This document shows, one piece after another, positions 1 to 64,000 of a DNA stretch of 64,000 nucleotides. The DNA lies in NCBI RefSeq assembly GCF_003148775.1, contig NZ_QGGW01000001.1, positions 124,001 to 188,000 on the forward strand. Direction: 5' to 3'. This DNA comes from Roseicyclus mahoneyensis (GTDB taxonomy: Bacteria > Pseudomonadota > Alphaproteobacteria > Rhodobacterales > Rhodobacteraceae). Every line of letters starts with the position of its first letter. Within the stretch, counting starts at the first letter, position 1. A program made the translations under genes and the position numbers. The notes below the pieces were generated by a model. The model worked only from the letters and a program-made list of their open reading frames with translations, searched no databases and had not been told where the DNA came from.

Positions 1-96
1 CATCTGGCGGCGGCGACCTTGATCGTGGCGGGGCTGGCGCATCCGGACTGGCAGGTCGAGATCATGGTGCGCGCGGCGCGGGCGGTGGACGGCTGA
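1..96 (+). CDS. C-terminal fragment, possibly RidA (YjgF) family protein
   Basis: Only the last 31 codons are present, read in frame 1 to the TGA at 94-96; the gene begins before the window. The tail contains LIVAGLAHPDWQVEIMVRAA, which resembles the C-terminal beta strand of RidA-type enamine/imine deaminases, where a hydrophobic strand ends in a V-E-I-E-like motif. The identification rests on this short piece only. The next gene, an amidotransferase, follows on the same strand after about 150 bases, so the two may or may not be cotranscribed. Confidence 0.35.
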   Translation, partial: HLAAATLIVAGLAHPDWQVEIMVRAARAVDG

Positions 97-244
97 CCCG
101 CGGCGCGCACGGCCTGCATCCTGGGGGTGAAGGCTGCCCAATCCTTGGGCATCTGCATCAACGCAGGGCGTCCGTGCCCAGCCATGGTCTTTTCGTCGGC
201 CCGAAACGGCGCTACATCTTGGGCAGTCCTACAGGGGAAGACAC

Positions 245-1024
245 ATGGCCCGGCCCGTCATCGGCATCATCGGCAACCAGCATCTGGTGAACGAACAATA
301 CCGCACCTACGCGGGCGGTGCGATGAATGCCGAGGCCGTGGCCGAAGTGGCGGGCGGCTTGCCGCTGGTGATCCCGGCCGATCCGCGCTTTGTCTGCATC
401 GGCGACTTGCTGGAGGTTTGCGACGGCTTCTTGTTCACCGGAGGGCGCCCCAACGTGCATCCCGAGGAATACGGCGAGCCCGAGACCGAGGCGCATGGTG
501 CCTTTGACCGGGCACGCGACGCGGTGGCGCTGCCGCTCATCCGGGCCTGTGTCGAGCGTGGACAGCCGTTTCTGGGCGTCTGCCGCGGGTTTCAGGAGGT
601 GAACGTGGCCATGGGCGGCTCGCTCTACCCCGAAATCCGCGATCTGCCCGGGCGGATGAACCACCGCATGCCGCCTGATGGCACGATGGAGGAGAAATTC
701 GCATTGCGCCACGCCGTGACGCTGACCGAGGGCGGGCCGTTTCACCGGATCTTCGGTGCGACCGAGGTGATGACCAACACGCTGCACGGTCAGGGGATCA
801 AGACGCCTGGCTGCCGAATCGTCATCGACGGTCACGCGCCCGACAGCACACCCGAGGCGATCTATGTCGATGGCGCGCCGGGTTTCACCCTGTCGGTGCA
901 GTGGCACCCCGAATACCGCGCGGCGCAAGACCCGGTGTCGCGGCCCCTGTTCGAGGCTTTCGGGGCGGCAGCGCGGGCCTGGGCCGAAAGCCGGCGGCCG
1001 GTACCGGTGGCCGCGGTCGCCTGA
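245..1024 (+). CDS. Gamma-glutamyl-GABA hydrolase-like class I glutamine amidotransferase (PuuD/peptidase C26 family)
   Basis: A 259-residue cytoplasmic protein of the usual PuuD length. Enzymes of this family hydrolyse gamma-glutamyl amides, for example gamma-glutamyl-GABA in putrescine breakdown. The nucleophile elbow is GVCRGFQ with Cys113, and the second catalytic element is QWHPEY with His221 and Glu223, so the catalytic triad is complete. FLFTGGRPNVHP near residues 63-72 matches the family's oxyanion region. The start is the ATG at 245, preceded by AGGGGAA at a normal ribosome-binding distance. No gamma-glutamylputrescine synthetase lies nearby, so the exact substrate cannot be told. 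Confidence 0.85.
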   Translation: MARPVIGIIGNQHLVNEQYRTYAGGAMNAEAVAEVAGGLPLVIPADPRFVCIGDLLEVCDGFLFTGGRPNVHPEEYGEPETEAHGAFDRARDAVALPLIRACVERGQPFLGVCRGFQEVNVAMGGSLYPEIRDLPGRMNHRMPPDGTMEEKFALRHAVTLTEGGPFHRIFGATEVMTNTLHGQGIKTPGCRIVIDGHAPDSTPEAIYVDGAPGFTLSVQWHPEYRAAQDPVSRPLFEAFGAAARAWAESRRPVPVAAVA

Positions 1025-1027
1025 GGC

Positions 1028-1876
1028 TCAGGGCCTGTCCGCAAGGCGGCAGGCACCCGGATCGCTTTGGGGCCGGTCGCAACCCCGCCCGTGGGCTGCA
1101 AGCAGCAGGGCCATGCGGGCGACAAGTTGAGCGTCCCCACTTTCCAGCGCGTGACCGATGCCGTCGCGGAGGAATCGCTGCACAAGGTCGTCGCGCCCAA
1201 GCCGGGCGGCGACAGTGATGGCCGGGGGCAAGATCGTGCGCGCGTCCCGTGCACAAAGGGTGGGAACATCGTTCACCCCGTCCAGCAGGCGCATTGCGGC
1301 CGTCCTGTCGATGACGGGGCTTTCGGGACGCGACAAGCTCTCGGCCAGACGCATCCGTAGCATGAGCCGCTCGCCGTCGGAGGCCAGCGCGGCCTCCGCG
1401 ACCGGCAGGAGCGTCAGGCGCGTCTGTGTAGGCAGGGTTTCGGTCAGCACCTCGGACCATACAAAGCGGGCATCCGCTATACTGTCCATGACATGAGCCG
1501 CGGCTTGCGGGTCGCCAAGGCCCGCCGTCAATGTCTCGATGCGATGGGCGGCGGTGCGGTCGTCGGCCTGCGCTTCTGCCTCTGCTTCGGCGCGGCCGTT
1601 CCGCAAGGCGCCATGCGGCGCGATCCGGTGGGCCGCGTCGATCCGGCCAAGTTGTGCAAGGTCACCGACTGCGCGGTCGGCGAGAGCGAGGCGCTCTGCA
1701 TGATCGGCAAGGCAGGCGACGGTCGGTTCGGCCACGCAAGTCGCCTGTGGCTCGGTTGCCTCGAGGCGATGCAGTAGCCACGCGACCCCGAAACACAGAA
1801 AGACCGCGCTGACCACGAGGCCCATGCGGCGGACGACCAAGCGACACGGGGTGCGGTGTCGGTGTCGTCGTGCCAT
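1028..1876 (-). CDS. Hypothetical membrane-anchored periplasmic protein
   Basis: A 282-residue protein that I do not assign to a named family. It starts with a basic stretch (MARRHRHRTPCRLVVRR) followed by a single hydrophobic segment at about residues 19-34, so an inner-membrane anchor or uncleaved signal is likely. The rest is Ala- and Leu-rich helical sequence, with alternating LADRAVGDLAQL- and RLAESLSRPE-like stretches reminiscent of helical-repeat (TPR-like) folds. I chose the ATG at 1876; the frame stays open further upstream, but that part is Arg-rich and overlaps the small gene at 1987-2169. A later ATG at 1825 is the alternative. It converges on the amidotransferase gene with a 3-base gap. 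Confidence 0.6.
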   Translation of the reverse strand: MARRHRHRTPCRLVVRRMGLVVSAVFLCFGVAWLLHRLEATEPQATCVAEPTVACLADHAERLALADRAVGDLAQLGRIDAAHRIAPHGALRNGRAEAEAEAQADDRTAAHRIETLTAGLGDPQAAAHVMDSIADARFVWSEVLTETLPTQTRLTLLPVAEAALASDGERLMLRMRLAESLSRPESPVIDRTAAMRLLDGVNDVPTLCARDARTILPPAITVAARLGRDDLVQRFLRDGIGHALESGDAQLVARMALLLAAHGRGCDRPQSDPGACRLADRP

Positions 1877-1986
1877 AGGGCGTCCGCCGCATCGGTGCCT
1901 TGCCCTTGCAAGCCTGCCAGAGGTTTTGGGCGGCAGTTTGGCAAACCTGCGCCGATGGCAGTGACGTTCGGTCCGGGTGGCCGGCG

Positions 1987-2169
1987 TCAGGTCGCGCGCG
2001 GGCCGCGCAATTCCTTGATGTGAAACCGGATCTTGTCCCATTTCTCGGCGTCGTCGGTCATGCCCGCCTCGCGGGCGGCGGCGGCTTTTTGCGCGGCCTC
2101 GGCCTCGGCCTTGTCGCCATGAGCGTCGAACAGGCTGCGCGCGTATTGCACGAGATCCTTGTGGTCCAT
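1987..2169 (-). CDS. Small conserved hypothetical protein
   Basis: A 60-residue acidic/basic helical protein beginning MDHKDLVQYARSLFDAHGDK. It resembles small proteins I recall as widespread in Rhodobacteraceae, with an Ala/Glu-rich helix (KAEAEAAQKAAAAREAG) and a C-terminal WDKIRFHIKELRGP segment. No membrane segment or signal peptide is seen. Function is unknown. Upstream of the ATG is GGGAGAGTGACCG on the coding strand, a plausible ribosome-binding site. It sits upstream of the membrane-anchored gene at 1028-1876 on the same strand, separated by about 110 bases. Confidence 0.65.
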   Translation of the reverse strand: MDHKDLVQYARSLFDAHGDKAEAEAAQKAAAAREAGMTDDAEKWDKIRFHIKELRGPRAT

Positions 2170-2335
2170 CGGTCACTCTCCCGTCTTGGGGGCACAGCGC
2201 GCGGGCGCGGGCCCGGTTCCGGTGGACCAACAAGGTAACCCGAAGGGCGGCGTCAGGTCTATTGGTGGATGCGCTGAAATTATGGGCATGGCACGCGATC
2301 TGCCCGAGGATTAGGCGGGCCTTGGAGTGGACCCG

Positions 2336-2722
2336 CTACAGCACCGCCGAGATGACGATCGGATAGACGAGAAAGAACATCGCCACTGAAAAGGCGGCAT
2401 GCGCGCTCAGCGCCAGAGCTGCGGCGCGGGGGCCCATCGGCTCGCCTTCGGGCGTCTCGAGTACGCTGGAATAGGCGAAGAACCCGCTTGTCAGGCCGAC
2501 GGCCAGCACCACGATCGGGCCAATGGTCTGCGGCAGCAGTGCGGTGCCAAAGGCATCTGCGACGATCACCGCGGCCGAGGCGATGAAGGCCGCCTTCCAG
2601 ATATTGGCAAAGCGCGGGCGGTTCATGCGGCAGAGACGGAAGGCGATCAAGATGGCCGCCGCGATCAGGACTGCGCCGACCAGCGCCCCGATGAGACCAG
2701 CGAGGATTTCGAAGAAAAACAT
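2336..2722 (-). CDS. Hypothetical four-helix membrane protein
   Basis: A 128-residue protein with about four predicted transmembrane segments: near residues 5-28 (ILAGLIGALVGAVLIAAAIL), 45-60, 66-88 and 105-126. The loop after the third helix holds ETPEGEPMGPRAAA. I do not recognise a named family. The frame remains open upstream, but the sequence there is Arg/Pro/Ser-rich and overlaps the antisense side of the ligase gene, so the ATG at 2722 that begins MFFFEILAG is the likely start. About 100 bases separate it from the end of the DNA ligase gene on the same strand. Confidence 0.65.
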   Translation of the reverse strand: MFFFEILAGLIGALVGAVLIAAAILIAFRLCRMNRPRFANIWKAAFIASAAVIVADAFGTALLPQTIGPIVVLAVGLTSGFFAYSSVLETPEGEPMGPRAAALALSAHAAFSVAMFFLVYPIVISAVL

Positions 2723-2822
2723 GATGACAACCCGTTGTTGCGCGGAACTGCTCCCGACGCTGCAAGTGACAGCCGATTGTGGCCATCTCGGGGACAGGGC
2801 GGGGCGCTTTTTCGCCCGCGCC

Positions 2823-4421
2823 TCAACCGTAGCGCGCCAGCATCGCCTTGAGATCGTCAAGCGTGTTGGCCTCGGCCACGGGCTTGTCGCGCCGCCAGCG
2901 GGCCATGCGGGGAAAGCGCAGGGCGACGCCGGATTTGTGACGGGGGCTGGCCTGGATGCCTTCGAAGGCGATCTCGAACACATGTTCGGGCCGGACGCCG
3001 CGCACCGGGCCGAAGCGTTCGGTGGTGTTCTTGCGGACCCAGGCGGTGATCTCGCGGAACTCGGCGTCGGTCAGGCCGGAATAGGCCTTGGTGAAGGGCA
3101 CGAGCCTGTCGCCGTCGCGGACCGCGAAGGTGAAATCGGTGTAGAGCGTGGCCCGCCGCCCCGATCCCGCCTGCGCATAGATCATCACCGCGTCGATGGT
3201 CAGCGGGTCGAGCTTCCATTTCCACCAATCGCCCTTGCGGCGGCCCGCGCGGTAGGGGGCGGCGAGGCGTTTGAGCATCAGCCCCTCGGCCCCGATGTCG
3301 CGGGCCTGCGCGCGGGCTGTCGCAAGGCCCGCCCAATCTTGTGCGGCGACCAGAGGCGACAGGCGCAGGGGCAGGGTGGGCGGCAGGCCGTCCAGCGCTG
3401 CGGCCAGCGTGGCGCGACGCTCGGACAGGGGGCGGGCGCGGATGTCGTTGCCCTGCCATTCCAGCAGGTCATAGGCCATCACGATCACCGGCGCCTCGGT
3501 CAGCAGCTTTTTCGGCACGGACTTGCGCCCGATCCGGGGCTGCAGGCTGGAAAAGCCCAGCGGGCGGTCCGCAGCATGGTCCCAGGCGAGAACCTCGCCG
3601 TCGATCACGGTGCCTTGGGGCAGGAAATCGGTCAGCGGGGCAAGCTCGGGAAACCGCTCGGTCATCAGGTCTTCGCCGCGCGACCACAGGTGGCGGGTGC
3701 CGGCGCGCAAGATCAACTGGCCGCGGATGCCGTCCCATTTGTGCTCGGCCAGCCAGTCGGCGACGGGGCCAAGCGTGTCGGGGGCGTCTTCCAGCTGGTA
3801 GGCGAGGCTGAAGGGATAGGGGCGCGACAGGTCGGCGGTGGGGTCGGGCGCCTCGATCAGGCTGGCCCATGAGACGCGCTCGGGCGTCCAGTCTCCCATC
3901 AGGCGGTGGATCAGGTCGGCCTCCGCGATGCCGGTGGCTTGCGCCAGTGCCCGCGTGGTCAGTTTCGCGCTCACGCCCATGCGCCAGCCGCCGGTGATCA
4001 GCTTGTTGAAGACGAAGCGTTCGGTCGGCTCCAGCCCATCCCACGCCGACAGGACAAAGGATTTGCGCGCCGCCTCGTCGGCGGTGTCGAGCGCGCGCAG
4101 CGCGGTGATCCAGCCGGTGAGCGAGCGCTCGATCCGGTCGGTCGGCTGTGGCAAGACAAGGGCGATGGTTTCCGACAGGTCGCCCACGACGGGATAGCAG
4201 GCCTCGAACAGCCACAGCGGGATGTCCGCGCGTTCGGCGGCCCATTCGCGCAGCCGGGTCGTCGTGATGACCCGCCGCGGGCGGCGGCCTGACAAAAGCG
4301 CCACGGTCCAGAGCCGGTCATCCTCGGGCGCGGTTCGGAAATACTCGGCCAAGGCCGCGGTCTTGACGCTGGTCCGGGTGGTCTGGTCGAGCGCGGTGAA
4401 GAGGGCGGCGAAATCCTTCAT
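2823..4421 (-). CDS. ATP-dependent DNA ligase (bacterial exonuclease-associated type)
   Basis: A 532-residue ATP-dependent ligase that seals nicks in duplex DNA through a lysyl-AMP intermediate. Motif I is EHKWDGIRG with the nucleophile near Lys228. Other visible motifs are VIDGEVLAW (motif III region), EGLMLKR (motif IV) and WWKWKLDPLTIDAVM (motif V). An N-terminal helical DNA-binding domain covers about residues 1-200 and an OB-fold follows motif V. The length fits the bacterial ligase type that is usually co-encoded with an MBL-fold exonuclease, a DEXH helicase and a phosphoesterase. The exonuclease is present at 6452-7465, two genes away; the other two partners are not in the window. I took the ATG at 4421; a TTG three codons upstream is possible. 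Confidence 0.92.
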   Translation of the reverse strand: MKDFAALFTALDQTTRTSVKTAALAEYFRTAPEDDRLWTVALLSGRRPRRVITTTRLREWAAERADIPLWLFEACYPVVGDLSETIALVLPQPTDRIERSLTGWITALRALDTADEAARKSFVLSAWDGLEPTERFVFNKLITGGWRMGVSAKLTTRALAQATGIAEADLIHRLMGDWTPERVSWASLIEAPDPTADLSRPYPFSLAYQLEDAPDTLGPVADWLAEHKWDGIRGQLILRAGTRHLWSRGEDLMTERFPELAPLTDFLPQGTVIDGEVLAWDHAADRPLGFSSLQPRIGRKSVPKKLLTEAPVIVMAYDLLEWQGNDIRARPLSERRATLAAALDGLPPTLPLRLSPLVAAQDWAGLATARAQARDIGAEGLMLKRLAAPYRAGRRKGDWWKWKLDPLTIDAVMIYAQAGSGRRATLYTDFTFAVRDGDRLVPFTKAYSGLTDAEFREITAWVRKNTTERFGPVRGVRPEHVFEIAFEGIQASPRHKSGVALRFPRMARWRRDKPVAEANTLDDLKAMLARYG

Positions 4422-4445
4422 GCCGCCCAAGCTAGGCCCGTTGGC

Positions 4446-5534
4446 TCAGAACGCAACGATGCCCGAGACCGGAAGGTGATCAGAGGGGCGCAATTGACGT
4501 ATGTCCTGATCGTCGGCCTCTTCATTTTGCGCCTCCCATGCAGGGCGGTCGACGGCGCAGCTGCCGGGGCGGAACAAGACGCCCGCCCGGCCTGTCGCCA
4601 GCCCGTCCGAGATCAGCATGTGGTCGATCAGTTCCTCGGTCAGTTCGCCATCCGCAAGCGGGTTGTGGAACCGCGTGGTGGCCGAGGTCGCCAGAACATC
4701 GTCGCTCATCGCGTGGCGCATGCGCGTCTGGGGCGAAAGGATGGTGCCGAGCAGCTGGTCGATGATGTTGTGAAGCAGGAATTCACCCTCCAACAGGTCG
4801 GCGGCAGGCCCGTCGTTCAGATCGCCCAGAACCAAGATGGCGTGATCGGAGCCTTCCGCGTCGATCTGCGCCTCGATATGGCGACGCAGGAGCGCGATCT
4901 CGGCCGAAAGCTTCTGGCGCACGTTGAGCGCATCGAGCACGGCGGCGGTCTCGCGCCTTTCCCATTGCTGTCGGGTGCGCAGTTTCGAGAATTTCGACTT
5001 GGTGTGGAGCGAGATCAGCTCCAGCCGCGGCGCGTCGGGGTCGGCGGCGTCGGGCGTCAGCATCAGGCGCACGGGCTGGCGGTGGTAGCGCTGCAGCTTG
5101 CGCGCCTCTGCCGCGACAAGGCCCCATGGATACCACGGGCCGCCGGACCAGCGCAGGGTCGTCGCACGGTCCTTGGGGTCATCTGCGGTATGGTCGAGCG
5201 GCAGGCCCTTTCGGATCAGGACATGGTTGGTCTGCCACTGGCTGTTGGCCGTCACGACACCGAAGCGTCCGCCAAGGTGGCGGTCGACAAAGGCCTCCAT
5301 CTGGTCGCGGCGCGGCGGCCCTTCTTGCACGCACAAGATATCGGGGTCGATGGCATCGATCACGCCTGTGATCCGGGCAATCAGGGCGGGCATGTCGGGC
5401 ACGGGCTCTAGGGTGATGTCGCCCAAGCGCCGGCCGGGGAAGGCGTCGGGGATGGTGCCGTCCCAATCGGCCCAGCGGCCCCCGAAGACCGAGACCATCC
5501 ATTCGATGTTGAAGGTGGTGATGCGGATATCCAT
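4446..5534 (-). CDS. Endonuclease/exonuclease/phosphatase (EEP) family protein
   Basis: A 362-residue EEP-fold protein without signal peptide. The metal- and phosphate-binding motifs are TFNIEWM at the N terminus, ILCVQEGPPRRDQME near residues 66-80, VLGDLNDGPAADL near residues 235-247, and the terminal RPSDHLPVSGIV containing the catalytic His. This family cleaves phosphodiester or phosphomonoester bonds in DNA, sugars or lipids; the substrate cannot be read from sequence. It lies 24 bases downstream of nothing obvious but directly upstream of the DNA ligase on the same strand, which makes a role in DNA metabolism possible though unproven. Confidence 0.85.
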   Translation of the reverse strand: MDIRITTFNIEWMVSVFGGRWADWDGTIPDAFPGRRLGDITLEPVPDMPALIARITGVIDAIDPDILCVQEGPPRRDQMEAFVDRHLGGRFGVVTANSQWQTNHVLIRKGLPLDHTADDPKDRATTLRWSGGPWYPWGLVAAEARKLQRYHRQPVRLMLTPDAADPDAPRLELISLHTKSKFSKLRTRQQWERRETAAVLDALNVRQKLSAEIALLRRHIEAQIDAEGSDHAILVLGDLNDGPAADLLEGEFLLHNIIDQLLGTILSPQTRMRHAMSDDVLATSATTRFHNPLADGELTEELIDHMLISDGLATGRAGVLFRPGSCAVDRPAWEAQNEEADDQDIRQLRPSDHLPVSGIVAF

Positions 5535-5570
5535 GCAGGGACGGTAGCATGGCCGCGTGTCGGGCGCGTG

Positions 5571-6455
5571 TCAGGAAATCCTTGCCTTCAGGAAGGCGCC
5601 GAGGTCAGCCAGCGCGCGGTCGGCGGCGGGGGCGCGGCCCGCATGAAGATGCCAGACATGGGGCAGGCCGGGCCAGAGCGTCAGGTCCGCCACGTCCATC
5701 CTGTCGGCCAGTCGGCGCGCCTCGTCTGCCAGTGCCTCCTCGGCGCCGACGTGGATAAGGGCAGGGGGCAGGCCGGTCAGGTCGCCGCACAGGGGTGAGA
5801 TGGTCGGATCGGCGGGGTCGATGTTCGGCAGATAGGCCCGCTTGATGCGCCGGGCCCAGGCGGGCGGGATCAGCACCTCGCCCGGTGCGGCGGCGAAGCG
5901 GGCGGCGATGTCGCCGGTGAGATCCGCGGCGGGCGCGATCAGGGCAAGCGCGCGCGGCTGCGGCAGGCCCGTGTCGCGGGCGTGTTGCGCCACGAGCAGC
6001 GCAAGATTGCCGCCCGCGCTGTCGCCCGCAAGCGCGGCCGGGGGCGTGTCCCTGTCGATCAGTCGGGCATATGCGGCGATGGCGTCGGCGCGCGCGGCGG
6101 GGGCGGGGTGTTCGGGGGCAAGCCGGTAGGCGGGGATGCAGGCGCGCATCCCGGCATGGGCGGCAAGGTGGCCGGCCAGCGCCGCATGGGTGCGCGGGCT
6201 GCCGATGGTGAAGCCGCCGCCATGCAGATACATCAGCACGGGCGCGTCGGGGGACACGCCCCGCGGCGTCAGCCAAAGCGCGCCGTGGCGGTCGCGGGTC
6301 ATGGTGAGTCCCGCGGGCAGCGCGCTGCCCATGCGGGCGGAAAAGGCGAAGAGGGCGCGCAGGACGCGCTGCGAGGCGACGGCGGCCAGCACCGGACGGT
6401 CGATCCAGCGCGCAATGATGCGCCAGAAGCGATCAGTTGCGGTCAGGTCTGTCAT
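5571..6455 (-). CDS. Alpha/beta hydrolase, hormone-sensitive-lipase-like esterase
   Basis: A 294-residue esterase-type hydrolase. The oxyanion motif HGGG is at residues 78-81 and the nucleophile elbow GDSAGGN at 144-150, with Ser146 as nucleophile; the catalytic His is in the GLPHVWHLH segment near the C terminus and an acidic partner in EALADEARRLADRMDV. This is the HSL (family IV) arrangement, acting on short-chain acyl esters. There is no signal peptide, so it is probably cytoplasmic. Its start codon overlaps the stop of the upstream exonuclease gene by four bases (ATGA), which indicates translational coupling. Confidence 0.88.
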   Translation of the reverse strand: MTDLTATDRFWRIIARWIDRPVLAAVASQRVLRALFAFSARMGSALPAGLTMTRDRHGALWLTPRGVSPDAPVLMYLHGGGFTIGSPRTHAALAGHLAAHAGMRACIPAYRLAPEHPAPAARADAIAAYARLIDRDTPPAALAGDSAGGNLALLVAQHARDTGLPQPRALALIAPAADLTGDIAARFAAAPGEVLIPPAWARRIKRAYLPNIDPADPTISPLCGDLTGLPPALIHVGAEEALADEARRLADRMDVADLTLWPGLPHVWHLHAGRAPAADRALADLGAFLKARIS

Positions 6456-7465
6456 CCGGTGGTCTCTCCCTCGGGTGTCTCGTCAAGCGTTTCGCCCCCG
6501 AATTCGGTCCGCACAATGCCCGCATCATACCCCTGCGACACAAGCCATTGCGCGAATTGCGCGGTGTAGCCATGTGTGACGAAGATCCTCTCGGCCCCGG
6601 TTGCGGCGATTGCGCTGTTCAACCCTGCCCAGTCGGCATGATCCGACACGACAAAGCCCCGGTCGGCCGCCCGTCTGCGGCGCACGCCACGCAGCTGCAT
6701 CCAGCCCGAGGCGAAGCCGGTGGAGACCGGGCCGAAGGCCCGCATCCACGCCGATCCCAGCGCCGAGGGCGGCGCCAGCACCATCGCGCCACGATGCGCC
6801 TTGCGGTCGAGATCGGCCGTCACCTGAACCGTGGGCGGCAGCGCGATGCCCTGCGCGCGCAGGACCGCGTTCGTCGCTTCGACCGCGCCATGGGTCAAGA
6901 TCGGGCCGATGGCGGGGTCGAGCAGACGCAAGACACGCTGCGCCTTGCCCAAGGCGTAGACGCCAAGCACGGGGGTCTGGCCCTTGGCGCGGGTCTCGGC
7001 CCACCAGCTGTTGATCTGAGCGGCAAGCGCGGTCTCGGTGGGCCAGCGGTAGATCGGCAGGCCAAAGGTGCATTCCGAGATGAAGGCGTGGCAGCGCACC
7101 GGCTCATAGGGTTCCGAAAGACCGTCGGGCGTGGTCTTGTAATCGCCCGACACGACCCAGACCTCGCCGCCGACCTCGACCCGGATCTGGGCCGAGCCCG
7201 GCACATGGCCTGCGGGGTGAAAGCTGATTGTGGCATCGCCGATGCGGGTGCGCTCACCGTAGCGGATGGTCTGGAGCGTGATGTCGCCCAGCCGGTGGCG
7301 GATCACCGGGCTTGCTGCCTCGGTCGCAAGATAGCGGCGGTGTCCCCAGCGGGCATGATCGGAATGGCCATGGGTGATCAGCGCCCGGTCGACCGGTTTC
7401 CAGGGATCGATATAGGCGTCGGCGGCCGGGCAGTAGATGCCGGCCTCGGTGAAGGTCAGGACCAT
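6452..7465 (-). CDS. Ligase-associated DNA exonuclease (metallo-beta-lactamase/beta-CASP type)
   Basis: A 337-residue MBL-fold nuclease. The metal site is THGHSDHARWG at residues 31-41, followed by HPAGHVPGSAQI and the Asp in VVSGDYKTTPDG; the C-terminal part contains SDHADW and VTHGYTAQFAQWL, as in mRNA 3' end processing-like beta-CASP exonucleases. The protein matches the family named ligase-associated DNA exonuclease, which is encoded beside the ATP-dependent ligase found at 2823-4421. Here two other genes separate them, but all are on the same strand with small gaps or overlaps, so one transcript is likely. The true start is the ATG at 7465 (MVLTFTEAG); upstream in-frame sequence belongs to the neighbouring gene's antisense side. 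Confidence 0.88.
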   Translation of the reverse strand: MVLTFTEAGIYCPAADAYIDPWKPVDRALITHGHSDHARWGHRRYLATEAASPVIRHRLGDITLQTIRYGERTRIGDATISFHPAGHVPGSAQIRVEVGGEVWVVSGDYKTTPDGLSEPYEPVRCHAFISECTFGLPIYRWPTETALAAQINSWWAETRAKGQTPVLGVYALGKAQRVLRLLDPAIGPILTHGAVEATNAVLRAQGIALPPTVQVTADLDRKAHRGAMVLAPPSALGSAWMRAFGPVSTGFASGWMQLRGVRRRRAADRGFVVSDHADWAGLNSAIAATGAERIFVTHGYTAQFAQWLVSQGYDAGIVRTEFGGETLDETPEGETTG

Positions 7466-7502
7466 GGCCGCAAGGTAGGCTTTCGCGGGGGCGGTGCAAG
7501 AT

Positions 7503-7562
7503 GGGGCTCTGCCCCCGTCGCCCGTTCCGGGCGCCGCCCCCGGGATATTTTCGAAACAGAGA
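7503..7562. repeat. GC-rich intergenic repeat element with two hairpins (REP-like)
   Basis: The gap between the exonuclease and methyltransferase genes holds GGGGC-TCT-GCCCC at 7503-7515, then CGCCCG-TTC-CGGGCG at 7519-7533, then a CCCCCGGGATATTTTCG segment. I recall this combination as an extragenic repeat scattered in Rhodobacteraceae genomes. It could end transcription of the methyltransferase-containing operon on the minus strand. Confidence 0.45.
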
Positions 7563-7566
7563 AGGG

Positions 7567-8193
7567 TCAGATTCTGCGGGCCACGAGAAAGCGCGATGGC
7601 GGGCGGCGGGGCAGGTCGGCGCGGGCCTCGATCGTGAAGCCTGCCGTGATGATGCGGCGTTCGAGCGCTGCGGGCGAGACGAAGCGGAGCGGCGGGGCCT
7701 TGCCGAACAGGCCAAGCGCGCGGACGAGCGGCCACAGCGCCAGCCAAGGCCCGCCGAGGCAGGGGGTTTTCGTGATAAGGAGCCCGCCGGGTTTGAGGAG
7801 GGAATGGGCCTCGGACAGGGCGGCGGGCAGGTCGGGCAAAAGGTGCAGAAGGTTGTAGGCGAGGATCGCATCGAAGGGGCCTTGGGGCAGGCTGCCGTCA
7901 CCGGGGCGGGCCTGAAGGGGCTGCAGGCCGGGGATGTCCGCGCCGCGTTCAGAGGCGATAGCGATCATTTCCGCCGCGTCATCGGTGGCGATGTAGCGCG
8001 CCGTGTGGGGCGCAAGCCGCAGCGCGGTGGAGCCGGTCCCGCAGCCAAGCTCAAGCACATGGGCCGAGGGCGGCAGGTGGGCGCGGGTGCGTGCCAGCGT
8101 CTCCTCCCAAGCTTGCGGGTTGCGCATGGGCATGGCGGCGTAACGGCGGGCGACGCGGTTCCAGAAGGCGGCTTGGGGGGTCTCGACAGTCAT
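7567..8193 (-). CDS. Class I SAM-dependent methyltransferase
   Basis: A 208-residue methyltransferase. The SAM-binding motif I is VLELGCGTGSTAL at residues 46-58; motif II/III regions are YIATDDAAEMI and FDAILAYNLLHLLPD, and the post-motif LLKPGGLLITKTP is clear. The N terminus (AAFWNRVARRYAAMP) matches generic UbiE-like class I enzymes. The acceptor is unknown. It is the last gene of the HMG-CoA reductase-led operon, but is separated from the ligase gene by 55 bases, unlike the other members, which overlap. It may therefore be an independent gene. The ATG at 8193 gives the standard length; the longer open frame overlaps the ligase gene and has low-complexity sequence. Confidence 0.85.
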   Translation of the reverse strand: MTVETPQAAFWNRVARRYAAMPMRNPQAWEETLARTRAHLPPSAHVLELGCGTGSTALRLAPHTARYIATDDAAEMIAIASERGADIPGLQPLQARPGDGSLPQGPFDAILAYNLLHLLPDLPAALSEAHSLLKPGGLLITKTPCLGGPWLALWPLVRALGLFGKAPPLRFVSPAALERRIITAGFTIEARADLPRRPPSRFLVARRI

Positions 8194-8248
8194 GGGTCTT
8201 GGTTGCCCGGCCGCAGTCGTGGCGCAAGGGGCGGTGGTGACGCGGGGG

Positions 8249-9676
8249 TCAGCCGAGGTCGCGGCGCGCAAGGGCCGCGCGGTCGATCTTGGAGGCATGG
8301 CGGCGGTCCATGGGCATGCGTCGGATGGCTGTGACGCGGACAATGCCGAGGGCGCGGGCGCGGGCCTGCCAGTCTTGCAGGTGGGACGCCGTCCCCTCGA
8401 TCACGAGGCAGGGCGAGCCCTTGCCCGGCATCAGCGCCGCCTGCCGCACGCCGGGCCATGTGCGGGCCGCGACCTCCACGGCGAAGGGGTGGAGGGTGGC
8501 GGCGTCGGTGCGCACCTCGGCGCCCGCGCGGCCCAGGAGCCAGAGGCGACCCGCCCCGTCGAGGCGCCCGGCGTCGCCGGTGCGGTGCCAGATGCGCCCG
8601 TCTTCGCGGATCTTGTTTTCGGCGTCATGGGCGGGGTCCAGATAGCCGGCGTTCACATGCGCGCCCGCGACGAGGATCTCGCCGTGTTGCAGCCGAAGGT
8701 CTATGCCGGGGACGGGGTGGCCTGCCAAGAGGCCCGCGCCCGCATCCATCGCGGCCCGGTCGCGGGCGGTGATGGCGGCGGCCTCGAGATGGGCGATGGG
8801 TTCGGCCTCGGTCGAGCCGTAGACGCAGGCGATGCGCAGGCCGGGGCGGTTTGACCACAGCCGGTCGAGGAGGTCGGGAAAGACCGGGCCGCCGCCGGTG
8901 AAGACGGTGTGCAGCATGGGCGTCGCGGGCGCGCGGGCGAGCGTCTCGCACAGCGCGGGCGGCAGCAGCGCGCGGGTGACGTTTTGCGTGGCGATCCGGG
9001 CGGCGAGGCGGTCGGGGGATAGATGGGCAAGCCGCGACATCTTCCAGTCGGGCAGGACGGAGGTGCGGCCGCTGGCGATGTTGATGAGGACAAAGACCGG
9101 GAAGGCTGTGAGGTCGCGTTCCTCGGTGGCGCTGTCGAGCAGCGGGGCGATGGCGTGGTGCTGGGCCGCAAGAAAGGCATGGCTGCGCGGGATCGCCTTG
9201 GGCGCGCCCGTCGTGCCCGATGTGAAGGAGATGAGCGCGATGTCATCGGGTCCGGGCAGGGGTCTGCCCAGGTTTGCGCCACCGCCGGTCGAGGGGCGCA
9301 GGTGGATCATCGGCCAAAGCGCGGGTAGGGCAAGCTGCAGCAGGCCGTAAGCCCCGGCGCTGCAAAAAGCGCGGGGGCGGGTGGTGCGGGCGGCGTGGAT
9401 GAGGCCGCGCAGGCCCATCGCGGGTTCGGGCAGCACAACCGTGGCGCCGAGTGACCAGACGGCGGCGAGCGCGGCGTAGAGATCCGCACCGACGGGCATG
9501 GCGAGCAGCACCCGGTCGCCCGGCGCGATGCCGCGCGCGGCCCAACTGCTTACGAAGGCGTGGCTGCGCGTTTGCAAATCCGCAAAGCTGATGGCGTTGC
9601 CAGACGCCTCGACCAATGCCGTGCGGTCGGGGTGGCGCGCGACCGCGGCGGCGAAGTCGCGGAGCAGGTCAGACAT
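8249..9676 (-). CDS. AMP-forming acyl-CoA synthetase/acyl ligase (ANL superfamily)
   Basis: A 475-residue adenylate-forming enzyme that would activate a carboxylic acid as acyl-AMP and transfer it to a thiol. The P-loop-like core motif is ISFTSGTTGAPKAIPRSH near residues 149-166; VYGSTEAEPIAHLE (A5) and WHRTGDAGRLDGAGRLWLLGR (A7/A8) follow. The C-terminal catalytic Lys is likely in RRHASKIDRAAL. It is shorter than typical 520-560 residue CoA ligases. It overlaps the upstream acyltransferase-like gene by 8 bases. Within the HMG-CoA reductase operon it could supply an acyl donor; the actual substrate is unknown. Confidence 0.88.
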   Translation of the reverse strand: MSDLLRDFAAAVARHPDRTALVEASGNAISFADLQTRSHAFVSSWAARGIAPGDRVLLAMPVGADLYAALAAVWSLGATVVLPEPAMGLRGLIHAARTTRPRAFCSAGAYGLLQLALPALWPMIHLRPSTGGGANLGRPLPGPDDIALISFTSGTTGAPKAIPRSHAFLAAQHHAIAPLLDSATEERDLTAFPVFVLINIASGRTSVLPDWKMSRLAHLSPDRLAARIATQNVTRALLPPALCETLARAPATPMLHTVFTGGGPVFPDLLDRLWSNRPGLRIACVYGSTEAEPIAHLEAAAITARDRAAMDAGAGLLAGHPVPGIDLRLQHGEILVAGAHVNAGYLDPAHDAENKIREDGRIWHRTGDAGRLDGAGRLWLLGRAGAEVRTDAATLHPFAVEVAARTWPGVRQAALMPGKGSPCLVIEGTASHLQDWQARARALGIVRVTAIRRMPMDRRHASKIDRAALARRDLG

Positions 9677-10514
9677 CGAGCTTGAGGCCCAGAAGCTCGT
9701 AGCGGCGAAAGACCGTTGCGCCTTCCATGCGGCTGCGTTCGGCGGAACGGTTGGCGTCGTGGATGAGCGCGTGGATCACCGTCTGAAAGCCCAGAGCGCG
9801 GGCCGCGCTGTGGCAGGCGTGGACAAGGTGGCGGCCCGCGCCCGGTATGAGGCTGGCGTAGGTCTTGAGGATGATGGTCTTGGTCTCCAGCCCTTCGGCG
9901 TAGTTCGGGATGGCGAAGAGATACCCCGCAAGCGACCCGTCCGGGCGGCGGGCGAAAAAGATGAGATCGGGGCGCATCATCGGCATGACCGGGCGATACA
10001 TGGCGAGGAAGTCGTCTTCGGTGATCGGCGTGTAGAAGGCATTGGCGGCGAAGGCCCCGGTCGAGAGGGCAAAGACCTCGCGGATGAGCGCCTCGGGGTT
10101 CGCGCCGTCCCAAGGCTCGATGGTGATTGCGTCGGTCGCGGGGGGCGGCGTGGGGTCGATGTCGGCGAGCCGCATCCGGGCCGAGAAATAGCGCGCCACG
10201 GGGGTGAAACCTGCCGCAGCGAAAATCGCGGGCTCATGGGGGCGGTTGGTCGGTTCCAGCAAAAATGGCGGGGTTCCGTCGGTCTCGCTGACGAAGCGGT
10301 AGGCGTGCCATGTGTCGCCTGCCATCGGCCCCAGCACACGGGTTCGGTCCGCGGCGCGGAGGTGGGTAAGCGCCTCTGCCAGCAGGCGGGCCCCGGCCTC
10401 GGCGTCGCGGAAGGCGATATTGCCGAGGGTCGCGGCGCGCGCGCCCTCCCAGTCCGGGCCGTCGAGGTGGAGAGTGAGCGATGCGCCCTCGGTCCTGAAG
10501 GTCTCGTGGGTCAA
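9669..10514 (-). CDS. GNAT-like N-acyltransferase family protein
   Basis: A 281-residue protein that reads as a bipartite GNAT-like acyltransferase: an N-terminal half with VLGPMAGDTWHAYRFVSETD and FLLEPTNRPHEPAIFAAAGF, and a C-terminal half with DLIFFARRPDGSLAGYLFAIPNYAEG, followed by the helix-strand pair KTYASLIPGAGRHLVHACHSAARALGF where the acyl-CoA pyrophosphate would bind. NRSAERSRMEGATVFRRYELLGL ends the fold. Donor and acceptor are unknown. Its start overlaps the stop of the upstream kinase-like gene by four bases and its stop overlaps the ligase gene by eight, so it is translated as part of the operon. Pairing with an acyl-CoA ligase suggests sequential activation and transfer. Confidence 0.7.
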   Translation of the reverse strand: MTHETFRTEGASLTLHLDGPDWEGARAATLGNIAFRDAEAGARLLAEALTHLRAADRTRVLGPMAGDTWHAYRFVSETDGTPPFLLEPTNRPHEPAIFAAAGFTPVARYFSARMRLADIDPTPPPATDAITIEPWDGANPEALIREVFALSTGAFAANAFYTPITEDDFLAMYRPVMPMMRPDLIFFARRPDGSLAGYLFAIPNYAEGLETKTIILKTYASLIPGAGRHLVHACHSAARALGFQTVIHALIHDANRSAERSRMEGATVFRRYELLGLKLDV

Positions 10515-11842
10515 CCTGCACCTCCGGCAGAGACAGGCACGCCCGTGCCGTTCCAGACGAGAACGGCGTAAAGGGCGAGCGGCGGGATCAACGACAGGGT
10601 GGTCAGTTTCAGCACCCGGTCCTGCGCGAAAGCGGCGGGGGCAAGGGCCGCAGCACCCGCGCCGATTGCAAGGCAGAGCAGCGCCACGGGCCAGAGCGGT
10701 TCCGCCCAGAGCGTGCCCGGAGGGTTCAGCGCCGCCGCCCCCTCGCGCAGGCCGAAGAGAAGGGCGGCCACCAGTGGCACGAGGATCAGACGCCCCTGCA
10801 GGGCCAACGTCGCCAGCCCCATGGAAAGACCCATCGCCGTCAGCCCGTAGAAGGCCACGGCATTCCAGCCTGTGGCAATCCCCAATGCCAGCCAGCCGAA
10901 GCTGAAAAGGCCGAGTGCGGCCACGATGTCGAGATCGCCATAGTCATCCGCACCTCGGTTGCGCAGGCTGGCCCAAGTATGTGCGATCAGGACGGTCGCG
11001 GGGAGCAGAGCGTTCTGCGCCTCGGTCACGGCGAGGATCAGGAACATCGCCACCACATGCACCCGCGCGGAATGGCGCGTCAGGCCGAAACGTGGCCCCA
11101 GCGCGCGAAAGCCCACAAGGGTGACGAAGAACAGCGCCGCCAGCGTGAGCAGGTCGAACAGGCTGCTCTTGGCATGGATGGCCAAAAAGACCAGCAGGCC
11201 CAGCGGCAGGAACAGGTTGTCGAAGCCGCGCCAGCTTTGCGCCTCGACCAGCGCGCCAAAGGCGGCGACCATGAGGGCCAGCGTGAGGATATTGGCGGGC
11301 GGAAGGCCCGACAGGAACATCAGGCAGACCAGCGCGATCAGCAGCGTGACGGTGAAGAAGACCACCGTGCCCTCGACGCTTTTCTGGCCCGCCTCCACGG
11401 CAAAACGCTTGCGGCCATAGGTGGTGCCCGCCAGCGCCGCAGCCGCATCGGCCAGCGTCAGGACCGCGATGGGCAGGATGTAGAGGAGCGGGTCTCCGTT
11501 CGACAAAAAGAAGCAGAGCCCGACCGCCGTGGCGAGCAGGAAATCCCCGTAGGACCGCCGCTCGACCGCGTGAAGCGTCTGGCCGAGATTGCCCGAAAGG
11601 GCGGGCAGGCGCAGCGCGATCATCGCCACCAGTGTCAGGCCGATCAGCATGTAGACCGGCCAACGGTCGGGAAAGAGCCACGGCAGGATCAGCGAGTAAA
11701 GGCCGGTGCCGACATGGATGAGCTTGCGGCTGACCTCGGGTTGGATGTGGCGGCGCTGGCCTGCCATGCGCACCAGCGCCATCAGGCCCAAGAGCACGCC
11801 GACCGAGCCGAAGGCGGTGGCGATTTGCAGGGCAGTGCTCAA
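10511..11842 (-). CDS. Dolichol/phytol kinase-like (CTP-dependent) polytopic membrane protein
   Basis: A 443-residue integral membrane protein with about 12 or more hydrophobic segments. The N-terminal half carries the signature of the dolichol kinase/phytol kinase/phosphatidate cytidylyltransferase superfamily: SRKLIHVGTGLY near residue 40, DAAAALAGTTYGRKRF near residue 132, and KSVEGT near residue 154. Known members phosphorylate polyprenols or phytol with CTP. The C-terminal half is an additional membrane domain that I cannot assign, making the protein about twice the length of a simple phytol kinase. It overlaps the DUF3419 gene upstream and the acyltransferase gene downstream by four bases each. 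A role in making a prenyl phosphate for the adjacent UbiA-type enzyme is an inference. Confidence 0.72.
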   Translation of the reverse strand: MSTALQIATAFGSVGVLLGLMALVRMAGQRRHIQPEVSRKLIHVGTGLYSLILPWLFPDRWPVYMLIGLTLVAMIALRLPALSGNLGQTLHAVERRSYGDFLLATAVGLCFFLSNGDPLLYILPIAVLTLADAAAALAGTTYGRKRFAVEAGQKSVEGTVVFFTVTLLIALVCLMFLSGLPPANILTLALMVAAFGALVEAQSWRGFDNLFLPLGLLVFLAIHAKSSLFDLLTLAALFFVTLVGFRALGPRFGLTRHSARVHVVAMFLILAVTEAQNALLPATVLIAHTWASLRNRGADDYGDLDIVAALGLFSFGWLALGIATGWNAVAFYGLTAMGLSMGLATLALQGRLILVPLVAALLFGLREGAAALNPPGTLWAEPLWPVALLCLAIGAGAAALAPAAFAQDRVLKLTTLSLIPPLALYAVLVWNGTGVPVSAGGAG

Positions 11843-12939
11843 TCCCTGACCTCCTCGACCACGAAGTCGGAGTAGAAGAAGGCCATGTCGCGCGCCTTCA
11901 GGTCATCCTCCAGCGCGGTCTGGGTGGTCACGCGCGGCGCAAGGGCCGCAGGCACCCGTCGCGGTGCCATCATGTTCCAGTAGACCAGCCGCGCGCCCGG
12001 CGCGCAGGCGGTGAGGATGCTGGCATAGACCTGTTCGAAGACAGGCGGCGACATGTACTCAAAAATGTCCGACAGGTTGAAGCCGTCGGCCATTTCGCCT
12101 GTGCCTACAAAGGCCTCGAGCGATCCGGGACGGATGTCGAGCCGGTCGAGCCGGGCGCGGATCGTGTCGTAATGCTCGGGCCGCCACGCCATCGGCAGAG
12201 CCGCGCCATGGGTGCCGGTCATGATCCAGTGCAGGTAGGGATTGGCGCTCGGGTCGGTGTCGACGCCCGCGTGGCGCAGGCGGCGGGCCACGTGCTGCGC
12301 GGGGCTGCCTGCCACATGGTCGAAGAACGCCTTGTCGCGGCCCATGCGGCCCATGACGAAGCGCGAGAAGAACAGGTTCAACAACATCCGCCAACGCCAT
12401 GTATCGAAACGGGACTCAAAAAATACGCGGCGGGCTGCGGGCGGGCGGGGGGTAAAGATATCCGCGATGGTGCGGCGGGAATGGACAAGCGGCAAAAGCC
12501 TGGTGCGGAAGATGCGGAAGTAGCGTTCAAACTTGCCGACGCCGCCTGCGCCGAACCGGTCGACATCGTCGGCCAGCGCGGCCCAGAAGGCTTGGGTTTC
12601 CCCGTCCAGCCCGTCGGTCGCGCGCGCCAGCAGCGCCCTTCGCCGATCCGACGGGCGCGCGCCCATCAGTTCCAGAAATTCGGCGTGGCCAAGGGAGCGA
12701 ATGGCCCCGATCCTGAGCCACAGGCAGGCGATTTGCGCGGGCGAGAGGTCGACCACAACCACCTTGGCGGGGTCGAGCACCAGCATCGCAAGCGCATTGT
12801 CGCCCGCCGAACAGATCGACACCAACGTGCCGCCCGCCTTGTCCCCCAAGGCTGCGGTCAGCACATCGGCGTCTTCCCACAACTGCGCATAGCGGATGTG
12901 GTCGAAGGTAGCGCGGGTCTCGATCTCAGAGCGTGCCAT
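11839..12939 (-). CDS. DUF3419 (BtaA-like) SAM-dependent 3-amino-3-carboxypropyl transferase family protein
   Basis: A 366-residue protein of the DUF3419 family, whose characterised member BtaA moves the 3-amino-3-carboxypropyl group of SAM onto the hydroxyl of diacylglycerol as the first step of betaine lipid synthesis. The SAM-binding region is LVSICSAGDNALAMLVLDPAKVVVVDLSPAQ near residues 38-70, and the family block ADGFNLSDIFEYMSPPVFEQVY lies near the C terminus. No BtaB-like N-methyltransferase can be identified with confidence next to it; the methyltransferase at 7567-8193 is generic. The start is the ATG at 12939, which overlaps the end of the PEP-synthase-like gene by 14 bases. Given its isoprenoid-type neighbours, the acceptor may be other than diacylglycerol. 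Confidence 0.8.
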   Translation of the reverse strand: MARSEIETRATFDHIRYAQLWEDADVLTAALGDKAGGTLVSICSAGDNALAMLVLDPAKVVVVDLSPAQIACLWLRIGAIRSLGHAEFLELMGARPSDRRRALLARATDGLDGETQAFWAALADDVDRFGAGGVGKFERYFRIFRTRLLPLVHSRRTIADIFTPRPPAARRVFFESRFDTWRWRMLLNLFFSRFVMGRMGRDKAFFDHVAGSPAQHVARRLRHAGVDTDPSANPYLHWIMTGTHGAALPMAWRPEHYDTIRARLDRLDIRPGSLEAFVGTGEMADGFNLSDIFEYMSPPVFEQVYASILTACAPGARLVYWNMMAPRRVPAALAPRVTTQTALEDDLKARDMAFFYSDFVVEEVRD

Positions 12940-15343
12940 GACGTTCCACCTCTCCGGTCGTGCCGTCCACGGTGACGGTTTCACCGTCGCTGATCCAGCC
13001 GGTCGCGCCCTTCAGGCCGACAACGCAAGGGATGCCCAACTCGCGCGCGACGATGGCCGAATGGGACAGCAGCGAGCCGCGTTCGACCACGATGGCGGAT
13101 GCGTTGGAGAACACTGCGATCCACCCCGGATCGGTGTGACGCGCGACAAGGATCTCGCCTGCAGCAAGCGACTGGGTGCGCGGGTCGCGGATGACGCGGG
13201 CCTTGGCCGTGACGCGGCCCGCTGAACAGCCGGTCGCCTTTTGGCGGGTGCTGTCGTCGCGGGTGGTCATCGTCTCGGTCCATGAGGGGGCGATGGCGGG
13301 GCCGCGCATCTCGATCCGCTCGGGCGGGTCGGGACGGGTGGCGGCCGCATGCGCTTCGGCCTTTCTCAAGGCGATCAGAGACTTGAGGTCTCCCGACAGG
13401 CCGAAGCCCTCGACCGCGCCCAGAACCTCCTGCGTGGTCAGGTGAAAGATGTCGCGGGGCGTCTCGATCAGGCCGCGCGCCGCGAACTCGCGGCCAAGCG
13501 CCAGAAAGACGCGGCGCGCATGGCCGAAGATGCGGGTGCGTTCGAAGCGCAGGTTCTCGCGGTCGCGCACGCGCGCCTTCGTCCAGCCCATGACGGCGCG
13601 GGCGATGGTGCGCTTCAGCGGGTTGGGGAAAAGGGCTGCCCAGTCGGGGGTGATGGCCGCGTGCTGCGCCTGCGCGCCGCGCGCGGCGTGCGCAAGGATG
13701 GCCGCGATCAGGCTGGCAGGGTCGTCGCGCAGCGTCAGGCTTTCGAGCTTCAACTCCTCGGTGCAGCGGTCGCCGAACTTCGCAAGATAGCTTTCCACCG
13801 CCCGCGCGATCTCGGGGTGCCCCTCCAGCGCCATCAGCCCGCGTTCGGCCAGTGCCGCCTCGATCCTTGCGGCGCGCACCATGCCGCCCAGCTCGGCAAT
13901 GCGCCGCGCGGGCTCGGCCGACACGATATCGCCCTGACCGATCATCACGTCGTTGTGCAGCGCAAGGCCCCGCTCGCCCAGCCAGCGCGCCATCAGGTTG
14001 CGGGATGCGCCAAAGGCGATCATGCACAGGAAATCATTGACGAGCGGCGCATCCCAGCGGTCGAGCAGCGTCGCCTCGATCTTGCGGTATTCAGCCGCCA
14101 GCGCGGTGGGGTTCGCGGTCTCGGGGTCGAAACCGCTGTCGAGCGCCGCATTGAGCCGCTCGTAGAACCGCCGCCGCGTGCGGGGCAACAGCACCGCCTG
14201 CCAGACCAGACCCGCGCCCGCGCGCGCCAGCCGCAGGTATTCGACGAGCTTGGCCGCGCCCGTCGCCGGCGGTGGGCCGATGCTGTTCGTCACCTCCGAC
14301 GGCATGGGCGTATCCACGCCCATCATCGTCTCCATATACGCCCGGTTGAGCGAGAAGCCGGGCAAGAGCGCCAGCGCGCGATACCAGTTGACGAGGTTGT
14401 AATAGACCCGCCCATCGACCCGCCCCAGCATGTTGCCGAAAACGGCGGAGTTGGCGGCGATGGTCGCCTCAGGAACGCCCAGAAGCGCCACGAAGGCGCG
14501 GTAGACGCGGGCGTAGACATGGACGGCGAAAGAATAGGTCAGCGGGCTGACAAGGCCGGGGTAGCTTTCCACGATGTTGGAATTGTCGAAGATGGTCAGG
14601 GCGTTGTCGGGGGTGGGCGGCGGCAGTAGCGCCGTGGTGATGGGGCGGGATTGCAAGATGTGAAGGCCCTCGGCGTCGAGCGCCCATTCCACGTCTTGCG
14701 GCCTGCCGAATGTCGCCTCGGCGCGCCGGGCAAGGGCGGCGATGGCCAACGCCTCCTCCGCCGTCAGGACGGTGGGTGGGGTGGCGCAGGTGGCGGCGTC
14801 GGTGACGGTCCAATCCTCGCCATCCTCCTCGCCCGAGACGAGCCTTTCGCCCAAGCCCGCGATGGCCGAGATCACCACGCGGTCGCGCCGCCCCGACACC
14901 GGATCGGCGGAAAAGGCGACACCGGCCGCGCGGGCCGCGATCATGCGTTGCACGATGACGGCGGGCCCTTCGGCGGCACCGCCCGCCTTGAGCGCGCGGT
15001 AGGTCGCCACCGTCTCGCCAAAGCCCGAGGCCCAGACGGCGCGGGCGGCCTGTTCCACGCCTTCGGGGGGCACGTTGAGATGCGTGTCGAACTGGCCTGC
15101 GTGGCTGTGCTCAACCCCGTCTTCGGCACGCGCGGAACTCCGCACGGCATAGGGGCCGGGGCCGAGGGTGGCGAGCGCGTCGGTCAGACCGGCCACCGGC
15201 GCGTCACCCTCGAAGGCTTCGGCGGGGATGACGAAGAAGGCGGGGGGGGCGAAACCGTGGGCCGCCAGATGGGCCAGCGCCGCTGCCTTGCCGCCGACCT
15301 GCCCGACCTCGGTGGCTTGGGCTTGCGGGACGATGGGGGACAT
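12926..15343 (-). CDS. PEP synthase/pyruvate phosphate dikinase-like phosphotransferase
   Basis: An 805-residue multidomain enzyme. The N-terminal ATP-grasp domain (about residues 1-300) contains VGGKAAALAHLAAHG, YAVRSSARAEDG and GVAFSADPVSGRRD. The C-terminal swivelling domain has the phosphohistidine motif GSLLSHSAIVARELGIPCV near the end. There is no PEP-binding TIM barrel of standard PEP synthase after it; instead the middle part is a long unassigned region, as in rifampin phosphotransferase-like dikinases that pass the beta-phosphate of ATP to a small molecule. The substrate here is unknown. It begins at the ATG at 15343, overlapping the prenyltransferase stop by one base; a longer open frame runs antisense over that gene and is not credible. 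Confidence 0.83.
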   Translation of the reverse strand: MSPIVPQAQATEVGQVGGKAAALAHLAAHGFAPPAFFVIPAEAFEGDAPVAGLTDALATLGPGPYAVRSSARAEDGVEHSHAGQFDTHLNVPPEGVEQAARAVWASGFGETVATYRALKAGGAAEGPAVIVQRMIAARAAGVAFSADPVSGRRDRVVISAIAGLGERLVSGEEDGEDWTVTDAATCATPPTVLTAEEALAIAALARRAEATFGRPQDVEWALDAEGLHILQSRPITTALLPPPTPDNALTIFDNSNIVESYPGLVSPLTYSFAVHVYARVYRAFVALLGVPEATIAANSAVFGNMLGRVDGRVYYNLVNWYRALALLPGFSLNRAYMETMMGVDTPMPSEVTNSIGPPPATGAAKLVEYLRLARAGAGLVWQAVLLPRTRRRFYERLNAALDSGFDPETANPTALAAEYRKIEATLLDRWDAPLVNDFLCMIAFGASRNLMARWLGERGLALHNDVMIGQGDIVSAEPARRIAELGGMVRAARIEAALAERGLMALEGHPEIARAVESYLAKFGDRCTEELKLESLTLRDDPASLIAAILAHAARGAQAQHAAITPDWAALFPNPLKRTIARAVMGWTKARVRDRENLRFERTRIFGHARRVFLALGREFAARGLIETPRDIFHLTTQEVLGAVEGFGLSGDLKSLIALRKAEAHAAATRPDPPERIEMRGPAIAPSWTETMTTRDDSTRQKATGCSAGRVTAKARVIRDPRTQSLAAGEILVARHTDPGWIAVFSNASAIVVERGSLLSHSAIVARELGIPCVVGLKGATGWISDGETVTVDGTTGEVERHGTL

Positions 15344-16248
15344 CAGATCAGCCTCACGATCAGGGGCGCGAAGCCTGCCAGCGCGTAGCAGGCAAAGACC
15401 CAGAGGCCCGCCATAGTGTCCATCCGTTTCTGCGCGGCAGGCGTCGGCGCGCGGGCGTAGCTTGCGGCAGAGGCAAGGCAGACCAAGGCCATCGCTCCGC
15501 CAAGGGTCAGCGTGATCCAGAAAGCCCCGGTGACGAGAGCAACCCCCATCAAAAGCGCAAAGGAAACCACGACGCAGCCCGACCACACAAGCGCTGCCCA
15601 CCCCGGACCCCAGAGCGCGGAATAGCTGTCGACGCCCGCGATCTCGGCCTCGGGGGACCAGAGCTTGCGCCCGATCTCCAGCACGCAGCCATTGACGAAG
15701 GAAAGCGCAAGGAACAGCACAAGGCCCGGTGCGGGCGTGCCTGATGGCAGCCATTCCATGGCCGTGAGCAACAGGTCGATCAGCGGCATGATCGCCATGT
15801 GGCTGACGAGGTAGAGGATGGGGCGCGCCTTGAGCCATGCGGGAAATCCGAATTCCAGCGTCATCGCGGCCAGCCAGACCCAAACCAGTGCCAAGAGCCA
15901 CAGGACGGGCGGGTGCCACGCCCAAGCGGCGAGCGCCGCCAAGGGCAGCGATGCCGCCCCGAGCGTCAGAACTGCGCGCAGCGAGATCAGCCCGCGCGGG
16001 ATCGGGCGGTCGGGGCGCAGGCGGCGGTCGTCGTCGAGGTCTTTCCACTCGTCGCAGACCCGCATCTGGAAGAAAAGGAGCAGGGCCACGACAAAGCCCG
16101 CCAGAAATGCGCCGGGGCCGGGCAGGGGACGCCCCGCCATCTCTGCCGACACCGCGATGCTGGCGCTTGAGAACACCGCCAGAAGCGGCGCGGTCTTGGC
16201 CAGCGGAAAGCGTTCCTTCTGGTAGGTCCAGAGGGTTCGGGGCGTCAT
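15343..16248 (-). CDS. UbiA-family prenyltransferase
   Basis: A 301-residue polytopic protein with about eight or nine membrane helices. The first Asp-rich motif is CDEWKDLDDDRRLRPDRPIP at residues 65-84, the prenyl diphosphate/Mg site of UbiA-type enzymes. The second loop motif appears as LEIGRKLWSPEAEIAGVDSY, where an E-I-G-R-K sequence and Asp stand where many members have a second Asp-rich motif. UbiA enzymes transfer prenyl groups to aromatic, glycerol or porphyrin acceptors. None of the usual ubiquinone, heme or chlorophyll partner genes are nearby. It overlaps HMG-CoA reductase upstream by four bases and the dikinase-like gene downstream by one. Confidence 0.85.
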   Translation of the reverse strand: MTPRTLWTYQKERFPLAKTAPLLAVFSSASIAVSAEMAGRPLPGPGAFLAGFVVALLLFFQMRVCDEWKDLDDDRRLRPDRPIPRGLISLRAVLTLGAASLPLAALAAWAWHPPVLWLLALVWVWLAAMTLEFGFPAWLKARPILYLVSHMAIMPLIDLLLTAMEWLPSGTPAPGLVLFLALSFVNGCVLEIGRKLWSPEAEIAGVDSYSALWGPGWAALVWSGCVVVSFALLMGVALVTGAFWITLTLGGAMALVCLASAASYARAPTPAAQKRMDTMAGLWVFACYALAGFAPLIVRLI

Positions 16249-17510
16249 CTCAGGCGGGCCAGCGTTTCATGGGCGCGTGTGAAATGCCCCGCAGCGATTG
16301 CCGCGACAATGGAGATTTCCCCGCATAGACAGGTTGCCGCCACCACTTCGGCCAGTGCAGCACCATGGCCCGTACCCTTGAGCCCGAGAATGTTCAGCCC
16401 CGCCGACTGGCTGGGCAGGCCGGTGCCGCCCCCGACGGAGCCGACAAGGATGTTGGGCATGGTGACGCTGCAAAAAAGGTCATTCCCCCGCGCCTCCATC
16501 CGGGTGATGCCCATGGCGCTTTCGGCCACGCAGGCCGCGTCTTGCCCGGTGGCGATGTAGAGTGCCGCAAGGCCATTGGCGAAATGGGCCTGCGCGCCGA
16601 TCTGGCCTGACAGATGCGCGCCAAGGTTGGCGACCTGCCCGTAATCGAGCATCGCCTGCACGGATGTGCCCAGCGTCTTTTCGACCACCTGCGCCTTGAG
16701 CGTGACCGAGGCGGAGACCTTGCGCCCGCGCCCGGTGACGAGGCCCAGAAACGACGCCTTCTTGTCGCCCGAGAAATTGCCTTCGATATACCACGCCTTG
16801 AGGGCGACCGGGCAGCCCGCCACGATCGCCTCGCACAGCGCGTTGGTGGCGATGGTGACCATGTTCTGCCCCGCCGCATCGCCCGTGGTGTAGCGGCAGA
16901 TGAGAAACACCACGTTATTGTCGATCACGGGTTCGAGCGACACCAGCTTGCCATGCCGCGTCGTCTTCTCGGCGGTGGCCTTGAGGGTGTCGACGTGGCT
17001 CACCACCCACTCGACGAAGAGGCCCGCATCGAGCAGGTTGTTCAGCACGAAGGCCGGCGTCCGCATAACGCCCTCATACAGGATGGCCGTCGACATGCCG
17101 CCCGATTTCGTCGCCGCCAGCGCACCGCGCGCATAGGAGGCGACCAGCGCAGCCTCGGTCGTGGCCAGCGGCACATGATAGTCGCCATGCGCGTTCAACC
17201 CGTTGATCCGCAAGGGCCCGATGATGCCCACGGGCAGCTTTACCGTGCCGATGAAGTTCTCGATATTGGCGTCGAAGCGGCCGGGGCTCTCCATGGTGAT
17301 CGGATCGGCCAGCGCCACGCGATCCTCGGGCGTGGCCGTGCCCATCAGCCTGTCCCAGTAGCGCGCGACCGAGGCTTCGGTCGCTTTGCGCACGGGGCGG
17401 AGCGTGGCAAAATCCGCATCTCTGGGCAACATGCGGTCTTGTAGGGGCGCGTTGAGAAAGCGGGCGCGCACACGGCTCAGCATGTCCTTGACATGGGAGG
17501 GGATCGTCAT
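16245..17510 (-). CDS. Hydroxymethylglutaryl-CoA reductase
   Basis: A 421-residue HMG-CoA reductase, which reduces HMG-CoA to mevalonate with two NAD(P)H. The motifs resemble the class I (eukaryote/archaeal-like) enzymes: TTEAALVASY with Glu119, the nucleotide-binding DAAGQNM at 211-217, SGDKK with Asp249 and Lys250, GQDAA with Asp324, GGTGLPSQ at 361-368, and GHFTRAHE with His414. All catalytic residues expected from the human enzyme are in place. No membrane domain precedes the catalytic part. It is the first gene of the operon and no other mevalonate-pathway gene is in the window. Most Rhodobacterales make isoprenoids by the MEP route, so this gene is unusual. The ATG at 17510 follows a palindromic site at 17529-17546. 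Confidence 0.95.
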   Translation of the reverse strand: MTIPSHVKDMLSRVRARFLNAPLQDRMLPRDADFATLRPVRKATEASVARYWDRLMGTATPEDRVALADPITMESPGRFDANIENFIGTVKLPVGIIGPLRINGLNAHGDYHVPLATTEAALVASYARGALAATKSGGMSTAILYEGVMRTPAFVLNNLLDAGLFVEWVVSHVDTLKATAEKTTRHGKLVSLEPVIDNNVVFLICRYTTGDAAGQNMVTIATNALCEAIVAGCPVALKAWYIEGNFSGDKKASFLGLVTGRGRKVSASVTLKAQVVEKTLGTSVQAMLDYGQVANLGAHLSGQIGAQAHFANGLAALYIATGQDAACVAESAMGITRMEARGNDLFCSVTMPNILVGSVGGGTGLPSQSAGLNILGLKGTGHGAALAEVVAATCLCGEISIVAAIAAGHFTRAHETLARLR

Positions 17511-17528
17511 GCCTGTCCTCGTTACACG

Positions 17529-17546
17529 GTCTGTCCACGGACAGAC
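17529..17546. promoter_or_regulatory. Perfect 18-bp palindrome upstream of HMG-CoA reductase, candidate operator
   Basis: GTCTGTCC-AC-GGACAGAC is a perfect inverted repeat with 8-base arms and a 2-base centre, 19 bases before the HMG-CoA reductase start codon. The spacing and symmetry fit a dimeric repressor site controlling the operon. No regulator gene is adjacent. A hairpin in the leader RNA is the alternative. Confidence 0.5.
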
Positions 17547-17651
17547 GCCACCGTCTTTGGACTAGCGCGGATTGTGCCATCAGACCAGAGACTTCGACAT
17601 GCGCGCGTGCAGGGGCTGGTGCAAGACTGGCCGTGATATCATATCTCGGGC

Positions 17652-17951
17652 ATGAGCAAGATCACGGATCTTTGGCGGGGCCACCTGCCGCTGGGCGATG
17701 CCTTCTGGACCTGGGCCGTGATGGGCGGTCTGTTGGTCAATGTCGCGACGAGCGGGATCTTTCTGTGGCTCATCACAAATGACCATCCGATCCCGGCGCT
17801 GCTGGTGGGCTATGGCCTCTCGTTGCCCTATAACGCCTTGGCGACGGTGGGGGTCTGGCGGTCGGCTGCACGCCATGACGGGCCGCAGGTTCAGGCGGAC
17901 GTCGCGCGCGGCGCAGTGCTTGTGCTGATGGCGGGGTTGAGCCTGACATGA
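17652..17951 (+). CDS. Small hypothetical membrane protein
   Basis: A 99-residue protein with about three hydrophobic helices: near residues 20-41 (WAVMGGLLVNVATSGIFLWLI), 48-64 (PALLVGYGLSLPYNALA) and 82-97. The short loop after helix two holds VWRSAARHDG. I do not recognise a family with a known function. The ATG at 17652 follows GGGC only loosely, so the start is by length and hydrophobic pattern. Its stop overlaps the start of the next membrane protein gene by four bases (ATGA), so the two are translated together. It is transcribed divergently from the HMG-CoA reductase operon. Confidence 0.65.
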   Translation: MSKITDLWRGHLPLGDAFWTWAVMGGLLVNVATSGIFLWLITNDHPIPALLVGYGLSLPYNALATVGVWRSAARHDGPQVQADVARGAVLVLMAGLSLT

Positions 17952-18871
17952 GCGCTGCGCGCGCGCCCTTCGGCACTGATCCGATGGCCCGGATCGACGG
18001 GTTCGTCGCGCGGTATTTCACATGGCCCGGCAGCCTCAGGCTCAACCGTATGGCGCTAGGTTGGGACATTGCGCGGGCTCCTGCCAACCTGCTGCTCTCG
18101 CCGGTGCTGGTGCTGCCGCGCCTGCTGGCATGGGTGCTGATGCGGCTGGGTTTGGGTCGCGCGGCGGGCTGGTTGCGCGGGCGGCGCATCGTGATCCGGA
18201 CGGCGGTGGCCGCGCAGGTCGAGGCCGCCGTTTTGCACGACCTGCTGGACGTGTCCTTGCCGCAGGGCATCCCCCGCGACCGGGCCGCGACGGCGCGCGC
18301 CATCCTTGCCGCCCCGTCGTTTCGCGCCGCCGTCCAGCGCTGCGGCAGTATCGAGGGTGCGCAGGCGATGGCCGACCGGGTCGCGGGCGCGCTGGGCGAT
18401 TACAGCGGCACGCGGTCTGCCATGGCCGAGATCGTGACCGCCTTTCTCACGCTGGTCTTGGGCGCGATGGTGTTCCACGCGCTGACGCCCGGCATGATCT
18501 CGATGGCGCCCGGTGTCGCCGGGGCATTGGCGCACAGCGTCGCCATTGCGGATTTCCCGCTGGGCGACCGGCTGGGCGGGGTCTGGTATGGGGTGTTTCC
18601 GGTCGGCCCGTCGCCCGGTCTTGTCGCGGCGAGTTTCGCGGGGCTGTTGTTGATGGGGTCGACCGTCACCGCCTTTGCCGGGATCGTCGCCGACCCTTTG
18701 CAGGTGCGCACAGGGCTGCACCGCCGCCGCCTCGTGCGGTTGATGCACGTGATCGAGGCGGAACGCTCGGCCTGCCCGGGCGCGGGATTTGCCGCGCGCG
18801 AGCATCTGGTGATGCGGGTCTTTGACCTGTGGGACACAGCGCTGGCTGCGCTCAGGGTCTTTCGCGGCTGA
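17948..18871 (+). CDS. Hypothetical membrane protein
   Basis: A 307-residue protein with an N-terminal amphipathic region, a hydrophobic segment near residues 37-60 (APANLLLSPVLVLPRLLAWVLM), two strong helices at about 155-175 and 220-245 (AASFAGLLLMGSTVTAFAGIVAD), and a charged C terminus. Hydrophilic middle parts contain RIVIRTAVAAQVEAAVLHDLLD and SIEGAQAMADRVAGALGDYSGTRSAMAEI. I cannot name the family with confidence; similar proteins occur in Rhodobacteraceae as far as I recall. It overlaps the small membrane protein gene upstream by four bases, which suggests a shared membrane function. It converges with aspartate aminotransferase. Confidence 0.65.
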   Translation: MSAARAPFGTDPMARIDGFVARYFTWPGSLRLNRMALGWDIARAPANLLLSPVLVLPRLLAWVLMRLGLGRAAGWLRGRRIVIRTAVAAQVEAAVLHDLLDVSLPQGIPRDRAATARAILAAPSFRAAVQRCGSIEGAQAMADRVAGALGDYSGTRSAMAEIVTAFLTLVLGAMVFHALTPGMISMAPGVAGALAHSVAIADFPLGDRLGGVWYGVFPVGPSPGLVAASFAGLLLMGSTVTAFAGIVADPLQVRTGLHRRRLVRLMHVIEAERSACPGAGFAAREHLVMRVFDLWDTALAALRVFRG

Positions 18872-18874
18872 CGC

Positions 18875-20605
<1,731 letters not shown>

Positions 20606-20607
20606 AA

Positions 20608-20874
20608 ATGACGAACGAGACACGCGAGATCCGGCTCAAGCGGTTGCGGATGCGGGCGGGGCATAGGGGGATCAAGGAAATGGACCTGATCCTGGGTGGT
20701 TGGGCCGAACGGCATCTGGCCACGGCCGATGACGCGACGCTGGACGCTTTCGAGACGGTTATGGCCGAGGCAGATCAGGATCTTTACCAGTGGGTTTCCG
20801 GGCAGGCAGAGCCGCCTGGCTCGCTCAGGCCGTTCCTCGAACGGCTCAGGGCCGAGTTCATGGCGGGGCGCTGA
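20608..20874 (+). CDS. sdhE: FAD assembly factor SdhE (succinate dehydrogenase assembly factor 2)
   Basis: An 88-residue protein of the SdhE/Sdh5 family, which helps attach FAD covalently to the SdhA flavoprotein. The hallmark R-G-x-x-E motif is RGIKE at residues 20-24, within KRLRMRAGHRGIKEMDLILG; the second family block is FETVMAEADQDLYQWVSGQ. Length and fold elements are standard. The ATG at 20608 is used; a TTG two codons earlier overlaps the regulator's stop and is less likely. The sdh genes are not in this window. Confidence 0.9.
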   Translation: MTNETREIRLKRLRMRAGHRGIKEMDLILGGWAERHLATADDATLDAFETVMAEADQDLYQWVSGQAEPPGSLRPFLERLRAEFMAGR

Positions 20875-20951
20875 GATTTTGCCGCGCGCTTAACTCAATC
20901 TTTGCGAATCTTGTGCCAGTCAGGGGGGTGAAGCACCAAGATGCGGAGCCC

Positions 20952-21449
20952 ATGATGAGTATGCACGCGCCCCTTGCGACGACCCGGTCGGCATTCCTGT
21001 CCGGCTATCTCGAATCGCTGTCGTTGGTGGAGCGGTTGCACCGTCTGCTGCTCGACGTCATCAAGGATGAATTCGAAAGGCTGGGCATCCTCGACATCAA
21101 CGCGGTGCAGGCGCTTTTGCTGTTCAACATCGGCGAGCATGAGGTGACGGCGGGGGAGTTGAAGACGCGCGGTTACTATCAGGGCTCCAACGTCAGCTAC
21201 AATCTCAAGAAACTGGTGGAGATGGGCTACATGCACCACCAGCGCTGCGAGATCGACCGCCGGTCGGTGCGCGTGCGCCTGACCGAAAAGGGCCGCCATG
21301 TGCGCGAAGTGGTGGGGGCGCTGTTCGCCCGCCACGCCGACGGTCTGGAACGGCACGGGGTGCTGGGAGCTGACGGGATCGACCGGGTGAACCATTCGCT
21401 CAAGCGGGTGGAGCGCTACTGGACGGATCAGATCCGGTACATCTACTGA
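20952..21449 (+). CDS. MarR-family regulator, LdtR-like
   Basis: A 165-residue winged-helix protein close to LdtR, the MarR-type regulator of L,D-transpeptidase expression in Rhizobiales and Rhodobacterales. The core reads AVQALLLFNIGEHEVTAGELKTRGYYQGSNVSYNLKKLVEMGYM, with the recognition helix GSNVSYNLKKLVEMG and a wing at CEIDRRSVRVRLTEKGRHV. The N terminus LSGYLESLSLVERLHRLLLDVIKDEFERLG is the family dimer helix. Three in-frame ATGs lie at 20952, 20955 and 20961; I use the first. A short AT-rich stretch (GCGCTTAACTCAATCTTTGCG) just upstream may hold its promoter. Confidence 0.85.
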   Translation: MMSMHAPLATTRSAFLSGYLESLSLVERLHRLLLDVIKDEFERLGILDINAVQALLLFNIGEHEVTAGELKTRGYYQGSNVSYNLKKLVEMGYMHHQRCEIDRRSVRVRLTEKGRHVREVVGALFARHADGLERHGVLGADGIDRVNHSLKRVERYWTDQIRYIY

Positions 21450-21465
21450 CGACCTGAGGCTTGGC

Positions 21466-22062
21466 TCAGCCCCCCGCCGCCTCTTCGCCCGCGATCAGCG
21501 GCAGATCATGCCCCGCCGCTGCAAGCGCCGGTCGGATCTGGGTGCGGATCGAACGCTCCGTCACCGGGCCGCGGAAATGCAGCACCACGGTTCCCGTCTC
21601 GTCTATGAAGAAGGTCTCGGGCATCGCCACCACGCCCCAGTCCGCACCATTGCGGGCCTGCTCGTCCCGACCGATGGCGTCATAGGGATTGCCCAGCTCG
21701 TCCAGAAACCCCAGTGCCTGATCGATGCGATCGCGGTAGTTCACGCCATAAAGCGGCACGCCTGCCTCGGCCAGCGCGGTCAGGACGGGATGTTCGGTGC
21801 GGCAGGGCGGGCACCAGCTGGCGAAGAAATTGACCATCACCAGACCGTTGCCCTCCAGCGCGTCGCGGGTCAAAAGCGGTGTCTGCCCCAGCGGTTGAAG
21901 GTTCAGGTCCGGTGCCTCGCGCCCCTGACGGGCGGAGCGCAAGGACTGGGTGTCGACGCCTTGCTGCATGGCGTCTTGCGTGTTCATCAACTGGTATCCG
22001 GCAATGCCGAAGAACCCCATGGTCAGCGCCACGGGCAGGGCCATCAGCCAGTTCATCCTCAT
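21466..22062 (-). CDS. ccmG: Cytochrome c biogenesis thiol:disulfide oxidoreductase CcmG/DsbE
   Basis: A 198-residue membrane-anchored periplasmic thioredoxin. Residues 4-24 form the N-terminal membrane anchor (NWLMALPVALTMGFFGIAGYQ), and the active site is ASWCPPCRTEHP with Cys84 and Cys87. The family EETFFIDETG-like block appears as MPETFFIDETGTVVLHFRGP. CcmG reduces apocytochrome c or CcmH cysteines before heme attachment. It overlaps ccmD upstream by four bases. A second start three codons further in (MNWL) is possible. It is the last gene of the ccmABCDG set here; ccmE, F and H are not in the window. Confidence 0.93.
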   Translation of the reverse strand: MRMNWLMALPVALTMGFFGIAGYQLMNTQDAMQQGVDTQSLRSARQGREAPDLNLQPLGQTPLLTRDALEGNGLVMVNFFASWCPPCRTEHPVLTALAEAGVPLYGVNYRDRIDQALGFLDELGNPYDAIGRDEQARNGADWGVVAMPETFFIDETGTVVLHFRGPVTERSIRTQIRPALAAAGHDLPLIAGEEAAGG

Positions 22063-22217
22063 GTCGTGCGGTCCCGGCGGCTTTCCACCTGTTCAAGCCG
22101 AGCGCGGATGCGGCGCGCCTTCCAGATCGAGGCGGCGATCACGGCGAAAAGCAAAATCAGCGACACGCCGTAGGAGGACAGCACGGGAACGGCATAGGTG
22201 CCAAGATCGGGCATCAT
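22059..22217 (-). CDS. ccmD: Heme exporter protein CcmD
   Basis: A 52-residue single-pass membrane protein, MMPDLGTYAVPVLSSYGVSL followed by ILLFAVIAASIWKARRIRAR, which is the CcmD pattern of a short periplasmic start, one helix and a basic cytoplasmic tail. CcmD stabilises the CcmABC complex and helps release holo-CcmE. It sits between ccmC (two-base gap) and ccmG (four-base overlap). A second ATG one codon in may be the real start. Confidence 0.88.
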   Translation of the reverse strand: MMPDLGTYAVPVLSSYGVSLILLFAVIAASIWKARRIRARLEQVESRRDRTT

Positions 22218-22219
22218 GG

Positions 22220-22951
22220 TCAGGCCATCCTTTCCTGCGCGATCAACGCCTTGAGGCGCCGCGCGCGGATCTCGGTCTGGGTGCGGTAGAGCACGAGGGC
22301 AAGGAACAGGAAGCCAAAGCCGGCCAGCGTGATGACTAGCGGATACCAAAACACATTGGCGATGTTCTGTTCGCGGTCGAGCGACAGGGTCGCGCCCTGA
22401 TGGAGGCCCTGATTCCAGAACACCAGTGCGTAGCGCGAGATGATGGCAAAGACCGACCCCACGAGGCACAACACGGCGGTCAGATCGGCCGCGCTGTCGG
22501 GATTGTCGATGGCTTCCCATAGGGCCATGTAGCCGAGGTAGAAGAGGAACAAGATCAGGAAGGACGTCAGCCGCGGGTCCCATTCCCACCATGTCCCCCA
22601 CATGGGCTGGCCCCAGAGCGCGCCGGTGGCCAAGGCGATGACGGTGAAGACCATGCCCACCGGGGCTGCAGCCTTGGCCGCCAAGGCGCTGACGTGGTGA
22701 CGCCGGATCACCCAGATCAGCGAGGCGACCAGCATCATCAACCATGCGTTCACCGCCATGATGGCCGACGGCACATGGACATAGATGATCTTGACCGTCG
22801 ATCCCTGACGGAAGTCATCAGGCGTGAAGAAGAACCCCCAGACAAGACCGGTCACAAGGCAAAGCCCCGCGATCCCTGCCGTCCAAGGCAGGAGGAAGGC
22901 GGAGGTCGCCATGAACTTGCGCGGGTTCGCATATTCCCAGAACGATGCCAT
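22220..22951 (-). CDS. ccmC: Heme exporter/heme lyase-like membrane protein CcmC
   Basis: A 243-residue six-helix membrane protein of the CcmC family, which binds heme and loads it on CcmE. The tryptophan-rich periplasmic motif is WGQPMWGTWWEWDPRLTS near residues 117-134, and family His residues lie in IYVHVPSAIMAVNAW near the first periplasmic loop and in the later LHQGATLSLDRE loop. The N terminus MASFWEYANPRKFM is typical. The ATG at 22951 is preferred to an in-frame TTG three codons upstream. About 55 bases separate it from ccmB on the same strand. Confidence 0.94.
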   Translation of the reverse strand: MASFWEYANPRKFMATSAFLLPWTAGIAGLCLVTGLVWGFFFTPDDFRQGSTVKIIYVHVPSAIMAVNAWLMMLVASLIWVIRRHHVSALAAKAAAPVGMVFTVIALATGALWGQPMWGTWWEWDPRLTSFLILFLFYLGYMALWEAIDNPDSAADLTAVLCLVGSVFAIISRYALVFWNQGLHQGATLSLDREQNIANVFWYPLVITLAGFGFLFLALVLYRTQTEIRARRLKALIAQERMA

Positions 22952-23007
22952 GAGGCGCAACTTAATCGGGGCTGATTGCGCTCACAATGGGTCAGAGGCG
23001 CGCGCCT

Positions 23008-23664
23008 CTAGCGCAGATTGACGCGGAGGGCGCTTGCGGCGGCGAAGGGCAGAATCGCAAGGCTGCCCAAGGTGATGCCCCCCACCAAGATGAGCGGTGT
23101 CAGCGCGTCCTGCCCGGTTGCGCCGCGCGCCACGGTCAACGCGCCGAAGATCAGGGTGGGCACGTAAAGCGGCAAGACCAGCAGCGAGAGCAACAGCCCG
23201 CCGCGCTTGACGCCCACGGTCAGCGCCGCGCCAAAAGCTCCGATTGCCGACAGCGCGGGCGTGCCCAGCACAAGCGACGCCATCAGCCAGAGGTAGCCGG
23301 GGCCGGGCAGGTTCAGCAACAGCCCCAGAACCGGAGAGACCAGCACCAGCGGCAGGCCGGTGGTGATCCAATGCGCCAGCGCCTTCATCGCGGCCAGCCC
23401 TTCGAGGGGCACGGGCGAGGTGGCGATCAGGTCGAGCGTCCCGTCTTCCCAGTCGAGCTGAAAGATGCGGTCGAGCGACAGAAGGCAGGCCAGAAGCGCG
23501 CCCAGCCACAAGATACCCGGCGCGATGTCGGACAAGATGGCGGTCTGAGGGCCGACACCAAAGGGCACCAGCGTGGTAAAGATCAGGAAGAAGGCCAGCG
23601 AAAGGCCGAACCCGCCGCCCGCGCGGATCGCAAGGGTCAGGTCGCGCTTGAGCAGGCCGATCAT
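23008..23664 (-). CDS. ccmB: Heme exporter permease subunit CcmB
   Basis: A 218-residue membrane protein with about six helices, standard CcmB length. Characteristic stretches are [46 protein letters not shown] and the following [17 protein letters not shown]. CcmB is the transmembrane partner of the ATPase CcmA in the complex that releases holo-CcmE from CcmC. Its start overlaps the ccmA stop by four bases. Confidence 0.94.
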
Positions 23665-24281
23665 CCCATCCGCTCCGCGAAAGGGTCGTCGGTGCGGATG
23701 CGCTTGGCGACGAAGGGCGTGATGTCGAGCGTCGTGGCGTCAGGCAGGCCAAGGTCGATATGGGTGGCGATGACGGCGCTGCCACCGGCCGCCAGATGCG
23801 TCGTCACGGCGGCGGCGAAGCGGGCGACGTTTTCGGCGTCCAACGACACCGTCGGCTCGTCGAGGCACCAGACCGGGCGGCCCGTGACCAGAAGGCGCGC
23901 CAGCGACAGGCGCCGTTTCTGGCCCGCCGACATCTCGCCCGCCCGGCGGTCGAGGAGCGGCGTGAGGTGAAAGGCCGCGATCGCGGGCGCGGGGTCGCGT
24001 GTGCCAAAGACGCCGGCCCAGAACAGCAGATTTTCCATGACCGTCAGTTGCGATTTCAGCCCGTCAGCATGGGCGGCATAGGCGATGGCGTCGGGGTCGG
24101 CCTCGATCGTGCCGGCCAGCGGCGGGGTCAGGCCTGCCAGCGTGCGCAGCAGCGTGGTCTTGCCCGCTCCGTTCGGGCCGCGCAAGATCAGCGCCTGACC
24201 GGGTGCCACGGCAAAGCTGACGCCAGCAAGGATCTGGGCGGGGCCGCGGGCACAGGCAAGGTCGGTTACGCGCAGGTTCAT
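23661..24281 (-). CDS. ccmA: Heme exporter ATP-binding subunit CcmA
   Basis: A 206-residue ABC ATPase. Walker A is [16 protein letters not shown] near residues 35-50, the signature is [15 protein letters not shown], Walker B is [13 protein letters not shown], and the switch His is in VIATHIDLG. Short length and gene context identify it as CcmA. It begins the ccmABCDG operon; the opposite-strand shadow frames here have no support. The SLC13-type permease gene ends 43 bases upstream on the same strand. Confidence 0.94.
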
Positions 24282-24324
24282 GCTTGGCAGCGGTAACTGA
24301 TTGACGCGGCTAGGGGAAGCGGCC

Positions 24325-26112
24325 TCAGAGCGGCCAGACGATCAGGATGGTCGGGACCGAGACGGCGATGACGATGATCTCGAGCGGCAGGCCCATGCGC
24401 CAGTAATCGCCAAAGCGGTAGCCGCCCGGCCCGAGGATCAACGTGTTGTTGTTATGCCCGATGGGCGTGAGGAAGGCGGCGGAGGCGGCGACAGCGACCG
24501 CCATCAGGAACGGGTCGGGCGAGACGCCGAGGCTTTGGGCCATGGTGATGCCTACAGGGGCGGCGACGATGGCGGTGGCGGTGTTGTTGAGCACATCCGA
24601 CAGCGACATGGTGACGACCATCAAGACGGTCAGGCTGACCCAGACGGGCAGGCCATCGGTGGCCGTGATCAGCCCGCCCGCGATCAGCGAGGTGCCTCCC
24701 GACGCCTCAAGCGCCGCGCCCAGCGGGATCATCGAGCCGATCAGCACCACGACAGGCCATTCGATATGGGTGTAAAGCTCGGACAGGGGCACGACGCGCA
24801 GGGCGATATAGCCCAGCACAACGATCCCCAAGGCAATGGGCAGATAGATCAGCCCGAAGGAGGCAAGGATCACGGCGGCGGCGAACAGCCCGATTGCAGC
24901 CCATGCCTTGTGGTCTTGCGTCACGGCCAGCCCGCGGCTTTCCAGCGCCAGACCGCCCAGCCAGTCGACGACCTCGTCGGCGGTGTCGGCGGGGGTGAGC
25001 AGCAGCAAGATGTCGCCGGGCCGGACAATCTCATGGCGCAGGCGCCGGGTGATCTGCTTGCCGCGCCGCGACAGACCCACGATCACCGTCGATTTGCGCC
25101 AGCCCAATCCGATGGACTGCGCCGAACGCTCCGAGATCCGCGCGCCGACGGGGATGGCCATCTCGACCAGCGTGGCACCGTCGCTCAGGCGTTCTGCGGC
25201 GGGGCTGTCAGCCTCGACGATCTGCAGGCCAAGGGTTGTGCGGAACTCGTCAAGGGCTTCGGGTTCGGCTTCGATGACGAGAATGTCGCCGGCCCTGATC
25301 TTGAGGTTCTGGCGGGGGCCAAGCCTCCGGTCGCCGTCGCGCGTAAGGCCGAGGATCGACGCGCCGGCCTCTTCGGCCGATGCCATCAAGTTGCGAAGGG
25401 GCGTATCGACAAGCTTGTGATCCTCGGGCACGGCCAGTTCGGCAATGTAGGGGGTGACGCTCTTGAGCGTGACGCCCGCCGCGCCGTCGTCGCGGGTCGG
25501 GATCAGTCGCCAGCCCGCCAGCGCCACGAAGCCCAAACCCGCGACGGCGACAGCAAGGCCCACGGGGGCGAAATCGAACATGGCGAAGGGTCGGCCCAAC
25601 GACTCCTCGCGGATCGCGGCGATAATGATGTTGGGCGGCGTGCCGATCAGGGTGATCATCCCGCCGAGGATGGTGGCGAAGCTCAGCGGCATCAGCGACA
25701 GGCCCGGGTTGCGCCCTGCCTTGCGCGCGGTGGCGATGTCGACGGGCATCAGAAGGGCAAGGGCCGCGACGTTGTTCATGAAGGCCGAGAGCACGCCGCC
25801 GATGCCCCCCATGATGGCGATATGAGCGCCCAGGCTGCGGCTGCTGTCGACCAGCGTGCGGGTAATGAGCAAGACCGCGCCCGAGCGCACCAGCCCGGCG
25901 GAGACGACCAGAACAAGCGCCACGATCAACGTGGCCGGGTGGCCAAAGCCGGCAAAGGCATCCTCGGTCTGCACCACCCCCAGCAGCACGCCGGCCATGA
26001 GCGCCGAGAAGGCGACGATGTCATAGCGGATGCGACCCCAGATCAGCAAAGCGAAAACCGCGCCGAAGAGCGCGAAAAGGGTGATCTGATCCGGTGTCAT
26101 CACCGTGTACAT
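24325..26112 (-). CDS. SLC13-family permease with central TrkA-C (RCK_C) domains
   Basis: A 595-residue transporter. The membrane parts at both ends carry DASS/SLC13-type repeats, including [20 protein letters not shown] in the first half and [21 protein letters not shown] plus [25 protein letters not shown] in the second, the S-N-T-like ion and substrate motifs. Between them, roughly residues 190-370, are two RCK_C/TrkA-C modules ([42 protein letters not shown]), which usually sense small ligands. The substrate is probably an anion such as sulfate or a dicarboxylate, but is not determinable. The ATG at 26112 has GGAGG 12 bases before it; an ATG at 26100 is the alternative. Confidence 0.87.
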
Positions 26113-26213
26113 AGGTGTGCCGGGCCTCCGGCGAAAGCGGGGGGCATTGCCCATGGCGCGCGCGATGCGCTAAGGAGCGCGCGATCAGGACCACACAGCA
26201 TGTCGAGGAACCC

Positions 26214-26954
26214 ATGGCAGGCCATTCCAAATGGGCGAATATCCAGCACCGCAAGGGGCGTCAGGACAAGCTGCGCGCCAAGGTCTTTTCCAAGATGTCC
26301 AAGGAAATCACCGTCGCCGCCAAGATGGGCGATCCCGATCCCGACAAGAACCCGCGCCTGCGGCTGGCGGTCAAGGAAGCGAAATCAAGCTCCGTCCCCA
26401 AGGACGTGATCGAGCGCGCGATCAAGAAGGCTGTCGGCGGTGAGGCCGAGAATTACGAGGAAATCCGCTACGAGGGCTATGGTCCTAACGGCGTCGCGGT
26501 GATCGTGGAGGCGATGACGGACAACCGCAACCGCACCGCGTCGAACGTCCGCTTGCTCTTTGCCAAGCATGGCGGGAATCTGGGCGAGACCGGATCGGTG
26601 GCCTTCATGTTCGAGCGCAAGGGGCAGGTGAGCTACCCCGCCAGTGTGGGCGATGCCGATACGGTGATGATGGCCGCGATCGAGGCGGGCGCCGAGGATG
26701 TGGAGTCGGGCGAGGAGGAACATGTCGTCTACTGTGCCGATACCGACCTGAACGATGTCTCGGCAGCCCTTGAGGCGGCTTTGGGCGAAAGCCTGTCTAC
26801 CAAGCTGGTCTGGCGGCCGTCCACCACGACCGATCTGGGTCTTGAGGATGCGCAAAAGCTTATGAAGCTGATCGACGCGCTTGAAGACGACGATGACGTG
26901 CAGACCGTCACCGCGAATTTCGAGATCTCCGACGAGGTGATGGCGCAGCTGTAA
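26214..26954 (+). CDS. YebC/PmpR-family protein
   Basis: A 246-residue protein of standard YebC length, starting [19 protein letters not shown], the invariant family N terminus. Further blocks are [33 protein letters not shown] and [18 protein letters not shown]. The family was described as transcriptional regulators, and some members have since been linked to translation through polyproline stretches. It is transcribed divergently from the SLC13 permease with about 100 bases between. In Rhodobacterales yebC commonly stands alone or near ruvC; no ruv genes are here. Confidence 0.94.
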
Positions 26955-27301
26955 TCAGGGGGCGGTTGCGTGGCAGTTGTCAGCAGCCCCCCCGCCCGAG
27001 CCGACCAAGCGCCCGCGCGATGGCGCGCGCATGTAGTCGTCCGCCTTGGGGCGAACAGCGTCACGTTGCCCTTCTTCGGATGGCAGCGTGATCTTTACCT
27101 TTCCTTAACCAGTGTCGTCCGGTGCTTTATCTATAAAGCGTAAAGTCACGTCGGCTTGATAAATTTACCCTGCAATTGCAGGAATTTATCGGAAGAGTAT
27201 CGAGTTGTATCGAAAGATGCTTCCTTGCTTCCGAAGATCTGTTGCGGCGAGAGGGTCTGCAGGACTACGCCAAATCAGCATCTGCACAAGGTAGCGATTT
27301 G
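26955..27301. other. Gene-free, AT-richer stretch between yebC and a small membrane protein gene
   Basis: About 350 bases without a supported gene. The first 100 bases are GC-rich. From about 27,080 the composition becomes clearly AT-richer than the surroundings, with CTTTCCTTAACCAGTG and GCTTTATCTATAAAGCG stretches, and it contains a 33-base imperfect palindrome at 27158-27190. It may hold the promoter and control region of the small gene at 27302. Confidence 0.5.
27158..27190. promoter_or_regulatory. Long imperfect palindrome, candidate operator or RNA hairpin
   Basis: A perfect 14-base palindrome, CCTGCAATTGCAGG at 27169-27182, is nested between GATAAATT at 27158-27165 and its complement AATTTATC at 27183-27190, with three unpaired bases on the left side only. 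It lies about 110 bases before the small membrane protein gene. It could bind a dimeric regulator or fold in RNA. Confidence 0.45.
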
Positions 27302-27532
27302 ATGAACACCCAGACCCAAGCCTTCACTCCCGATCAAAGCGTTGCAGCATTTGACGATGTCGCGGTATCGCCCAAGATACTTGCGATTGTAATGGCAGCG
27401 CTTTTTGGGGGGCTTGGGGCAGTGGCACTGGCGGCCTTGTCCGGGTTCGGAATCTGGGGCCTCGTCGGGTCCTATATCGTCGGTAATTTTGGCGTCGGTA
27501 GCCTGCTTCTGATATACTTGGGCACCAGGTAA
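27302..27532 (+). CDS. Small hypothetical membrane protein
   Basis: A 76-residue protein with a hydrophilic N terminus (about residues 1-23, including FTPDQSVAAFDDVAVSP) and two hydrophobic helices, AIVMAALFGGLGAVALAAL at about 28-46 and IWGLVGSYIVGNFGVGSLLL at about 51-70. It ends IYLGTR. I do not recognise the family. The ATG at 27302 is chosen because the frame upstream passes through a strongly palindromic, AT-rich stretch; its ribosome-binding site is weak. The gene and its upstream region are AT-richer than the neighbours, which might indicate recent acquisition. Confidence 0.55.
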   Translation: MNTQTQAFTPDQSVAAFDDVAVSPKILAIVMAALFGGLGAVALAALSGFGIWGLVGSYIVGNFGVGSLLLIYLGTR

Positions 27533-27660
27533 ACGCGACACCCGCGATGGCCTTGTGACCTCAAGGACGCGTTCGCCGGCCTCAAGCCCCCGACCCTTGA
27601 TCTTTGGGGGGATTTCAGCGACACCGCCCGGGCGAAGGACAATAGAGTCAGGGCTTTTCC

Positions 27661-28983
27661 ATGCGTATCACGATGATCGGGACGGGCTATGTCGGCCTTG
27701 TGTCGGGGGTGTGTTTCTCGGATTTCGGGCATGACGTGATCTGCGTCGACAAGGATCCGAAGAAGATCGAGATGCTCAAGGCGGGCAAGGTTCCGATCTA
27801 TGAGCCGGGTCTCGAGGCGTTGATGGCGCGCAACGTGGAGGCGGGGCGGCTGTCCTTCACCACGGAGCTCGCGCCTGCGGTGGATGGGGCGGAAGCGGTC
27901 TTCATCGCTGTTGGGACGCCGACGCGGCGGGGCGACGGGCATGCCGACCTGACCTATGTGATGGCTGCCGCCGAGGAAGTGGCCAACGCTCTGACCGGAT
28001 ATGCGGTGATCGTGACGAAATCGACGGTGCCGGTGGGTACCAACCGCCGCGTCAAGCAGGTGGTGGCCAAGGCCAACCCGCAGGCCGAGTTCGATGTGGC
28101 GTCGAACCCCGAGTTTCTGCGCGAGGGCGCGGCCATCGACGACTTCATGAAACCCGACCGCGTGGTTGTGGGCGTGCAGACCGAGCGCGCGGCCGAGGTG
28201 ATGGCGGACATCTACCGCCCGCTGTTCTTGCGAGAGTTTCCGATTGTCACGACCGATCTCGAATCGGCCGAGATGATCAAATATGCGGCAAATGCGTTTC
28301 TCGCGACCAAGATCACCTTCATCAACGAGATCGCGGCCCTGTGCGAACGGGTGGGCGCGGACGTCAAGGAAGTGTCCAAGGGCATCGGCCTCGATGGCCG
28401 GATCGGCAACAAGTTCCTGCATGCCGGCCCCGGCTATGGCGGGTCGTGCTTTCCCAAGGACACGCAGGCGTTGGCGCGGATCGGCCAGGACAATGCTGTG
28501 CCGCAAAGCATCGTGGAAACGGTCATCCGGGTAAATGACACGGTCAAGCACCGGATGATCGAAAAGCTGCGCGACCTGTGTGGGGGCACGTTCAACGGCA
28601 AGACGATCGCCGTGCTGGGCGTGACCTTCAAGCCCAACACCGACGATATGCGCGATGCGCCGAGCCTGACCATCGTGCCCGCGCTGGTGGGCGGCGGGGC
28701 AAAGGTGCGGGTGGTCGATCCGCAGGGCAAGCGCGAGGGCGAGGGGCTCTTGCCCGGTGTGGTCTGGGCCGAGGACCCCTACAAGGCGGCGCAGAACGCC
28801 GATCTTGTGGTGATCTTGACCGAATGGAACGAGTTCCGGGCGCTGGATCTCAAGAAGCTGGCCAAGAAGATGGCGAGCCCGCGCATGGCAGACCTGCGCA
28901 ACATCTATTCGGTGCAGGACGCCAAGCGCGCCGGGTTCGAGGCCTATGAGTGTATCGGGCGCCCCGGCATGGCGCCCGCCTGA
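27661..28983 (+). CDS. ugd: UDP-glucose 6-dehydrogenase
   Basis: A 440-residue NAD-dependent enzyme that oxidises UDP-glucose twice to UDP-glucuronate for surface polysaccharides. The Rossmann start is MRITMIGTGYVGLVSGVCFS, the second NAD-binding strand ends VICVDKDPKKI, and the catalytic Cys is in GPGYGGSCFPKDTQAL near residues 258-273; the catalytic Lys lies in SAEMIKYAANAFLATKITFINE. Length and motif order are standard. It converges on galU, which makes its substrate UDP-glucose; the two stops are about 30 bases apart. Confidence 0.96.
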   Translation: MRITMIGTGYVGLVSGVCFSDFGHDVICVDKDPKKIEMLKAGKVPIYEPGLEALMARNVEAGRLSFTTELAPAVDGAEAVFIAVGTPTRRGDGHADLTYVMAAAEEVANALTGYAVIVTKSTVPVGTNRRVKQVVAKANPQAEFDVASNPEFLREGAAIDDFMKPDRVVVGVQTERAAEVMADIYRPLFLREFPIVTTDLESAEMIKYAANAFLATKITFINEIAALCERVGADVKEVSKGIGLDGRIGNKFLHAGPGYGGSCFPKDTQALARIGQDNAVPQSIVETVIRVNDTVKHRMIEKLRDLCGGTFNGKTIAVLGVTFKPNTDDMRDAPSLTIVPALVGGGAKVRVVDPQGKREGEGLLPGVVWAEDPYKAAQNADLVVILTEWNEFRALDLKKLAKKMASPRMADLRNIYSVQDAKRAGFEAYECIGRPGMAPA

Positions 28984-29011
28984 GACGCGCGCGGCCGGGC
29001 ATGACGCCCGC

Positions 29012-29896
29012 CTAGGCTGCCCGCGGCGGGGCGGTGCTGGAGCCGCGCAGATCGGCCAGCACGGCGGCGCATTCGGGGTCGCTTTCGGCCAGATGCAGCG
29101 TCGCGCGAAGCATGCCGCCCTTTGACCCGCAGTCGAAGCGCAATCCCGAGAACCGCATGCCCGACAGCCCCACGGCGGCCGCGCCGCGCGCGATGGCGTC
29201 GGTCAACTGTATCTCGCCGCCCGCGCCGGGGGCTTGGGTGGCCAGATCGTCGAAGATCGAGGCATCAAGGACGTAGCGTCCGACCACCGCCTCGCACGAT
29301 GGTGCGGCTTTCGGGTCAGGCTTTTCCACCATGCCATCGGCGCGGAGCAGGGCGCCGTCGCGGCCCGTGACCGAGAGGATGCCGTATTTCGACACCTCTT
29401 CGGCGGCGACCGTCATGGTGGCCACCATGTGACCGCCCGTATAGCCCGCGACCATTTCGGACAGGCAGGGCGCGCCAAGGATCAGGTCATCGGGCAAGAT
29501 CACGGCGACAGGCCCCGGCAGGACATGGTCGCGCGCGCACAGTACGGCATGGCCGAGGCCAAGAGGTTGGTCTTGCATGGTAAAGACCACGTCATCGGCC
29601 TCGGGGCAGAGGGCCGCGTCCTGCAGGGCTTGGGCCAGATCGTCTTTGCCGCGGGCGCGCAGGTCGGCGCGAAGGCGCACGTCGTCCATCACATGGCGTT
29701 CGATAGCCGATTTGGAGGGGTGGCTGACGAAGATCAACCGCTCGACGCCTGCCGCCTGCGCCTCGTCGATCGCGTACTGGATCAGGGGCGTGTCGAGCAC
29801 CGGCAGCAGTTCCTTGGGGGTCGCCTTGGTCGCCGGCAAGAAGCGGGTGCCAAGGCCTGCGACGGGAAAGATGGCGGTGCGGACGGGGGATGTCAT
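29012..29896 (-). CDS. galU: UTP-glucose-1-phosphate uridylyltransferase
   Basis: A 294-residue nucleotidyltransferase that makes UDP-glucose from UTP and glucose-1-phosphate. The nucleotide-binding signature is PVAGLGTRFLPATKATPKEL near residues 10-29, followed by YAIDEAQAAGVERLIFVSHPSKSAIE, VILPDDLIL and VEKPDPKAAPS. The start is the ATG at 29896 with the leader CAAGGAGATAGACGCC, an obvious ribosome-binding site. It converges with ugd, the next enzyme of the route. Upstream lies an AT-rich divergent control region shared with gpsA. Confidence 0.95.
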   Translation of the reverse strand: MTSPVRTAIFPVAGLGTRFLPATKATPKELLPVLDTPLIQYAIDEAQAAGVERLIFVSHPSKSAIERHVMDDVRLRADLRARGKDDLAQALQDAALCPEADDVVFTMQDQPLGLGHAVLCARDHVLPGPVAVILPDDLILGAPCLSEMVAGYTGGHMVATMTVAAEEVSKYGILSVTGRDGALLRADGMVEKPDPKAAPSCEAVVGRYVLDASIFDDLATQAPGAGGEIQLTDAIARGAAAVGLSGMRFSGLRFDCGSKGGMLRATLHLAESDPECAAVLADLRGSSTAPPRAA

Positions 29897-30234
29897 GGCG
29901 TCTATCTCCTTGTTGGTTGGGTTGCGCTGCATTGCAGCACAATAGCAAATCGCCGCGGAGAGTCAAAAAACGACACAATATTGTCGTTTTATCTCATTTT
30001 TCTCGCCTGAAATTCAAGCGGAGCGCCAAAATTGAGAACAATTCGTGCAGTTCAACATCCGCCCGTGAGGCGATCCGAGCGTCAAGACCCGTTGTTTTGC
30101 GGCCGCGGCATTGATTTTTCGCAAAAGAGATGCAACATTTGCGACATGGATAGTCTGTAAGCGACCATATGCTGTGTGCCCCCCGGGGCATCCGCCCATT
30201 CCGCCCGACCCTGTGGCAGACCCTGCGAGGACAC
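29897..30234. other. AT-rich divergent control region between galU and gpsA
   Basis: About 340 bases without a supported gene. The part from 29,940 to 30,030 is strikingly AT-rich for this genome, with poly-A and poly-T tracts and an inverted repeat at 29967-29990. The promoters for galU (minus strand) and gpsA (plus strand) must lie here. I could not fix individual -35/-10 elements. Confidence 0.55.
29967..29990. promoter_or_regulatory. Inverted repeat in the galU-gpsA divergent region
   Basis: AAAACGACA at 29967-29975 and its exact complement TGTCGTTTT at 29982-29990 flank CAATAT. The site is about 70 bases upstream of the galU start. It may be an operator for a dimeric regulator. With its T-rich flank it could also act as a terminator-like hairpin. 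Confidence 0.4.
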
Positions 30235-31377
30235 ATGAGACATCAGCCGCTTTCCGGCGACCCTTTGCCGTCCCACGCCCATCCCTATCGCTCCGCCGCC
30301 GTCATCGGTGCGGGCGCCTGGGGAACGGCGCTTGCCGCCACCTTGGCGAAAGGAGGCGTGTCGACACGACTTTGGGGCCGTGACCGGGCGGTGGTCGACG
30401 CGATCAACGCAACGCGCCGCAATGAGCGGTTCTTGCCGGGTGTCACGCTGCCCGAAGCGCTGCTGGGCGTGCACCAGATGAAGGCGGCGCTGCAGGGCGC
30501 CGAGGTCGTGCTGATCGTCGTCCCCTCGCGCTCCATCCGGTCGGTTGCGCGGCAGGTGGCCGAACATCTGGCGGCGGGGGTGCCCGTGGCGGTCTGCGCC
30601 AAGGGGATCGAGGCGGAAACCGGCCTGTTGATGACCCAGGTCGCCGAGGAGGAGCTGGGCCGTCGCCCGGTCGGCTGCGTCTCGGGGCCGACCTTTGCGG
30701 TGGAAACCGCGCTCGGTCATCCGACGGCGGCGACGGTCGCCTTTCCCTTCAGCTACGCCGACCGGCTCAAGCCCGCCGAAAGCCCTGCCGTGCGGTTGGC
30801 GCTGGCGCTCTCGACGGAGAGCTTCCGGGCCTACGTCTCGGATGATCTGGTGGGTGTCGAGATCGGCGGCGCGCTCAAGAATGTCATCGCCATTGCCTGC
30901 GGCATGATGACCGGCGCGGGCTTTGCCGAGAACACCCGCGCGGCGCTGATCACGCGCGGCCTCGACGAGATGAAGACACTGGCCGAGGCGCTGGGCGGGC
31001 GGCGTGAAACGGTCACCGGCCTGTCGGGCGTGGGCGATCTGACGCTGACCTGTTCAAGCCCTACCTCACGCAACATGGCGCTGGGCCTGCAACTGGGCCG
31101 GGGCGTGGCGCGTGCAGCCTGTTTCGACGGCGAGACGGTGGTGGTCGAAGGCGAGATGAACGCCACCTCGGTCACTGACCTTGCGCGCAAGCTGGGGGTG
31201 CGTCTGCCGATATGCGAGACTGTGCGCGCCATCCTGCACGAGGGGCGGCCCTTGGGCGAAGCCTTTGCCGCGCTTTGGGCGCGCCCCATCGAGGCGGAAC
31301 CGCGCGCGATGGACCTGTCGTTTTCCCATCCCGCAACCGACCAAGACATTGCAACACTTGCAGAAAGGATCTCATGA
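30235..31377 (+). CDS. gpsA: NAD(P)-dependent glycerol-3-phosphate dehydrogenase
   Basis: A 380-residue enzyme that reduces dihydroxyacetone phosphate to sn-glycerol-3-phosphate. The nucleotide-binding start is SAAVIGAGAWGTALAATLAKGG near residues 20-41, then VLIVVPSRSIRSVA, and the active-site Lys region VGVEIGGALKNVIAIACGM near residues 204-222; GLSGVGDLTLTCSSPTSRN closes the substrate pocket. It is slightly longer than typical (about 330-340) owing to an extra N-terminal 19 residues and an insertion. The next gene's start overlaps its stop by four bases. In this context it likely feeds glycerol-3-phosphate to the glucosylglycerol-phosphate synthase two genes downstream. Confidence 0.92.
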   Translation: MRHQPLSGDPLPSHAHPYRSAAVIGAGAWGTALAATLAKGGVSTRLWGRDRAVVDAINATRRNERFLPGVTLPEALLGVHQMKAALQGAEVVLIVVPSRSIRSVARQVAEHLAAGVPVAVCAKGIEAETGLLMTQVAEEELGRRPVGCVSGPTFAVETALGHPTAATVAFPFSYADRLKPAESPAVRLALALSTESFRAYVSDDLVGVEIGGALKNVIAIACGMMTGAGFAENTRAALITRGLDEMKTLAEALGGRRETVTGLSGVGDLTLTCSSPTSRNMALGLQLGRGVARAACFDGETVVVEGEMNATSVTDLARKLGVRLPICETVRAILHEGRPLGEAFAALWARPIEAEPRAMDLSFSHPATDQDIATLAERIS

Positions 31378-32144
31378 CCCGTCACGAAACCTTCCCGACC
31401 AAGACCATCGCCGACAAGGATTTCGTCCTTGCAACCGACCTGGACGGTACTTTCCTCGGAGGCACTGACTCAGAGCGCCGCCAGTTCTACGACTGGATCG
31501 AGGCCAGCCGCGCCCGCGTCGGGCTGATCTTCGTGACCGGGCGCGATCCGGGCCATATCCGCGACCTGACCCGCAAGCGCGGCGTGCCAAGGCCCGATTT
31601 CGTGGTGGGCGATGTGGGCACCACCATCGCAGAGGTGGATGAGGACCATTTCCTGTCGCCCATCGGCGAGCTTGAGGCCGAGATCGAGGCGGCTTGGAAC
31701 AATGCGGGCATGCGGGTGCAGGCGGCGCTGCAATCGGTGCGGGGGCTCAAGCTGCAATCCTCGGGGTTTCGCTACCGCGTCAGCTACGACATGGACCCTG
31801 CGGCTTTCGATGCCGGTGCGCTGGATGTGATCGCGGGGCTGGGGCTGGATGCGTTGATCTCGGACAACCGCTATTTCGACGTGCTGCCCAAGGATGTGAG
31901 CAAGGGGCCGTCTTTGCTCAGGCTGCTGACGCATCTGGGTGTGGACAACCGCAAGGTTCTGGTCGCGGGCGATACGCTGAACGATCTGTCCATGCTGGCC
32001 ATGGGTCTGCCCGCCGTGGCGGTGGGCAATTCCGAGCCGGCGCTGCTGGAGCAGGTGGCGGGGTTGGACCATGTGCATGCCGCGCGCCAGCACGGTGTCG
32101 CGGGCATCGCCGAGGCGATCTTGCACCACAAGCTGTATTCGTAA
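31374..32144 (+). CDS. HAD-superfamily sugar phosphatase (sucrose-phosphatase-like), probable glucosylglycerol-3-phosphatase
   Basis: A 256-residue HAD hydrolase of the Cof/sucrose-6-phosphate phosphatase type. Motif I is LATDLDGTFLGG with nucleophile Asp22 and Asp24, motif II is LIFVTGRDPGHI, the cap follows VVGDVGTTIAEVDEDHFLSPI, motif III is KDVSKGPSL and motif IV is VLVAGDTLNDLSMLAMG. Enzymes of this group dephosphorylate sugar phosphates such as sucrose-6-phosphate and mannosyl-3-phosphoglycerate. Its position between gpsA (four-base overlap) and a GgpS-like synthase (16-base gap) points to dephosphorylation of glucosylglycerol-3-phosphate. Trehalose-6-phosphate is the alternative if the neighbouring synthase is OtsA-like. 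Confidence 0.8.
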   Translation: MTRHETFPTKTIADKDFVLATDLDGTFLGGTDSERRQFYDWIEASRARVGLIFVTGRDPGHIRDLTRKRGVPRPDFVVGDVGTTIAEVDEDHFLSPIGELEAEIEAAWNNAGMRVQAALQSVRGLKLQSSGFRYRVSYDMDPAAFDAGALDVIAGLGLDALISDNRYFDVLPKDVSKGPSLLRLLTHLGVDNRKVLVAGDTLNDLSMLAMGLPAVAVGNSEPALLEQVAGLDHVHAARQHGVAGIAEAILHHKLYS

Positions 32145-32160
32145 GGGGAGGGCAGGGGAA

Positions 32161-33645
32161 ATGGCATCCGAACTCGTGATCGTCTACCATCGCCAACCTT
32201 ATGAAGAAGTTGAGGAAAACGGCAAGACCGTGTTCCGCGAAAACAAGAGCCCCAATGGCATCGTGCCGACGCTGAAAGGGTTCTTCGGCCATGTGAATCA
32301 CGGCGCATGGGTGGCGTGGAAGCTGGCCGAGGACCCGGAAAACCCCGGGTTCGAACAGCGGGTCGAGATCGAGGATGCGCAAGGGCGCTATACGGTGTCG
32401 CGGCTTGCGCTGACCGAGCATCAGGTGCGCGAGTTCTACCATGTCTCCTCAAAAGAGGCGTTCTGGCCGATCCTGCATTCCTTCAAGGAACGCTACAATT
32501 ACGACCCCGTCGACTGGGACAATTTCCAGGAGGTCAACCGGCTGTTTGCCGAGGCCGCCGCCGAGGAAGCGGCGCAAGGCGCGCTGGTCTGGGTGCATGA
32601 TTACAATCTGTGGCTGGTGCCGGGCTTTCTGCGCGCGATCCGGCCCGATCTGCGCATCGCCTTTACCCACCACACGCCCTTTCCGTCGGCCGACATGTTC
32701 AACGTGCTGCCATGGCGCAAGCAGATCGTGGAAAGCCTGCTGGCCTGTGACGACGTTGGCTTCCACATCCCGCGCTATGCCGAGAATTTCGTTTCGGTGG
32801 TGCGCAGCCTGTTCGATGTCGAGGTCTCGCCCCCTGTCCGCGTGCCGGGCAAGTGGTTCACCGAAGGCACCGCGCTGACCGAACGGGTGATGCATGAGCG
32901 GATCACCCATGAGGGCCACGAGACGAGCGTCAGCGTCTGTCCGCTGGGCGTGGCTGTGGCGTTCATCGAGGACCGTGCCCGCCGCCCGGAAACCGAGGCG
33001 CGGGTCAAGGAGATCTGGCAAGATCTTGGCCAATCCAAGCTGATCCTTTCGGTGGGGCGCACCGATTACACCAAGGGCGGCGCGCAGCAGTTGCAGAGTT
33101 TCGAGCGCGTGCTGGAGACCAACCCGGATTTGCGCGGCCAGGTGCGGCTGATGCATGTCTCGGTGTCTGCCAACCGCAACATGTCGTCCTACGAGGATAT
33201 CCAGACCGAGATCGAACAGATCGCGGGGCGCATCAACGGGCGCTTTGGCACGCTCGAATGGCAGCCCGTGGCGCTGATTTCCCGCGCGATTCCCTTCGAT
33301 GAACTGGTGTCCTACTACCGGGCGGCGGATGTGGCGTGGATCACGCCCTTGGCGGACGGCATGAACCTGGTGTGCAAGGAATTCGTGGCCTCGCGCGTGG
33401 ATGGCGAAGGGGTGCTGGTCTTGTCGGAATTCGCGGGTGCGGCGGTCGAACTGGGGGATGCGCTGATCGTCAACCCGTTTTCCTACCGGGCGATGGATCG
33501 CACGATCTTGCAGGCGCTGGCGATGGAAGGCTCCGAGCGAAGCCACAGGATGGAGCGGCTGCGCGCGGCGGTGGCCGAAAACGATCTGGGCCAGTGGGGG
33601 CCGGGGCGGCTGGTCGTGGCCCCGGGGCCCAAGCGCGCGGCGTGA
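32161..33645 (+). CDS. ggpS: GT20 glycosyltransferase, probable glucosylglycerol-phosphate synthase
   Basis: A 494-residue family 20 glycosyltransferase. The N terminus ([20 protein letters not shown], then [13 protein letters not shown] at residues 30-42) fits cyanobacterial GgpS as I remember it and lacks the G-G-L-...-W-x-G pattern typical of OtsA. Shared GT20 motifs are [11 protein letters not shown] at 144-154, [27 protein letters not shown] and the NDP-sugar region [15 protein letters not shown]. GgpS joins ADP-glucose and glycerol-3-phosphate. The start is the ATG at 32161 after AAGGGGAGGGCAG. The operon gpsA-phosphatase-synthase gives acceptor, synthase and phosphatase for the compatible solute glucosylglycerol. 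Trehalose-6-phosphate synthase remains the alternative. Confidence 0.78.
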
Positions 33646-33838
33646 CCGCAGAACGGCTGTTTTCCCCGCCGCAAAACCGCAGTTTTGCCCCCAGGTCGCC
33701 CCGGCGTGCCTGCGCACCCGGATTGGGCTTGCAGTGCCTCGCCCACAACCCTAGAACGGCGCAAATTTCGTGACGCCATCGGGTTGTCCCGGGTCGCAAT
33801 CTGCTGCCCGGTCCGGCCCCGACTTTCGTGAGGATGCG

Positions 33839-35164
33839 ATGCAGATCACCGAGACCCTGGCCGAGGGCCTGAAGCGCGAATACCAGATCATCATCACCGG
33901 CGCGGACCTGGACGCCCGGGTGACCGAAAAGCTGGTGGAGGCGCAGCCCGAGGTTGCCATGAAGGGCTTTCGCAAGGGCAAGGTTCCGATGGCGCTGTTG
34001 CGCAAGCAGTTCGGCCCCCGCCTTTTGGGCGAGGCGATGCAAGAAGCGGTCGATGGCGCGATGCAAGACCACCTGCAGGGCAGCGGCGACCGCCCCGCCA
34101 TGCAGCCTGACGTCAAGATGGTGAACGAGAACTGGAAAGAGGGCGACGATATCGTTGTCGCCATGTCCTACGAGAAGCTGCCCGAGATCCCAGCAGTGGA
34201 TTTCAAGGCGGTGAAGCTTGAGAAGCTGGTCGCCAAGCCCGCCGATGCCGATATCGACGAGGCGCTGGGGAACCTTGCTGCGAGCGCGCAGAATTTCGAG
34301 ACCAAGAAGGGCAAGGCCGCCGATGGCGATCAGATCGTGATCGATTTCCTTGGCAAGCTCGATGGTGAGCCCTTTGACGGCGGCGCGGCCGAGGATTACC
34401 CGCTGGTGCTGGGCTCGGGGTCGTTCATCCCGGGCTTCGAGGAGAAGCTGGTCGGCCTGAAGGCGGGCGACGAAAAGTCCATCGACGTCACATTCCCCGC
34501 GGAATACGGCGCTTCGCATCTGGCGGGCAAGGACGTGGTCTTCGACATCACGGTCAAGGAAGTGAAAAAACCCGTTCCGGCCGAAGTCGATGACGAGCTG
34601 GCCAAGAAATACGGTGCCGAAAGCCTTGACGCGCTGAAAGGCCAGATTTCCGAGCGGATGGCGGCCGAATACACAGGCGCTGCACGTCAGGTGCTCAAGC
34701 GCAAGCTGCTGGACCAATTGGATACGCTGGTCGAGTTCGACCTGCCCTCAAGCCTGGTCGAGGCCGAGGCAGGCCAGATCGCCCACCAGCTGTGGCACGA
34801 GGAAAACCCTGAGCATCAGGGCCATGACCACCCCGAGATCACGCCGACCGATGAGCACAGCAAGCTGGCCGTGCGCCGTGTGAAGCTGGGCTTGCTTCTG
34901 GCCGAGTTGGGCCAGAAGAACGAGGTCAAGGTCTCGGACGCAGAGATGACGCAGGCGATCATGATGCAGGCCCGCCAGTATCCGGGGCAGGAACGCGCCT
35001 TTTTCGAGTTTATCCAGAGCAACCAAGCCGCGCAGCAGCAGATCCGCGCGCCGCTGTTCGAGGACAAGGTCATCGATTTCATCGTCGAACTGGCCGAGGT
35101 CACCGAGAAGCAGATCACCAAGGACGAGCTTAAGGCCGCGGTCGACGCGCTGGAAGACGAATGA
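33839..35164 (+). CDS. tig: Trigger factor (ribosome-associated chaperone/peptidyl-prolyl isomerase)
   Basis: A 441-residue trigger factor. The N-terminal ribosome-docking domain has the signature [19 protein letters not shown] near residues 41-59; the FKBP-type isomerase domain at about 150-245 includes [22 protein letters not shown] and [20 protein letters not shown]; the C-terminal arms follow. A histidine-rich insert ([13 protein letters not shown]) lies near residue 322. It binds ribosomes near the exit tunnel and folds nascent chains. The start is the ATG at 33839 with the leader GTGAGGATGCG. A terminator follows at 35203-35230. Confidence 0.95.
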
Positions 35165-35202
35165 TCCTGCGCCCGGTCGGGCGTCGGTAGAGGATCGGAT
35201 GG

Positions 35203-35230
35203 GGGCGGCGCCGAAAGCGTCGCCCTTTTT
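35203..35230 (+). terminator. Rho-independent terminator after trigger factor gene
   Basis: GGGCGGCG at 35203-35210 pairs with CGTCGCCC at 35218-35225 (one G-U pair), with the loop CCGAAAG, followed by a run of five T. It is 39 bases beyond the tig stop codon. Confidence 0.8.
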
Positions 35231-35408
35231 CATGCGCCCGCGTTGTTTTTCTAGCGCGGCGGTCTGACCCTGCGTAAACTCAGACGGTGACGGCAGGGTC
35301 AGGGTTTCCGCAATATCGGTTCGCTCTTTAAACGGGCAAAACGCTGGCATGTCGTATAACGGGCCCGGAACGCCGAGCGGGCCGAACCATCATGTGGAAG
35401 GAAATCCC

Positions 35409-36956
35409 ATGCGTCTTTTCGCACTAAGTCTTTTTGGTGTGCTGGCCTGCAGCACCGCCGCCGTGGCTTGCCCGGCGCTGAACATGTCGCAAGGCGCGAC
35501 CAGCCTTGGTATGGACCAGCTGTCCAGCTCGCAAAGCATTTCGCTGACGGCCGGTGGCGAGAATCGGCTGGAGCAATGCGGGCTCGGCATGCTCGGCTTC
35601 GGGCAGTTCCGCTCGGTGCCGGATTATTCCTTTGTGGTCACCGGCGACATCAGCCGTAATGTGGTGCTGGCCGTGACATCCGATTGCGATGCGACGATGC
35701 TGGTCAATACCGCAGACGGTCAGTGGCATTTCAATGATGATGCGAACGGCAACCTCGACCCGCGCCTGACGATCCCCGCCGGCGCGTCGCTTGATGGACA
35801 GGTCGATGTCTGGGTCGGAACCTTTGCCGGCGGCGAATGCGCCGCGACGCTGAACATCGCGCAGGCCGGTGCGGCGATCCCCGTCGCGCCGCCGACGATC
35901 AGCGCACCTTCCGGCGCGGCCGGTTTCGCCCTTGCGCCGCCGCCCGCGGCAATGCCTGCGCCGCTGCCCGTGGCGCCTGCGCCCGGCGCCTCGCTGGGTG
36001 GGACGACGGTGGTGCCTATTCCGCAAGCGCCCGCCCCGATCGTGCCGCAGCCGCAGGCGCCAGTGCCCGTTCAGGTGCCCCAGCCCATCCCGGTTCCGGC
36101 GCCCATCCCGATGCCCGCCGCGATCTGCCCCAATCCCAACATGGTTGGCCCGTCCCTGACGCTGACCGGGGGGCAGTTGCTGCAGCCGCAAGCCTATGTG
36201 GCGCAGATCGGCGGGCAGTACGCGCTGGCCGATTGCCCCGGCATTCCCGATGCTTGGGGCAACGTGAACGAGGCGCCGAGCTTCACGCTCTACATGTCGC
36301 AGATGGATGGTTATCTGCTGACCACCGACGTCGCCTCGGATTGCGATCCTGTCCTGTTGATGCGCGACGCCTTTGGGCAGTGGCATTTCAATGATGATAC
36401 CAATGGCTTGCAGCCGCAGCTTCAGGTGAACGGGACGTCCCTGAATGGCCGGGTCGATTTCTGGGTCGGCGGGTTCGGAAGTTCGGCCTGCCAAGGCTCG
36501 ATCACTTTCCGCACCGCGTCGATGACCCCGCCGGTCGTGGGGGGCTGCCCGAACCCGAACCTGCAAGGCGTGCCTGTTTCGACTACGGGTCAGGCGCTGT
36601 ACAGCCCGACAGATTACTTCACCACTGCTGGCGGTAGCCAGCAGTTGAACAACTGCGGCCTGCCGGTTTTCAGCAGCGGCTATTTCAACGCGCAGCCGAA
36701 TTTCAGCTTCTTCCTGTCGGGCATGCAGGACTACGGACGGCTGGAAATCGAGGGCGAGGCATCTTGCGATACCGTGCTGCTTGTCCGCACACCTGATGGT
36801 CAGTGGTATCTTGACGATGATTCGAACGGCAACTTCAACCCGCGGCTGGACCTGTTCAACACCTTCATGCTGAACGGCCGGGTCGATGTCTGGGTCGGAA
36901 GCTACACCGGCGTGAGCTGTCCTGCGACCATCGAGATGGAGACTTGGTACAACTGA
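35409..36956 (+). CDS. Secreted protein with three tandem beta-type domains and a Pro-rich linker
   Basis: A 515-residue exported protein of unknown function. Residues 1-20 are a signal peptide (MRLFALSLFGVLACSTAAVA). Three homologous domains follow at about 21-150, 240-368 and 378-515. Each has two to four Cys, a segment like SDCDATMLVNTADG, the core GQWHFNDDxNG-x-x-PxL (or GQWYLDDDSNG), and ends in LNGRVDVWVGxFxGxxC. The Asp/Asn-rich core could bind calcium. Between domains one and two is an 80-residue Pro/Ala-rich linker (about 155-238). There is no membrane anchor. The start is the ATG at 35409. A terminator follows at 36984. Similar repeats occur in Rhodobacteraceae exported proteins, as far as I recall. 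Confidence 0.8.
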   Translation: MRLFALSLFGVLACSTAAVACPALNMSQGATSLGMDQLSSSQSISLTAGGENRLEQCGLGMLGFGQFRSVPDYSFVVTGDISRNVVLAVTSDCDATMLVNTADGQWHFNDDANGNLDPRLTIPAGASLDGQVDVWVGTFAGGECAATLNIAQAGAAIPVAPPTISAPSGAAGFALAPPPAAMPAPLPVAPAPGASLGGTTVVPIPQAPAPIVPQPQAPVPVQVPQPIPVPAPIPMPAAICPNPNMVGPSLTLTGGQLLQPQAYVAQIGGQYALADCPGIPDAWGNVNEAPSFTLYMSQMDGYLLTTDVASDCDPVLLMRDAFGQWHFNDDTNGLQPQLQVNGTSLNGRVDFWVGGFGSSACQGSITFRTASMTPPVVGGCPNPNLQGVPVSTTGQALYSPTDYFTTAGGSQQLNNCGLPVFSSGYFNAQPNFSFFLSGMQDYGRLEIEGEASCDTVLLVRTPDGQWYLDDDSNGNFNPRLDLFNTFMLNGRVDVWVGSYTGVSCPATIEMETWYN

Positions 36957-36983
36957 CCCGACGCGCCATCCTGCGTCGCATCA

Positions 36984-37015
36984 CCCCCGGGAGCCGAGCG
37001 CGCCCGGGGGTTTTC
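36984..37015 (+). terminator. Rho-independent terminator after the three-repeat secreted protein gene
   Basis: CCCCCGGG at 36984-36991 and CCCGGGGG at 37003-37010 form a perfect 8-base stem, followed by TTTTCTTTT. The convergent sugar dehydrogenase gene ends just beyond at 37025. Confidence 0.85.
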
Positions 37016-37024
37016 TTTTGCGCT

Positions 37025-38236
37025 CTAGCGCGACAGGCGCATGAGGCGGGAGGCACCGCCTTCGTCGGTCACAAAGAGGATCGATCCGTCATCATCGATG
37101 GCTATGTCGCGCACGCGGCCAACACCCTCGGCCAGACGTTCCTCGCCCGCCACCACGTCCCCGTCGAGATCGAGGCGCACGACCGCCTGCGCGATCAGTC
37201 CGGCGGCCAGAATGTCGCCCTGCCAGTCGGGGAACATCGCGCCGTCGTAGAAGACCATGCCGCCCGGGGCGATCACCGGGTCCCAATAGTAGCGCGGCGC
37301 GGTGAAGTCGGGCGCATGGTCGGCGCGGCCATCGCCGATCTCCGATCCGTTGTAGTTCACGCCGTAGCTGGCGACGGGCCAGCCATAGTTGCCGCCCGGT
37401 ACGATCAGGTTCAACTCGTCCCCGCCCGCGGGCCCGTGTTCCAGCGTCCAGAGCCGTCCGGTGGCGGGATCGACGGCAGCGCCCTGAAGGTTGCGATGGC
37501 CATGGCTGTAGAGCTCGGGCAGGGCGCCTGCGACCTCGAGAAAGGGATTGTCGGGCGGGGGGCTGCCATCGGGCCCAACACGGATCACGGCGCCATAGCT
37601 GGTGGCGCGGTCTTGCGCGCGTGCGGCGTGGCGCATCCGGTCGCCTGTGGTGATCACGAGCGTTCCGTCGGGCAGGGGCACGACCCGGCTGCCGAAATGC
37701 CCGGGGGTCGCGTCGGGGGGCGTCTGGCGAAAGATTTCCGTGACGTCGTCGAGCCGGGTCATGTCGGGCGACAGGGTCGCGCTGACGGCGGCGGTGGCGG
37801 ATTGGCCGCCGCCCGTGGGTGCTGCGAAGGTCAGGTAGATCACGCGGCTGTCGGAGAAATCGGGAGCCAGCGCCAGATCGAGCAGCCCGCCCTGCCGTTC
37901 GGCCACCACCTCGGGCACGCCGGTGAAGGGGGCGGAGACCCTGCCATCGCGGGAGATGTGGTGCAGATCGCCGCCGCGCTCGGTGACAAGATAGCCAGCG
38001 TCATCGGGCAGCACCTCGATGGCCCATGGGCTATCGAGACCGTCCGAAACCATGGAAAGGGCAGGGGCCGGGTTCGTTACCTGCGCGGGCGCCCGCGTCT
38101 GGGCGGCGAAGGCGGGCGTCACCTCGGGGCGGTTCGCGGCCCCGTCGGGCCAGGGTTCGCCCGGTGTCTGGGCTGTCGCCTGCGTGCCAGGCAAGGCGAG
38201 AAGGGCGGCAAGGCTGAGGGCGTGGCGCATGGTCAT
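37025..38236 (-). CDS. PQQ-dependent sugar dehydrogenase-like protein (soluble GDH/YliI family)
   Basis: A 403-residue exported protein with a signal peptide at about residues 1-23 (MRHALSLAALLALPGTQATA). It reads as the six-bladed beta-propeller of soluble aldose sugar dehydrogenases: LDSPWAIEVLPDDAGYLVTERGG near residue 67, GGLLDLALAPDF, HRNLQGAAVDPATGRLWTLEHGPAGGDELN (the PQQ and calcium site region) and NYGWPVASYGVNYNGSEIGD. It would oxidise aldoses in the periplasm using PQQ. There are no PQQ synthesis genes in the window. Either of two starts (38236 or 38230) is possible. Confidence 0.88.
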   Translation of the reverse strand: MTMRHALSLAALLALPGTQATAQTPGEPWPDGAANRPEVTPAFAAQTRAPAQVTNPAPALSMVSDGLDSPWAIEVLPDDAGYLVTERGGDLHHISRDGRVSAPFTGVPEVVAERQGGLLDLALAPDFSDSRVIYLTFAAPTGGGQSATAAVSATLSPDMTRLDDVTEIFRQTPPDATPGHFGSRVVPLPDGTLVITTGDRMRHAARAQDRATSYGAVIRVGPDGSPPPDNPFLEVAGALPELYSHGHRNLQGAAVDPATGRLWTLEHGPAGGDELNLIVPGGNYGWPVASYGVNYNGSEIGDGRADHAPDFTAPRYYWDPVIAPGGMVFYDGAMFPDWQGDILAAGLIAQAVVRLDLDGDVVAGEERLAEGVGRVRDIAIDDDGSILFVTDEGGASRLMRLSR

Positions 38237-38265
38237 GTCTCCTGTCGTCTTGTCCGGAACGAAAT

Positions 38266-38290
38266 AGGCCGCACCCGGTGGGTGCGGCCT
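38266..38290 (-). terminator. Terminator-like hairpin downstream of the rpsF-rpsR-rplI operon
   Basis: AGGCCGCACCC at 38266-38276 and GGGTGCGGCCT at 38280-38290 form a perfect 11-base stem with a 3-base loop. On the minus strand it lies about 30 bases beyond the rplI stop and is followed by ATTTCGTTCC. It is also close to the start of the sugar dehydrogenase gene, so it separates the two units. Confidence 0.75.
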
Positions 38291-38320
38291 GACATTTTCG
38301 CGAGCGATTCAGCGTCGAGC

Positions 38321-38905
38321 TTAGCGGTCGTCGCCGTCCTCGTCGCCCTGCGCGCTGCCGATGTCGTCGAAAAGTTCGGCGATCTCGAATTCGGCGGCGG
38401 CCTCTTCCTCGGCGGCAAGCTCCTGGATCGTCTTGCCCGATGCCTGAAGCTCGGCCTCTTCGACGGAACGTGCGACGTTGAGCACGATCTCGACCTCGAC
38501 CTCGGGGTGGAGGACGACTTGAACCGCGTGCAGACCCAGTTCCTTGATCGGCTTTTGCATCACCACCTGACGGCGGTCGACGCTTAGGCCGGCCTCTTCG
38601 GCGGCATCTGCCGCGTCACGGGGCGTGACCGAGCCGTAGAGAGCACCCGCGTCGGAGGCCGAGCGGATGATGACGAAACGCTGGCCGTCCAGACGGGCGG
38701 CAAGAGATTCGGCCTCGGTCTTGGTCTCGAGGTTGCGCGCCTCGAGCTGGGCTTTTTGGGCCTCGAAGGTCTTGAGGTTGGCGGCATTGACACGCAGCGC
38801 CTTTTTCTGCGGCAGCAGATAGTTGCGGGCGTAACCGTCCTTGACGTTCACAACCTCGCCCATCTGGCCGAGCTTGGCGACACGTTGCAGAAGGATGACT
38901 TCCAT
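38321..38905 (-). CDS. rplI: 50S ribosomal protein L9
   Basis: A 194-residue L9. The N-terminal domain has the family signature [32 protein letters not shown], then the long connecting helix ([22 protein letters not shown]) and the C-terminal domain ending in [23 protein letters not shown] further acidic tail ([22 protein letters not shown], then QGDEDGDDR) makes it about 40 residues longer than E. coli L9, as is common in alphaproteobacteria. It is the last gene of the rpsF-rpsR-rplI operon, 12 bases after rpsR. Confidence 0.97.
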
Positions 38906-38917
38906 CGGATCGTCTCC

Positions 38918-39145
38918 TTACTTCACGGAATAGGGCAGCAGGGCGAGGAATCGGGCGCGCTTGATGGCCTGGGCCAGTTTGCGCTGATTCTTCGCACCGA
39001 CGGCGGTGATGCGGGAGGGGACGATCTTGCCACGCTCAGAGATGTAGCGCTGCAGGAGGCGGACGTCCTTGTAGTCGATCTTGGGGGCGCCTTCGCCCTC
39101 GAACGGATCGGACTTGCGGCGGCGGAAAAACGGTTTGGATGCCAT
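38918..39145 (-). CDS. rpsR: 30S ribosomal protein S18
   Basis: A 75-residue S18 with the family pattern: [20 protein letters not shown], then [20 protein letters not shown] and [20 protein letters not shown] near the end. It binds next to S6 on the small subunit platform. It lies between rpsF (17-base gap) and rplI. GGAAGGAATACGACC precedes the start. Confidence 0.97.
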
Positions 39146-39162
39146 GGTCGTATTCCTTCCTG

Positions 39163-39612
39163 TCAGCGGCGTTCGCGGCGTTCGCCGCGGTCGCCACGAT
39201 CACCCCGGTCGCCGCGATCCCCGCGGTCGCCACGATCTCCGCGGTCGCCCCGGTCACCACGATCGCCGCGGTCACCACGCTCACGGTCGTCGCGTTTTTG
39301 CATCTGGACCGAGGGGCCTTCCTCATGGGCGTCGACCTTGACGGTCATGACGCGCATCACGTCCTCATGCAGGCGCATCAGACGCTCCATCTCCTGCACG
39401 GCCGCCGAAGGGGCGTCGGTGCGGATGTAGGCGTAATGGCCCTTGCGGTTCTTGTTGATCTTGTAGGCCATCGTCTTGAGGCCCCAGTATTCGCTTTCCA
39501 CCACGGCGCCACCATTGTCTGAAAGGACGGTGCCGAAATGTTCGATCAGGCCTTCGGCTTGGGTGCCGGAAAGGTCCTGGCGCGCGATCATCACATGCTC
39601 GTAGAGAGGCAT
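39163..39612 (-). CDS. rpsF: 30S ribosomal protein S6 with a Gly-Asp-Arg repeat tail
   Basis: A 149-residue S6. Residues 1-100 are the normal ferredoxin-like fold: [40 protein letters not shown] and [19 protein letters not shown]. After residue 112 come ten perfect Gly-Asp-Arg triplets (residues 113-142) and GERRERR. The tail is charged, disordered and RGG-like. E. coli S6 also has a variable C-terminal tail, there modified by glutamate addition, but a GDR run of this length stands out. First gene of its operon; a good promoter is seen at 39725-39753. Confidence 0.96.
39187..39276. repeat. Ten tandem 9-base coding repeats (GDR codons) in rpsF
   Basis: Ninety bases encode ten consecutive Gly-Asp-Arg triplets at the 3' end of rpsF. 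The copies differ at third codon positions (for example CGGTCGCCA, CGATCACCC on the plus strand), so protein sequence rather than DNA sequence appears to be conserved. Copy number could vary by slippage. Confidence 0.85.
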
Positions 39613-39724
39613 GGAAGCTCCAGTTCTGGTACGGGCGTCTTTCAAAGGCCGGGCATTCGCATCCCCGCCCCCCGGACCACGAGGTAGAGCGCCGATCAAG
39701 ATGACATGCGGCGGAGACCCGCGG

Positions 39725-39753
39725 GCTATAGCGGCGGCGCCATGCCATGGCAA
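39725..39753 (-). promoter_or_regulatory. Candidate sigma-70 type promoter for rpsF-rpsR-rplI
   Basis: On the minus strand TTGCCA (39748-39753) and TATAGC (39725-39730) are separated by exactly 17 bases. The site is about 110 bases upstream of the rpsF start codon, in a region without genes. Confidence 0.5.
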
Positions 39754-39892
39754 GCCCTGCCGGAACCCTTGGCTGATCGGGGCCGGGGCAGCGATCACAA
39801 TGCCTTCAAGATCATGCCACATTTTGACCATTGGCATCCTTTAGTCGAATGCAACCCATTGTGCGTCATGCCCCTCAGGCAGGAATACCCTT

Positions 39893-40846
39893 ATGATCCG
39901 TGTCCCGTTTGCCATTGCCGCCCCGATCCGCAGGTTTGCCAGCCACGAAACCGGGGCCGCGACGGTCGATTGGGTGATCGTGACCGCGGGTGCGACCGGG
40001 GCGGCGCTGATTGCGCTGGAAATCGCGGGCGGGGCGGTGACCGGCTACACGTCTGGTGTGCGCAACGAGGTGCAATCGCCCTATTTCGACACCTCCTGGA
40101 CTTCGACGCTGGAGATCCCTCCGCGAGAATACTGGGAAGATCTCGAGCCGATCGTGCCGGCGCCCGAGGAGCTGATTCAGACCGGGATTTTCGACGATAT
40201 CATTAATCCCGATCCGGCGTCCGATCCCGATGACGATACGAGCTATCCGTCCGATCCGACGGGCCCGTCGGACCCGACGGACCCGACCGATCCGCCGCCG
40301 CCGCCGCCACCCCCACCACCTGTCGTCACGTCGATCGCCATAAGCAATAGTAGCTTTGAGCAGAGCAATCATAGCAGTGGCAACTGGTCGCCGGGCGTTC
40401 CAGGTTGGACCATAACAAAGAGCGGATCGGGCGATGTTGGCGATTTCAATCCCGGCTCCGGTGCGATCAACCAGTCGACCGTGACCGGATCCTTGGTGGC
40501 CTATCTCTACCATGAGGGTTGGAACAGTTGGGCTGCGCTTTCGCAGACGTTCTCTCAGACCTACACCGCCACGGCTACGTACAGTTTTTCGGTAGATATT
40601 GGCGACGGAAATTATGGGTTCAGTGGCGATGTTGCGTATGTTCTGAATATATACGCAGGATCGACGGTCATTGGCACGCTGAGCGGCTCTACCGGCGACA
40701 TCAACGCTCTGCGAACGGTTACAGTGACGTCGACCGTGTACAATTCGGCGTTGAACGGACAGGCCATCCGCTTCGAGATCGTGAATCCTCCCGGTGCTGG
40801 CGGTGATCTGCTGGTGGATAACGTCGTGGGAAGGTTCACCAACTGA
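39893..40846 (+). CDS. Pilin-like N terminus fused to a secreted C-terminal domain through a polyproline linker
   Basis: A 317-residue protein of mosaic structure. Residues 12-48 (RRFASHETGAATVDWVIVTA followed by a hydrophobic helix to IAGGAVTG) look like a Flp/TadE-type prepilin segment, with a basic leader, a Glu near position 19 and a single hydrophobic helix. Residues about 48-115 are a short hydrophilic region, followed by an Asp/Pro/Thr-rich stretch and ten prolines near 135. The C-terminal 170 residues are rich in Ser, Thr, Gly and aromatics (NSSFEQSNHSSGNWSPGVPG; FEIVNPPGAGGDLLVDNVVG), resembling carbohydrate-binding jelly-roll modules. The 3' half is AT-richer than the neighbours. 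It precedes fabD by 115 bases and is divergent from rpsF. Function unknown; likely surface-exposed. Confidence 0.7.
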   Translation: MIRVPFAIAAPIRRFASHETGAATVDWVIVTAGATGAALIALEIAGGAVTGYTSGVRNEVQSPYFDTSWTSTLEIPPREYWEDLEPIVPAPEELIQTGIFDDIINPDPASDPDDDTSYPSDPTGPSDPTDPTDPPPPPPPPPPVVTSIAISNSSFEQSNHSSGNWSPGVPGWTITKSGSGDVGDFNPGSGAINQSTVTGSLVAYLYHEGWNSWAALSQTFSQTYTATATYSFSVDIGDGNYGFSGDVAYVLNIYAGSTVIGTLSGSTGDINALRTVTVTSTVYNSALNGQAIRFEIVNPPGAGGDLLVDNVVGRFTN

Positions 40847-40961
40847 CGACCGTCAAGCGGCGTTTGCACGATCCGCTGGCATCGGCAGAGACGAGTCAGC
40901 CGTCGTTGCACCAAGGCGCACCATGCGGTAGGCCCATGCCGCAGACACGACGGGGATTGCC

Positions 40962-41906
40962 ATGACACGCGCCTTTTTATTTCCTGGACAGGGGGCACAG
41001 ACCGTCGGTATGGGGCGGGATCTGGCCGCGGCCTATCCGCAGGCGCGCGCCGTGTTCGACGCGGTGGACGCGGCATTGGGGGAGGCGCTGTCGGCGCTGA
41101 TCTGGGAGGGCGATCAGGACGCGCTGACGCTGACGCGCAACGCCCAGCCGGCGCTGATGGCCACCTCGATGGCGGCGATGGCCGCGCTGGAGGCCGAGGG
41201 GGTGGGCGTGACGGCGGCGGCTTATGTGGCGGGCCATTCGCTGGGGGAATACACTGCACTCTGCGCGGCGGGTGCGTTGAGCGTCGGCGATGCGGCTCGG
41301 CTGCTCAGGCTGAGGGGCGAGGCGATGCAGGCGGCGGTGCCTGCGGGCGAGGGGGCGATGGCCGCGATCCTCGGTCTTGATTTTGCCGCCGTGATAGCGA
41401 TTGCCGAGGAGGCCGCACAGAACGAGGTCTGCACGGCCGCCAATGACAATGATCCGGCACAAGTGGTGATTTCGGGCGCGCGCGAGGCGGTGCTGCGGGC
41501 GGTCGAAATCGCCAAGCTGCAGGGCGCAAAGCGGGCGCTGCTGCTGCCGGTGTCGGCCCCGTTCCATTGCGCGCTGATGCAACCCGCTGCCGAGGCGATG
41601 GCCGAGGCGCTGGCGACGGTCGAATTCCAAGCGCCGCTTGTGCCTTTGGTGGGCAATGTGACGGCCGAGGCGTCAAGCGATCCCCACGCGATCCGGGCGC
41701 GGCTGGTCGATCAGGTGACAGGCCGCGTGCGCTGGCGCGAGAGCGTGGTCTGGATGGCCGCCCAAGGCGTGACCGAGACATGGGAGATCGGCGCGGGCAA
41801 GGCACTGTCGGGCATGGTCAAGCGGATCGAGCGAGGGGTCGAGACGCGCAGCATCGCCACCGCCGACGAGGTGCGCGCAGCGGCGGAGAGTTTGCGTGAT
41901 GCTTAG
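40962..41906 (+). CDS. fabD: Malonyl-CoA:ACP transacylase
   Basis: A 314-residue acyltransferase that loads malonyl groups on acyl carrier protein for fatty acid synthesis. The N-terminal FPGQGAQTVGMG, the catalytic GHSLGEYTAL with Ser93, and the catalytic His in SAPFHCALMQPAAEAM near residue 200 are all present. It starts the fabD-(hypothetical)-fabG-acpP run. Its stop overlaps the start of the next gene by eight bases. Confidence 0.95.
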   Translation: MTRAFLFPGQGAQTVGMGRDLAAAYPQARAVFDAVDAALGEALSALIWEGDQDALTLTRNAQPALMATSMAAMAALEAEGVGVTAAAYVAGHSLGEYTALCAAGALSVGDAARLLRLRGEAMQAAVPAGEGAMAAILGLDFAAVIAIAEEAAQNEVCTAANDNDPAQVVISGAREAVLRAVEIAKLQGAKRALLLPVSAPFHCALMQPAAEAMAEALATVEFQAPLVPLVGNVTAEASSDPHAIRARLVDQVTGRVRWRESVVWMAAQGVTETWEIGAGKALSGMVKRIERGVETRSIATADEVRAAAESLRDA

Positions 41907-42474
41907 GAAGCTGGGGATTGCTCTTGCGGTCGTGGTGGCCTTCGGCGCCGGTGGTTTTGCACTGGTGCGGATGATGGATGCGGGCGCGACGGAATTCCGG
42001 GTTGAGGGCGATGTCTTGCACATCTCGGGGCCGGTGTCGGGCGCGGCATCTGATCGGCTGGAACGGCTGCTTGACGAGAACCCCGGCATCGCAGCGGTCG
42101 CGCTGGGCGATATTCCGGGCGCCGATGACGTGGCTTGGGTCACGGGCATGGGGCGGATGATCCGGGCGGCGGGCCTTGAGACGCGGGCGACAGGGATTGT
42201 GGTGAATGACGGATTGTTCCTGTTTCTGGGGGGGGCAAGCCGGTCGGTGGCACAAGGCGGCGCGCTGGTGCTGCACAGCGATGCGGTGCAGCGTCAGGCG
42301 GGTGTGGCTGCTGATGTCAGTTCGGCGGCCGAGGCGGACCGCGTCCGCTTTGTCGAGGCGATGCTGGGCGACGCGGGGTTCGCCGCGTTCATGGGCGAGA
42401 CGCGGGCCTCACGGGACAGCTATGAATTGACCGGAGACGATCTTGCGCGCTTCGGCCTTGCGACTGCGAATTGA
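41899..42474 (+). CDS. Hypothetical membrane-anchored protein, ClpP/crotonase-fold-like
   Basis: A 191-residue protein with an N-terminal hydrophobic anchor at about residues 5-22 (KLGIALAVVVAFGAGGFALV). The rest, with LHISGPVSGAASDRLERLLD, AWVTGMGRMIRAAGLETRA and GGALVLHSDAVQR, follows the strand-helix order of ClpP-like or SppA-like domains, but I cannot find a convincing Ser-His-Asp triad, so it may be non-catalytic. Similar proteins occur in Rhodobacteraceae as lone genes, as far as I recall. It begins at the ATG at 41899 inside the end of fabD and lies 14 bases before fabG, so it is cotranscribed with fatty acid genes. Function unknown. Confidence 0.6.
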   Translation: MLRKLGIALAVVVAFGAGGFALVRMMDAGATEFRVEGDVLHISGPVSGAASDRLERLLDENPGIAAVALGDIPGADDVAWVTGMGRMIRAAGLETRATGIVVNDGLFLFLGGASRSVAQGGALVLHSDAVQRQAGVAADVSSAAEADRVRFVEAMLGDAGFAAFMGETRASRDSYELTGDDLARFGLATAN

Positions 42475-42488
42475 GGGAAGGGGCGGAT

Positions 42489-43226
42489 ATGTTCGACTTG
42501 ACGGGGAAATCGGCGCTGGTGACGGGCGCGTCGGGCGGCATCGGGGCCGAAATCGCGCGGGCCCTGCACGGTGCGGGCGCGACCGTGGCGCTGTCTGGCA
42601 CGCGGGTGGAGCCTTTGGAGGCGCTGGCCGCCGAGATGGGCGCGCGCGCCCATGTGCTGGCCTGCAACCTGAGCGATGCGCAGGCGGTCGAGGCTTTGCC
42701 AAAGCAGGCCGTTGATGCGATGGGCGCGGTCGACATTTTGGTGAACAACGCAGGCATCACGCGCGACAACCTGTTCATGCGGATGTCGGATGCGGAATGG
42801 GCCGATGTGATCGAGGTCAACCTGACGTCGACCATGAGGCTCTGCCGGGGGGTTGTGCGCGGGATGATGAAGGCGCGCTGGGGCCGGATCGTGAATATCT
42901 CATCGATCGTGGGGGCCACCGGCAATCCGGGGCAGGGCAATTATGCGGCGTCCAAGGCGGGGATGGTCGGCATGTCGAAAAGCCTTGCCTATGAGGTGGC
43001 GAGCCGGGGCATCACGGTGAACTGCATCGCGCCGGGCTTCATCGAGACGGCGATGACCGACAAGCTCAATGACGAGCAGAAGGGCAAGATCCTCGGCCAG
43101 ATCCCGGCGGGACGCATGGGAACGCCCGCCGAGATCGCTGCGGCGGCGCTCTATCTTGCCAGCGCCGAGGCGGGCTATGTCACGGGCGCCACGCTGCATG
43201 TGAATGGTGGGATGGCGATGATCTGA
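42489..43226 (+). CDS. fabG: 3-oxoacyl-[ACP] reductase
   Basis: A 245-residue short-chain dehydrogenase that reduces 3-oxoacyl-ACP with NADPH. The Rossmann glycine motif is TGASGGIGAEIA at residues 12-23, NNAGIT near 86, the catalytic Ser in VNISSIVGATG and the YAASKAG Tyr/Lys pair near 151 and 155. The C-terminal PGFIETAMTDKLNDEQKG and GYVTGATLHVNGGMAM are typical FabG. The ATG at 42489 follows AGGGAAGGGGCGG. It is followed by about 200 bases of promoter region before acpP. Confidence 0.95.
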   Translation: MFDLTGKSALVTGASGGIGAEIARALHGAGATVALSGTRVEPLEALAAEMGARAHVLACNLSDAQAVEALPKQAVDAMGAVDILVNNAGITRDNLFMRMSDAEWADVIEVNLTSTMRLCRGVVRGMMKARWGRIVNISSIVGATGNPGQGNYAASKAGMVGMSKSLAYEVASRGITVNCIAPGFIETAMTDKLNDEQKGKILGQIPAGRMGTPAEIAAAALYLASAEAGYVTGATLHVNGGMAMI

Positions 43227-43253
43227 GACCGCGCGGCGGTCGTGCGAAGGCCG

Positions 43254-43281
43254 TTGCGCTGGCGCTGTTCTATGCTATAGC
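43254..43281 (+). promoter_or_regulatory. Candidate promoter for acpP
   Basis: TTGCGC at 43254-43259 and TATAGC at 43276-43281 are 16 bases apart, about 140 bases before the acpP start codon. ACP is very abundant and usually has a strong promoter. The -35 match is moderate. Confidence 0.4.
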
Positions 43282-43423
43282 GACGCAGATTTTGCCGGGG
43301 GCGTTTGGTTTTCGGCACGGGCTTGTCCGGGGGCAACACCGGGCGGTCCATGAGCGGGCCGAGAGGCAGAACGCAAACGAAGGTGCCGGGAGACGAGCGG
43401 CGCCGTAACGAACGAGGATGAAC

Positions 43424-43657
43424 ATGAGCGACATCGCAGAGCGCGTGAAGAAGATCGTGGTCGAGCACCTGAGCGTCGAAGAGGACAAGGTGACGGAAAA
43501 CGCCTCGTTCATCGACGATCTTGGCGCGGACAGCCTCGACACGGTCGAGCTGGTCATGGCCTTCGAGGAAGAGTTCGGCATCGAGATCCCGGACGACGCG
43601 GCCGAGACGATCCAGACCTTCGGCGACGCGGTCAAGTTCATCAAGGAAGCGCAGTAA
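43424..43657 (+). CDS. acpP: Acyl carrier protein
   Basis: A 77-residue acidic ACP. The phosphopantetheine attachment motif is [20 protein letters not shown] with Ser37, flanked by family helices [19 protein letters not shown] and [12 protein letters not shown] chose the ATG at 43424 because GAGG at 43414-43417 is then six bases away; the in-frame ATG at 43418 would have almost no spacer. A strong terminator follows at 43694. Confidence 0.97.
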
Positions 43658-43693
43658 GCGTACCTGCCGACTGCCCCGGGCAGCGGCGCAGAC

Positions 43694-43732
43694 AAAAATC
43701 CCTCCGGACACGGTCCGGAGGGATTTTTCTTT
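43694..43732 (+). terminator. Rho-independent terminator after acpP
   Basis: TCCCTCCGGA at 43699-43708 pairs perfectly with TCCGGAGGGA at 43714-43723, extended by AAAAA on the left and TTTTT on the right. The A/T extension makes it usable from both strands, serving acpP and the convergent secreted-protein gene at 43747. Confidence 0.9.
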
Positions 43733-43746
43733 ATAAGGTGGCGTTT

Positions 43747-44181
43747 TCAGCGTGCAAGGCAGGTGTAGCGGCCGTCTGGGGAATCGGTGAAGTTGCCGTC
43801 GTTGCCAAAGCCGATGGTGCCCTCGCACGCGCCCCACATGATCCGCCCGCCCCGTTGCAGCGCTGCGCTGGCCGTCGCGCCGGCGCGGAGGATCAGAGAA
43901 TGGGAATAGTAGTTGGAGTTGCGGCTGCCCTGACAGAACGGTCCGGGGTTCGCCGTGTCGCCGCAGTAGATCACGAAGACCGAGACGTTGCAGACATTGG
44001 TGAACTCCATCCGGTCGGAATAGGCGCTGGTAACCCGGTTCGCGCGGACGCAATCTCCGGCGGCGCGCCCGGGGTTGGCGGCGGCCGGGCTGGCGATGAC
44101 CGCCATCATCAGGGCGGCGAGGCCGAGCAGGAGAGGGCGGGCGATGCCGATGCGGGCTATGGGCGGGGAAATGGCAAACAT
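43747..44181 (-). CDS. Small secreted hypothetical protein with several cysteines
   Basis: A 144-residue exported protein. A signal peptide covers about residues 1-36 (basic start, LLLGLAALMMAVIASPAAANP). The mature part has about six Cys, in GDCVRANRV, FTNVCNVSVFVIYCGD, GPFCQG, MWGACEG and YTCLAR, likely paired as disulfides. I do not recognise the family. It lies alone on the minus strand between acpP and fabF, divergent from fabF by 265 bases. Confidence 0.65.
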   Translation of the reverse strand: MFAISPPIARIGIARPLLLGLAALMMAVIASPAAANPGRAAGDCVRANRVTSAYSDRMEFTNVCNVSVFVIYCGDTANPGPFCQGSRNSNYYSHSLILRAGATASAALQRGGRIMWGACEGTIGFGNDGNFTDSPDGRYTCLAR

Positions 44182-44445
44182 TGGAAGCCTCGTTGCTTGT
44201 GAACTGACCGGAATGCCGACGCAGGCGCGGCCAATCTATTGACGTGTTAAATTCGGCCAGCGCCCTGAAATGGTTGCGGCCTTCAGACTGTGGAGAGCGG
44301 TTTGGGCCCGGTCAAGCATGCCCTGCGGCGCAAGCGTGCGGGAGACCGCCCACCACCGGCCCCACCCCTTGCCCCGGAGACCCCTTCCACGGTATCGAAC
44401 CGGACGAGGCGCGGGAACGCGGCAAGGCAGGCGCGAGGGCGAAGA

Positions 44446-45702
44446 ATGCGGCGAGTGGTGGTGACGGGGCTGGGGCTGGTGACGCCGCTGGCCTCCGGCG
44501 TGGAAAAGACCTGGGAGCGGCTTTTGGCCGGACACTCCGGTGCGGGCACGATCACGCGCTTTGATGCGAGCCATCTGGCCACGACCTATGCCTGTGAGCT
44601 GCCGCGGGGCGATGGCAGCGACGGGACGTTCAACCCCGACGACTGGATGGAGCCCAAGGAGCAGCGCAAGGTCGATGATTTCATCTTATATGGCATGGCG
44701 GCGGCTGTTCAGGCGGTGGAGGACAGCGGCTGGACGCCTGAAGGCACCGAGGATCGCGAGCGCACGGGTGTCTTGATCGGCTCGGGGATCGGGGGGCTGT
44801 CGTCGATTGCCGATACCTCGATCACGTTGCGCGACAAGGGCCCGCGGCGGGTGTCGCCGTTCTTCGTGCCGGGGGCACTGATCAATCTGATTTCGGGGCA
44901 GGTCAGCATTCGCTATGGCTTCAAGGGGCCAAACCATGCCGTCGTGACCGCCTGTTCGACCGGCGCGCATGCCATTGGCGATGCGGCGCGGCTGATCCAG
45001 TGGGGCGATGCGGAGGTGATGATCGCGGGCGGTGCGGAAAGCCCGATCTGCGAGATCGGCATCGCGGGGTTCAACGCCTGCAAGGCGCTGTCGACCAAGC
45101 GGGGGCATGAGCCGCAAAAAGCGAGCCGCCCGTGGGATGCCGACAGCGACGGGTTCGTGATGGGCGAAGGCGCGGGTGTCGTCGTGCTCGAGGAATACGA
45201 ACACGCAAAGGCGCGTGGGGCCAAGATCTACGCGGAAATTCTGGGCTATGGCCTGTCCGGCGACGCCTATCACATCACTGCGCCGCCGCCCGATCACGAA
45301 GGCGCGGAACGCGCGATGCGGGCGGCGTTGAAGCGGGCGGGGCTGGAGCCCTCGGCGATCGACTATGTCAATGCGCATGGCACGTCGACCATGGCCGACA
45401 CGATCGAATTGGGCGCGGTGGAGCGGTTGATGGGGGATCATGCGGGCAAGGTTTTGATGTCTTCGACCAAATCGGCGACGGGGCATCTCTTGGGGGCTGC
45501 AGGGGCGATCGAGGCGATATTCTCGATCCTGGCGATCCGTGACCAGATCGCGCCACCCACGATCAATTTGGATAACGTGGCGGCCGAGACCGCGATCAAC
45601 CTGTGTGCCAACTTGGCGCAGAAGGGCGAGATCAACATTGTGCAGTCCAACAGCTTCGGCTTTGGCGGAACGAACGCCTGCCTGATCATGGGGAGGGTGT
45701 GA
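44446..45702 (+). CDS. fabF: 3-oxoacyl-[ACP] synthase II
   Basis: A 418-residue condensing enzyme elongating acyl-ACP with malonyl-ACP. The active-site Cys is Cys170 in VVTACSTGAHAIGDA; the two catalytic His are in NAHGTSTMADTIE and in KSATGHLLGAAGAIEA. The C-terminal SFGFGGTNACL is typical. The start is the ATG at 44446 (MRRVVVTGLGLVTPLASG); the frame stays open further upstream but lacks family resemblance there. It is followed after 7 bases by mltG, as in many alphaproteobacteria. Confidence 0.95.
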   Translation: MRRVVVTGLGLVTPLASGVEKTWERLLAGHSGAGTITRFDASHLATTYACELPRGDGSDGTFNPDDWMEPKEQRKVDDFILYGMAAAVQAVEDSGWTPEGTEDRERTGVLIGSGIGGLSSIADTSITLRDKGPRRVSPFFVPGALINLISGQVSIRYGFKGPNHAVVTACSTGAHAIGDAARLIQWGDAEVMIAGGAESPICEIGIAGFNACKALSTKRGHEPQKASRPWDADSDGFVMGEGAGVVVLEEYEHAKARGAKIYAEILGYGLSGDAYHITAPPPDHEGAERAMRAALKRAGLEPSAIDYVNAHGTSTMADTIELGAVERLMGDHAGKVLMSSTKSATGHLLGAAGAIEAIFSILAIRDQIAPPTINLDNVAAETAINLCANLAQKGEINIVQSNSFGFGGTNACLIMGRV

Positions 45703-45709
45703 TCCGCCC

Positions 45710-46873
45710 ATGTGGAAGAATGTCGCCGCCAACGGAATGAGCTTTCTCATCATCGTGTTCATCGCGCTGGCGGGGGCGATTGCCTGGGGGCAGCGGGAAT
45801 TCCGCGCGCCCGGACCCTTGACGGAGGCGGCGTTTTTCGAGGTGCCGCGCGGCGCGAGCCTGCGGCGGGTGTCGGAGGATCTGGCCGAAACCGGGGCTGT
45901 CTCATCGGCCATGCTGTTCCGGCTGGGGGCTGATTACGCGGGCATGGGCGATCAGCTGCGGTTCGGCAGCTACGAGATCCCGGCAGGGTCCTCGATGGAG
46001 GAGGTCTTGCAGATCGTGACAGCCGGTGGGCCGTCTCAGTTCCGCTATACTGCGACCTATGTGTTGCGGCTGTCGGGCTCGGGCGAATTGCGTCTGCGCG
46101 AGCGTGTGCCGGGCACGGGCGAGATCGTGGAGCTTGCGGATTTCGCCTATGAGGAAGGCGTGCCGGAGGCCTACACGCAGCTGGTCGAGAGCGGGACGCC
46201 AATGGTCTACCGGGTTTCGGTGCCCGAGGGGCTGACAAGTTGGCAGATCGTGGAAGGGTTGCGCGCCGCCGATTTCTTGTCGGGCGAGATTGCCGAGGTG
46301 CCGCCCGAAGGCAGGCTTGCGCCCGATACGTTCGAAGTGACGCGCGGTGCGGATCGGCGGGCGATCATCGACGGGATGCTGACGGCGCAAGAGGCGATCC
46401 TGGCCGAGGCCTGGGCGAACCGGCAGGACGGCTTGCCGCTGGCCAGCCCCGAGGAGGCGCTGATCCTGGCCTCGATCATCGAGAAGGAAACCAGCGTGCC
46501 CGACGAGCGGCGGCAGGTGTCGAGCGTCTTTGTGAACCGGCTGAACCGGGGGATGCGCCTGCAGACGGACCCGACGGTGATCTATGGAATCACCGAAGGG
46601 CGCGGCGTTCTGGGGCGCGGGATCAGGGCCAGCGAGCTGCGCGCCGAGACGCCGTGGAACACCTATGTCATCAACGGGCTGCCGCCGACGCCGATCGCAA
46701 ACCCCGGCCGTGCGGCCATCGAGGCGGCTGTGAACCCCGATGACACGCCGTTGTTGTTCTTTGTGGCCGATGGCACGGGCGGGCATGCCTTTGCCGAAAC
46801 CCTTGAGGAACATAACAGAAATGTCGCGCGTTGGCGGCAGATCGAGGCGGAGCGGGCGGCGTCGTCTCCGTGA
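45710..46873 (+). CDS. mltG: Endolytic murein transglycosylase MltG (YceG family)
   Basis: A 387-residue inner-membrane lytic transglycosylase that cuts nascent peptidoglycan glycan strands. The anchor is at about residues 9-27 (SFLIIVFIALAGAIAWG). A LysM-like part follows, and the catalytic domain contains the Glu in LASIIEKETSVPDERRQVSS, then VFVNRLNRGMRLQTDPTVIY and YVINGLPPTPIANPGRAAI. It is the last gene before the GTA cluster, which starts 260 bases downstream on the same strand; MltG itself is a housekeeping gene. Confidence 0.93.
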   Translation: MWKNVAANGMSFLIIVFIALAGAIAWGQREFRAPGPLTEAAFFEVPRGASLRRVSEDLAETGAVSSAMLFRLGADYAGMGDQLRFGSYEIPAGSSMEEVLQIVTAGGPSQFRYTATYVLRLSGSGELRLRERVPGTGEIVELADFAYEEGVPEAYTQLVESGTPMVYRVSVPEGLTSWQIVEGLRAADFLSGEIAEVPPEGRLAPDTFEVTRGADRRAIIDGMLTAQEAILAEAWANRQDGLPLASPEEALILASIIEKETSVPDERRQVSSVFVNRLNRGMRLQTDPTVIYGITEGRGVLGRGIRASELRAETPWNTYVINGLPPTPIANPGRAAIEAAVNPDDTPLLFFVADGTGGHAFAETLEEHNRNVARWRQIEAERAASSP

Positions 46874-46886
46874 GGCGCTGCGCGGC

Positions 46887-46901
46887 TTAACAGTAGGTTA
46901 A
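46887..46901 (+). promoter_or_regulatory. Perfect CtrA-type box upstream of the GTA cluster
   Basis: TTAA-CAGTAGG-TTAA matches the CtrA consensus TTAA-N7-TTAA exactly. It lies 14 bases after the mltG stop and 232 bases before the first GTA gene. GTA production is known to depend on CtrA in Rhodobacter capsulatus and Dinoroseobacter shibae. Whether CtrA binds here directly is inference. Confidence 0.5.
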
Positions 46902-46910
46902 CGCCGATGC

Positions 46911-46935
46911 TTGCGTTAACCCTTTGTAAACGCAA
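46911..46935 (+). promoter_or_regulatory. Second CtrA-like half-site overlapping an inverted repeat
   Basis: TTAA-CCCTTTG-TAAA at 46916-46930 is one base from the CtrA consensus. It lies within the inverted repeat TTGCGTT-N11-AACGCAA (46911-46935). Both could belong to the GTA promoter control region. Confidence 0.4.
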
Positions 46936-46997
46936 TAGTTCTTGACCATGCGCACGCTCCATGGCATTCCTTTGGGCACGCTGGAAGACATGGGTAG

Positions 46998-47030
46998 ACG
47001 GCCCGGGGGATGACCCTAGGGCCGTTTTTT
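46998..47030 (+). terminator. Terminator-like hairpin between mltG and the GTA cluster
   Basis: ACGGCCC at 46998-47004 pairs with GGGCCGT at 47019-47025, with an inner GGG/CCC pairing, followed directly by six T. It would end mltG transcripts. It lies after the CtrA-type sites, so it may also attenuate transcription entering the GTA genes. Confidence 0.7.
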
Positions 47031-47132
47031 CGTGGCCGGACGGGTGTTTTGCCCGCCCTTGATCGTGCCTCTCGCCTTTGAGGTCCATGTGCTGCTCGTG
47101 ACCGAGGGTTTTTTCGGACGCGAGGGTATTCA

Positions 47133-47486
47133 ATGACGGACATATTTAACGATCATGACGCGTTGGCCTATGCGGACCGATCGGTGGCGCAGGCTTACAA
47201 GGCGCTGGAGACGGCTGTCGAGCTTCTGGAGAGGACGCTTGATGCCGCGCGAGTGGCAGAAATCTGCAACGAAACGGATGTGGTCAAGGATGTGAGGGCG
47301 GTCGGTGCCGCCTTTCAGCTTGCCATTGTGCAGGAGGCAAAGGCGCGTGACGCAGGGAGCCAGAGATACGGGCGACGAGGGGGCGGGGTGCTCGACCTCG
47401 ATGCTGCCCGCGATGAGGTCTGCCGCAGGTTGGCTCGCCTCCGCGCCGCAAGAGACGGTGACGACGTTTCTGCAGGAGTTGAGTGA
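47133..47486 (+). CDS. GTA gene g1, small terminase-like protein
   Basis: A 117-residue protein at the first position of the GTA cluster. The N-terminal half is helical (AYADRSVAQAYKALETAVEL, then LERTLDAARVAEICNE); the C-terminal part (QRYGRRGGGVLDLDAARDEVCRRLARL) is basic and could bind DNA. In Rhodobacter capsulatus the gene at this position, g1, encodes the small terminase, which helps package fragments with little sequence preference. I assign it by position and general character. Its 3' end overlaps the start of the large terminase gene by about 85 bases in another frame. Confidence 0.75.
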   Translation: MTDIFNDHDALAYADRSVAQAYKALETAVELLERTLDAARVAEICNETDVVKDVRAVGAAFQLAIVQEAKARDAGSQRYGRRGGGVLDLDAARDEVCRRLARLRAARDGDDVSAGVE

Positions 47487-48756
47487 CGAGGCGCTGGCGG
47501 CCTTGCCCTACCTCTTCGAGGTCTGGGCCTTGCCGCACCAGTTGCCCCCGGCGGGGGACTGGACCAGCTGGGTGATCTTGGGCGGGCGTGGTGCGGGAAA
47601 GACCCGTGCCGGGGCCGAATGGGTGCGGTCCATGGTCGAGGGACCGACGCCGGAGGCGCCGGGTCGCGCGCGGCGGTTGGCCTTGGTGGGGGAAACCTAT
47701 GACCAGGCGTTGGCCGTGATGGTGAAGGGGGAGAGCGGGCTGATCGCCTGCTCTCCGCCCGACCGCTGCCCGCGCTGGATCGCGGGGGAGCGGCGGCTGG
47801 AATGGCCGAACGGGGCGGAGGCGCGGCTTTATTCCGCGCATGACCCCGAAGCCTTGCGCGGGCCGCAGTTCGATGCGGCCTGGGCCGATGAGCTGGCGAA
47901 ATGGCCCAAAGGTCAGGAAACCTGGGACATGCTGCAATTCGGGCTAAGGCTGGGGGAGCATCCGCAGCAGGTTGTGACCACGACGCCGCGCAACGTGGGG
48001 GTGTTGAAGGCGCTTTTGTGCCGTGACAGCACGGTGGTGACGCAGGCGGCGACGGAGGCAAACCGGGCGCATCTGGCGCCGAGTTTCCTGCGCGAGGTGC
48101 GGGCGCGCTACGGGCAGACGCGGCTGGGGCGGCAGGAGCTGGACGGCGAATTGCTGGAGGATGCAGAGGACGCGCTTTGGACTCGGTCGTGGTTGGATGG
48201 GCTGCGGGTGGATGTCGCGCCGAAGGGTGCGCGGGTGATCGTGGCGGTCGATCCGCCGGTGACGGGCCATGCGGGGTCGGACGCCTGCGGGATCGTGGTG
48301 CTGGCGGTGGTCGAGCAGGGGCCGCCGCATGACTGGACGGCCGTGGTGCTGGAGGATGCAAGCGTCTCCGGCGCGAGCCCCAAGGAATGGGCCGAGGCCG
48401 CGGCGGCGGCCTATCACCGGCATGGGGCCGCGCGGATGGTGGCCGAGGTCAATCAAGGTGGCGATCTGGTGACGCTGCTGATGCGGCAGGTCGATCCGCA
48501 TGTGAATGTGCGCGGGGTGCGGGCGAGCGTCGGCAAGACGGCACGGGCCGAACCTGTCGCCGCGCTGTATGAACAGGGGCGGGTGCGGCATCTAGGGGTG
48601 CTGGCCGCGCTGGAGGACGAGATGTGCCTGATGAGCCTCAGGGGCTTTGCAGGCACCGGCAGCCCGGACCGCGTTGATGCGCTGGTCTGGGCGGTGACCG
48701 AGGGGTTGCTGGTGCCCGGTGGCAGGGCGCTCAGCCCGCAGATCCGGGGCCTTTGA
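47401..48756 (+). CDS. GTA gene g2, large terminase subunit
   Basis: A 451-residue packaging motor. Walker A is LGGRGAGKTRAGAEWV with the P-loop at residues 61-68, Walker B is FDAAWADELAKW, and the coupling region follows at QVVTTTPRN. The C-terminal nuclease domain has VIVAVDPPVTGH with the first catalytic Asp, and ends with DRVDALVWAVTEGLL. It translocates host DNA into the GTA capsid. The ATG at 47401 is used, inside g1; 47413 is an alternative. It is separated from the portal gene by 105 bases containing two hairpins. Confidence 0.93.
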   Translation: MLPAMRSAAGWLASAPQETVTTFLQELSDEALAALPYLFEVWALPHQLPPAGDWTSWVILGGRGAGKTRAGAEWVRSMVEGPTPEAPGRARRLALVGETYDQALAVMVKGESGLIACSPPDRCPRWIAGERRLEWPNGAEARLYSAHDPEALRGPQFDAAWADELAKWPKGQETWDMLQFGLRLGEHPQQVVTTTPRNVGVLKALLCRDSTVVTQAATEANRAHLAPSFLREVRARYGQTRLGRQELDGELLEDAEDALWTRSWLDGLRVDVAPKGARVIVAVDPPVTGHAGSDACGIVVLAVVEQGPPHDWTAVVLEDASVSGASPKEWAEAAAAAYHRHGAARMVAEVNQGGDLVTLLMRQVDPHVNVRGVRASVGKTARAEPVAALYEQGRVRHLGVLAALEDEMCLMSLRGFAGTGSPDRVDALVWAVTEGLLVPGGRALSPQIRGL

Positions 48757-48782
48757 GGCCAACTTGACGGACAAGATGGTGT

Positions 48783-48833
48783 GCGCCCCGGAGGGGGCGC
48801 CGGACGTGCAGCCGCAAGGTCGCGCGGCACGTC
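48783..48833 (+). other. Paired hairpins between GTA g2 and g3
   Basis: GCGCCCC (48783-48789) and GGGGCGC (48794-48800) form a tight 7-base hairpin; a second, larger one has GACGTGC (48803-48809) and GCACGTC (48827-48833). No T run follows, so they are not clear terminators. They fill the gap between terminase and portal genes and may affect RNA processing or stability. Confidence 0.5.
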
Positions 48834-48861
48834 TTTATGTATCACTTGAGGAGAGAGGCGC

Positions 48862-50025
48862 ATGGTATTGGATTTCTTGCGAAAAGCCCCCGTGGCGGTG
48901 CCGGAGCGCAAGGCCTCGGCCGGGGCGCGGGTGGCGGTCTGGGGGAGCTCGGGCCGGATTGCCTGGAGCCCGCGCGACATCGTCTCGCTGACGAAAAACG
49001 GGTTTCAGGGCAACCCGGTGGGGTTCCGGTCGGTCAAGCTGATCGCGGAGGCGGCGGCGGCATTGCCGGTGGTCTGCCAGGACGCGACATGTCGCTATGA
49101 GACGCATCCGGTGCTGGCGCTGCTGAACCGGCCCAATCAGGCGCAGGGCCGGGCCGATCTGCTGGAGGCGGTTTTTGCGCAACTGATGCTGGCGGGCAAT
49201 GCCTATCTGGAGGCGGTTCCGGCGCAGGGCGCGGGGCTGGCGGAGCTGCATGTGCTGCGGTCCGACCGGATGAGCCTTGTGCCGGGGGTCGATGGCTGGC
49301 CTATGGCCTACGACTATGTGGTCGGCGCGAAAAAGCACCGCTACGCGCCCGAGATCATTTGTCATATCAAGACCTTCCATCCGCAGGACGACCATTACGG
49401 GCTGGCGCCGCTGCAGGCTGCGGCCACCGCGCTGGATGTGCATAACGCGGCCTCGCGCTGGTCGAAGGCGCTTTTGGACAATGCCGCGCGTCCTTCGGGG
49501 GCGATCGTTTATCGCGGGGTCGATGGCACGGGGACGATGACCCAGGACCAGTTCACTAGGCTGCAGGAGGAGTTGGAGACGCACCATCAGGGCGCGCGCA
49601 ATGCCGGGCGGCCGATGCTGCTGGAGGGGGGGCTGGACTGGAAGCCGATGGGGTTCTCGCCCTCCGACATGGAATTCCAGAAAACCAAGGAGGCGGCGGC
49701 CCGCGACATCGCGCTGGCCTTTGGCGTGCCGCCGATGCTGCTCGGTATTCCGGGCGATGCGACCTATGCCAATTACGCAGAGGCCAACCGGGCATTTTAC
49801 CGGCTGACGGTGCTGCCGCTGGCGCAGAAGGTGCTGGCGCAGATGGGCCATTGGCTGAGCGGGCTGAGCGGCGAGGTGATCGAATTCAAGCCCGATCTGG
49901 ATCAGGTGCCGGCGCTGGCGGCCGAGCGCGAAGCGCAGTGGCGGCGCGTGGCAGAGGCGGATTTCCTGACCGAGGGCGAGAAGCGGCGGATGCTAGGCTT
50001 GCCGGAGCGGCCGGAGGGCGCATGA
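48862..50025 (+). CDS. GTA gene g3, HK97-type portal protein
   Basis: A 387-residue portal protein that forms the dodecameric channel for DNA entry. Family blocks include NGFQGNPVGFRSVKLIAEAA, NRPNQAQGRADLLEAVFAQ, LAGNAYLEAVP, and FGVPPMLLGIPGDATYANYA, the last typical of phage_portal HK97 proteins. The start is the ATG at 48862 (MVLDFLRKAPVAVPERK) after TTGAGGAGAGAGGCGC, a strong ribosome-binding site. Its stop overlaps the g3.5 start by four bases. Confidence 0.93.
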   Translation: MVLDFLRKAPVAVPERKASAGARVAVWGSSGRIAWSPRDIVSLTKNGFQGNPVGFRSVKLIAEAAAALPVVCQDATCRYETHPVLALLNRPNQAQGRADLLEAVFAQLMLAGNAYLEAVPAQGAGLAELHVLRSDRMSLVPGVDGWPMAYDYVVGAKKHRYAPEIICHIKTFHPQDDHYGLAPLQAAATALDVHNAASRWSKALLDNAARPSGAIVYRGVDGTGTMTQDQFTRLQEELETHHQGARNAGRPMLLEGGLDWKPMGFSPSDMEFQKTKEAAARDIALAFGVPPMLLGIPGDATYANYAEANRAFYRLTVLPLAQKVLAQMGHWLSGLSGEVIEFKPDLDQVPALAAEREAQWRRVAEADFLTEGEKRRMLGLPERPEGA

Positions 50026-50267
50026 GCGAGCGCGACCGCAGTGGGTCACGGTATCTTTATGCCCCGTTCGATGCGGCGAGCGCCCGGATCGAGGCCAATG
50101 AGCGGGTGCAGGACGAGCGCTGGCAGGCGCTGAGTTTCCGGCTGGAGGGGATCGAGACCGCGCTGGAACGGCTGGAGCGGCGGCTGTGGCTGGCGGTGTT
50201 CGGTGTCGTCTCGGTGATCCTGGCGCAAGGCATCAACGAGCTGATCCAGCTGAGTGGCGCGGGATAG
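50022..50267 (+). CDS. GTA g3.5, head formation protein
   Basis: An 81-residue protein of the family annotated as GTA head formation protein (the RCAP_rcc01685 type in Rhodobacter capsulatus). It has a coiled-coil-like central helix (ERWQALSFRLEGIETALERL is the corresponding stretch, with a Q before A) and a C-terminal hydrophobic helix (LWLAVFGVVSVILAQGINEL). Found between portal and protease, overlapping the portal gene by four bases. Assigned from position and this layout. Confidence 0.82.
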   Translation: MSERDRSGSRYLYAPFDAASARIEANERVQDERWQALSFRLEGIETALERLERRLWLAVFGVVSVILAQGINELIQLSGAG

Positions 50268-50276
50268 GAGTGGGAT

Positions 50277-50858
50277 ATGAAAGACATTTATATGCAGGGG
50301 CTTGAGACCAAGTTCGCGCGGTTCGACGAGGCCGGACTGACGGTCACGAAGGGCCGCGCGATCGAAGGCTACGCGAGCCTGTTCGGGACCTGCGACCAAG
50401 GCGGCGATATCGTGGAGCGGGGCGCTTATGCGGCGAGCCTGACGCGGCTGGAGGGGGCCGGGCGTCGGGTCAAGATGCTGTGGCAGCACGACCCGACCGA
50501 GCCCATCGGCATCTGGGACGAGGTGCACGAAGACGCCGAGGGGCTTTACGTCAAGGGGCGCCTTCTGAAGGAGGTGGCCCGCGCGCGGGAGGCGGCGGCG
50601 CTGATCGAGGCGGGCGCGATCGACGGCTTGAGCATCGGCTACAAGACGGTGCGGGCCGCGAAGGACGGGCAGGGGCGCAGGCTCTTGTCGGAGGTGGAGT
50701 TGTGGGAGGTGTCGCTGGTGACCTTCCCCATGCTTCCCGAGGCGCGGGTCAGCGCCGCAGCCGAGGCCGCCGAGGCCAAGGCGGGTGATGACCTGCGTGA
50801 TCTGGCGCGCGTGTTCGACGCAGCGCGCGCCCAAATGGCGGCGCAAAAGCCCCGCTGA
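50277..50858 (+). CDS. GTA gene g4, HK97-type prohead protease
   Basis: A 193-residue prohead protease that trims the capsid protein. The family core is IEGYASLFGTCDQGGDIVER, KMLWQHDPTEPIGIWDEVHE with the likely catalytic His, and IDGLSIGYKTV with the catalytic Ser region; the strand ELWEVSLVTFPMLPEA follows. It precedes the major capsid gene by 28 bases, as in HK97-like phages. The start at 50277 is preceded by AGGAGTGGGAT. Confidence 0.92.
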   Translation: MKDIYMQGLETKFARFDEAGLTVTKGRAIEGYASLFGTCDQGGDIVERGAYAASLTRLEGAGRRVKMLWQHDPTEPIGIWDEVHEDAEGLYVKGRLLKEVARAREAAALIEAGAIDGLSIGYKTVRAAKDGQGRRLLSEVELWEVSLVTFPMLPEARVSAAAEAAEAKAGDDLRDLARVFDAARAQMAAQKPR

Positions 50859-50886
50859 CCCATCGGCAATCATTCAGAGGTGATGC

Positions 50887-52083
50887 ATGACCGAGACCCG
50901 AACCGGGGCGGCGGAACAGCCCCGTGCGGCCCAAGCGCCGTTGGTTGAGGTGAAGGAGGCCCTTGGCGGTTTCCTGAACGAATTCAGCCAGTTCCAGAAC
51001 GATCTCAACACCCGATTTCAGAAGCAGGAAGAGCGTATCGCAATGCTGACCACGAAAACCATGATCCATGCCCGCCCCGCGCTGTCGGCGGAAATCGACC
51101 AGACCGCGCCGCACAAGAAGGCGCTGGCGACATATTTGCGCAACGGCGACGATGACGGGCTGCGCGGTCTCGAGATCGAGCACAAGGGGCTGAGCACGGC
51201 GGTGAATGCCGAGGGCGGCTATCTTGTCGATCCGCAGACGGCGGAGACCATCCAGTCGGTGCTGCGCAGCGCGTCGAGCCTGCGGGCTGTGGCCAATGTG
51301 GTGCGGGTGGAGGCCAGTTCCTTTGATGTGCTGATCGACACCACGGACACCGGCGCGGGCTGGGCGGATGAGGTGACGGACACCACCGAGACCACGGCGC
51401 CGCAGATCGAGCGCATCTCGATCCCGCTGTTCGAGCTGTCGGCGATGCCCAAGGCGTCGCAGCGGCTGCTTGATGACAGCGCCTTCGACATCGAAGGTTG
51501 GCTGGCGGGGCGCATCGCGGACAAGTTCGCCCGCGCCGAAGCGGCTGCCTTCATCAACGGCGATGGGGCGGGCAAGCCCACCGGCATCCTGAACGGCCTG
51601 AAGCTGCCCAATACGATCTGGGCCTGGGGCGCGCTGGGCTATGTGGTGACCGGGACGGCGGGCGATTTCGACGCCATCAACCCGGCCGACGCCATCGTCG
51701 ATCTGGTCTATGCGCTGGGTGCGCAGTACCGGGCGGGCGCGAGTTTCGTGATGAACTCGAAAACTGCAGGCGCGGTGCGCAAGATGAAGGACGCGGACGG
51801 GCGCTTCTTGTGGTCGGACGGATTGGCGGCAGGCGAGCCTGCGCGGCTGATGGGCTACCCGGTGCTGATCGCCGAGGACATGCCCGACATCGACGTCGAT
51901 GCCACGGCTATCGCGTTCGGCGATTTCGGCGCGGGCTACACTATTGCGGAGCGCCCGGACCTGCGGGTTTTGCGCGACCCGTTCAGCGCCAAGCCGCATG
52001 TGCTGTTCTATGCGACCAAGCGGGTCGGTGGCGCGATCTCCGATTTTGCGGCGATCAAGCTGATGAAATTCGGCCTGTCCTGA
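50887..52083 (+). CDS. GTA gene g5, HK97-type major capsid protein
   Basis: A 398-residue capsid precursor. The N-terminal ~110 residues form a helical delta domain (LVEVKEALGGFLNEFSQFQN and LNTRFQKQEERIAML) likely removed by the g4 protease. The mature part starts near LSTAVNAEGGYLVDPQTAET and has the HK97 fold signature, with FELSAMPKASQRLLDDSAFD, FINGDGAGKPTGILNGL and PVLIAEDMPDIDVDATAIAF. It is followed by a 165-base gap with a hairpin, the largest gap in the cluster. Confidence 0.94.
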   Translation: MTETRTGAAEQPRAAQAPLVEVKEALGGFLNEFSQFQNDLNTRFQKQEERIAMLTTKTMIHARPALSAEIDQTAPHKKALATYLRNGDDDGLRGLEIEHKGLSTAVNAEGGYLVDPQTAETIQSVLRSASSLRAVANVVRVEASSFDVLIDTTDTGAGWADEVTDTTETTAPQIERISIPLFELSAMPKASQRLLDDSAFDIEGWLAGRIADKFARAEAAAFINGDGAGKPTGILNGLKLPNTIWAWGALGYVVTGTAGDFDAINPADAIVDLVYALGAQYRAGASFVMNSKTAGAVRKMKDADGRFLWSDGLAAGEPARLMGYPVLIAEDMPDIDVDATAIAFGDFGAGYTIAERPDLRVLRDPFSAKPHVLFYATKRVGGAISDFAAIKLMKFGLS

Positions 52084-52109
52084 CATCTTGGCGAGCGGAG
52101 ATATCGGAC

Positions 52110-52142
52110 CCCGCCCTTGGCCCTTGCGGGTCGTAGGGCGGG
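52110..52142 (+). other. Hairpin between GTA g5 and g6
   Basis: CCCGCCCT (52110-52117) and AGGGCGGG (52135-52142) form an 8-base stem with a 17-base loop, 27 bases after the capsid gene stop. No T run follows. It may protect the abundant capsid message or lower downstream transcription. Confidence 0.45.
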
Positions 52143-52248
52143 AGGGGCGGTGAGCCGCGCGCGATCCAGCTGCGCGTCTCTCCGCTCGAGCAGCGCGGGC
52201 GGCGCATCGCCCCACCTCAGATTTCGGCGGATTTTCGGAGATGATGAC

Positions 52249-52836
52249 ATGATGATGGTCGAACTGACCTCGGTGCCGGGGGCGGCCTTGCCCGTGGCGG
52301 AACTGGCCGAACAGTTGCGCCTGGCGCGCGGCTTCTCCGACGATGGCAGTCAGGACGGGCAGTTGGAAAGCTGCCTGCGGGCGGCCTTGTCCGGGATCGA
52401 GGCACGGATCGGCAAGGCGCTGTTCGAGCGGCGCTTCGTGCTGACGTTGATGGCCTGGCATGGGGATACGGTGCATGTGCTGCCACTGGCGCCGGTCGGC
52501 CGGATCGACAGCGTGAAGCTGATCACCCGGGCCGGGGCGGAAACCCCGGTCGATCCGGCGCGCTACCGGTTGCAGCTGGACGCGCATCGCCCTGCCGTTG
52601 TCGCCACGGGCAGCGTCTTGCCCGCGCCCGGGCTGGGCGGCACGATCGAGGTGGAGTTCACGGCCGGGCATGCGGCGGAATGGACGGGCATTCCCGCCGA
52701 TCTGCGGCAGGCGGTCTTGATCCTTGCGGGCGAGTTCTGGGCGCAGAACATGGATGCGCAGACGGGTATTCCTTTTGCGGTCTCGGTCCTGCTGGAGCCG
52801 CACCGTCCTGTGCGGTTGCGTGGGGCTGGGCAATGA
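52249..52836 (+). CDS. GTA gene g6, head-tail connector protein
   Basis: A 195-residue connector of the phiE125 gp8-like family. The N-terminal helical part (LPVAELAEQLRLARGFSDDG, LESCLRAALSGIEARIGKAL) is typical, followed by beta-rich middle segments and AVLILAGEFWAQNMDAQTGI near the C terminus. It forms the adaptor ring below the portal. The ATG at 52249 is the first of two tandem in-frame ATGs; an out-of-frame ATG at 52241 stops after three codons. It overlaps g7 by four bases. Confidence 0.85.
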   Translation: MMMVELTSVPGAALPVAELAEQLRLARGFSDDGSQDGQLESCLRAALSGIEARIGKALFERRFVLTLMAWHGDTVHVLPLAPVGRIDSVKLITRAGAETPVDPARYRLQLDAHRPAVVATGSVLPAPGLGGTIEVEFTAGHAAEWTGIPADLRQAVLILAGEFWAQNMDAQTGIPFAVSVLLEPHRPVRLRGAGQ

Positions 52837-53162
52837 GCGCCCCGGAGATGAACCGCCGTCTGGCGCTGGAGGCGCCTGAGCGGGCCGCCGATGGCGCTGG
52901 CGGGTTCAGCGAAATCTGGGTCACGCGCGGCCATGTCTGGGCGGCGGTCGAGACCCGTGGCGCAGGCCGCGAGGTGGATCAGGCGGCACGGGTGCAGCTC
53001 AAGATCATGATGCGGGCGGTGCCGCAGGGTGCGGGGGCGCGGCCTGACGCGTCGATGCGGTTCCGCGATGGCGCACGGGTCTACCGGATCGAGGCGGTGC
53101 ATGAGGGCGACCCGCTGGGGCGGACGCTGCTGTGTTTCGCACTCGAGGAGGTGGGGCGATGA
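52833..53162 (+). CDS. GTA gene g7, head-tail closure/adaptor protein
   Basis: A 109-residue beta-rich protein of the phage head-closure (SPP1 gp16-like) type: LALEAPERAADGAGGFSEIW near the start, WAAVETRGAGREVDQAARVQ and FRDGARVYRIEAVHEGD. It is in the expected place between connector and tail terminator and overlaps both neighbours by four bases. It closes the head after packaging and accepts the tail. Confidence 0.85.
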   Translation: MSAPEMNRRLALEAPERAADGAGGFSEIWVTRGHVWAAVETRGAGREVDQAARVQLKIMMRAVPQGAGARPDASMRFRDGARVYRIEAVHEGDPLGRTLLCFALEEVGR

Positions 53163-53566
53163 GCTATGGCATTACGGCGGCGCTGCAGACGGCGGTTTAT
53201 GGCGCGTTGACGGGGGATGCGACGGTGGCGGCGCTGTCGGGGGGGGCGATTTATGACGCGCTGCCGCCGGGGCCTGTGCCGCCGCTTTACGCGGCGCTGG
53301 GGCCAGAGACGGTGCGCGATGCGTCCGACAAGACCGGCGCAGGCGCGGTGCATGATTTCCCGGTGACGGTGGTCAGCGAGGCGGCGGGATTTGCGAGCGC
53401 CAAGGTGTTGGCGGCGGCGATTTCGGATGCCTTGACCGGGGCCGAGATGGTGCTGGCGCGCGGGCGGCTGGTGCGGATGGCCTTTGTGCGCGCGCGGGCG
53501 CGGCGGGTCGATGGCAGGCGCGAGATCGAGGTCTGGTTTCGTGCCCGGGTGGATGAGGACGCGTGA
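53159..53566 (+). CDS. GTA gene g8, tail terminator (DUF3168)
   Basis: A 135-residue DUF3168 protein. Family sequence is seen in LQTAVYGALTGDATVAALSG, AIYDALPPGPVPPLYAALGP and EIEVWFRARVDEDA. In Rhodobacter capsulatus GTA this is the tail terminator that caps the tail tube. The start at 53159 overlaps g7's stop by four bases. A short AT-rich stretch (AAAATATAGACAATATTGG) separates it from g9. Confidence 0.88.
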   Translation: MSYGITAALQTAVYGALTGDATVAALSGGAIYDALPPGPVPPLYAALGPETVRDASDKTGAGAVHDFPVTVVSEAAGFASAKVLAAAISDALTGAEMVLARGRLVRMAFVRARARRVDGRREIEVWFRARVDEDA

Positions 53567-53605
53567 GCGTCACCTTGCAAAATATAGACAATATTGGAGA
53601 ATGTG

Positions 53606-54019
53606 ATGGCGGCGCAGAGCGGCAAGGACCTTTTGGTGAAGGTCGACATGGATGGGAATGGCGTGTTTGAGACGGTGGCAGGGCTGCGCGCCACGCGGCT
53701 GAGCTTCAACGCCGAACAGGTGGATGTGACGAGCCTTGAGTCGGCAGGCGGATGGCGCGAGTTGCTGACGGGGGGAGGTGTCAAATCGGCCTCGATCTCG
53801 GGGTCGGGCATTTTTAGAGATGCTTCGACCGATGAACGGGCGCGGCAGATCTTCTTTGACGGCGCGACGCCGCAGTTTCAGGTTGTGATCCCCGATTTCG
53901 GCATCGTGCAGGGCGCGTTCCAGATCACCTCGATCGACTATGCAGGCAATCATGACGGCGAGGCGACCTACGAGATGTCGATGGCCTCGGCCGGCGCGCT
54001 GACCTTTTCGGCGATCTGA
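53606..54019 (+). CDS. GTA gene g9, major tail tube protein
   Basis: A 137-residue tail tube protein of the TP901-1 major tail family. Signature parts are GKDLLVKVDMDGNGVFETVA, GLRATRLSFNAEQVDVTSLE and SGSGIFRDASTDERARQIFF. It forms the short tail tube. The ATG at 53606 is used; an in-frame TTG four codons earlier lies in the AT-rich spacer, and an out-of-frame ATG at 53601 stops at once. g10 follows after three bases. Confidence 0.9.
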   Translation: MAAQSGKDLLVKVDMDGNGVFETVAGLRATRLSFNAEQVDVTSLESAGGWRELLTGGGVKSASISGSGIFRDASTDERARQIFFDGATPQFQVVIPDFGIVQGAFQITSIDYAGNHDGEATYEMSMASAGALTFSAI

Positions 54020-54022
54020 GCC

Positions 54023-54337
54023 ATGGCGAACCCGCATGCGGGCGAGGTGGCGCTGGTCGTGGATGGCGAGCGGCTGGTGGCCAAGCTGACGCTAGGGGCG
54101 CTGGCGGAACTGGAAGCACGGCTGGAGGCAGACAGTCTGGCCGATCTGGTCGCGCGGTTCGAGGGTGACGCCTTGCGGGCGCGCGATGTCCTGATGCTGG
54201 TCTGTGCGGGCCTGCGAGGGGGCGGCTGGCGGGGCGATCTGCCCGATCTGTTGTCGGCCGAGATCGAGGGTGGTCCGCTGGAGGCCGCGCGGGTGGCCGC
54301 GCGGCTTTTGGTTTTGGCGTTCCGGGTGTCGGGATGA
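54023..54337 (+). CDS. GTA gene g10, GTA-gp10 tail assembly protein
   Basis: A 104-residue protein with the GTA_gp10 pattern: an N-terminal beta part with VALVVDGERLVAKLTLGALA, then ELEARLEADSLADLVARFEG and helices ending in LLVLAFRVSG. The role is probably tail assembly chaperone with the next gene, by analogy with phage G/GT pairs; here both are separate frames overlapping by four bases. Confidence 0.85.
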   Translation: MANPHAGEVALVVDGERLVAKLTLGALAELEARLEADSLADLVARFEGDALRARDVLMLVCAGLRGGGWRGDLPDLLSAEIEGGPLEAARVAARLLVLAFRVSG

Positions 54338-54555
54338 GCGGCGCGGGCTTTGACTGGCCCGCCCTGATGCGGGCGGGGTTGCAGGGGCTGGGGCTGACGC
54401 CCGAAGTCTTCTGGCGGCTGACGCCTGCCGAATTGCTGATGATGTTGGGCGATGCGCCCGGGGTGGCCCCTATGGGCCGCGCCCGGCTGGAGGCGTTGGC
54501 GGCCCAGTTTCCCGATGTGACGCACAAGGAGGCGGATGATGGCAGGGCTGGATGA
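54334..54555 (+). CDS. GTA g10.1, phage tail assembly chaperone (TAC family)
   Basis: A 73-residue protein of the small tail assembly chaperone family found in GTA clusters (rcc01693 type): FDWPALMRAGLQGLGLTPEV and FWRLTPAELLMMLGDAPG are the typical blocks. It overlaps g10 by four bases and g11 by 17 bases. It likely binds the tape measure protein during tail formation. Confidence 0.85.
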   Translation: MSGAGFDWPALMRAGLQGLGLTPEVFWRLTPAELLMMLGDAPGVAPMGRARLEALAAQFPDVTHKEADDGRAG

Positions 54556-55204
54556 GGGCATGGCGGCGTTTGAGGTGCAGCTGGCCGAGCTTGAGACAAG
54601 CATGGCGCAGGCCGCCAGCATGACGGCTGCCTTTCAGGCGGAGTTGCGCGGGATGCAGGACACGATGCTGTACACCGGGCGCGAGGTGGAGGGCATGAGC
54701 CGGTCGATCGGGGGGGGCCTCAGGCGCGCTTTTGACGGGGTGGTGTTTGATGGCATGCGCCTGTCGGACGCGCTGCGGACGGTGGCGCGCAGCATGGTCG
54801 ATGCCGCCTACAACACCGCGATGCGGCCGGTTCAAAACGCATTGGGGTCGGTGTTGGCCAATGGGATCAACGGCTTGGTCAGCAGCATCTTGCCGTTTCA
54901 GAAGGGCGGCGCGATCTCGCAGGGGCGGGTGATGCCCTTTGCGCGGGGGGGCGTGGTGCAGGGCGCTACGAGTTTTCCGATGCGGGGCGGCATGGGGCTG
55001 ATGGGCGAGGCGGGGCCGGAGGCGATCATGCCGCTGCGCCGGGGGGCGGACGGGCGTCTTGGCGTGGCGGCGGCGGGTGGCGGCGCCCCGGTGCAGGTGG
55101 TCATGAACATCACGACGCCCGACGTGCAGGGCTTTGCGCGCAGCCAGACGCAGATCGCCGCACAGATGGGCCGGGCGCTGGCGCGCGGCCAGCGCAATCG
55201 CTGA
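54539..55204 (+). CDS. GTA gene g11, tail tape measure protein
   Basis: A 221-residue tape measure protein, short as expected for the very short GTA tail. The N terminus is helical (AAFEVQLAELETSMAQAASM), a hydrophobic middle VQNALGSVLANGINGLVSSI could contact the membrane, and the Gly-rich segment FARGGVVQGATSFPMRGGMG with GLMGEAGPEAIMPLRRGADG is the well-known tape-measure C-terminal block. The ATG at 54539 is favoured because AAGGAGG is then six bases away; 54536 would leave only three. Confidence 0.9.
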   Translation: MAGLDEGMAAFEVQLAELETSMAQAASMTAAFQAELRGMQDTMLYTGREVEGMSRSIGGGLRRAFDGVVFDGMRLSDALRTVARSMVDAAYNTAMRPVQNALGSVLANGINGLVSSILPFQKGGAISQGRVMPFARGGVVQGATSFPMRGGMGLMGEAGPEAIMPLRRGADGRLGVAAAGGGAPVQVVMNITTPDVQGFARSQTQIAAQMGRALARGQRNR

Positions 55205-55216
55205 GGGGGCGGGATC

Positions 55217-55849
55217 ATGGCATTTCACGAGGTCCGGTTTCCGGCCAACCTGAGTTTCGGGTCCGTGGGCGGCCCTGAGCGGCGCACCGAGGTGGTGGCG
55301 CTGTCCAACGGGTTCGAGGAGCGCAACACGCCTTGGGCGCAATCGCGCCGGCGCTATGACGCGGGGGTAAGCTTGCGCTCGCTTGACGATATCGCGCTGC
55401 TGATCGCGTTTTTCGAGGCGCGGCGCGGGCAGTTGCACGGGTTCCGCTGGAAGGACTGGTCGGATTACAAGAGTTGTGCGCCCTCGGTCGCGCCCGAGTT
55501 CCGCGACCAGCAGATCGCGGTGGCGGACGGGATTGCGACGGTGTTTCCGCTGAGCAAGACCTATGCTTCGGGCGGGTTTTCCTATGTCCGGCCGATCGTG
55601 AAGCCTGTGGAAGGCACCGTTCTGGTGGGGATTTCCACCGATGAGCAGGTTCTGGGTGTCGATTTCGAGCTGGATCTGGCGGCGGGCAGGGTGATCTTTG
55701 CCGAACCGCCTGATGCCGGTGAGGCGATCACGGCGGGGTTCGAATTCGACGTGCCGGTGCGGTTCGACACCGACGTGATCCAGACTTCGGTCGCCAGTTT
55801 CCAGGCGGGCGAGGTGCCCAATGTGCCGGTCGTGGAGATCCGGCTGTGA
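55217..55849 (+). CDS. GTA gene g12, distal tail protein (DUF2460)
   Basis: A 210-residue DUF2460 protein. Family blocks: FHEVRFPANLSFGSVGGPER, WAQSRRRYDAGVSLRSLDDI, IAFFEARRGQLHGFRWKDW and FPLSKTYASGGFSYVRPIVK. In the Rhodobacter capsulatus particle this protein forms a ring at the tail end holding the hub. Its stop overlaps g13 by four bases. Confidence 0.93.
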   Translation: MAFHEVRFPANLSFGSVGGPERRTEVVALSNGFEERNTPWAQSRRRYDAGVSLRSLDDIALLIAFFEARRGQLHGFRWKDWSDYKSCAPSVAPEFRDQQIAVADGIATVFPLSKTYASGGFSYVRPIVKPVEGTVLVGISTDEQVLGVDFELDLAAGRVIFAEPPDAGEAITAGFEFDVPVRFDTDVIQTSVASFQAGEVPNVPVVEIRL

Positions 55850-56730
55850 GCGGGGTTGCGGGCCTAGATGCACATCTGGCCGGTGGCACGACGGGTGTCT
55901 GCCGCTGCTGGAAACTGGTGCGGGGCGATGGGGTGACCTTTGGCTTCACCGATCATGACCGGGTTCTGGCCTTCGACGGGGTCAGCTTCAAACCCGAGAG
56001 CGGGCTTTCGGCGGCGGCGCTGATGCAGACCACGGGACTGTCGGTGGACAACACCGAAGCCGTGGGTGCCTTGTCGGATGCCGCAATCACCGAGGAAGAT
56101 ATAGCGGCTGGGCGCTACGACGGTGCCGCGATCGAGGCCTGGCTGGTGCAATGGGGCGAGCCTGCGAACCGGGTGTTGCAGTTTCGCGGCAGCCTGGGCG
56201 AGTTGACGCGGGCCAATGGTGCCTTCACCGCGGAACTCCGCGGGCTGGCGGAGCGGATGAACACGGCGACGGGTCGGGTGTATCAGCGCAGTTGTTCGGC
56301 GGTGCTGGGCGATGGCGCGTGCCGGTTCGATCTGGAGACACCGGGCTATGGGGCCGAGGTTACGGTTGTGTCGGTCGAGGGTGGGCGAGTGTTCCATCTG
56401 TCGGGGTTGGACGCGTTCGAGCCGCGCTGGTTCGAGCGTGGGCGCTGTGTGGTGCTGGATGGCGCGGCCGCGGGGCTGGTCGGCGCGGTCAAGATCGACC
56501 GGCCCGAGGGCGTCTTGCGCCGTGTCGAATTGTGGGACCGGCTGCGCGCGGGGATCGCTGCGGGGGACCGGATCGGGCTGACGGCGGGGTGCGACAAGCG
56601 GATGGAAACCTGCCGATTGAAATTTTCCAACCTTCTGAATTTCAGAGGCTTTCCGGATATTCCGGGGGATGACTGGATGGTGGCGCACCCCTCGCGCTTG
56701 TCGGCGCGCGACGGGGGAAGCCGCCGGTGA
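55846..56730 (+). CDS. GTA gene g13, baseplate hub protein (DUF2163)
   Basis: A 294-residue DUF2163/BR0599 protein. Blocks: GTTGVCRCWKLVRGDGVTFG, FTDHDRVLAFDGVSFKPESG, GLSVDNTEAVGALSDAAITE and the C-terminal GCDKRMETCRLKFSNLLNFR. Four Cys in CSAVLGDGACRFD and GCDKRMETC are spaced as in hub proteins that hold an iron-sulfur cluster; that assignment is from memory of the GTA structure. It overlaps both neighbours by four bases. Confidence 0.92.
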   Translation: MSGVAGLDAHLAGGTTGVCRCWKLVRGDGVTFGFTDHDRVLAFDGVSFKPESGLSAAALMQTTGLSVDNTEAVGALSDAAITEEDIAAGRYDGAAIEAWLVQWGEPANRVLQFRGSLGELTRANGAFTAELRGLAERMNTATGRVYQRSCSAVLGDGACRFDLETPGYGAEVTVVSVEGGRVFHLSGLDAFEPRWFERGRCVVLDGAAAGLVGAVKIDRPEGVLRRVELWDRLRAGIAAGDRIGLTAGCDKRMETCRLKFSNLLNFRGFPDIPGDDWMVAHPSRLSARDGGSRR

Positions 56731-57158
56731 GCGCGGTGGTGGCGGCCGCGCGCGGCTGGATCGGCACGCCTTATGTGCATCAGGCCAGTTGCCGGGGTGC
56801 GGGGTGCGATTGTCTGGGGCTGTTGCGGGGTCTTTGGCGCGATGTCTACGGGGCCGAGCCCGAGGCGGTGCCTGCCTATACTGCCGATTGGTCCGAGCCC
56901 TCGGGTGAGGAACGGCTCTGGTCGGCGGCGGCGCGGCACTTGATCCCCAAGGCCCTCGAGCCGGCCGCGCCCGGCGATGTGCTGCTGTTTCGCATGCGCG
57001 ACGGCGGTGTCGCGAAACATTTGGGCGTGCAGGCCGATTGCGGGTCTGCCCCCAGCTTCATCCACGCCTATTCCGGGCGTGGCGTGGTGGAAAGCGCGCT
57101 GACGCCCCCTTGGGCGCGGCGTCTGGTGGCGCGGTTCGCGTTTCCCGAAAGGATGTGA
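56727..57158 (+). CDS. GTA gene g14, NlpC/P60-type cell-wall peptidase
   Basis: A 143-residue peptidase at the tail tip, thought to cut recipient peptidoglycan during DNA delivery. The catalytic Cys is Cys29 in GAGCDCLGLLRGLW, and the catalytic His is His98 in GGVAKHLGVQ; DVLLFRMRDGG precedes it as in NlpC/P60 folds. The start overlaps the hub gene by four bases, and the megatron gene follows four bases after its stop. Confidence 0.92.
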   Translation: MSAVVAAARGWIGTPYVHQASCRGAGCDCLGLLRGLWRDVYGAEPEAVPAYTADWSEPSGEERLWSAAARHLIPKALEPAAPGDVLLFRMRDGGVAKHLGVQADCGSAPSFIHAYSGRGVVESALTPPWARRLVARFAFPERM

Positions 57159-57162
57159 CGGC

Positions 57163-60100
57163 ATGGCGACGCTTCTTCTGTCGGCCGCGGGCGCGGCCAT
57201 CGGTGGCATGGCCTCGGGCACGGTTCTGGGTCTGACCGGGGCCGTCATCGGGCGTGCGGTCGGCGCCACGCTGGGCCGCGTGATCGACCAGCGGCTGCTG
57301 GGAAGTGGCTCGGACGCGGTGGAACGAGGGCGCATCGACCGGTTTCGCATTACGCAGGCGGGCGAGGGCGCGCCGGTGGCGCAGCTTTTCGGGCGGATGC
57401 GACTGGGCGGGCAGGTGATCTGGGCCACGCAGTTCGTGGAGCGTGCCGCGACCAGCGGGGGCGGCAAGGGAGCGCCGCCCCAGCCAAAGACCACGACCTA
57501 TTCCTATTCGGTCAGCCTTGCCGTCGCGCTGTGCGAGGGCGAGATCCGGCGTGTGGGGAGGGTCTGGGCCGATGGGGTCGAATTAGACCTGTCGACCCTA
57601 TCGATGCGGGTCTACACCGGTGCCGAGGACCAGATGCCGGACCCGCTGCTCGAGGCGGTCGAGGGCGCGGGAGCCGTGCCTGCCTATCGCGGCATCGCCT
57701 ATGTCGTGTTCGAAGATCTGGACCTGACGCCCTTCGGCAACCGCGTGCCGCAATTCGCCTTCGAGGTCGCGCGCATGCCGCAGCCAGAACGCGACATGGT
57801 GCCTGCCGCGGCCGATCTGGTGCGCGCCGTCGCGCTCATGCCGGGTACCGGTGAATACGTGTTGTCCACGCGCAGCATCAGCTACCGCAAGGCCTTCGGC
57901 ATCGATGCTGCATTCAACACCAGCGCGGCGGGCGGCGGGTCGGATTTCACGCGGTCCTTGCAGCAGATGCGCGATGTGCTGCCGGGCCTGCGCTCGGTCA
58001 GCCTGATCTATTCGTGGTTCGGCGATGACCTGCGCGCCGGGTCCTGCACCGTGAAGCCCAAGGTCGAGGACAAGACCCGCGACGGGGCGGAAATGCCGTG
58101 GCGCGCGGGCGGGATCACGCGGGCCGAGGCCGAGGAACTGGCGCGGATCGACGACCGGCCCGTCTATGGCGGAACGCCTGCCGACGGCTCGGTGATCGAG
58201 GCGATCGAGGCGATCCGGGCGGGCGGGCAGGAGGTGATGGTCTATCCCTTCTTGCTGATGGAGATCCTGGCAGCCAATGGCTTGCCCGATCCGTGGGGCG
58301 GCGCGGAACAGCCGCCCTTGCCGTGGCGCGGGCGGATCACCGGGGACCTTGCGCCCGGCCAACCGGGCAGCCCGGATGGAAGCGCGGCCAACGGGGCTGC
58401 GGTGGATGCGTTCTTTGGCACCGTGACGGCGGCGGATTTCACCGTGGCAAACGGTCTTGTGACCTATTCCGGACCGCAGGAATGGTCCTATTCCCGCTTC
58501 ATCTTGCATTCCGCAGCCCTGTGCGCCGCGGCGGGGGGCGTCGATGCCTTCTGCATCGGGTCCGAGATGCGGTCGCTCACGCAGATGCGCGACCACGAAG
58601 GGTTCCGCGCCGTGACCCGGCTCCGTCAGCTTGCCGCCGAGGTGCGCGCGCTGCTGCCCGAGGCTGATCTGGGCTATGCCGCCGATTGGTCGGAGTATTT
58701 CGGCTACCAGCCGCAAGATGGGTCAGGGGATGTGTATTTCCATCTCGATCCGCTTTGGGCCGATGACGAGATCGATTTCATTGGCATCGACAATTACATG
58801 CCTCTGAGTGACTGGCGTGACGGGACCGAGCATGCCGACGCGGCCTGGGGCACGATCTACGATCAGGGCTACCTCGAGGCCAATATCGAGGGCGGCGAGG
58901 GCTACGACTGGTATTATCCGACCGAGGAGGCGCGCGCGGCGCAGCGCCGGGTTCTGATCGATCCGGGGCTGCGCGGGTGGCAGGTATCCCCCCCTGAAGA
59001 GAGCGTTCCGCCCGGTCCGACCACCCCATATTCTGTCGATGTTCGCGCTTCGGTTGCGGTTTTTCGCGGCATTGTCCGTTTGCCTGCAACCCCTGTGGAT
59101 GGGGCGCTGTGGGAAGCGGGGGGTGCAGGCACAGGAAGCTGGCTGGGTGTGCGCGATGGCGGTACGGTCCTGCGGTTGAGGGCTGGCGATGGCCAGACGG
59201 CCAAGACGGGGTCGGACCTTGAGACGGCGGTGTTGGACCTGCCTGTTGCGGGATTGCCCTTCGACGATCGCCTGCACGAGGTGATGTGGGACCTGCACCC
59301 GGCAGCGCCGGGCCGTGTCCGTCTGTGGATCGATGGCGTATTGCGCGGCAGCGCCGAAACGTCCGCCGGTGGGCCGCTCAGGTCGGGATGGTGGGCCGGC
59401 GGAGACGCGGGTGGCTGGTTGCAGATTGCCGCAAGCGTCACTGTGGGGGAACCTGTCACAGCCTGGCCCGCAGTGGATGGGGCCGGTCTGTTGTCGCGGA
59501 GCCGGGCTATCTTTCCGCCCCCCGGATTGGTCGATGCGTTTCTCTATCGCTACAAGGACATTGCCGGCTGGTGGGCCAGTGCACATCATGACCGGCTGGG
59601 TGGGGTGCCTCTGGCATTGCCTTCGCCCTGGGTGCCGCGATCAAAGCCCGTGCGGTTCACCGAGATCGGCTGCCCGGCCGTCGACAAGGGCACCAATGAG
59701 CCCAACAAGTTCTTCGACCCCAAAAGCTCGGAAAGTGCTTTGCCGCGCTATTCCGACGGGCGCCGCGATGACCTGATTCAGGCGCAATATCTGCGCGCGA
59801 TCATGTCCTACTGGGACGCGCCGGGGCGCAACCCGGTCTCTGATGTCTATGGCGGGCCGATGCTGCAGATGGACTATGCCCATGTCTGGGCTTGGGACGC
59901 ACGGCCATGGCCGGCCTTTCCCAATGACATCGACCGCTGGTCGGACGGCGGCAACTGGCGTCTGGGTCATTGGATCACCGGCCGGATCGAGGCTGTGCCG
60001 CTGAGCCATGTGGTGGCGGAACTGTGCGAGGCGGCCGGAGTTTCGGACTACGACGTGACGCGTCTGCAGGGGCTTGTGCGGGGTCACCTGTCGGGCGAGA

Positions 60101-61614
60101 CGGAGAGCGCGCGCGCGCGCCTGCAGACGCTGATGCTGGCTTACGGGTTTCAAGCGGTCGAACGCGAAGGGACCTTGGTTTTTCTGCCCTTGCCCGTGTT
60201 GCCTGCGGCCGTGATCGACGCGGATGCGACAGCAGTGGCCGAGGATGGTGCGGGCGGCATCACCGAGATCCGCGCGGCCGAAGCCGAGATCGTGGGGCGC
60301 GTGAGGTTGAGCTACACGGCCGCGGAAGCGGATTATCAGGATCGCGTGGCCGAAGCGGTGTTTCCCGCCGACGGCGCGGATGCTGTCACTGCGTCCGATC
60401 TTCCTCTGGCCCTGACCGGACCCGAGGGGCAGGCAGTGGCGGAACGGTGGTTGGCCGAAGCGCGCGTGGCGCGCGATGTCTTGCGCCTGTTCCTGCCGCC
60501 CTCGCTTCGGGCTTTGGGCGCGGGCGACATGGTGGCGCTGCCCGACGGATCGACATGGCGCATCGACCGGGTCGAGGATCGCGGCGCGCGCAATCTGGAG
60601 GCCGTGCGGGTCGAACCTTCGGTCTCGGATCCGTCGGAGGCGGTGGAGGAATTCGCCCCGGCTTCCAGCTTTGTGCCACCGGTGCCCGTCACGCCGGTCT
60701 TCCTTGATCTGCCGCTTCTCTCGGGGTCCGAGGTGGAGCATGCGCCTCATCTTGCGGTCACGGCCACTCCTTGGCCCGGCACGGTCGCCGTTTATACCGC
60801 TGCAGGCCCGGACGGGTTCACTCTCAATCGGCTGATGGAACGGCGCGCTGTCATCGGCATGCTCGAGACGCCGCTGGTCGCAGCCCGCCCGGGCCTATGG
60901 GACCGGGCAGGTGCCCTGCGGGTGCGCTTGGCGTCGGGCCAACTGTCGGCGGCCGAGATGGCGGCGGTTCTGAACGGGGCCAATCTGGCTGCGATCGGGT
61001 CGGGCGATGACGGCGCTTGGGAGGTGATCCAGTTCGCACAGGCCACGCTGGTGGGCGAGGGGCTTTGGGACATCGCCATGCGGCTGCGCGGCCAGCAGGG
61101 CACCGATGGCGTCATGCCCGAGGTTTGGCCCGAGGGCAGTCTCTTCGTGCTGCTCGACGGTGGGCCGGGTCAGGTCGACCTTGGCCCGGCATCCCGCGGC
61201 CTTGCCCGGCACTACCGCGTCGGATCAGCCCGGCGCAGCGTCGATGACCCGAGCTATGTCGAAAAGGTTCTGGCGTTTCAGGGTGTCGGGCTCAGGCCTT
61301 ATGCCCCGGCACATCTGCGGGCGCAAAGCCTTGTAGGGTCCTTGACCCTGTCATGGATACGCCGGAGCCGCATCGACGGCGACAGCTGGGAGGGGGTTGA
61401 GGTGCCGTTGGGCGAGACCGCCGAAGCCTACCTTCTCCGCGTGGTCGATGCCACGGGGCTGAGACGCGAGGTGACGCTGGGCGCGCCCGGCTTCACCTAC
61501 ACGGGGGCGATGCGGGCCAGCGATGGCACCACCGCGCCCTTCACCATCGAGGTTGCCCAGATGTCCGACCGTTTCGGGCCGGGGCCGTTTGCAAGGATCA
61601 TGATCGATGACTGA
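57163..61614 (+). CDS. GTA gene g15, megatron/tail tip protein with an inserted lectin-like domain
   Basis: A 1,483-residue tail-tip protein. The N terminus has a hydrophobic stretch (GAAIGGMASGTVLGLTGAVI) that may penetrate membrane. A GTA_TIM glycoside-hydrolase-like barrel spans about residues 420-880, then the phage-tail 3 and C-terminal fibre-like domains. Within the barrel, residues about 600-785 are an extra module with SVDVRASVAVFRGIVRLPAT, LHEVMWDLHPAAPGRVRLWI and WAGGDAGGWLQIAASV, which looks like a concanavalin A/LamG-type fold; barrel sequence resumes at FLYRYKDIAGWWASAHHDRL. The Rhodobacter capsulatus homologue is near 1,300 residues, so the excess matches the insertion. It probably binds the recipient surface. 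It overlaps the next gene by eight bases. Confidence 0.92.
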   Translation: MATLLLSAAGAAIGGMASGTVLGLTGAVIGRAVGATLGRVIDQRLLGSGSDAVERGRIDRFRITQAGEGAPVAQLFGRMRLGGQVIWATQFVERAATSGGGKGAPPQPKTTTYSYSVSLAVALCEGEIRRVGRVWADGVELDLSTLSMRVYTGAEDQMPDPLLEAVEGAGAVPAYRGIAYVVFEDLDLTPFGNRVPQFAFEVARMPQPERDMVPAAADLVRAVALMPGTGEYVLSTRSISYRKAFGIDAAFNTSAAGGGSDFTRSLQQMRDVLPGLRSVSLIYSWFGDDLRAGSCTVKPKVEDKTRDGAEMPWRAGGITRAEAEELARIDDRPVYGGTPADGSVIEAIEAIRAGGQEVMVYPFLLMEILAANGLPDPWGGAEQPPLPWRGRITGDLAPGQPGSPDGSAANGAAVDAFFGTVTAADFTVANGLVTYSGPQEWSYSRFILHSAALCAAAGGVDAFCIGSEMRSLTQMRDHEGFRAVTRLRQLAAEVRALLPEADLGYAADWSEYFGYQPQDGSGDVYFHLDPLWADDEIDFIGIDNYMPLSDWRDGTEHADAAWGTIYDQGYLEANIEGGEGYDWYYPTEEARAAQRRVLIDPGLRGWQVSPPEESVPPGPTTPYSVDVRASVAVFRGIVRLPATPVDGALWEAGGAGTGSWLGVRDGGTVLRLRAGDGQTAKTGSDLETAVLDLPVAGLPFDDRLHEVMWDLHPAAPGRVRLWIDGVLRGSAETSAGGPLRSGWWAGGDAGGWLQIAASVTVGEPVTAWPAVDGAGLLSRSRAIFPPPGLVDAFLYRYKDIAGWWASAHHDRLGGVPLALPSPWVPRSKPVRFTEIGCPAVDKGTNEPNKFFDPKSSESALPRYSDGRRDDLIQAQYLRAIMSYWDAPGRNPVSDVYGGPMLQMDYAHVWAWDARPWPAFPNDIDRWSDGGNWRLGHWITGRIEAVPLSHVVAELCEAAGVSDYDVTRLQGLVRGHLSGETESARARLQTLMLAYGFQAVEREGTLVFLPLPVLPAAVIDADATAVAEDGAGGITEIRAAEAEIVGRVRLSYTAAEADYQDRVAEAVFPADGADAVTASDLPLALTGPEGQAVAERWLAEARVARDVLRLFLPPSLRALGAGDMVALPDGSTWRIDRVEDRGARNLEAVRVEPSVSDPSEAVEEFAPASSFVPPVPVTPVFLDLPLLSGSEVEHAPHLAVTATPWPGTVAVYTAAGPDGFTLNRLMERRAVIGMLETPLVAARPGLWDRAGALRVRLASGQLSAAEMAAVLNGANLAAIGSGDDGAWEVIQFAQATLVGEGLWDIAMRLRGQQGTDGVMPEVWPEGSLFVLLDGGPGQVDLGPASRGLARHYRVGSARRSVDDPSYVEKVLAFQGVGLRPYAPAHLRAQSLVGSLTLSWIRRSRIDGDSWEGVEVPLGETAEAYLLRVVDATGLRREVTLGAPGFTYTGAMRASDGTTAPFTIEVAQMSDRFGPGPFARIMIDD

Positions 61615-62317
61615 CACCCCCCGCATGTCCCTGCCGCTGCTGGCACCCGCGCAGGCGCAAAAGCACGTCACCGTGAACGAAGCGCTGTCGCGGATCGACG
61701 CGCTGACGCATCTGACGCTTGTCTCGACCGACACTGCGACCCCGCCCGCGGCCGCGCCCGAGGGCGAGATCTACGCTGTGCCGCCCGGGGCCGTCAACGC
61801 TTGGGCCGGGCAGGACGGCCAGCTTGCCATCGCCGTGAACGGCGGCTGGGTCTTCGTGCCGCCGCGCCGGGGTTGGCGGGCGCTGGTGCTGGATCAGGGC
61901 CTGCCCGCGATCTGGGACGGGGCCGATTGGCGGCCCGGTGCCGTGACCCTTGCCCCGTCGAATGCGGGCATGGCCATGCGGTCGTTCGAGATCACGGTTC
62001 CGATCACCCCGGGCGCGACCGTCACCACCCCGCTCGTCATTCCGGCGCGCGCGATCTTGTTCGGCGTCACCGGCCGTGTCATCGAAACCATCACGGGTAG
62101 CGCGACACTGTGGCGGCTCGGGGTGAGCGGCGACAACGGCCGTTTCGGCGTCGGTCTGGGGATCGGCCTGAATTCCTGGGTCAACGGACCCGCCGCGCCG
62201 ATCGTCTATTGGTCGCCCACCGCGCTGCTGCTGACAGCGCAGGGCGGCACCTTTGCGGGCGGATCTGTGCGGCTCGTCATTCACTTCGCCGAGTTGAGCC
62301 TGCCCGCCCCTGTCTGA
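61607..62317 (+). CDS. DUF2793 protein at the end of the GTA cluster
   Basis: A 236-residue protein whose N-terminal half is a DUF2793 domain: SLPLLAPAQAQKHVTVNEAL, SRIDALTHLTLVSTDTATPP and GAVNAWAGQDGQLAIAVNGG. The C-terminal half (about 130-236) is beta-rich (RSFEITVPITPGATVTTPLV). DUF2793 proteins serve as GTA or phage fibres; in Rhodobacter capsulatus a DUF2793 head-spike protein is encoded away from the main cluster. Here it overlaps g15 by eight bases and is the last gene before cysE, so it belongs to the GTA transcript. Fibre or spike is the likely role. Confidence 0.85.
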   Translation: MTDTPRMSLPLLAPAQAQKHVTVNEALSRIDALTHLTLVSTDTATPPAAAPEGEIYAVPPGAVNAWAGQDGQLAIAVNGGWVFVPPRRGWRALVLDQGLPAIWDGADWRPGAVTLAPSNAGMAMRSFEITVPITPGATVTTPLVIPARAILFGVTGRVIETITGSATLWRLGVSGDNGRFGVGLGIGLNSWVNGPAAPIVYWSPTALLLTAQGGTFAGGSVRLVIHFAELSLPAPV

Positions 62318-62394
62318 GGCCCGCGCCCCCTTCCACAATGGACCGGGGCGCCTATTTGATGTAGCACGACAGCGTGACTGCGGAGGGCCAAGCC

Positions 62395-63198
62395 ATGGCG
62401 ACGGCGAAACGGAAACTGGCAGGCGTCGATCCCGTATGGCGGCGCATCCTCACCGAGGCTGATCAGGCCGTGCAGGATGAGCCGCTGCTGGGCGGGTTGA
62501 TCCACGGCTGCATCTTGCACCATGACACGCTGGAAAAGGCGCTTGCCTACCGCATGGCGCAGAAACTGGCCTCGGGTGAGATGTCCGAGCAGTTGCTGCG
62601 AGAGATTGCCGATGATGCCTATGACGCCGACGCGGAACTTGGCGTCGCGGCGCGTGCCGATATCGTGGCGGTGTTCGAACGCGACCCGGCCTGCCACCGC
62701 TACATCCAGCCGCTCTTGTTCTTCAAGGGCTTCCAGGCGGTGCAGGCCTACCGCGTGGGGCATTGGCTCTGGACAGAAGGCCGCCGCGATCTGGCCTATT
62801 TCATCCAGATGCGGGTGTCCGAGGTCTTTGGCGTCGATATCCACCCCGCCGCCCGCATCGGGCAGGGGATCATGATCGACCATGCCCACTCTATCGTTGT
62901 CGGCGAGACCGCGGTTGTTGGCAACAACGTCTCCATGCTGCATTCCGTCACCTTGGGCGGCACCGGCAAGGAAACCGAGGATCGTCACCCCAAGATCGGC
63001 GATGGCGTTTTGATCGGGGCCGGGGCCAAGGTTCTGGGTAATATCCATGTCGGCAATTGCTCGCGCATTGCGGCCGGCTCGGTGGTTCTGTCCGATGTTC
63101 CGTCGTGCAAGACCGTGGCCGGCGTGCCCGCCCGGATCGTGGGCGAGGCGGGATGCGAGCAGCCCGCGATCAACATGGATCACCGCCTGATCGAGTGA
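62395..63198 (+). CDS. cysE: Serine O-acetyltransferase
   Basis: A 267-residue CysE that acetylates L-serine with acetyl-CoA, the first step of cysteine synthesis. The N-terminal helical domain includes ACHRYIQPLLFFKGFQAVQA and YRVGHWLW; the left-handed beta-helix has GVDIHPAARIGQGIMIDHAH with the catalytic His, VVGNNVSMLHSVTLGGTG and GAGAKVLGNIHVGN. The start is the ATG at 62395 with GGAGGG seven bases before; a GTG at 62374 is less likely. It is a housekeeping gene that follows the GTA cluster in several Rhodobacterales, as I recall. Confidence 0.95.
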   Translation: MATAKRKLAGVDPVWRRILTEADQAVQDEPLLGGLIHGCILHHDTLEKALAYRMAQKLASGEMSEQLLREIADDAYDADAELGVAARADIVAVFERDPACHRYIQPLLFFKGFQAVQAYRVGHWLWTEGRRDLAYFIQMRVSEVFGVDIHPAARIGQGIMIDHAHSIVVGETAVVGNNVSMLHSVTLGGTGKETEDRHPKIGDGVLIGAGAKVLGNIHVGNCSRIAAGSVVLSDVPSCKTVAGVPARIVGEAGCEQPAINMDHRLIE

Positions 63199-63247
63199 GC
63201 GCGGCCGCGCATTGACACCTGTGGGCAGGTGCCATCGTGCAACCGGC

Positions 63248-63287
63248 GGAAAACCCGCAGGCTTTGGCTGGCCGAGGTGGGTTTTCC
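63248..63287 (+). other. Inverted repeat between cysE and the last gene
   Basis: GGAAAACCC (63248-63256) and GGGTTTTCC (63279-63287) form a 9-base stem with a 22-base loop. There is no T run directly after. It could be a weak terminator for cysE or a control element for the gene at 63367. Confidence 0.4.
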
Positions 63288-63366
63288 CCTACTCGTTGCG
63301 GCCTCGGTGATCCCCTAAATCCCTGTTGCAGAGACAAACCTCTTATTTAACAGGGATTTCATTCCA

Positions 63367-64000
63367 ATGACCTATTTTGTTCAGACCACCAAATCCTACA
63401 CTCTCGTCCTGTCCGGGGACGGCAAGGCGACGCTGAGCCTGTCCGATGACATCATGTCCGCCCTCGCCGAGAAATCCGCCAATGGCACGAGCGCGGACGA
63501 CATGACGGGCCTGATGCTCGACCTCATGGGCGAGGATGCCGCCGCCTATCTCTCCGGTCTGGGAGCCGCCGCCGGGCTGAGTGACGATCTGGCCGCGATC
63601 CATGCCAAGGGTGGCATCGATGCGCTGGCCGCCCATCTCAAGGGGCTGGCCGACAAGGGCCATGATGCCTTCAGCGGGGGTGCCTTTCAGACCGATCCCA
63701 ACGCGGCCTTTTCCTCGGGCCTGTTCGAGCGGATGGGCGCAAGCGACGCGCTGGCTCAGGCCTTCGGGAGCTATGGCGTGACCGTCTCGGGCGATGACAA
63801 GACCGATGGTGTGCTGCTGGATGCGCTGATGGAAAGCCAAGGAACGGAAATGTGGACGGTCAATCCCATCACGATTGGTGTGACCCTGGCCATCATCGGT
63901 GTCACCTTGGTGGGGATTGCCGTGAATGAGAAATACGAAGCGGAGAAAGCGAACGCTGAAAAGGCGAAAACGATGCTGGACGAGGTCGATTTCCTCCCCG
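63367..64000 (+). CDS. Hypothetical protein, cut by the window end
   Basis: The frame is open from the ATG at 63367 to the end of the window, 211 codons, so the true length is unknown. It starts MTYFVQTTKSYTLVLSGDGK. The first 150 residues are hydrophilic, Ala/Gly/Asp-rich and contain MSALAEKSANGTSADDMTGL and AAIHAKGGIDALAAHLKGLA. A hydrophobic helix lies at about residues 172-189 (ITIGVTLAIIGVTLVGIAV), followed by a charged Glu/Lys/Ala helix (NEKYEAEKANAEKAKTMLDE). I do not recognise the family. The layout of cytoplasmic domain, single membrane helix and charged segment suggests a membrane-attached protein. GAGACAAACCTCTTATTTAA precedes it. Confidence 0.6.
   Translation, partial: MTYFVQTTKSYTLVLSGDGKATLSLSDDIMSALAEKSANGTSADDMTGLMLDLMGEDAAAYLSGLGAAAGLSDDLAAIHAKGGIDALAAHLKGLADKGHDAFSGGAFQTDPNAAFSSGLFERMGASDALAQAFGSYGVTVSGDDKTDGVLLDALMESQGTEMWTVNPITIGVTLAIIGVTLVGIAVNEKYEAEKANAEKAKTMLDEVDFLP

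Follow-up and report, generated by a model that had tools for sequence, protein, structure and literature searches.

Prenyltransferases of the UbiA family carry an NxxxDxxxD motif and a second Asp motif, and a UbiA-type transferase performs the last step of plant prenol salvage. PEP synthase carries a C-terminal PEP-binding barrel. Mevalonate is incorporated into fungal siderophores, a precedent for a mevalonate side product, and unidentified aminolipids are often reported in marine Rhodobacteraceae. For plant prenol salvage, a published account describes a phytol/farnesol kinase followed by a phytyl-phosphate kinase (PMC10849223). In HMG-CoA reductase, K735 forms a salt bridge with the carboxylate of the HMG moiety in bound statins, according to PMC9500038. 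The ceramide genes of Caulobacter are given as aasR, cerR, acpR, spt and cerS (PMC11324152).

Here we analysed a window of 64,000 nucleotides from Roseicyclus mahoneyensis, which contains a unit of seven tightly overlapping open reading frames, A to G, on the minus strand (8249-17510). A (16245..17510) encodes an HMG-CoA-reductase-fold protein of 421 aa (PF00368, E = 9.7e-108) and overlaps by 4 bases with B (15343..16248), encoding a divergent UbiA-family membrane protein of 301 aa (PF01040, 48.5 bits). The ATG of C (12926..15343; dikinase/phosphotransferase with PPDK_N and PEP-utilizers mobile domain by Pfam, 805 aa from the ATG) overlaps the TGA of B by 1 base, and the 3' end of C overlaps by 14 bases, counted from the ATG of D, with the BtaA-like DUF3419 gene D (11839..12939; PF11899, E = 3.5e-53). 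D overlaps by 4 bases with E (10511..11842), encoding a membrane protein of 443 aa that resembles prenol/dolichol/diacylglycerol kinases by its motifs and by its replacements in relatives. E in turn overlaps by 4 bases with F (9669..10514), for a 281-aa tandem GNAT acyltransferase assigned by structure model and Foldseek, and F by 8 bases with G (8249..9676), for an AMP-forming acyl/aminoacyl ligase of 475 aa (PF00501, E = 1.9e-37). A methyltransferase gene, H (Pfam methyltransferase), starts with an ATG at 8193, 55 bases beyond G. Among A-H, E and F were without any Pfam match.

The conservation of the block was evaluated at 44 related loci found via the reductase, the own genome (L001) being excluded. 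A-G were collinear on one strand at 39 of them, including L039, which was entered as collinear although its ORFs appear split; at the remaining five (L002, L003, L037, L042 and L043) contig edges fall inside the block. Among the cultured carriers, Roseovarius nubinhibens ISM (L036) and Thalassococcus halodurans (L009) have all of A-G. No match to H was detected by tblastn (E 1e-6) at any of the 44 loci, which were fetched to only about 2 kb past G and of which 36 extend at least 900 bases past G, long enough to show the methyltransferase. Because the methyltransferase is matched at none of these loci, the unit comprises seven genes and not eight. The coordinates bear out the gene order and tight overlaps of the original prediction; of its eight-gene operon, the seven genes A-G are indeed kept together, but membership of the methyltransferase is not supported. 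The check suggested with it, a search for neighbourhoods in which the genes are not conserved together, was run and found A-G together. In Bacteroidota the same seven genes occur in three different orders. Pairwise distances among A-G proteins correlated at 0.92-0.97 in 53 complete sets (those of 58 stretches where all seven profiles match), and at lower values of 0.48-0.90 inside Rhodobacteraceae-type sets alone. A relative of E in genome G111 stands alone. Our literature search, covering open-licence PMC papers, found no description of this gene set or pathway. The block conservation, which exceeds chance, and the distance correlations bear out the claim that these lipid-type enzymes form a genuine set that is inherited together and is so far uncharacterised.

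A is the sole HMG-CoA reductase of its genome, with family membership given by its PF00368 match. Its catalytic residues E84, K250, D324 and H414 are kept: among 64 distinct aligned A proteins from operon-bearing genomes, K250 and D324 are found in all, E84 in 62 and H414 in 63, the remainder being alignment gaps. H409 was discarded as the catalytic His, since the 'GH' histidine varies whereas H414 is conserved. The positions of human S684 and K735 correspond to E243 and A294 in A. Across the same set of proteins, Ser684 is replaced by Glu in 64/64 and Lys735 is found in 0/64, with Ala, Ser, Gly or Phe instead; both Ser and Lys are present in two Streptomyces mevalonate-cluster enzymes and in four aligned solved chains. 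On this alignment, the HMG-carboxylate site is lost in A and the catalytic residues are retained. Mevalonate decarboxylase (TIGR01240, the sole mevalonate-pathway profile applied to these genomes) was unmatched in 25 of 27 operon-bearing genomes, the own one included. Two Bacteroidota gave strong but sub-cut-off matches (160.7 and 163.6 versus 171.35 bits), and 2 of 14 controls scored above the cut-off. HMG-CoA was rejected as the substrate of A on the residues at the S684 and K735 positions and on genome context, and we infer that A is an acyl-thioester reductase of a non-mevalonate clade. HMG-CoA reductases that occur as orphans in Vibrio, Alteromonas and Sinorhizobium were rejected as cluster members, no relatives of B-F adjoining them; a weak G match near the Alteromonas enzyme was taken as a generic AMP ligase.

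The PF01040 match of B exceeds the cut-off (48.5 versus 34.2 bits) and scores lowest among the genome's five UbiA matches. D66, D70, D73, D74 and an ExGRK motif (191-195) are invariant in nine aligned sequences; no Asn stands ahead of the invariant Asp residues, the second motif is ExGRK, and a clear canonical NxxxDxxxD is missing. C has an N-terminal ATP-grasp and a C-terminal phosphohistidine domain, in which the His of the SLLSHSAIV motif (760 in alignment A1) is invariant in nine sequences. By Pfam it contains only PPDK_N and the mobile domain, the latter ending near the C terminus, and it does not reach the cut-off in any of the 25 models listed. Its nearest solved sequences are 5fbs and relatives, deposited as phosphoenolpyruvate synthase, which we take to be rifampin phosphotransferases. 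In G, K160, YGSTE (286-290) and K463 are invariant in nine sequences; the best NCBIfam match is NF006754, followed by olefin beta-lactone synthetases, all below cut-off.

Sequence searches against solved structures yielded nothing useful for D, E and F. The structure model of D (pLDDT 86) gave weak Foldseek matches, mostly to SAM methyltransferases. In a tree of 83 rows matching the D profile, 53 of 55 BtaA-like rows (which lack the operon, and none of which is an experimentally proven BtaA) form one clade with support 100/100, and the window D lies outside. D as BtaA itself is rejected on the score gap and this tree position. D coexists with a BtaA-type relative in genomes G446 and G498, and would be a SAM aminocarboxypropyl transferase. 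The model of F (pLDDT 91.4) best matched the tandem GNATs 7q3a, 1ozp and 2wpw, with E-values from 4.6e-12 (7q3a; TM-score 0.65 by query length) to 5.2e-11. In E, R39, K40, H43, D132, K154, G158, D208 and N209 are invariant in nine sequences, none of which matches any Pfam kinase family at E 1; its motifs presumably resemble those of the dolichol/phytol kinase family. The C-terminal half of E is missing in L045.

Variant clusters were compared by the gene content of stretches L045, L121-L134 and L189-L205. L125, L129 and L201 contain a thioester-reductase-like SDR and a phosphatidylserine decarboxylase (PSD) in place of A and G. SDR or PSD never shares a compared stretch with A or G, and HMG-CoA reductase is missing from the three genomes with SDR clusters. 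Where G occurs without an adjoining A, in four genomes, exactly one HMG-CoA reductase is encoded elsewhere in each. L129 and L201 have a YegS lipid kinase instead of E. The A protein of L195 carries a fused EcKL/APH kinase domain, and E was not seen within that 18-kb stretch; from these swaps, E is probably a lipid-alcohol kinase. Of the original prediction, these results support the BtaA-like member as a DUF3419 protein with a predicted fold resembling SAM-dependent enzymes, the acyltransferase as a predicted tandem-GNAT fold, and the kinase as a probable lipid-alcohol kinase; action of the reductase on HMG-CoA is unsupported. L195 further encodes an MMPL-family protein (PF03176), and Polyketide_cyc2 lipid-binding proteins were found in L126 and, by similarity, in L128; these neighbours fit a lipid product. 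Pieces in L125 were called MMPL by similarity to the L195 protein only, Pfam giving nothing in the scanned piece. In L130, L199 and L202-L204, which represent another type of cluster, only D, a GNAT and a lipid kinase are retained, accompanied by a PLP decarboxylase; D and F may therefore belong to a pathway of their own. The DUF3419 protein of L130 is a fusion with a PEMT/ICMT-like domain.

Our preferred reading, which we consider quite possible if still short of probable, is that A-G are the modules of a conserved pathway leading to a polar lipid not yet described. G would convert a carboxylic acid into a CoA thioester. A would use two NAD(P)H to reduce this thioester to a primary alcohol, for which variant clusters would rely on the SDR. 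The alcohol would be phosphorylated with CTP by E, or elsewhere by YegS or the fused EcKL/APH kinase; by analogy, C may add a second phosphoryl group or otherwise activate the phosphate, and B may perform a UbiA-type transfer of the activated alkyl or prenyl group to an acceptor. D would then add an aminocarboxypropyl group from SAM, and F would acylate the new amine. The substrates and product that we infer would amount to a lipid that derives from homoserine, is N-acylated and bears an alkyl or prenyl arm. An isoprenoid or meroterpenoid product, as originally suggested, is possible, the points in its favour being the UbiA family name and the prenol-kinase-like E. Again tentatively, A-G may define a new class of bacterial membrane lipid in Alphaproteobacteria and several Bacteroidota lineages, with an HMG-CoA reductase fold recruited for a non-HMG thioester and a SAM-derived homoserine or propylamine unit. 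The PSD accompanying the SDR in variant clusters is unexplained by the proposed chain.

In a different order of events, which we regard as rather unlikely, D would first form an O-linked homoserine lipid, G would activate its carboxyl group, A would reduce it to an amino alcohol, F would N-acylate this to a ceramide-like lipid, and E would phosphorylate the free hydroxyl; elsewhere the carboxylate would be removed by PSD, a PLP decarboxylase or an alpha-oxoamine synthase. Consistent with this, 10 of 12 D stretches without G encode a decarboxylating enzyme, assigned in some cases by family match and in others by similarity: PSD in L125, L129, L201 and L198 (a 118-aa piece at a contig end), a LysA-like protein in L130, L199, L202, L203 and L204, and an alpha-oxoamine synthase in L205. 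Moreover, G and a decarboxylase never occur together in one compared stretch, and the Glu at the former carboxylate site of A would suit an ammonium group. However, D of L131 is accompanied by none of these enzymes, and in L200 the contig ends before any appears. L130 lies additionally near an alpha-oxoamine synthase relative (such relatives occurring, among compared stretches, only there and in L205), and the SDR of L125, L129 and L201 has no counterpart among A-G in this scheme. The alpha-amino group would also lie two bonds from the thioester carbon, as against four for the HMG carboxylate, and a lipid-linked CoA thioester would be unusual.

Less likely still, the product may be a secreted prenylated small molecule, a meroterpenoid or signal, finished in some Rhodobacteraceae by a divergently oriented P450 and sulfotransferase. 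In agreement with this, genes for a sulfotransferase and a cytochrome P450 lie together immediately upstream of A, in divergent orientation, at 14 of 45 loci (in 41 of the 45 the sequence covers 1.3 kb or more on that side of A), and strong D is patchy, being found in 12 of the 149 genera sampled from the family and, in the phylum search, in no genome other than the own (1 of 398 sampled). On the other hand, partners of the MMPL, lipid kinase, PSD and DUF3419 kinds favour a lipid, and Pfam detected no PKS, NRPS or aromatic-ring enzyme among A-G, two of which were unmatched. L005 and L006 have distant P450-like matches (25-26% identity) downstream. Finally, a role of A as a true HMG-CoA reductase whose mevalonate enters a side product, with G as mevalonyl ligase and F as mevalonyl transferase, would fit the kept catalytic residues and the AMP ligase and GNAT within the same operon, but is very improbable given the loss of the carboxylate-binding Ser and Lys in 64/64 proteins and an SDR exchange that is hard to reconcile with mevalonate.

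If the polar-lipid reading is true, many 'hydroxymethylglutaryl-CoA reductase' annotations in Rhodobacteraceae, some Hyphomicrobiales, Bacteroidota and perhaps Vibrio would be wrong on mevalonate, and the HMG-CoA reductase fold would have a second chemistry that can be read from two residues. A-G could then supply genes for an unidentified aminolipid of marine Rhodobacteraceae, and the exchangeable modules could allow lipid structures to be predicted from genes.

Compared with known systems, A shares with class I HMG-CoA reductase the fold family and the catalytic Glu, Lys, Asp and His, but differs in the lost HMG-carboxylate site and in a host background where mevalonate decarboxylase is mostly unmatched (25/27 genomes). 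C shares the ATP-grasp and phosphohistidine domains of the rifampin phosphotransferase/PEP synthase family, but scores below the model cut-offs, has lipid-type neighbours and, by Pfam, is without the C-terminal barrel of PEP synthase. The Caulobacter ceramide set (PMC11324152) combines an acyl ligase with an N-acyltransferase in an aminolipid set, as do A-G, which by Pfam have no acpR and no spt, the serine palmitoyltransferase gene of the bacterial sphingolipid pathway. With BtaA/BtaB betaine-lipid (DGTS) synthesis, D has in common the DUF3419 family and a weak fold similarity to SAM methyltransferases; however, it falls outside the 53-row BtaA-like clade and adjoins a UbiA protein, dikinase, kinase, GNAT and ligase. 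What A-G share with plant prenol salvage is the combination of a membrane-bound, prenol-kinase-like enzyme with a further phosphotransferase and a member of the UbiA family. Here C is a dikinase instead of VTE6, a ligase and a reductase would supply the alcohol, and D and F are without counterpart, but the order E-C-B parallels that of prenol kinase, phytyl-phosphate kinase and UbiA-type transferase.

The seven genes A to G (17510 down to 8249, minus strand) overlap by 1 to 14 bases, as tightly packed as the original prediction had it, and the methyltransferase gene H (7567-8193) does start 55 bases past G. Pfam families were found for A (HMG-CoA_red), B (UbiA), C (PPDK_N and PEP-utilizers mobile domain), D (DUF3419) and G (AMP-binding); the Pfam scan gave no match for E or F. 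In NCBIfam, every listed match of A, B, C and G was below cut-off, and D, E and F had none at E 0.001. The 4.03 Mb genome (99.99% complete) contains a single HMG-CoA reductase, namely A, and a single DUF3419 protein, namely D; among its five UbiA matches, B has the lowest score. Upstream of the operon and divergent to it lies a gene for a DUF6635 protein (17948-18871, plus strand).

A gene-neighbourhood search with A yielded 44 loci from GTDB species genomes, 39 of which carried the complete A-G set in order on a single strand; the other five (L002, L003, L037, L042, L043) were cut by contig edges inside the block. H was matched in none of the 44 loci, at least 900 bases past G being available in 36 of them. 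The proposed eight-gene operon thus holds for A to G and fails for H: the conserved unit is seven genes. H itself is weakly similar to methyltransferases near BtaA-type genes and is not conserved alongside the block. Carriers were mostly Rhodobacteraceae, together with two Bosea, Chenggangzhangella, and two MAGs, from Devosia and Hyphomicrobiales, that are visible only as far as C and B. A Bacteroidota MAG named Crocinitomicaceae (L045) encodes proteins with 28-48% identity to those of the window. Strong matches to the D profile occurred in 12/149 genomes of the family, one per genus (>500 bits), in 1/398 genomes of the phylum, this being the own genome, and in 12/395 genomes of the L045 phylum (>190 bits), 12/195 of the class of genome G893 (>240 bits) and 12/197 of the class of genome G677 (>165 bits), the last three samples sharing genomes. 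The remaining matches (<90 bits) were taken to be of BtaA type, and two genomes (G446, G498) had both types. Distance matrices of all gene pairs correlated at 0.92-0.97 over 53 complete sets, a value that is partly due to the deep split between phyla and alone is no proof of co-inheritance, and at 0.48-0.90 among 35 Rhodobacteraceae-type sets.

HMG-CoA, the substrate expected of A's family, was not borne out for A. In a profile alignment with four solved chains, the positions of human Ser684 and Lys735, which form the HMG-carboxylate site, correspond to Glu243 and Ala294 of A. The comparison comprised 82 rows, 70 of them distinct, including 64 distinct reductases from operon-bearing genomes; all 64 have Glu at 243 and none has Lys at 294 (Ala in 52, Ser in 7, Gly in 4, Phe in 1). 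Among the catalytic residues, K250 and D324 are present in 64/64; E84 is present in 62 proteins and H414 in 63, with gaps in the others. At its far end, the pocket has thus changed in charge. Ser and Lys do occupy the 243 and 294 positions in two Streptomyces reductases encoded in mevalonate clusters; the Thr that these show in the E84 column was taken as an alignment fault. The mevalonate decarboxylase profile TIGR01240 was unmatched in 25 of 27 genomes carrying the A-G set, the own genome included; the other two (G695, G601) gave matches below cut-off with E about 1e-47 and may have a real mevalonate pathway. Because of the residue changes at 243 and 294 and the missing decarboxylase matches, it is very unlikely that A belongs to a mevalonate pathway.

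Reductases outside the operon also vary at the HMG-carboxylate site. Two orphan 'HMG-CoA reductases' on Vibrio plasmid records (L046 13866-15128; L047 11983-13242), 52-55% identical to A, have Asp and Thr there, with no B-G relatives beside them, and are perhaps mis-annotated. The reductase of Alteromonas macleodii pBGP9 has Ala and Ser, and its locus (L048 6283-13044) is a possible second non-mevalonate context. Its gene lies downstream of those for a 'thermostable hemolysin', an AMP-binding protein, an iron-containing redox enzyme and an SDR. The Sinorhizobium meliloti pMl1 homologue shows a gap and Cys; in its locus (L049 6920-16616) it sits amid genes for biotin carboxylase, carboxyltransferase and indolepyruvate oxidoreductase and, judged on these annotated neighbours, is not in a mevalonate cluster.

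In Bacteroidota, the seven genes occurred in the orders A-G, F-G-A-B-C-D-E and C-D-E-F-G-A-B, and in L196 as C-D-E-F-G followed, after an interval, by A-B. Four loci (L190, L192, L194 and L193, a short contig starting within C) had G with no adjoining A; each of their genomes encodes exactly one HMG-CoA reductase, away from G, around which our reading of unnamed ORFs recognised no mevalonate genes in three of the four, the contig in the fourth being <4 kb. Three loci (L125, L129, L201) had neither A nor G, and no HMG-CoA reductase was present in their genomes. Their SDR is of the thioester-reductase/male-sterility type and is accompanied by a phosphatidylserine decarboxylase (both named by similarity only in L201); E is present in L125 and a YegS lipid kinase in L129 and L201. 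Since the D of L125 clusters with D of Bacteroidota carrying the full set (L121, L189; support 100/81), this exchange seems to have taken place inside the family. In L195, A and an EcKL/APH kinase domain form one protein of 807 aa (11110-13533), no E being found in the 18 kb examined of the 20-kb contig, and an additional MMPL-family protein is encoded. A Polyketide_cyc2-like lipid-binding protein is encoded between F and G in L126 (14620-15195) and, by similarity, in L128 (7638-8210).

These exchanges of reductase and kinase favour a line in which G, A and E would convert an acid via a thioester and an alcohol to a phosphate, a reading that we hold tentatively. E is called a kinase from motifs that we take to be of kinase type and from its replacements in relatives; nine members gave no Pfam kinase match even at E 1, and no relative was found among solved structures. 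It is rather unlikely that G and A work on a carboxylate brought in by D, an arrangement favoured by the decarboxylating enzymes in 10 of 12 stretches lacking G. Under both readings the end product would be a lipid containing an aminocarboxypropyl unit derived from SAM, or what is left of that unit. G has intact adenylation motifs. C has a C-terminal phosphohistidine domain and its closest solved sequences are the 5fbs/5hv1 group; the best Foldseek matches of the AlphaFold model for F (mean pLDDT 91.4) were tandem GNAT acyltransferases. Immediately upstream of A, 14 of 45 loci (e.g. L023 7550-9921) have divergent genes for a sulfotransferase and a P450, a pair carried by part of the Rhodobacteraceae and unmatched in the window. 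This pair suggests that some members of the family finish the product in a hydroxylated or sulfated form.

D also occurred in other settings. A second cluster type (L130, L199, L202, L203, L204) combines D with a GNAT, a YegS lipid kinase, a LysA-like PLP decarboxylase and a class II aldolase, with A, B, C, E and G absent; in L130, DUF3419 is fused to a PEMT/ICMT-like domain. The contig of L200 stops shortly past D and GNAT. In L205 (4449-9781), D accompanies an alpha-oxoamine synthase, an AIR-synthase-like protein and another UbiA protein, perhaps a sphingoid-like variant, and in L131 D stands without any of the partners named here.

The enzyme families themselves are already known, and the general kind is polar-lipid biosynthesis. 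Among open-licence papers we found no description of the gene set, the repurposed reductase or the module swaps, and there is a real chance that the product represents a new lipid class. D is presumably the aminocarboxypropyl donor enzyme, by homology to BtaA; its model (pLDDT 86) matched mostly SAM methyltransferases in Foldseek with low TM-scores, which support a methyltransferase-like fold class only. In the tree, one clade (support 100/100) holds 53 of 55 BtaA-like proteins from outside the operon, the exceptions being those of L106 and L116 among the operon proteins and, conversely, the L131 protein on the BtaA side; D of the window lies outside the BtaA clade.
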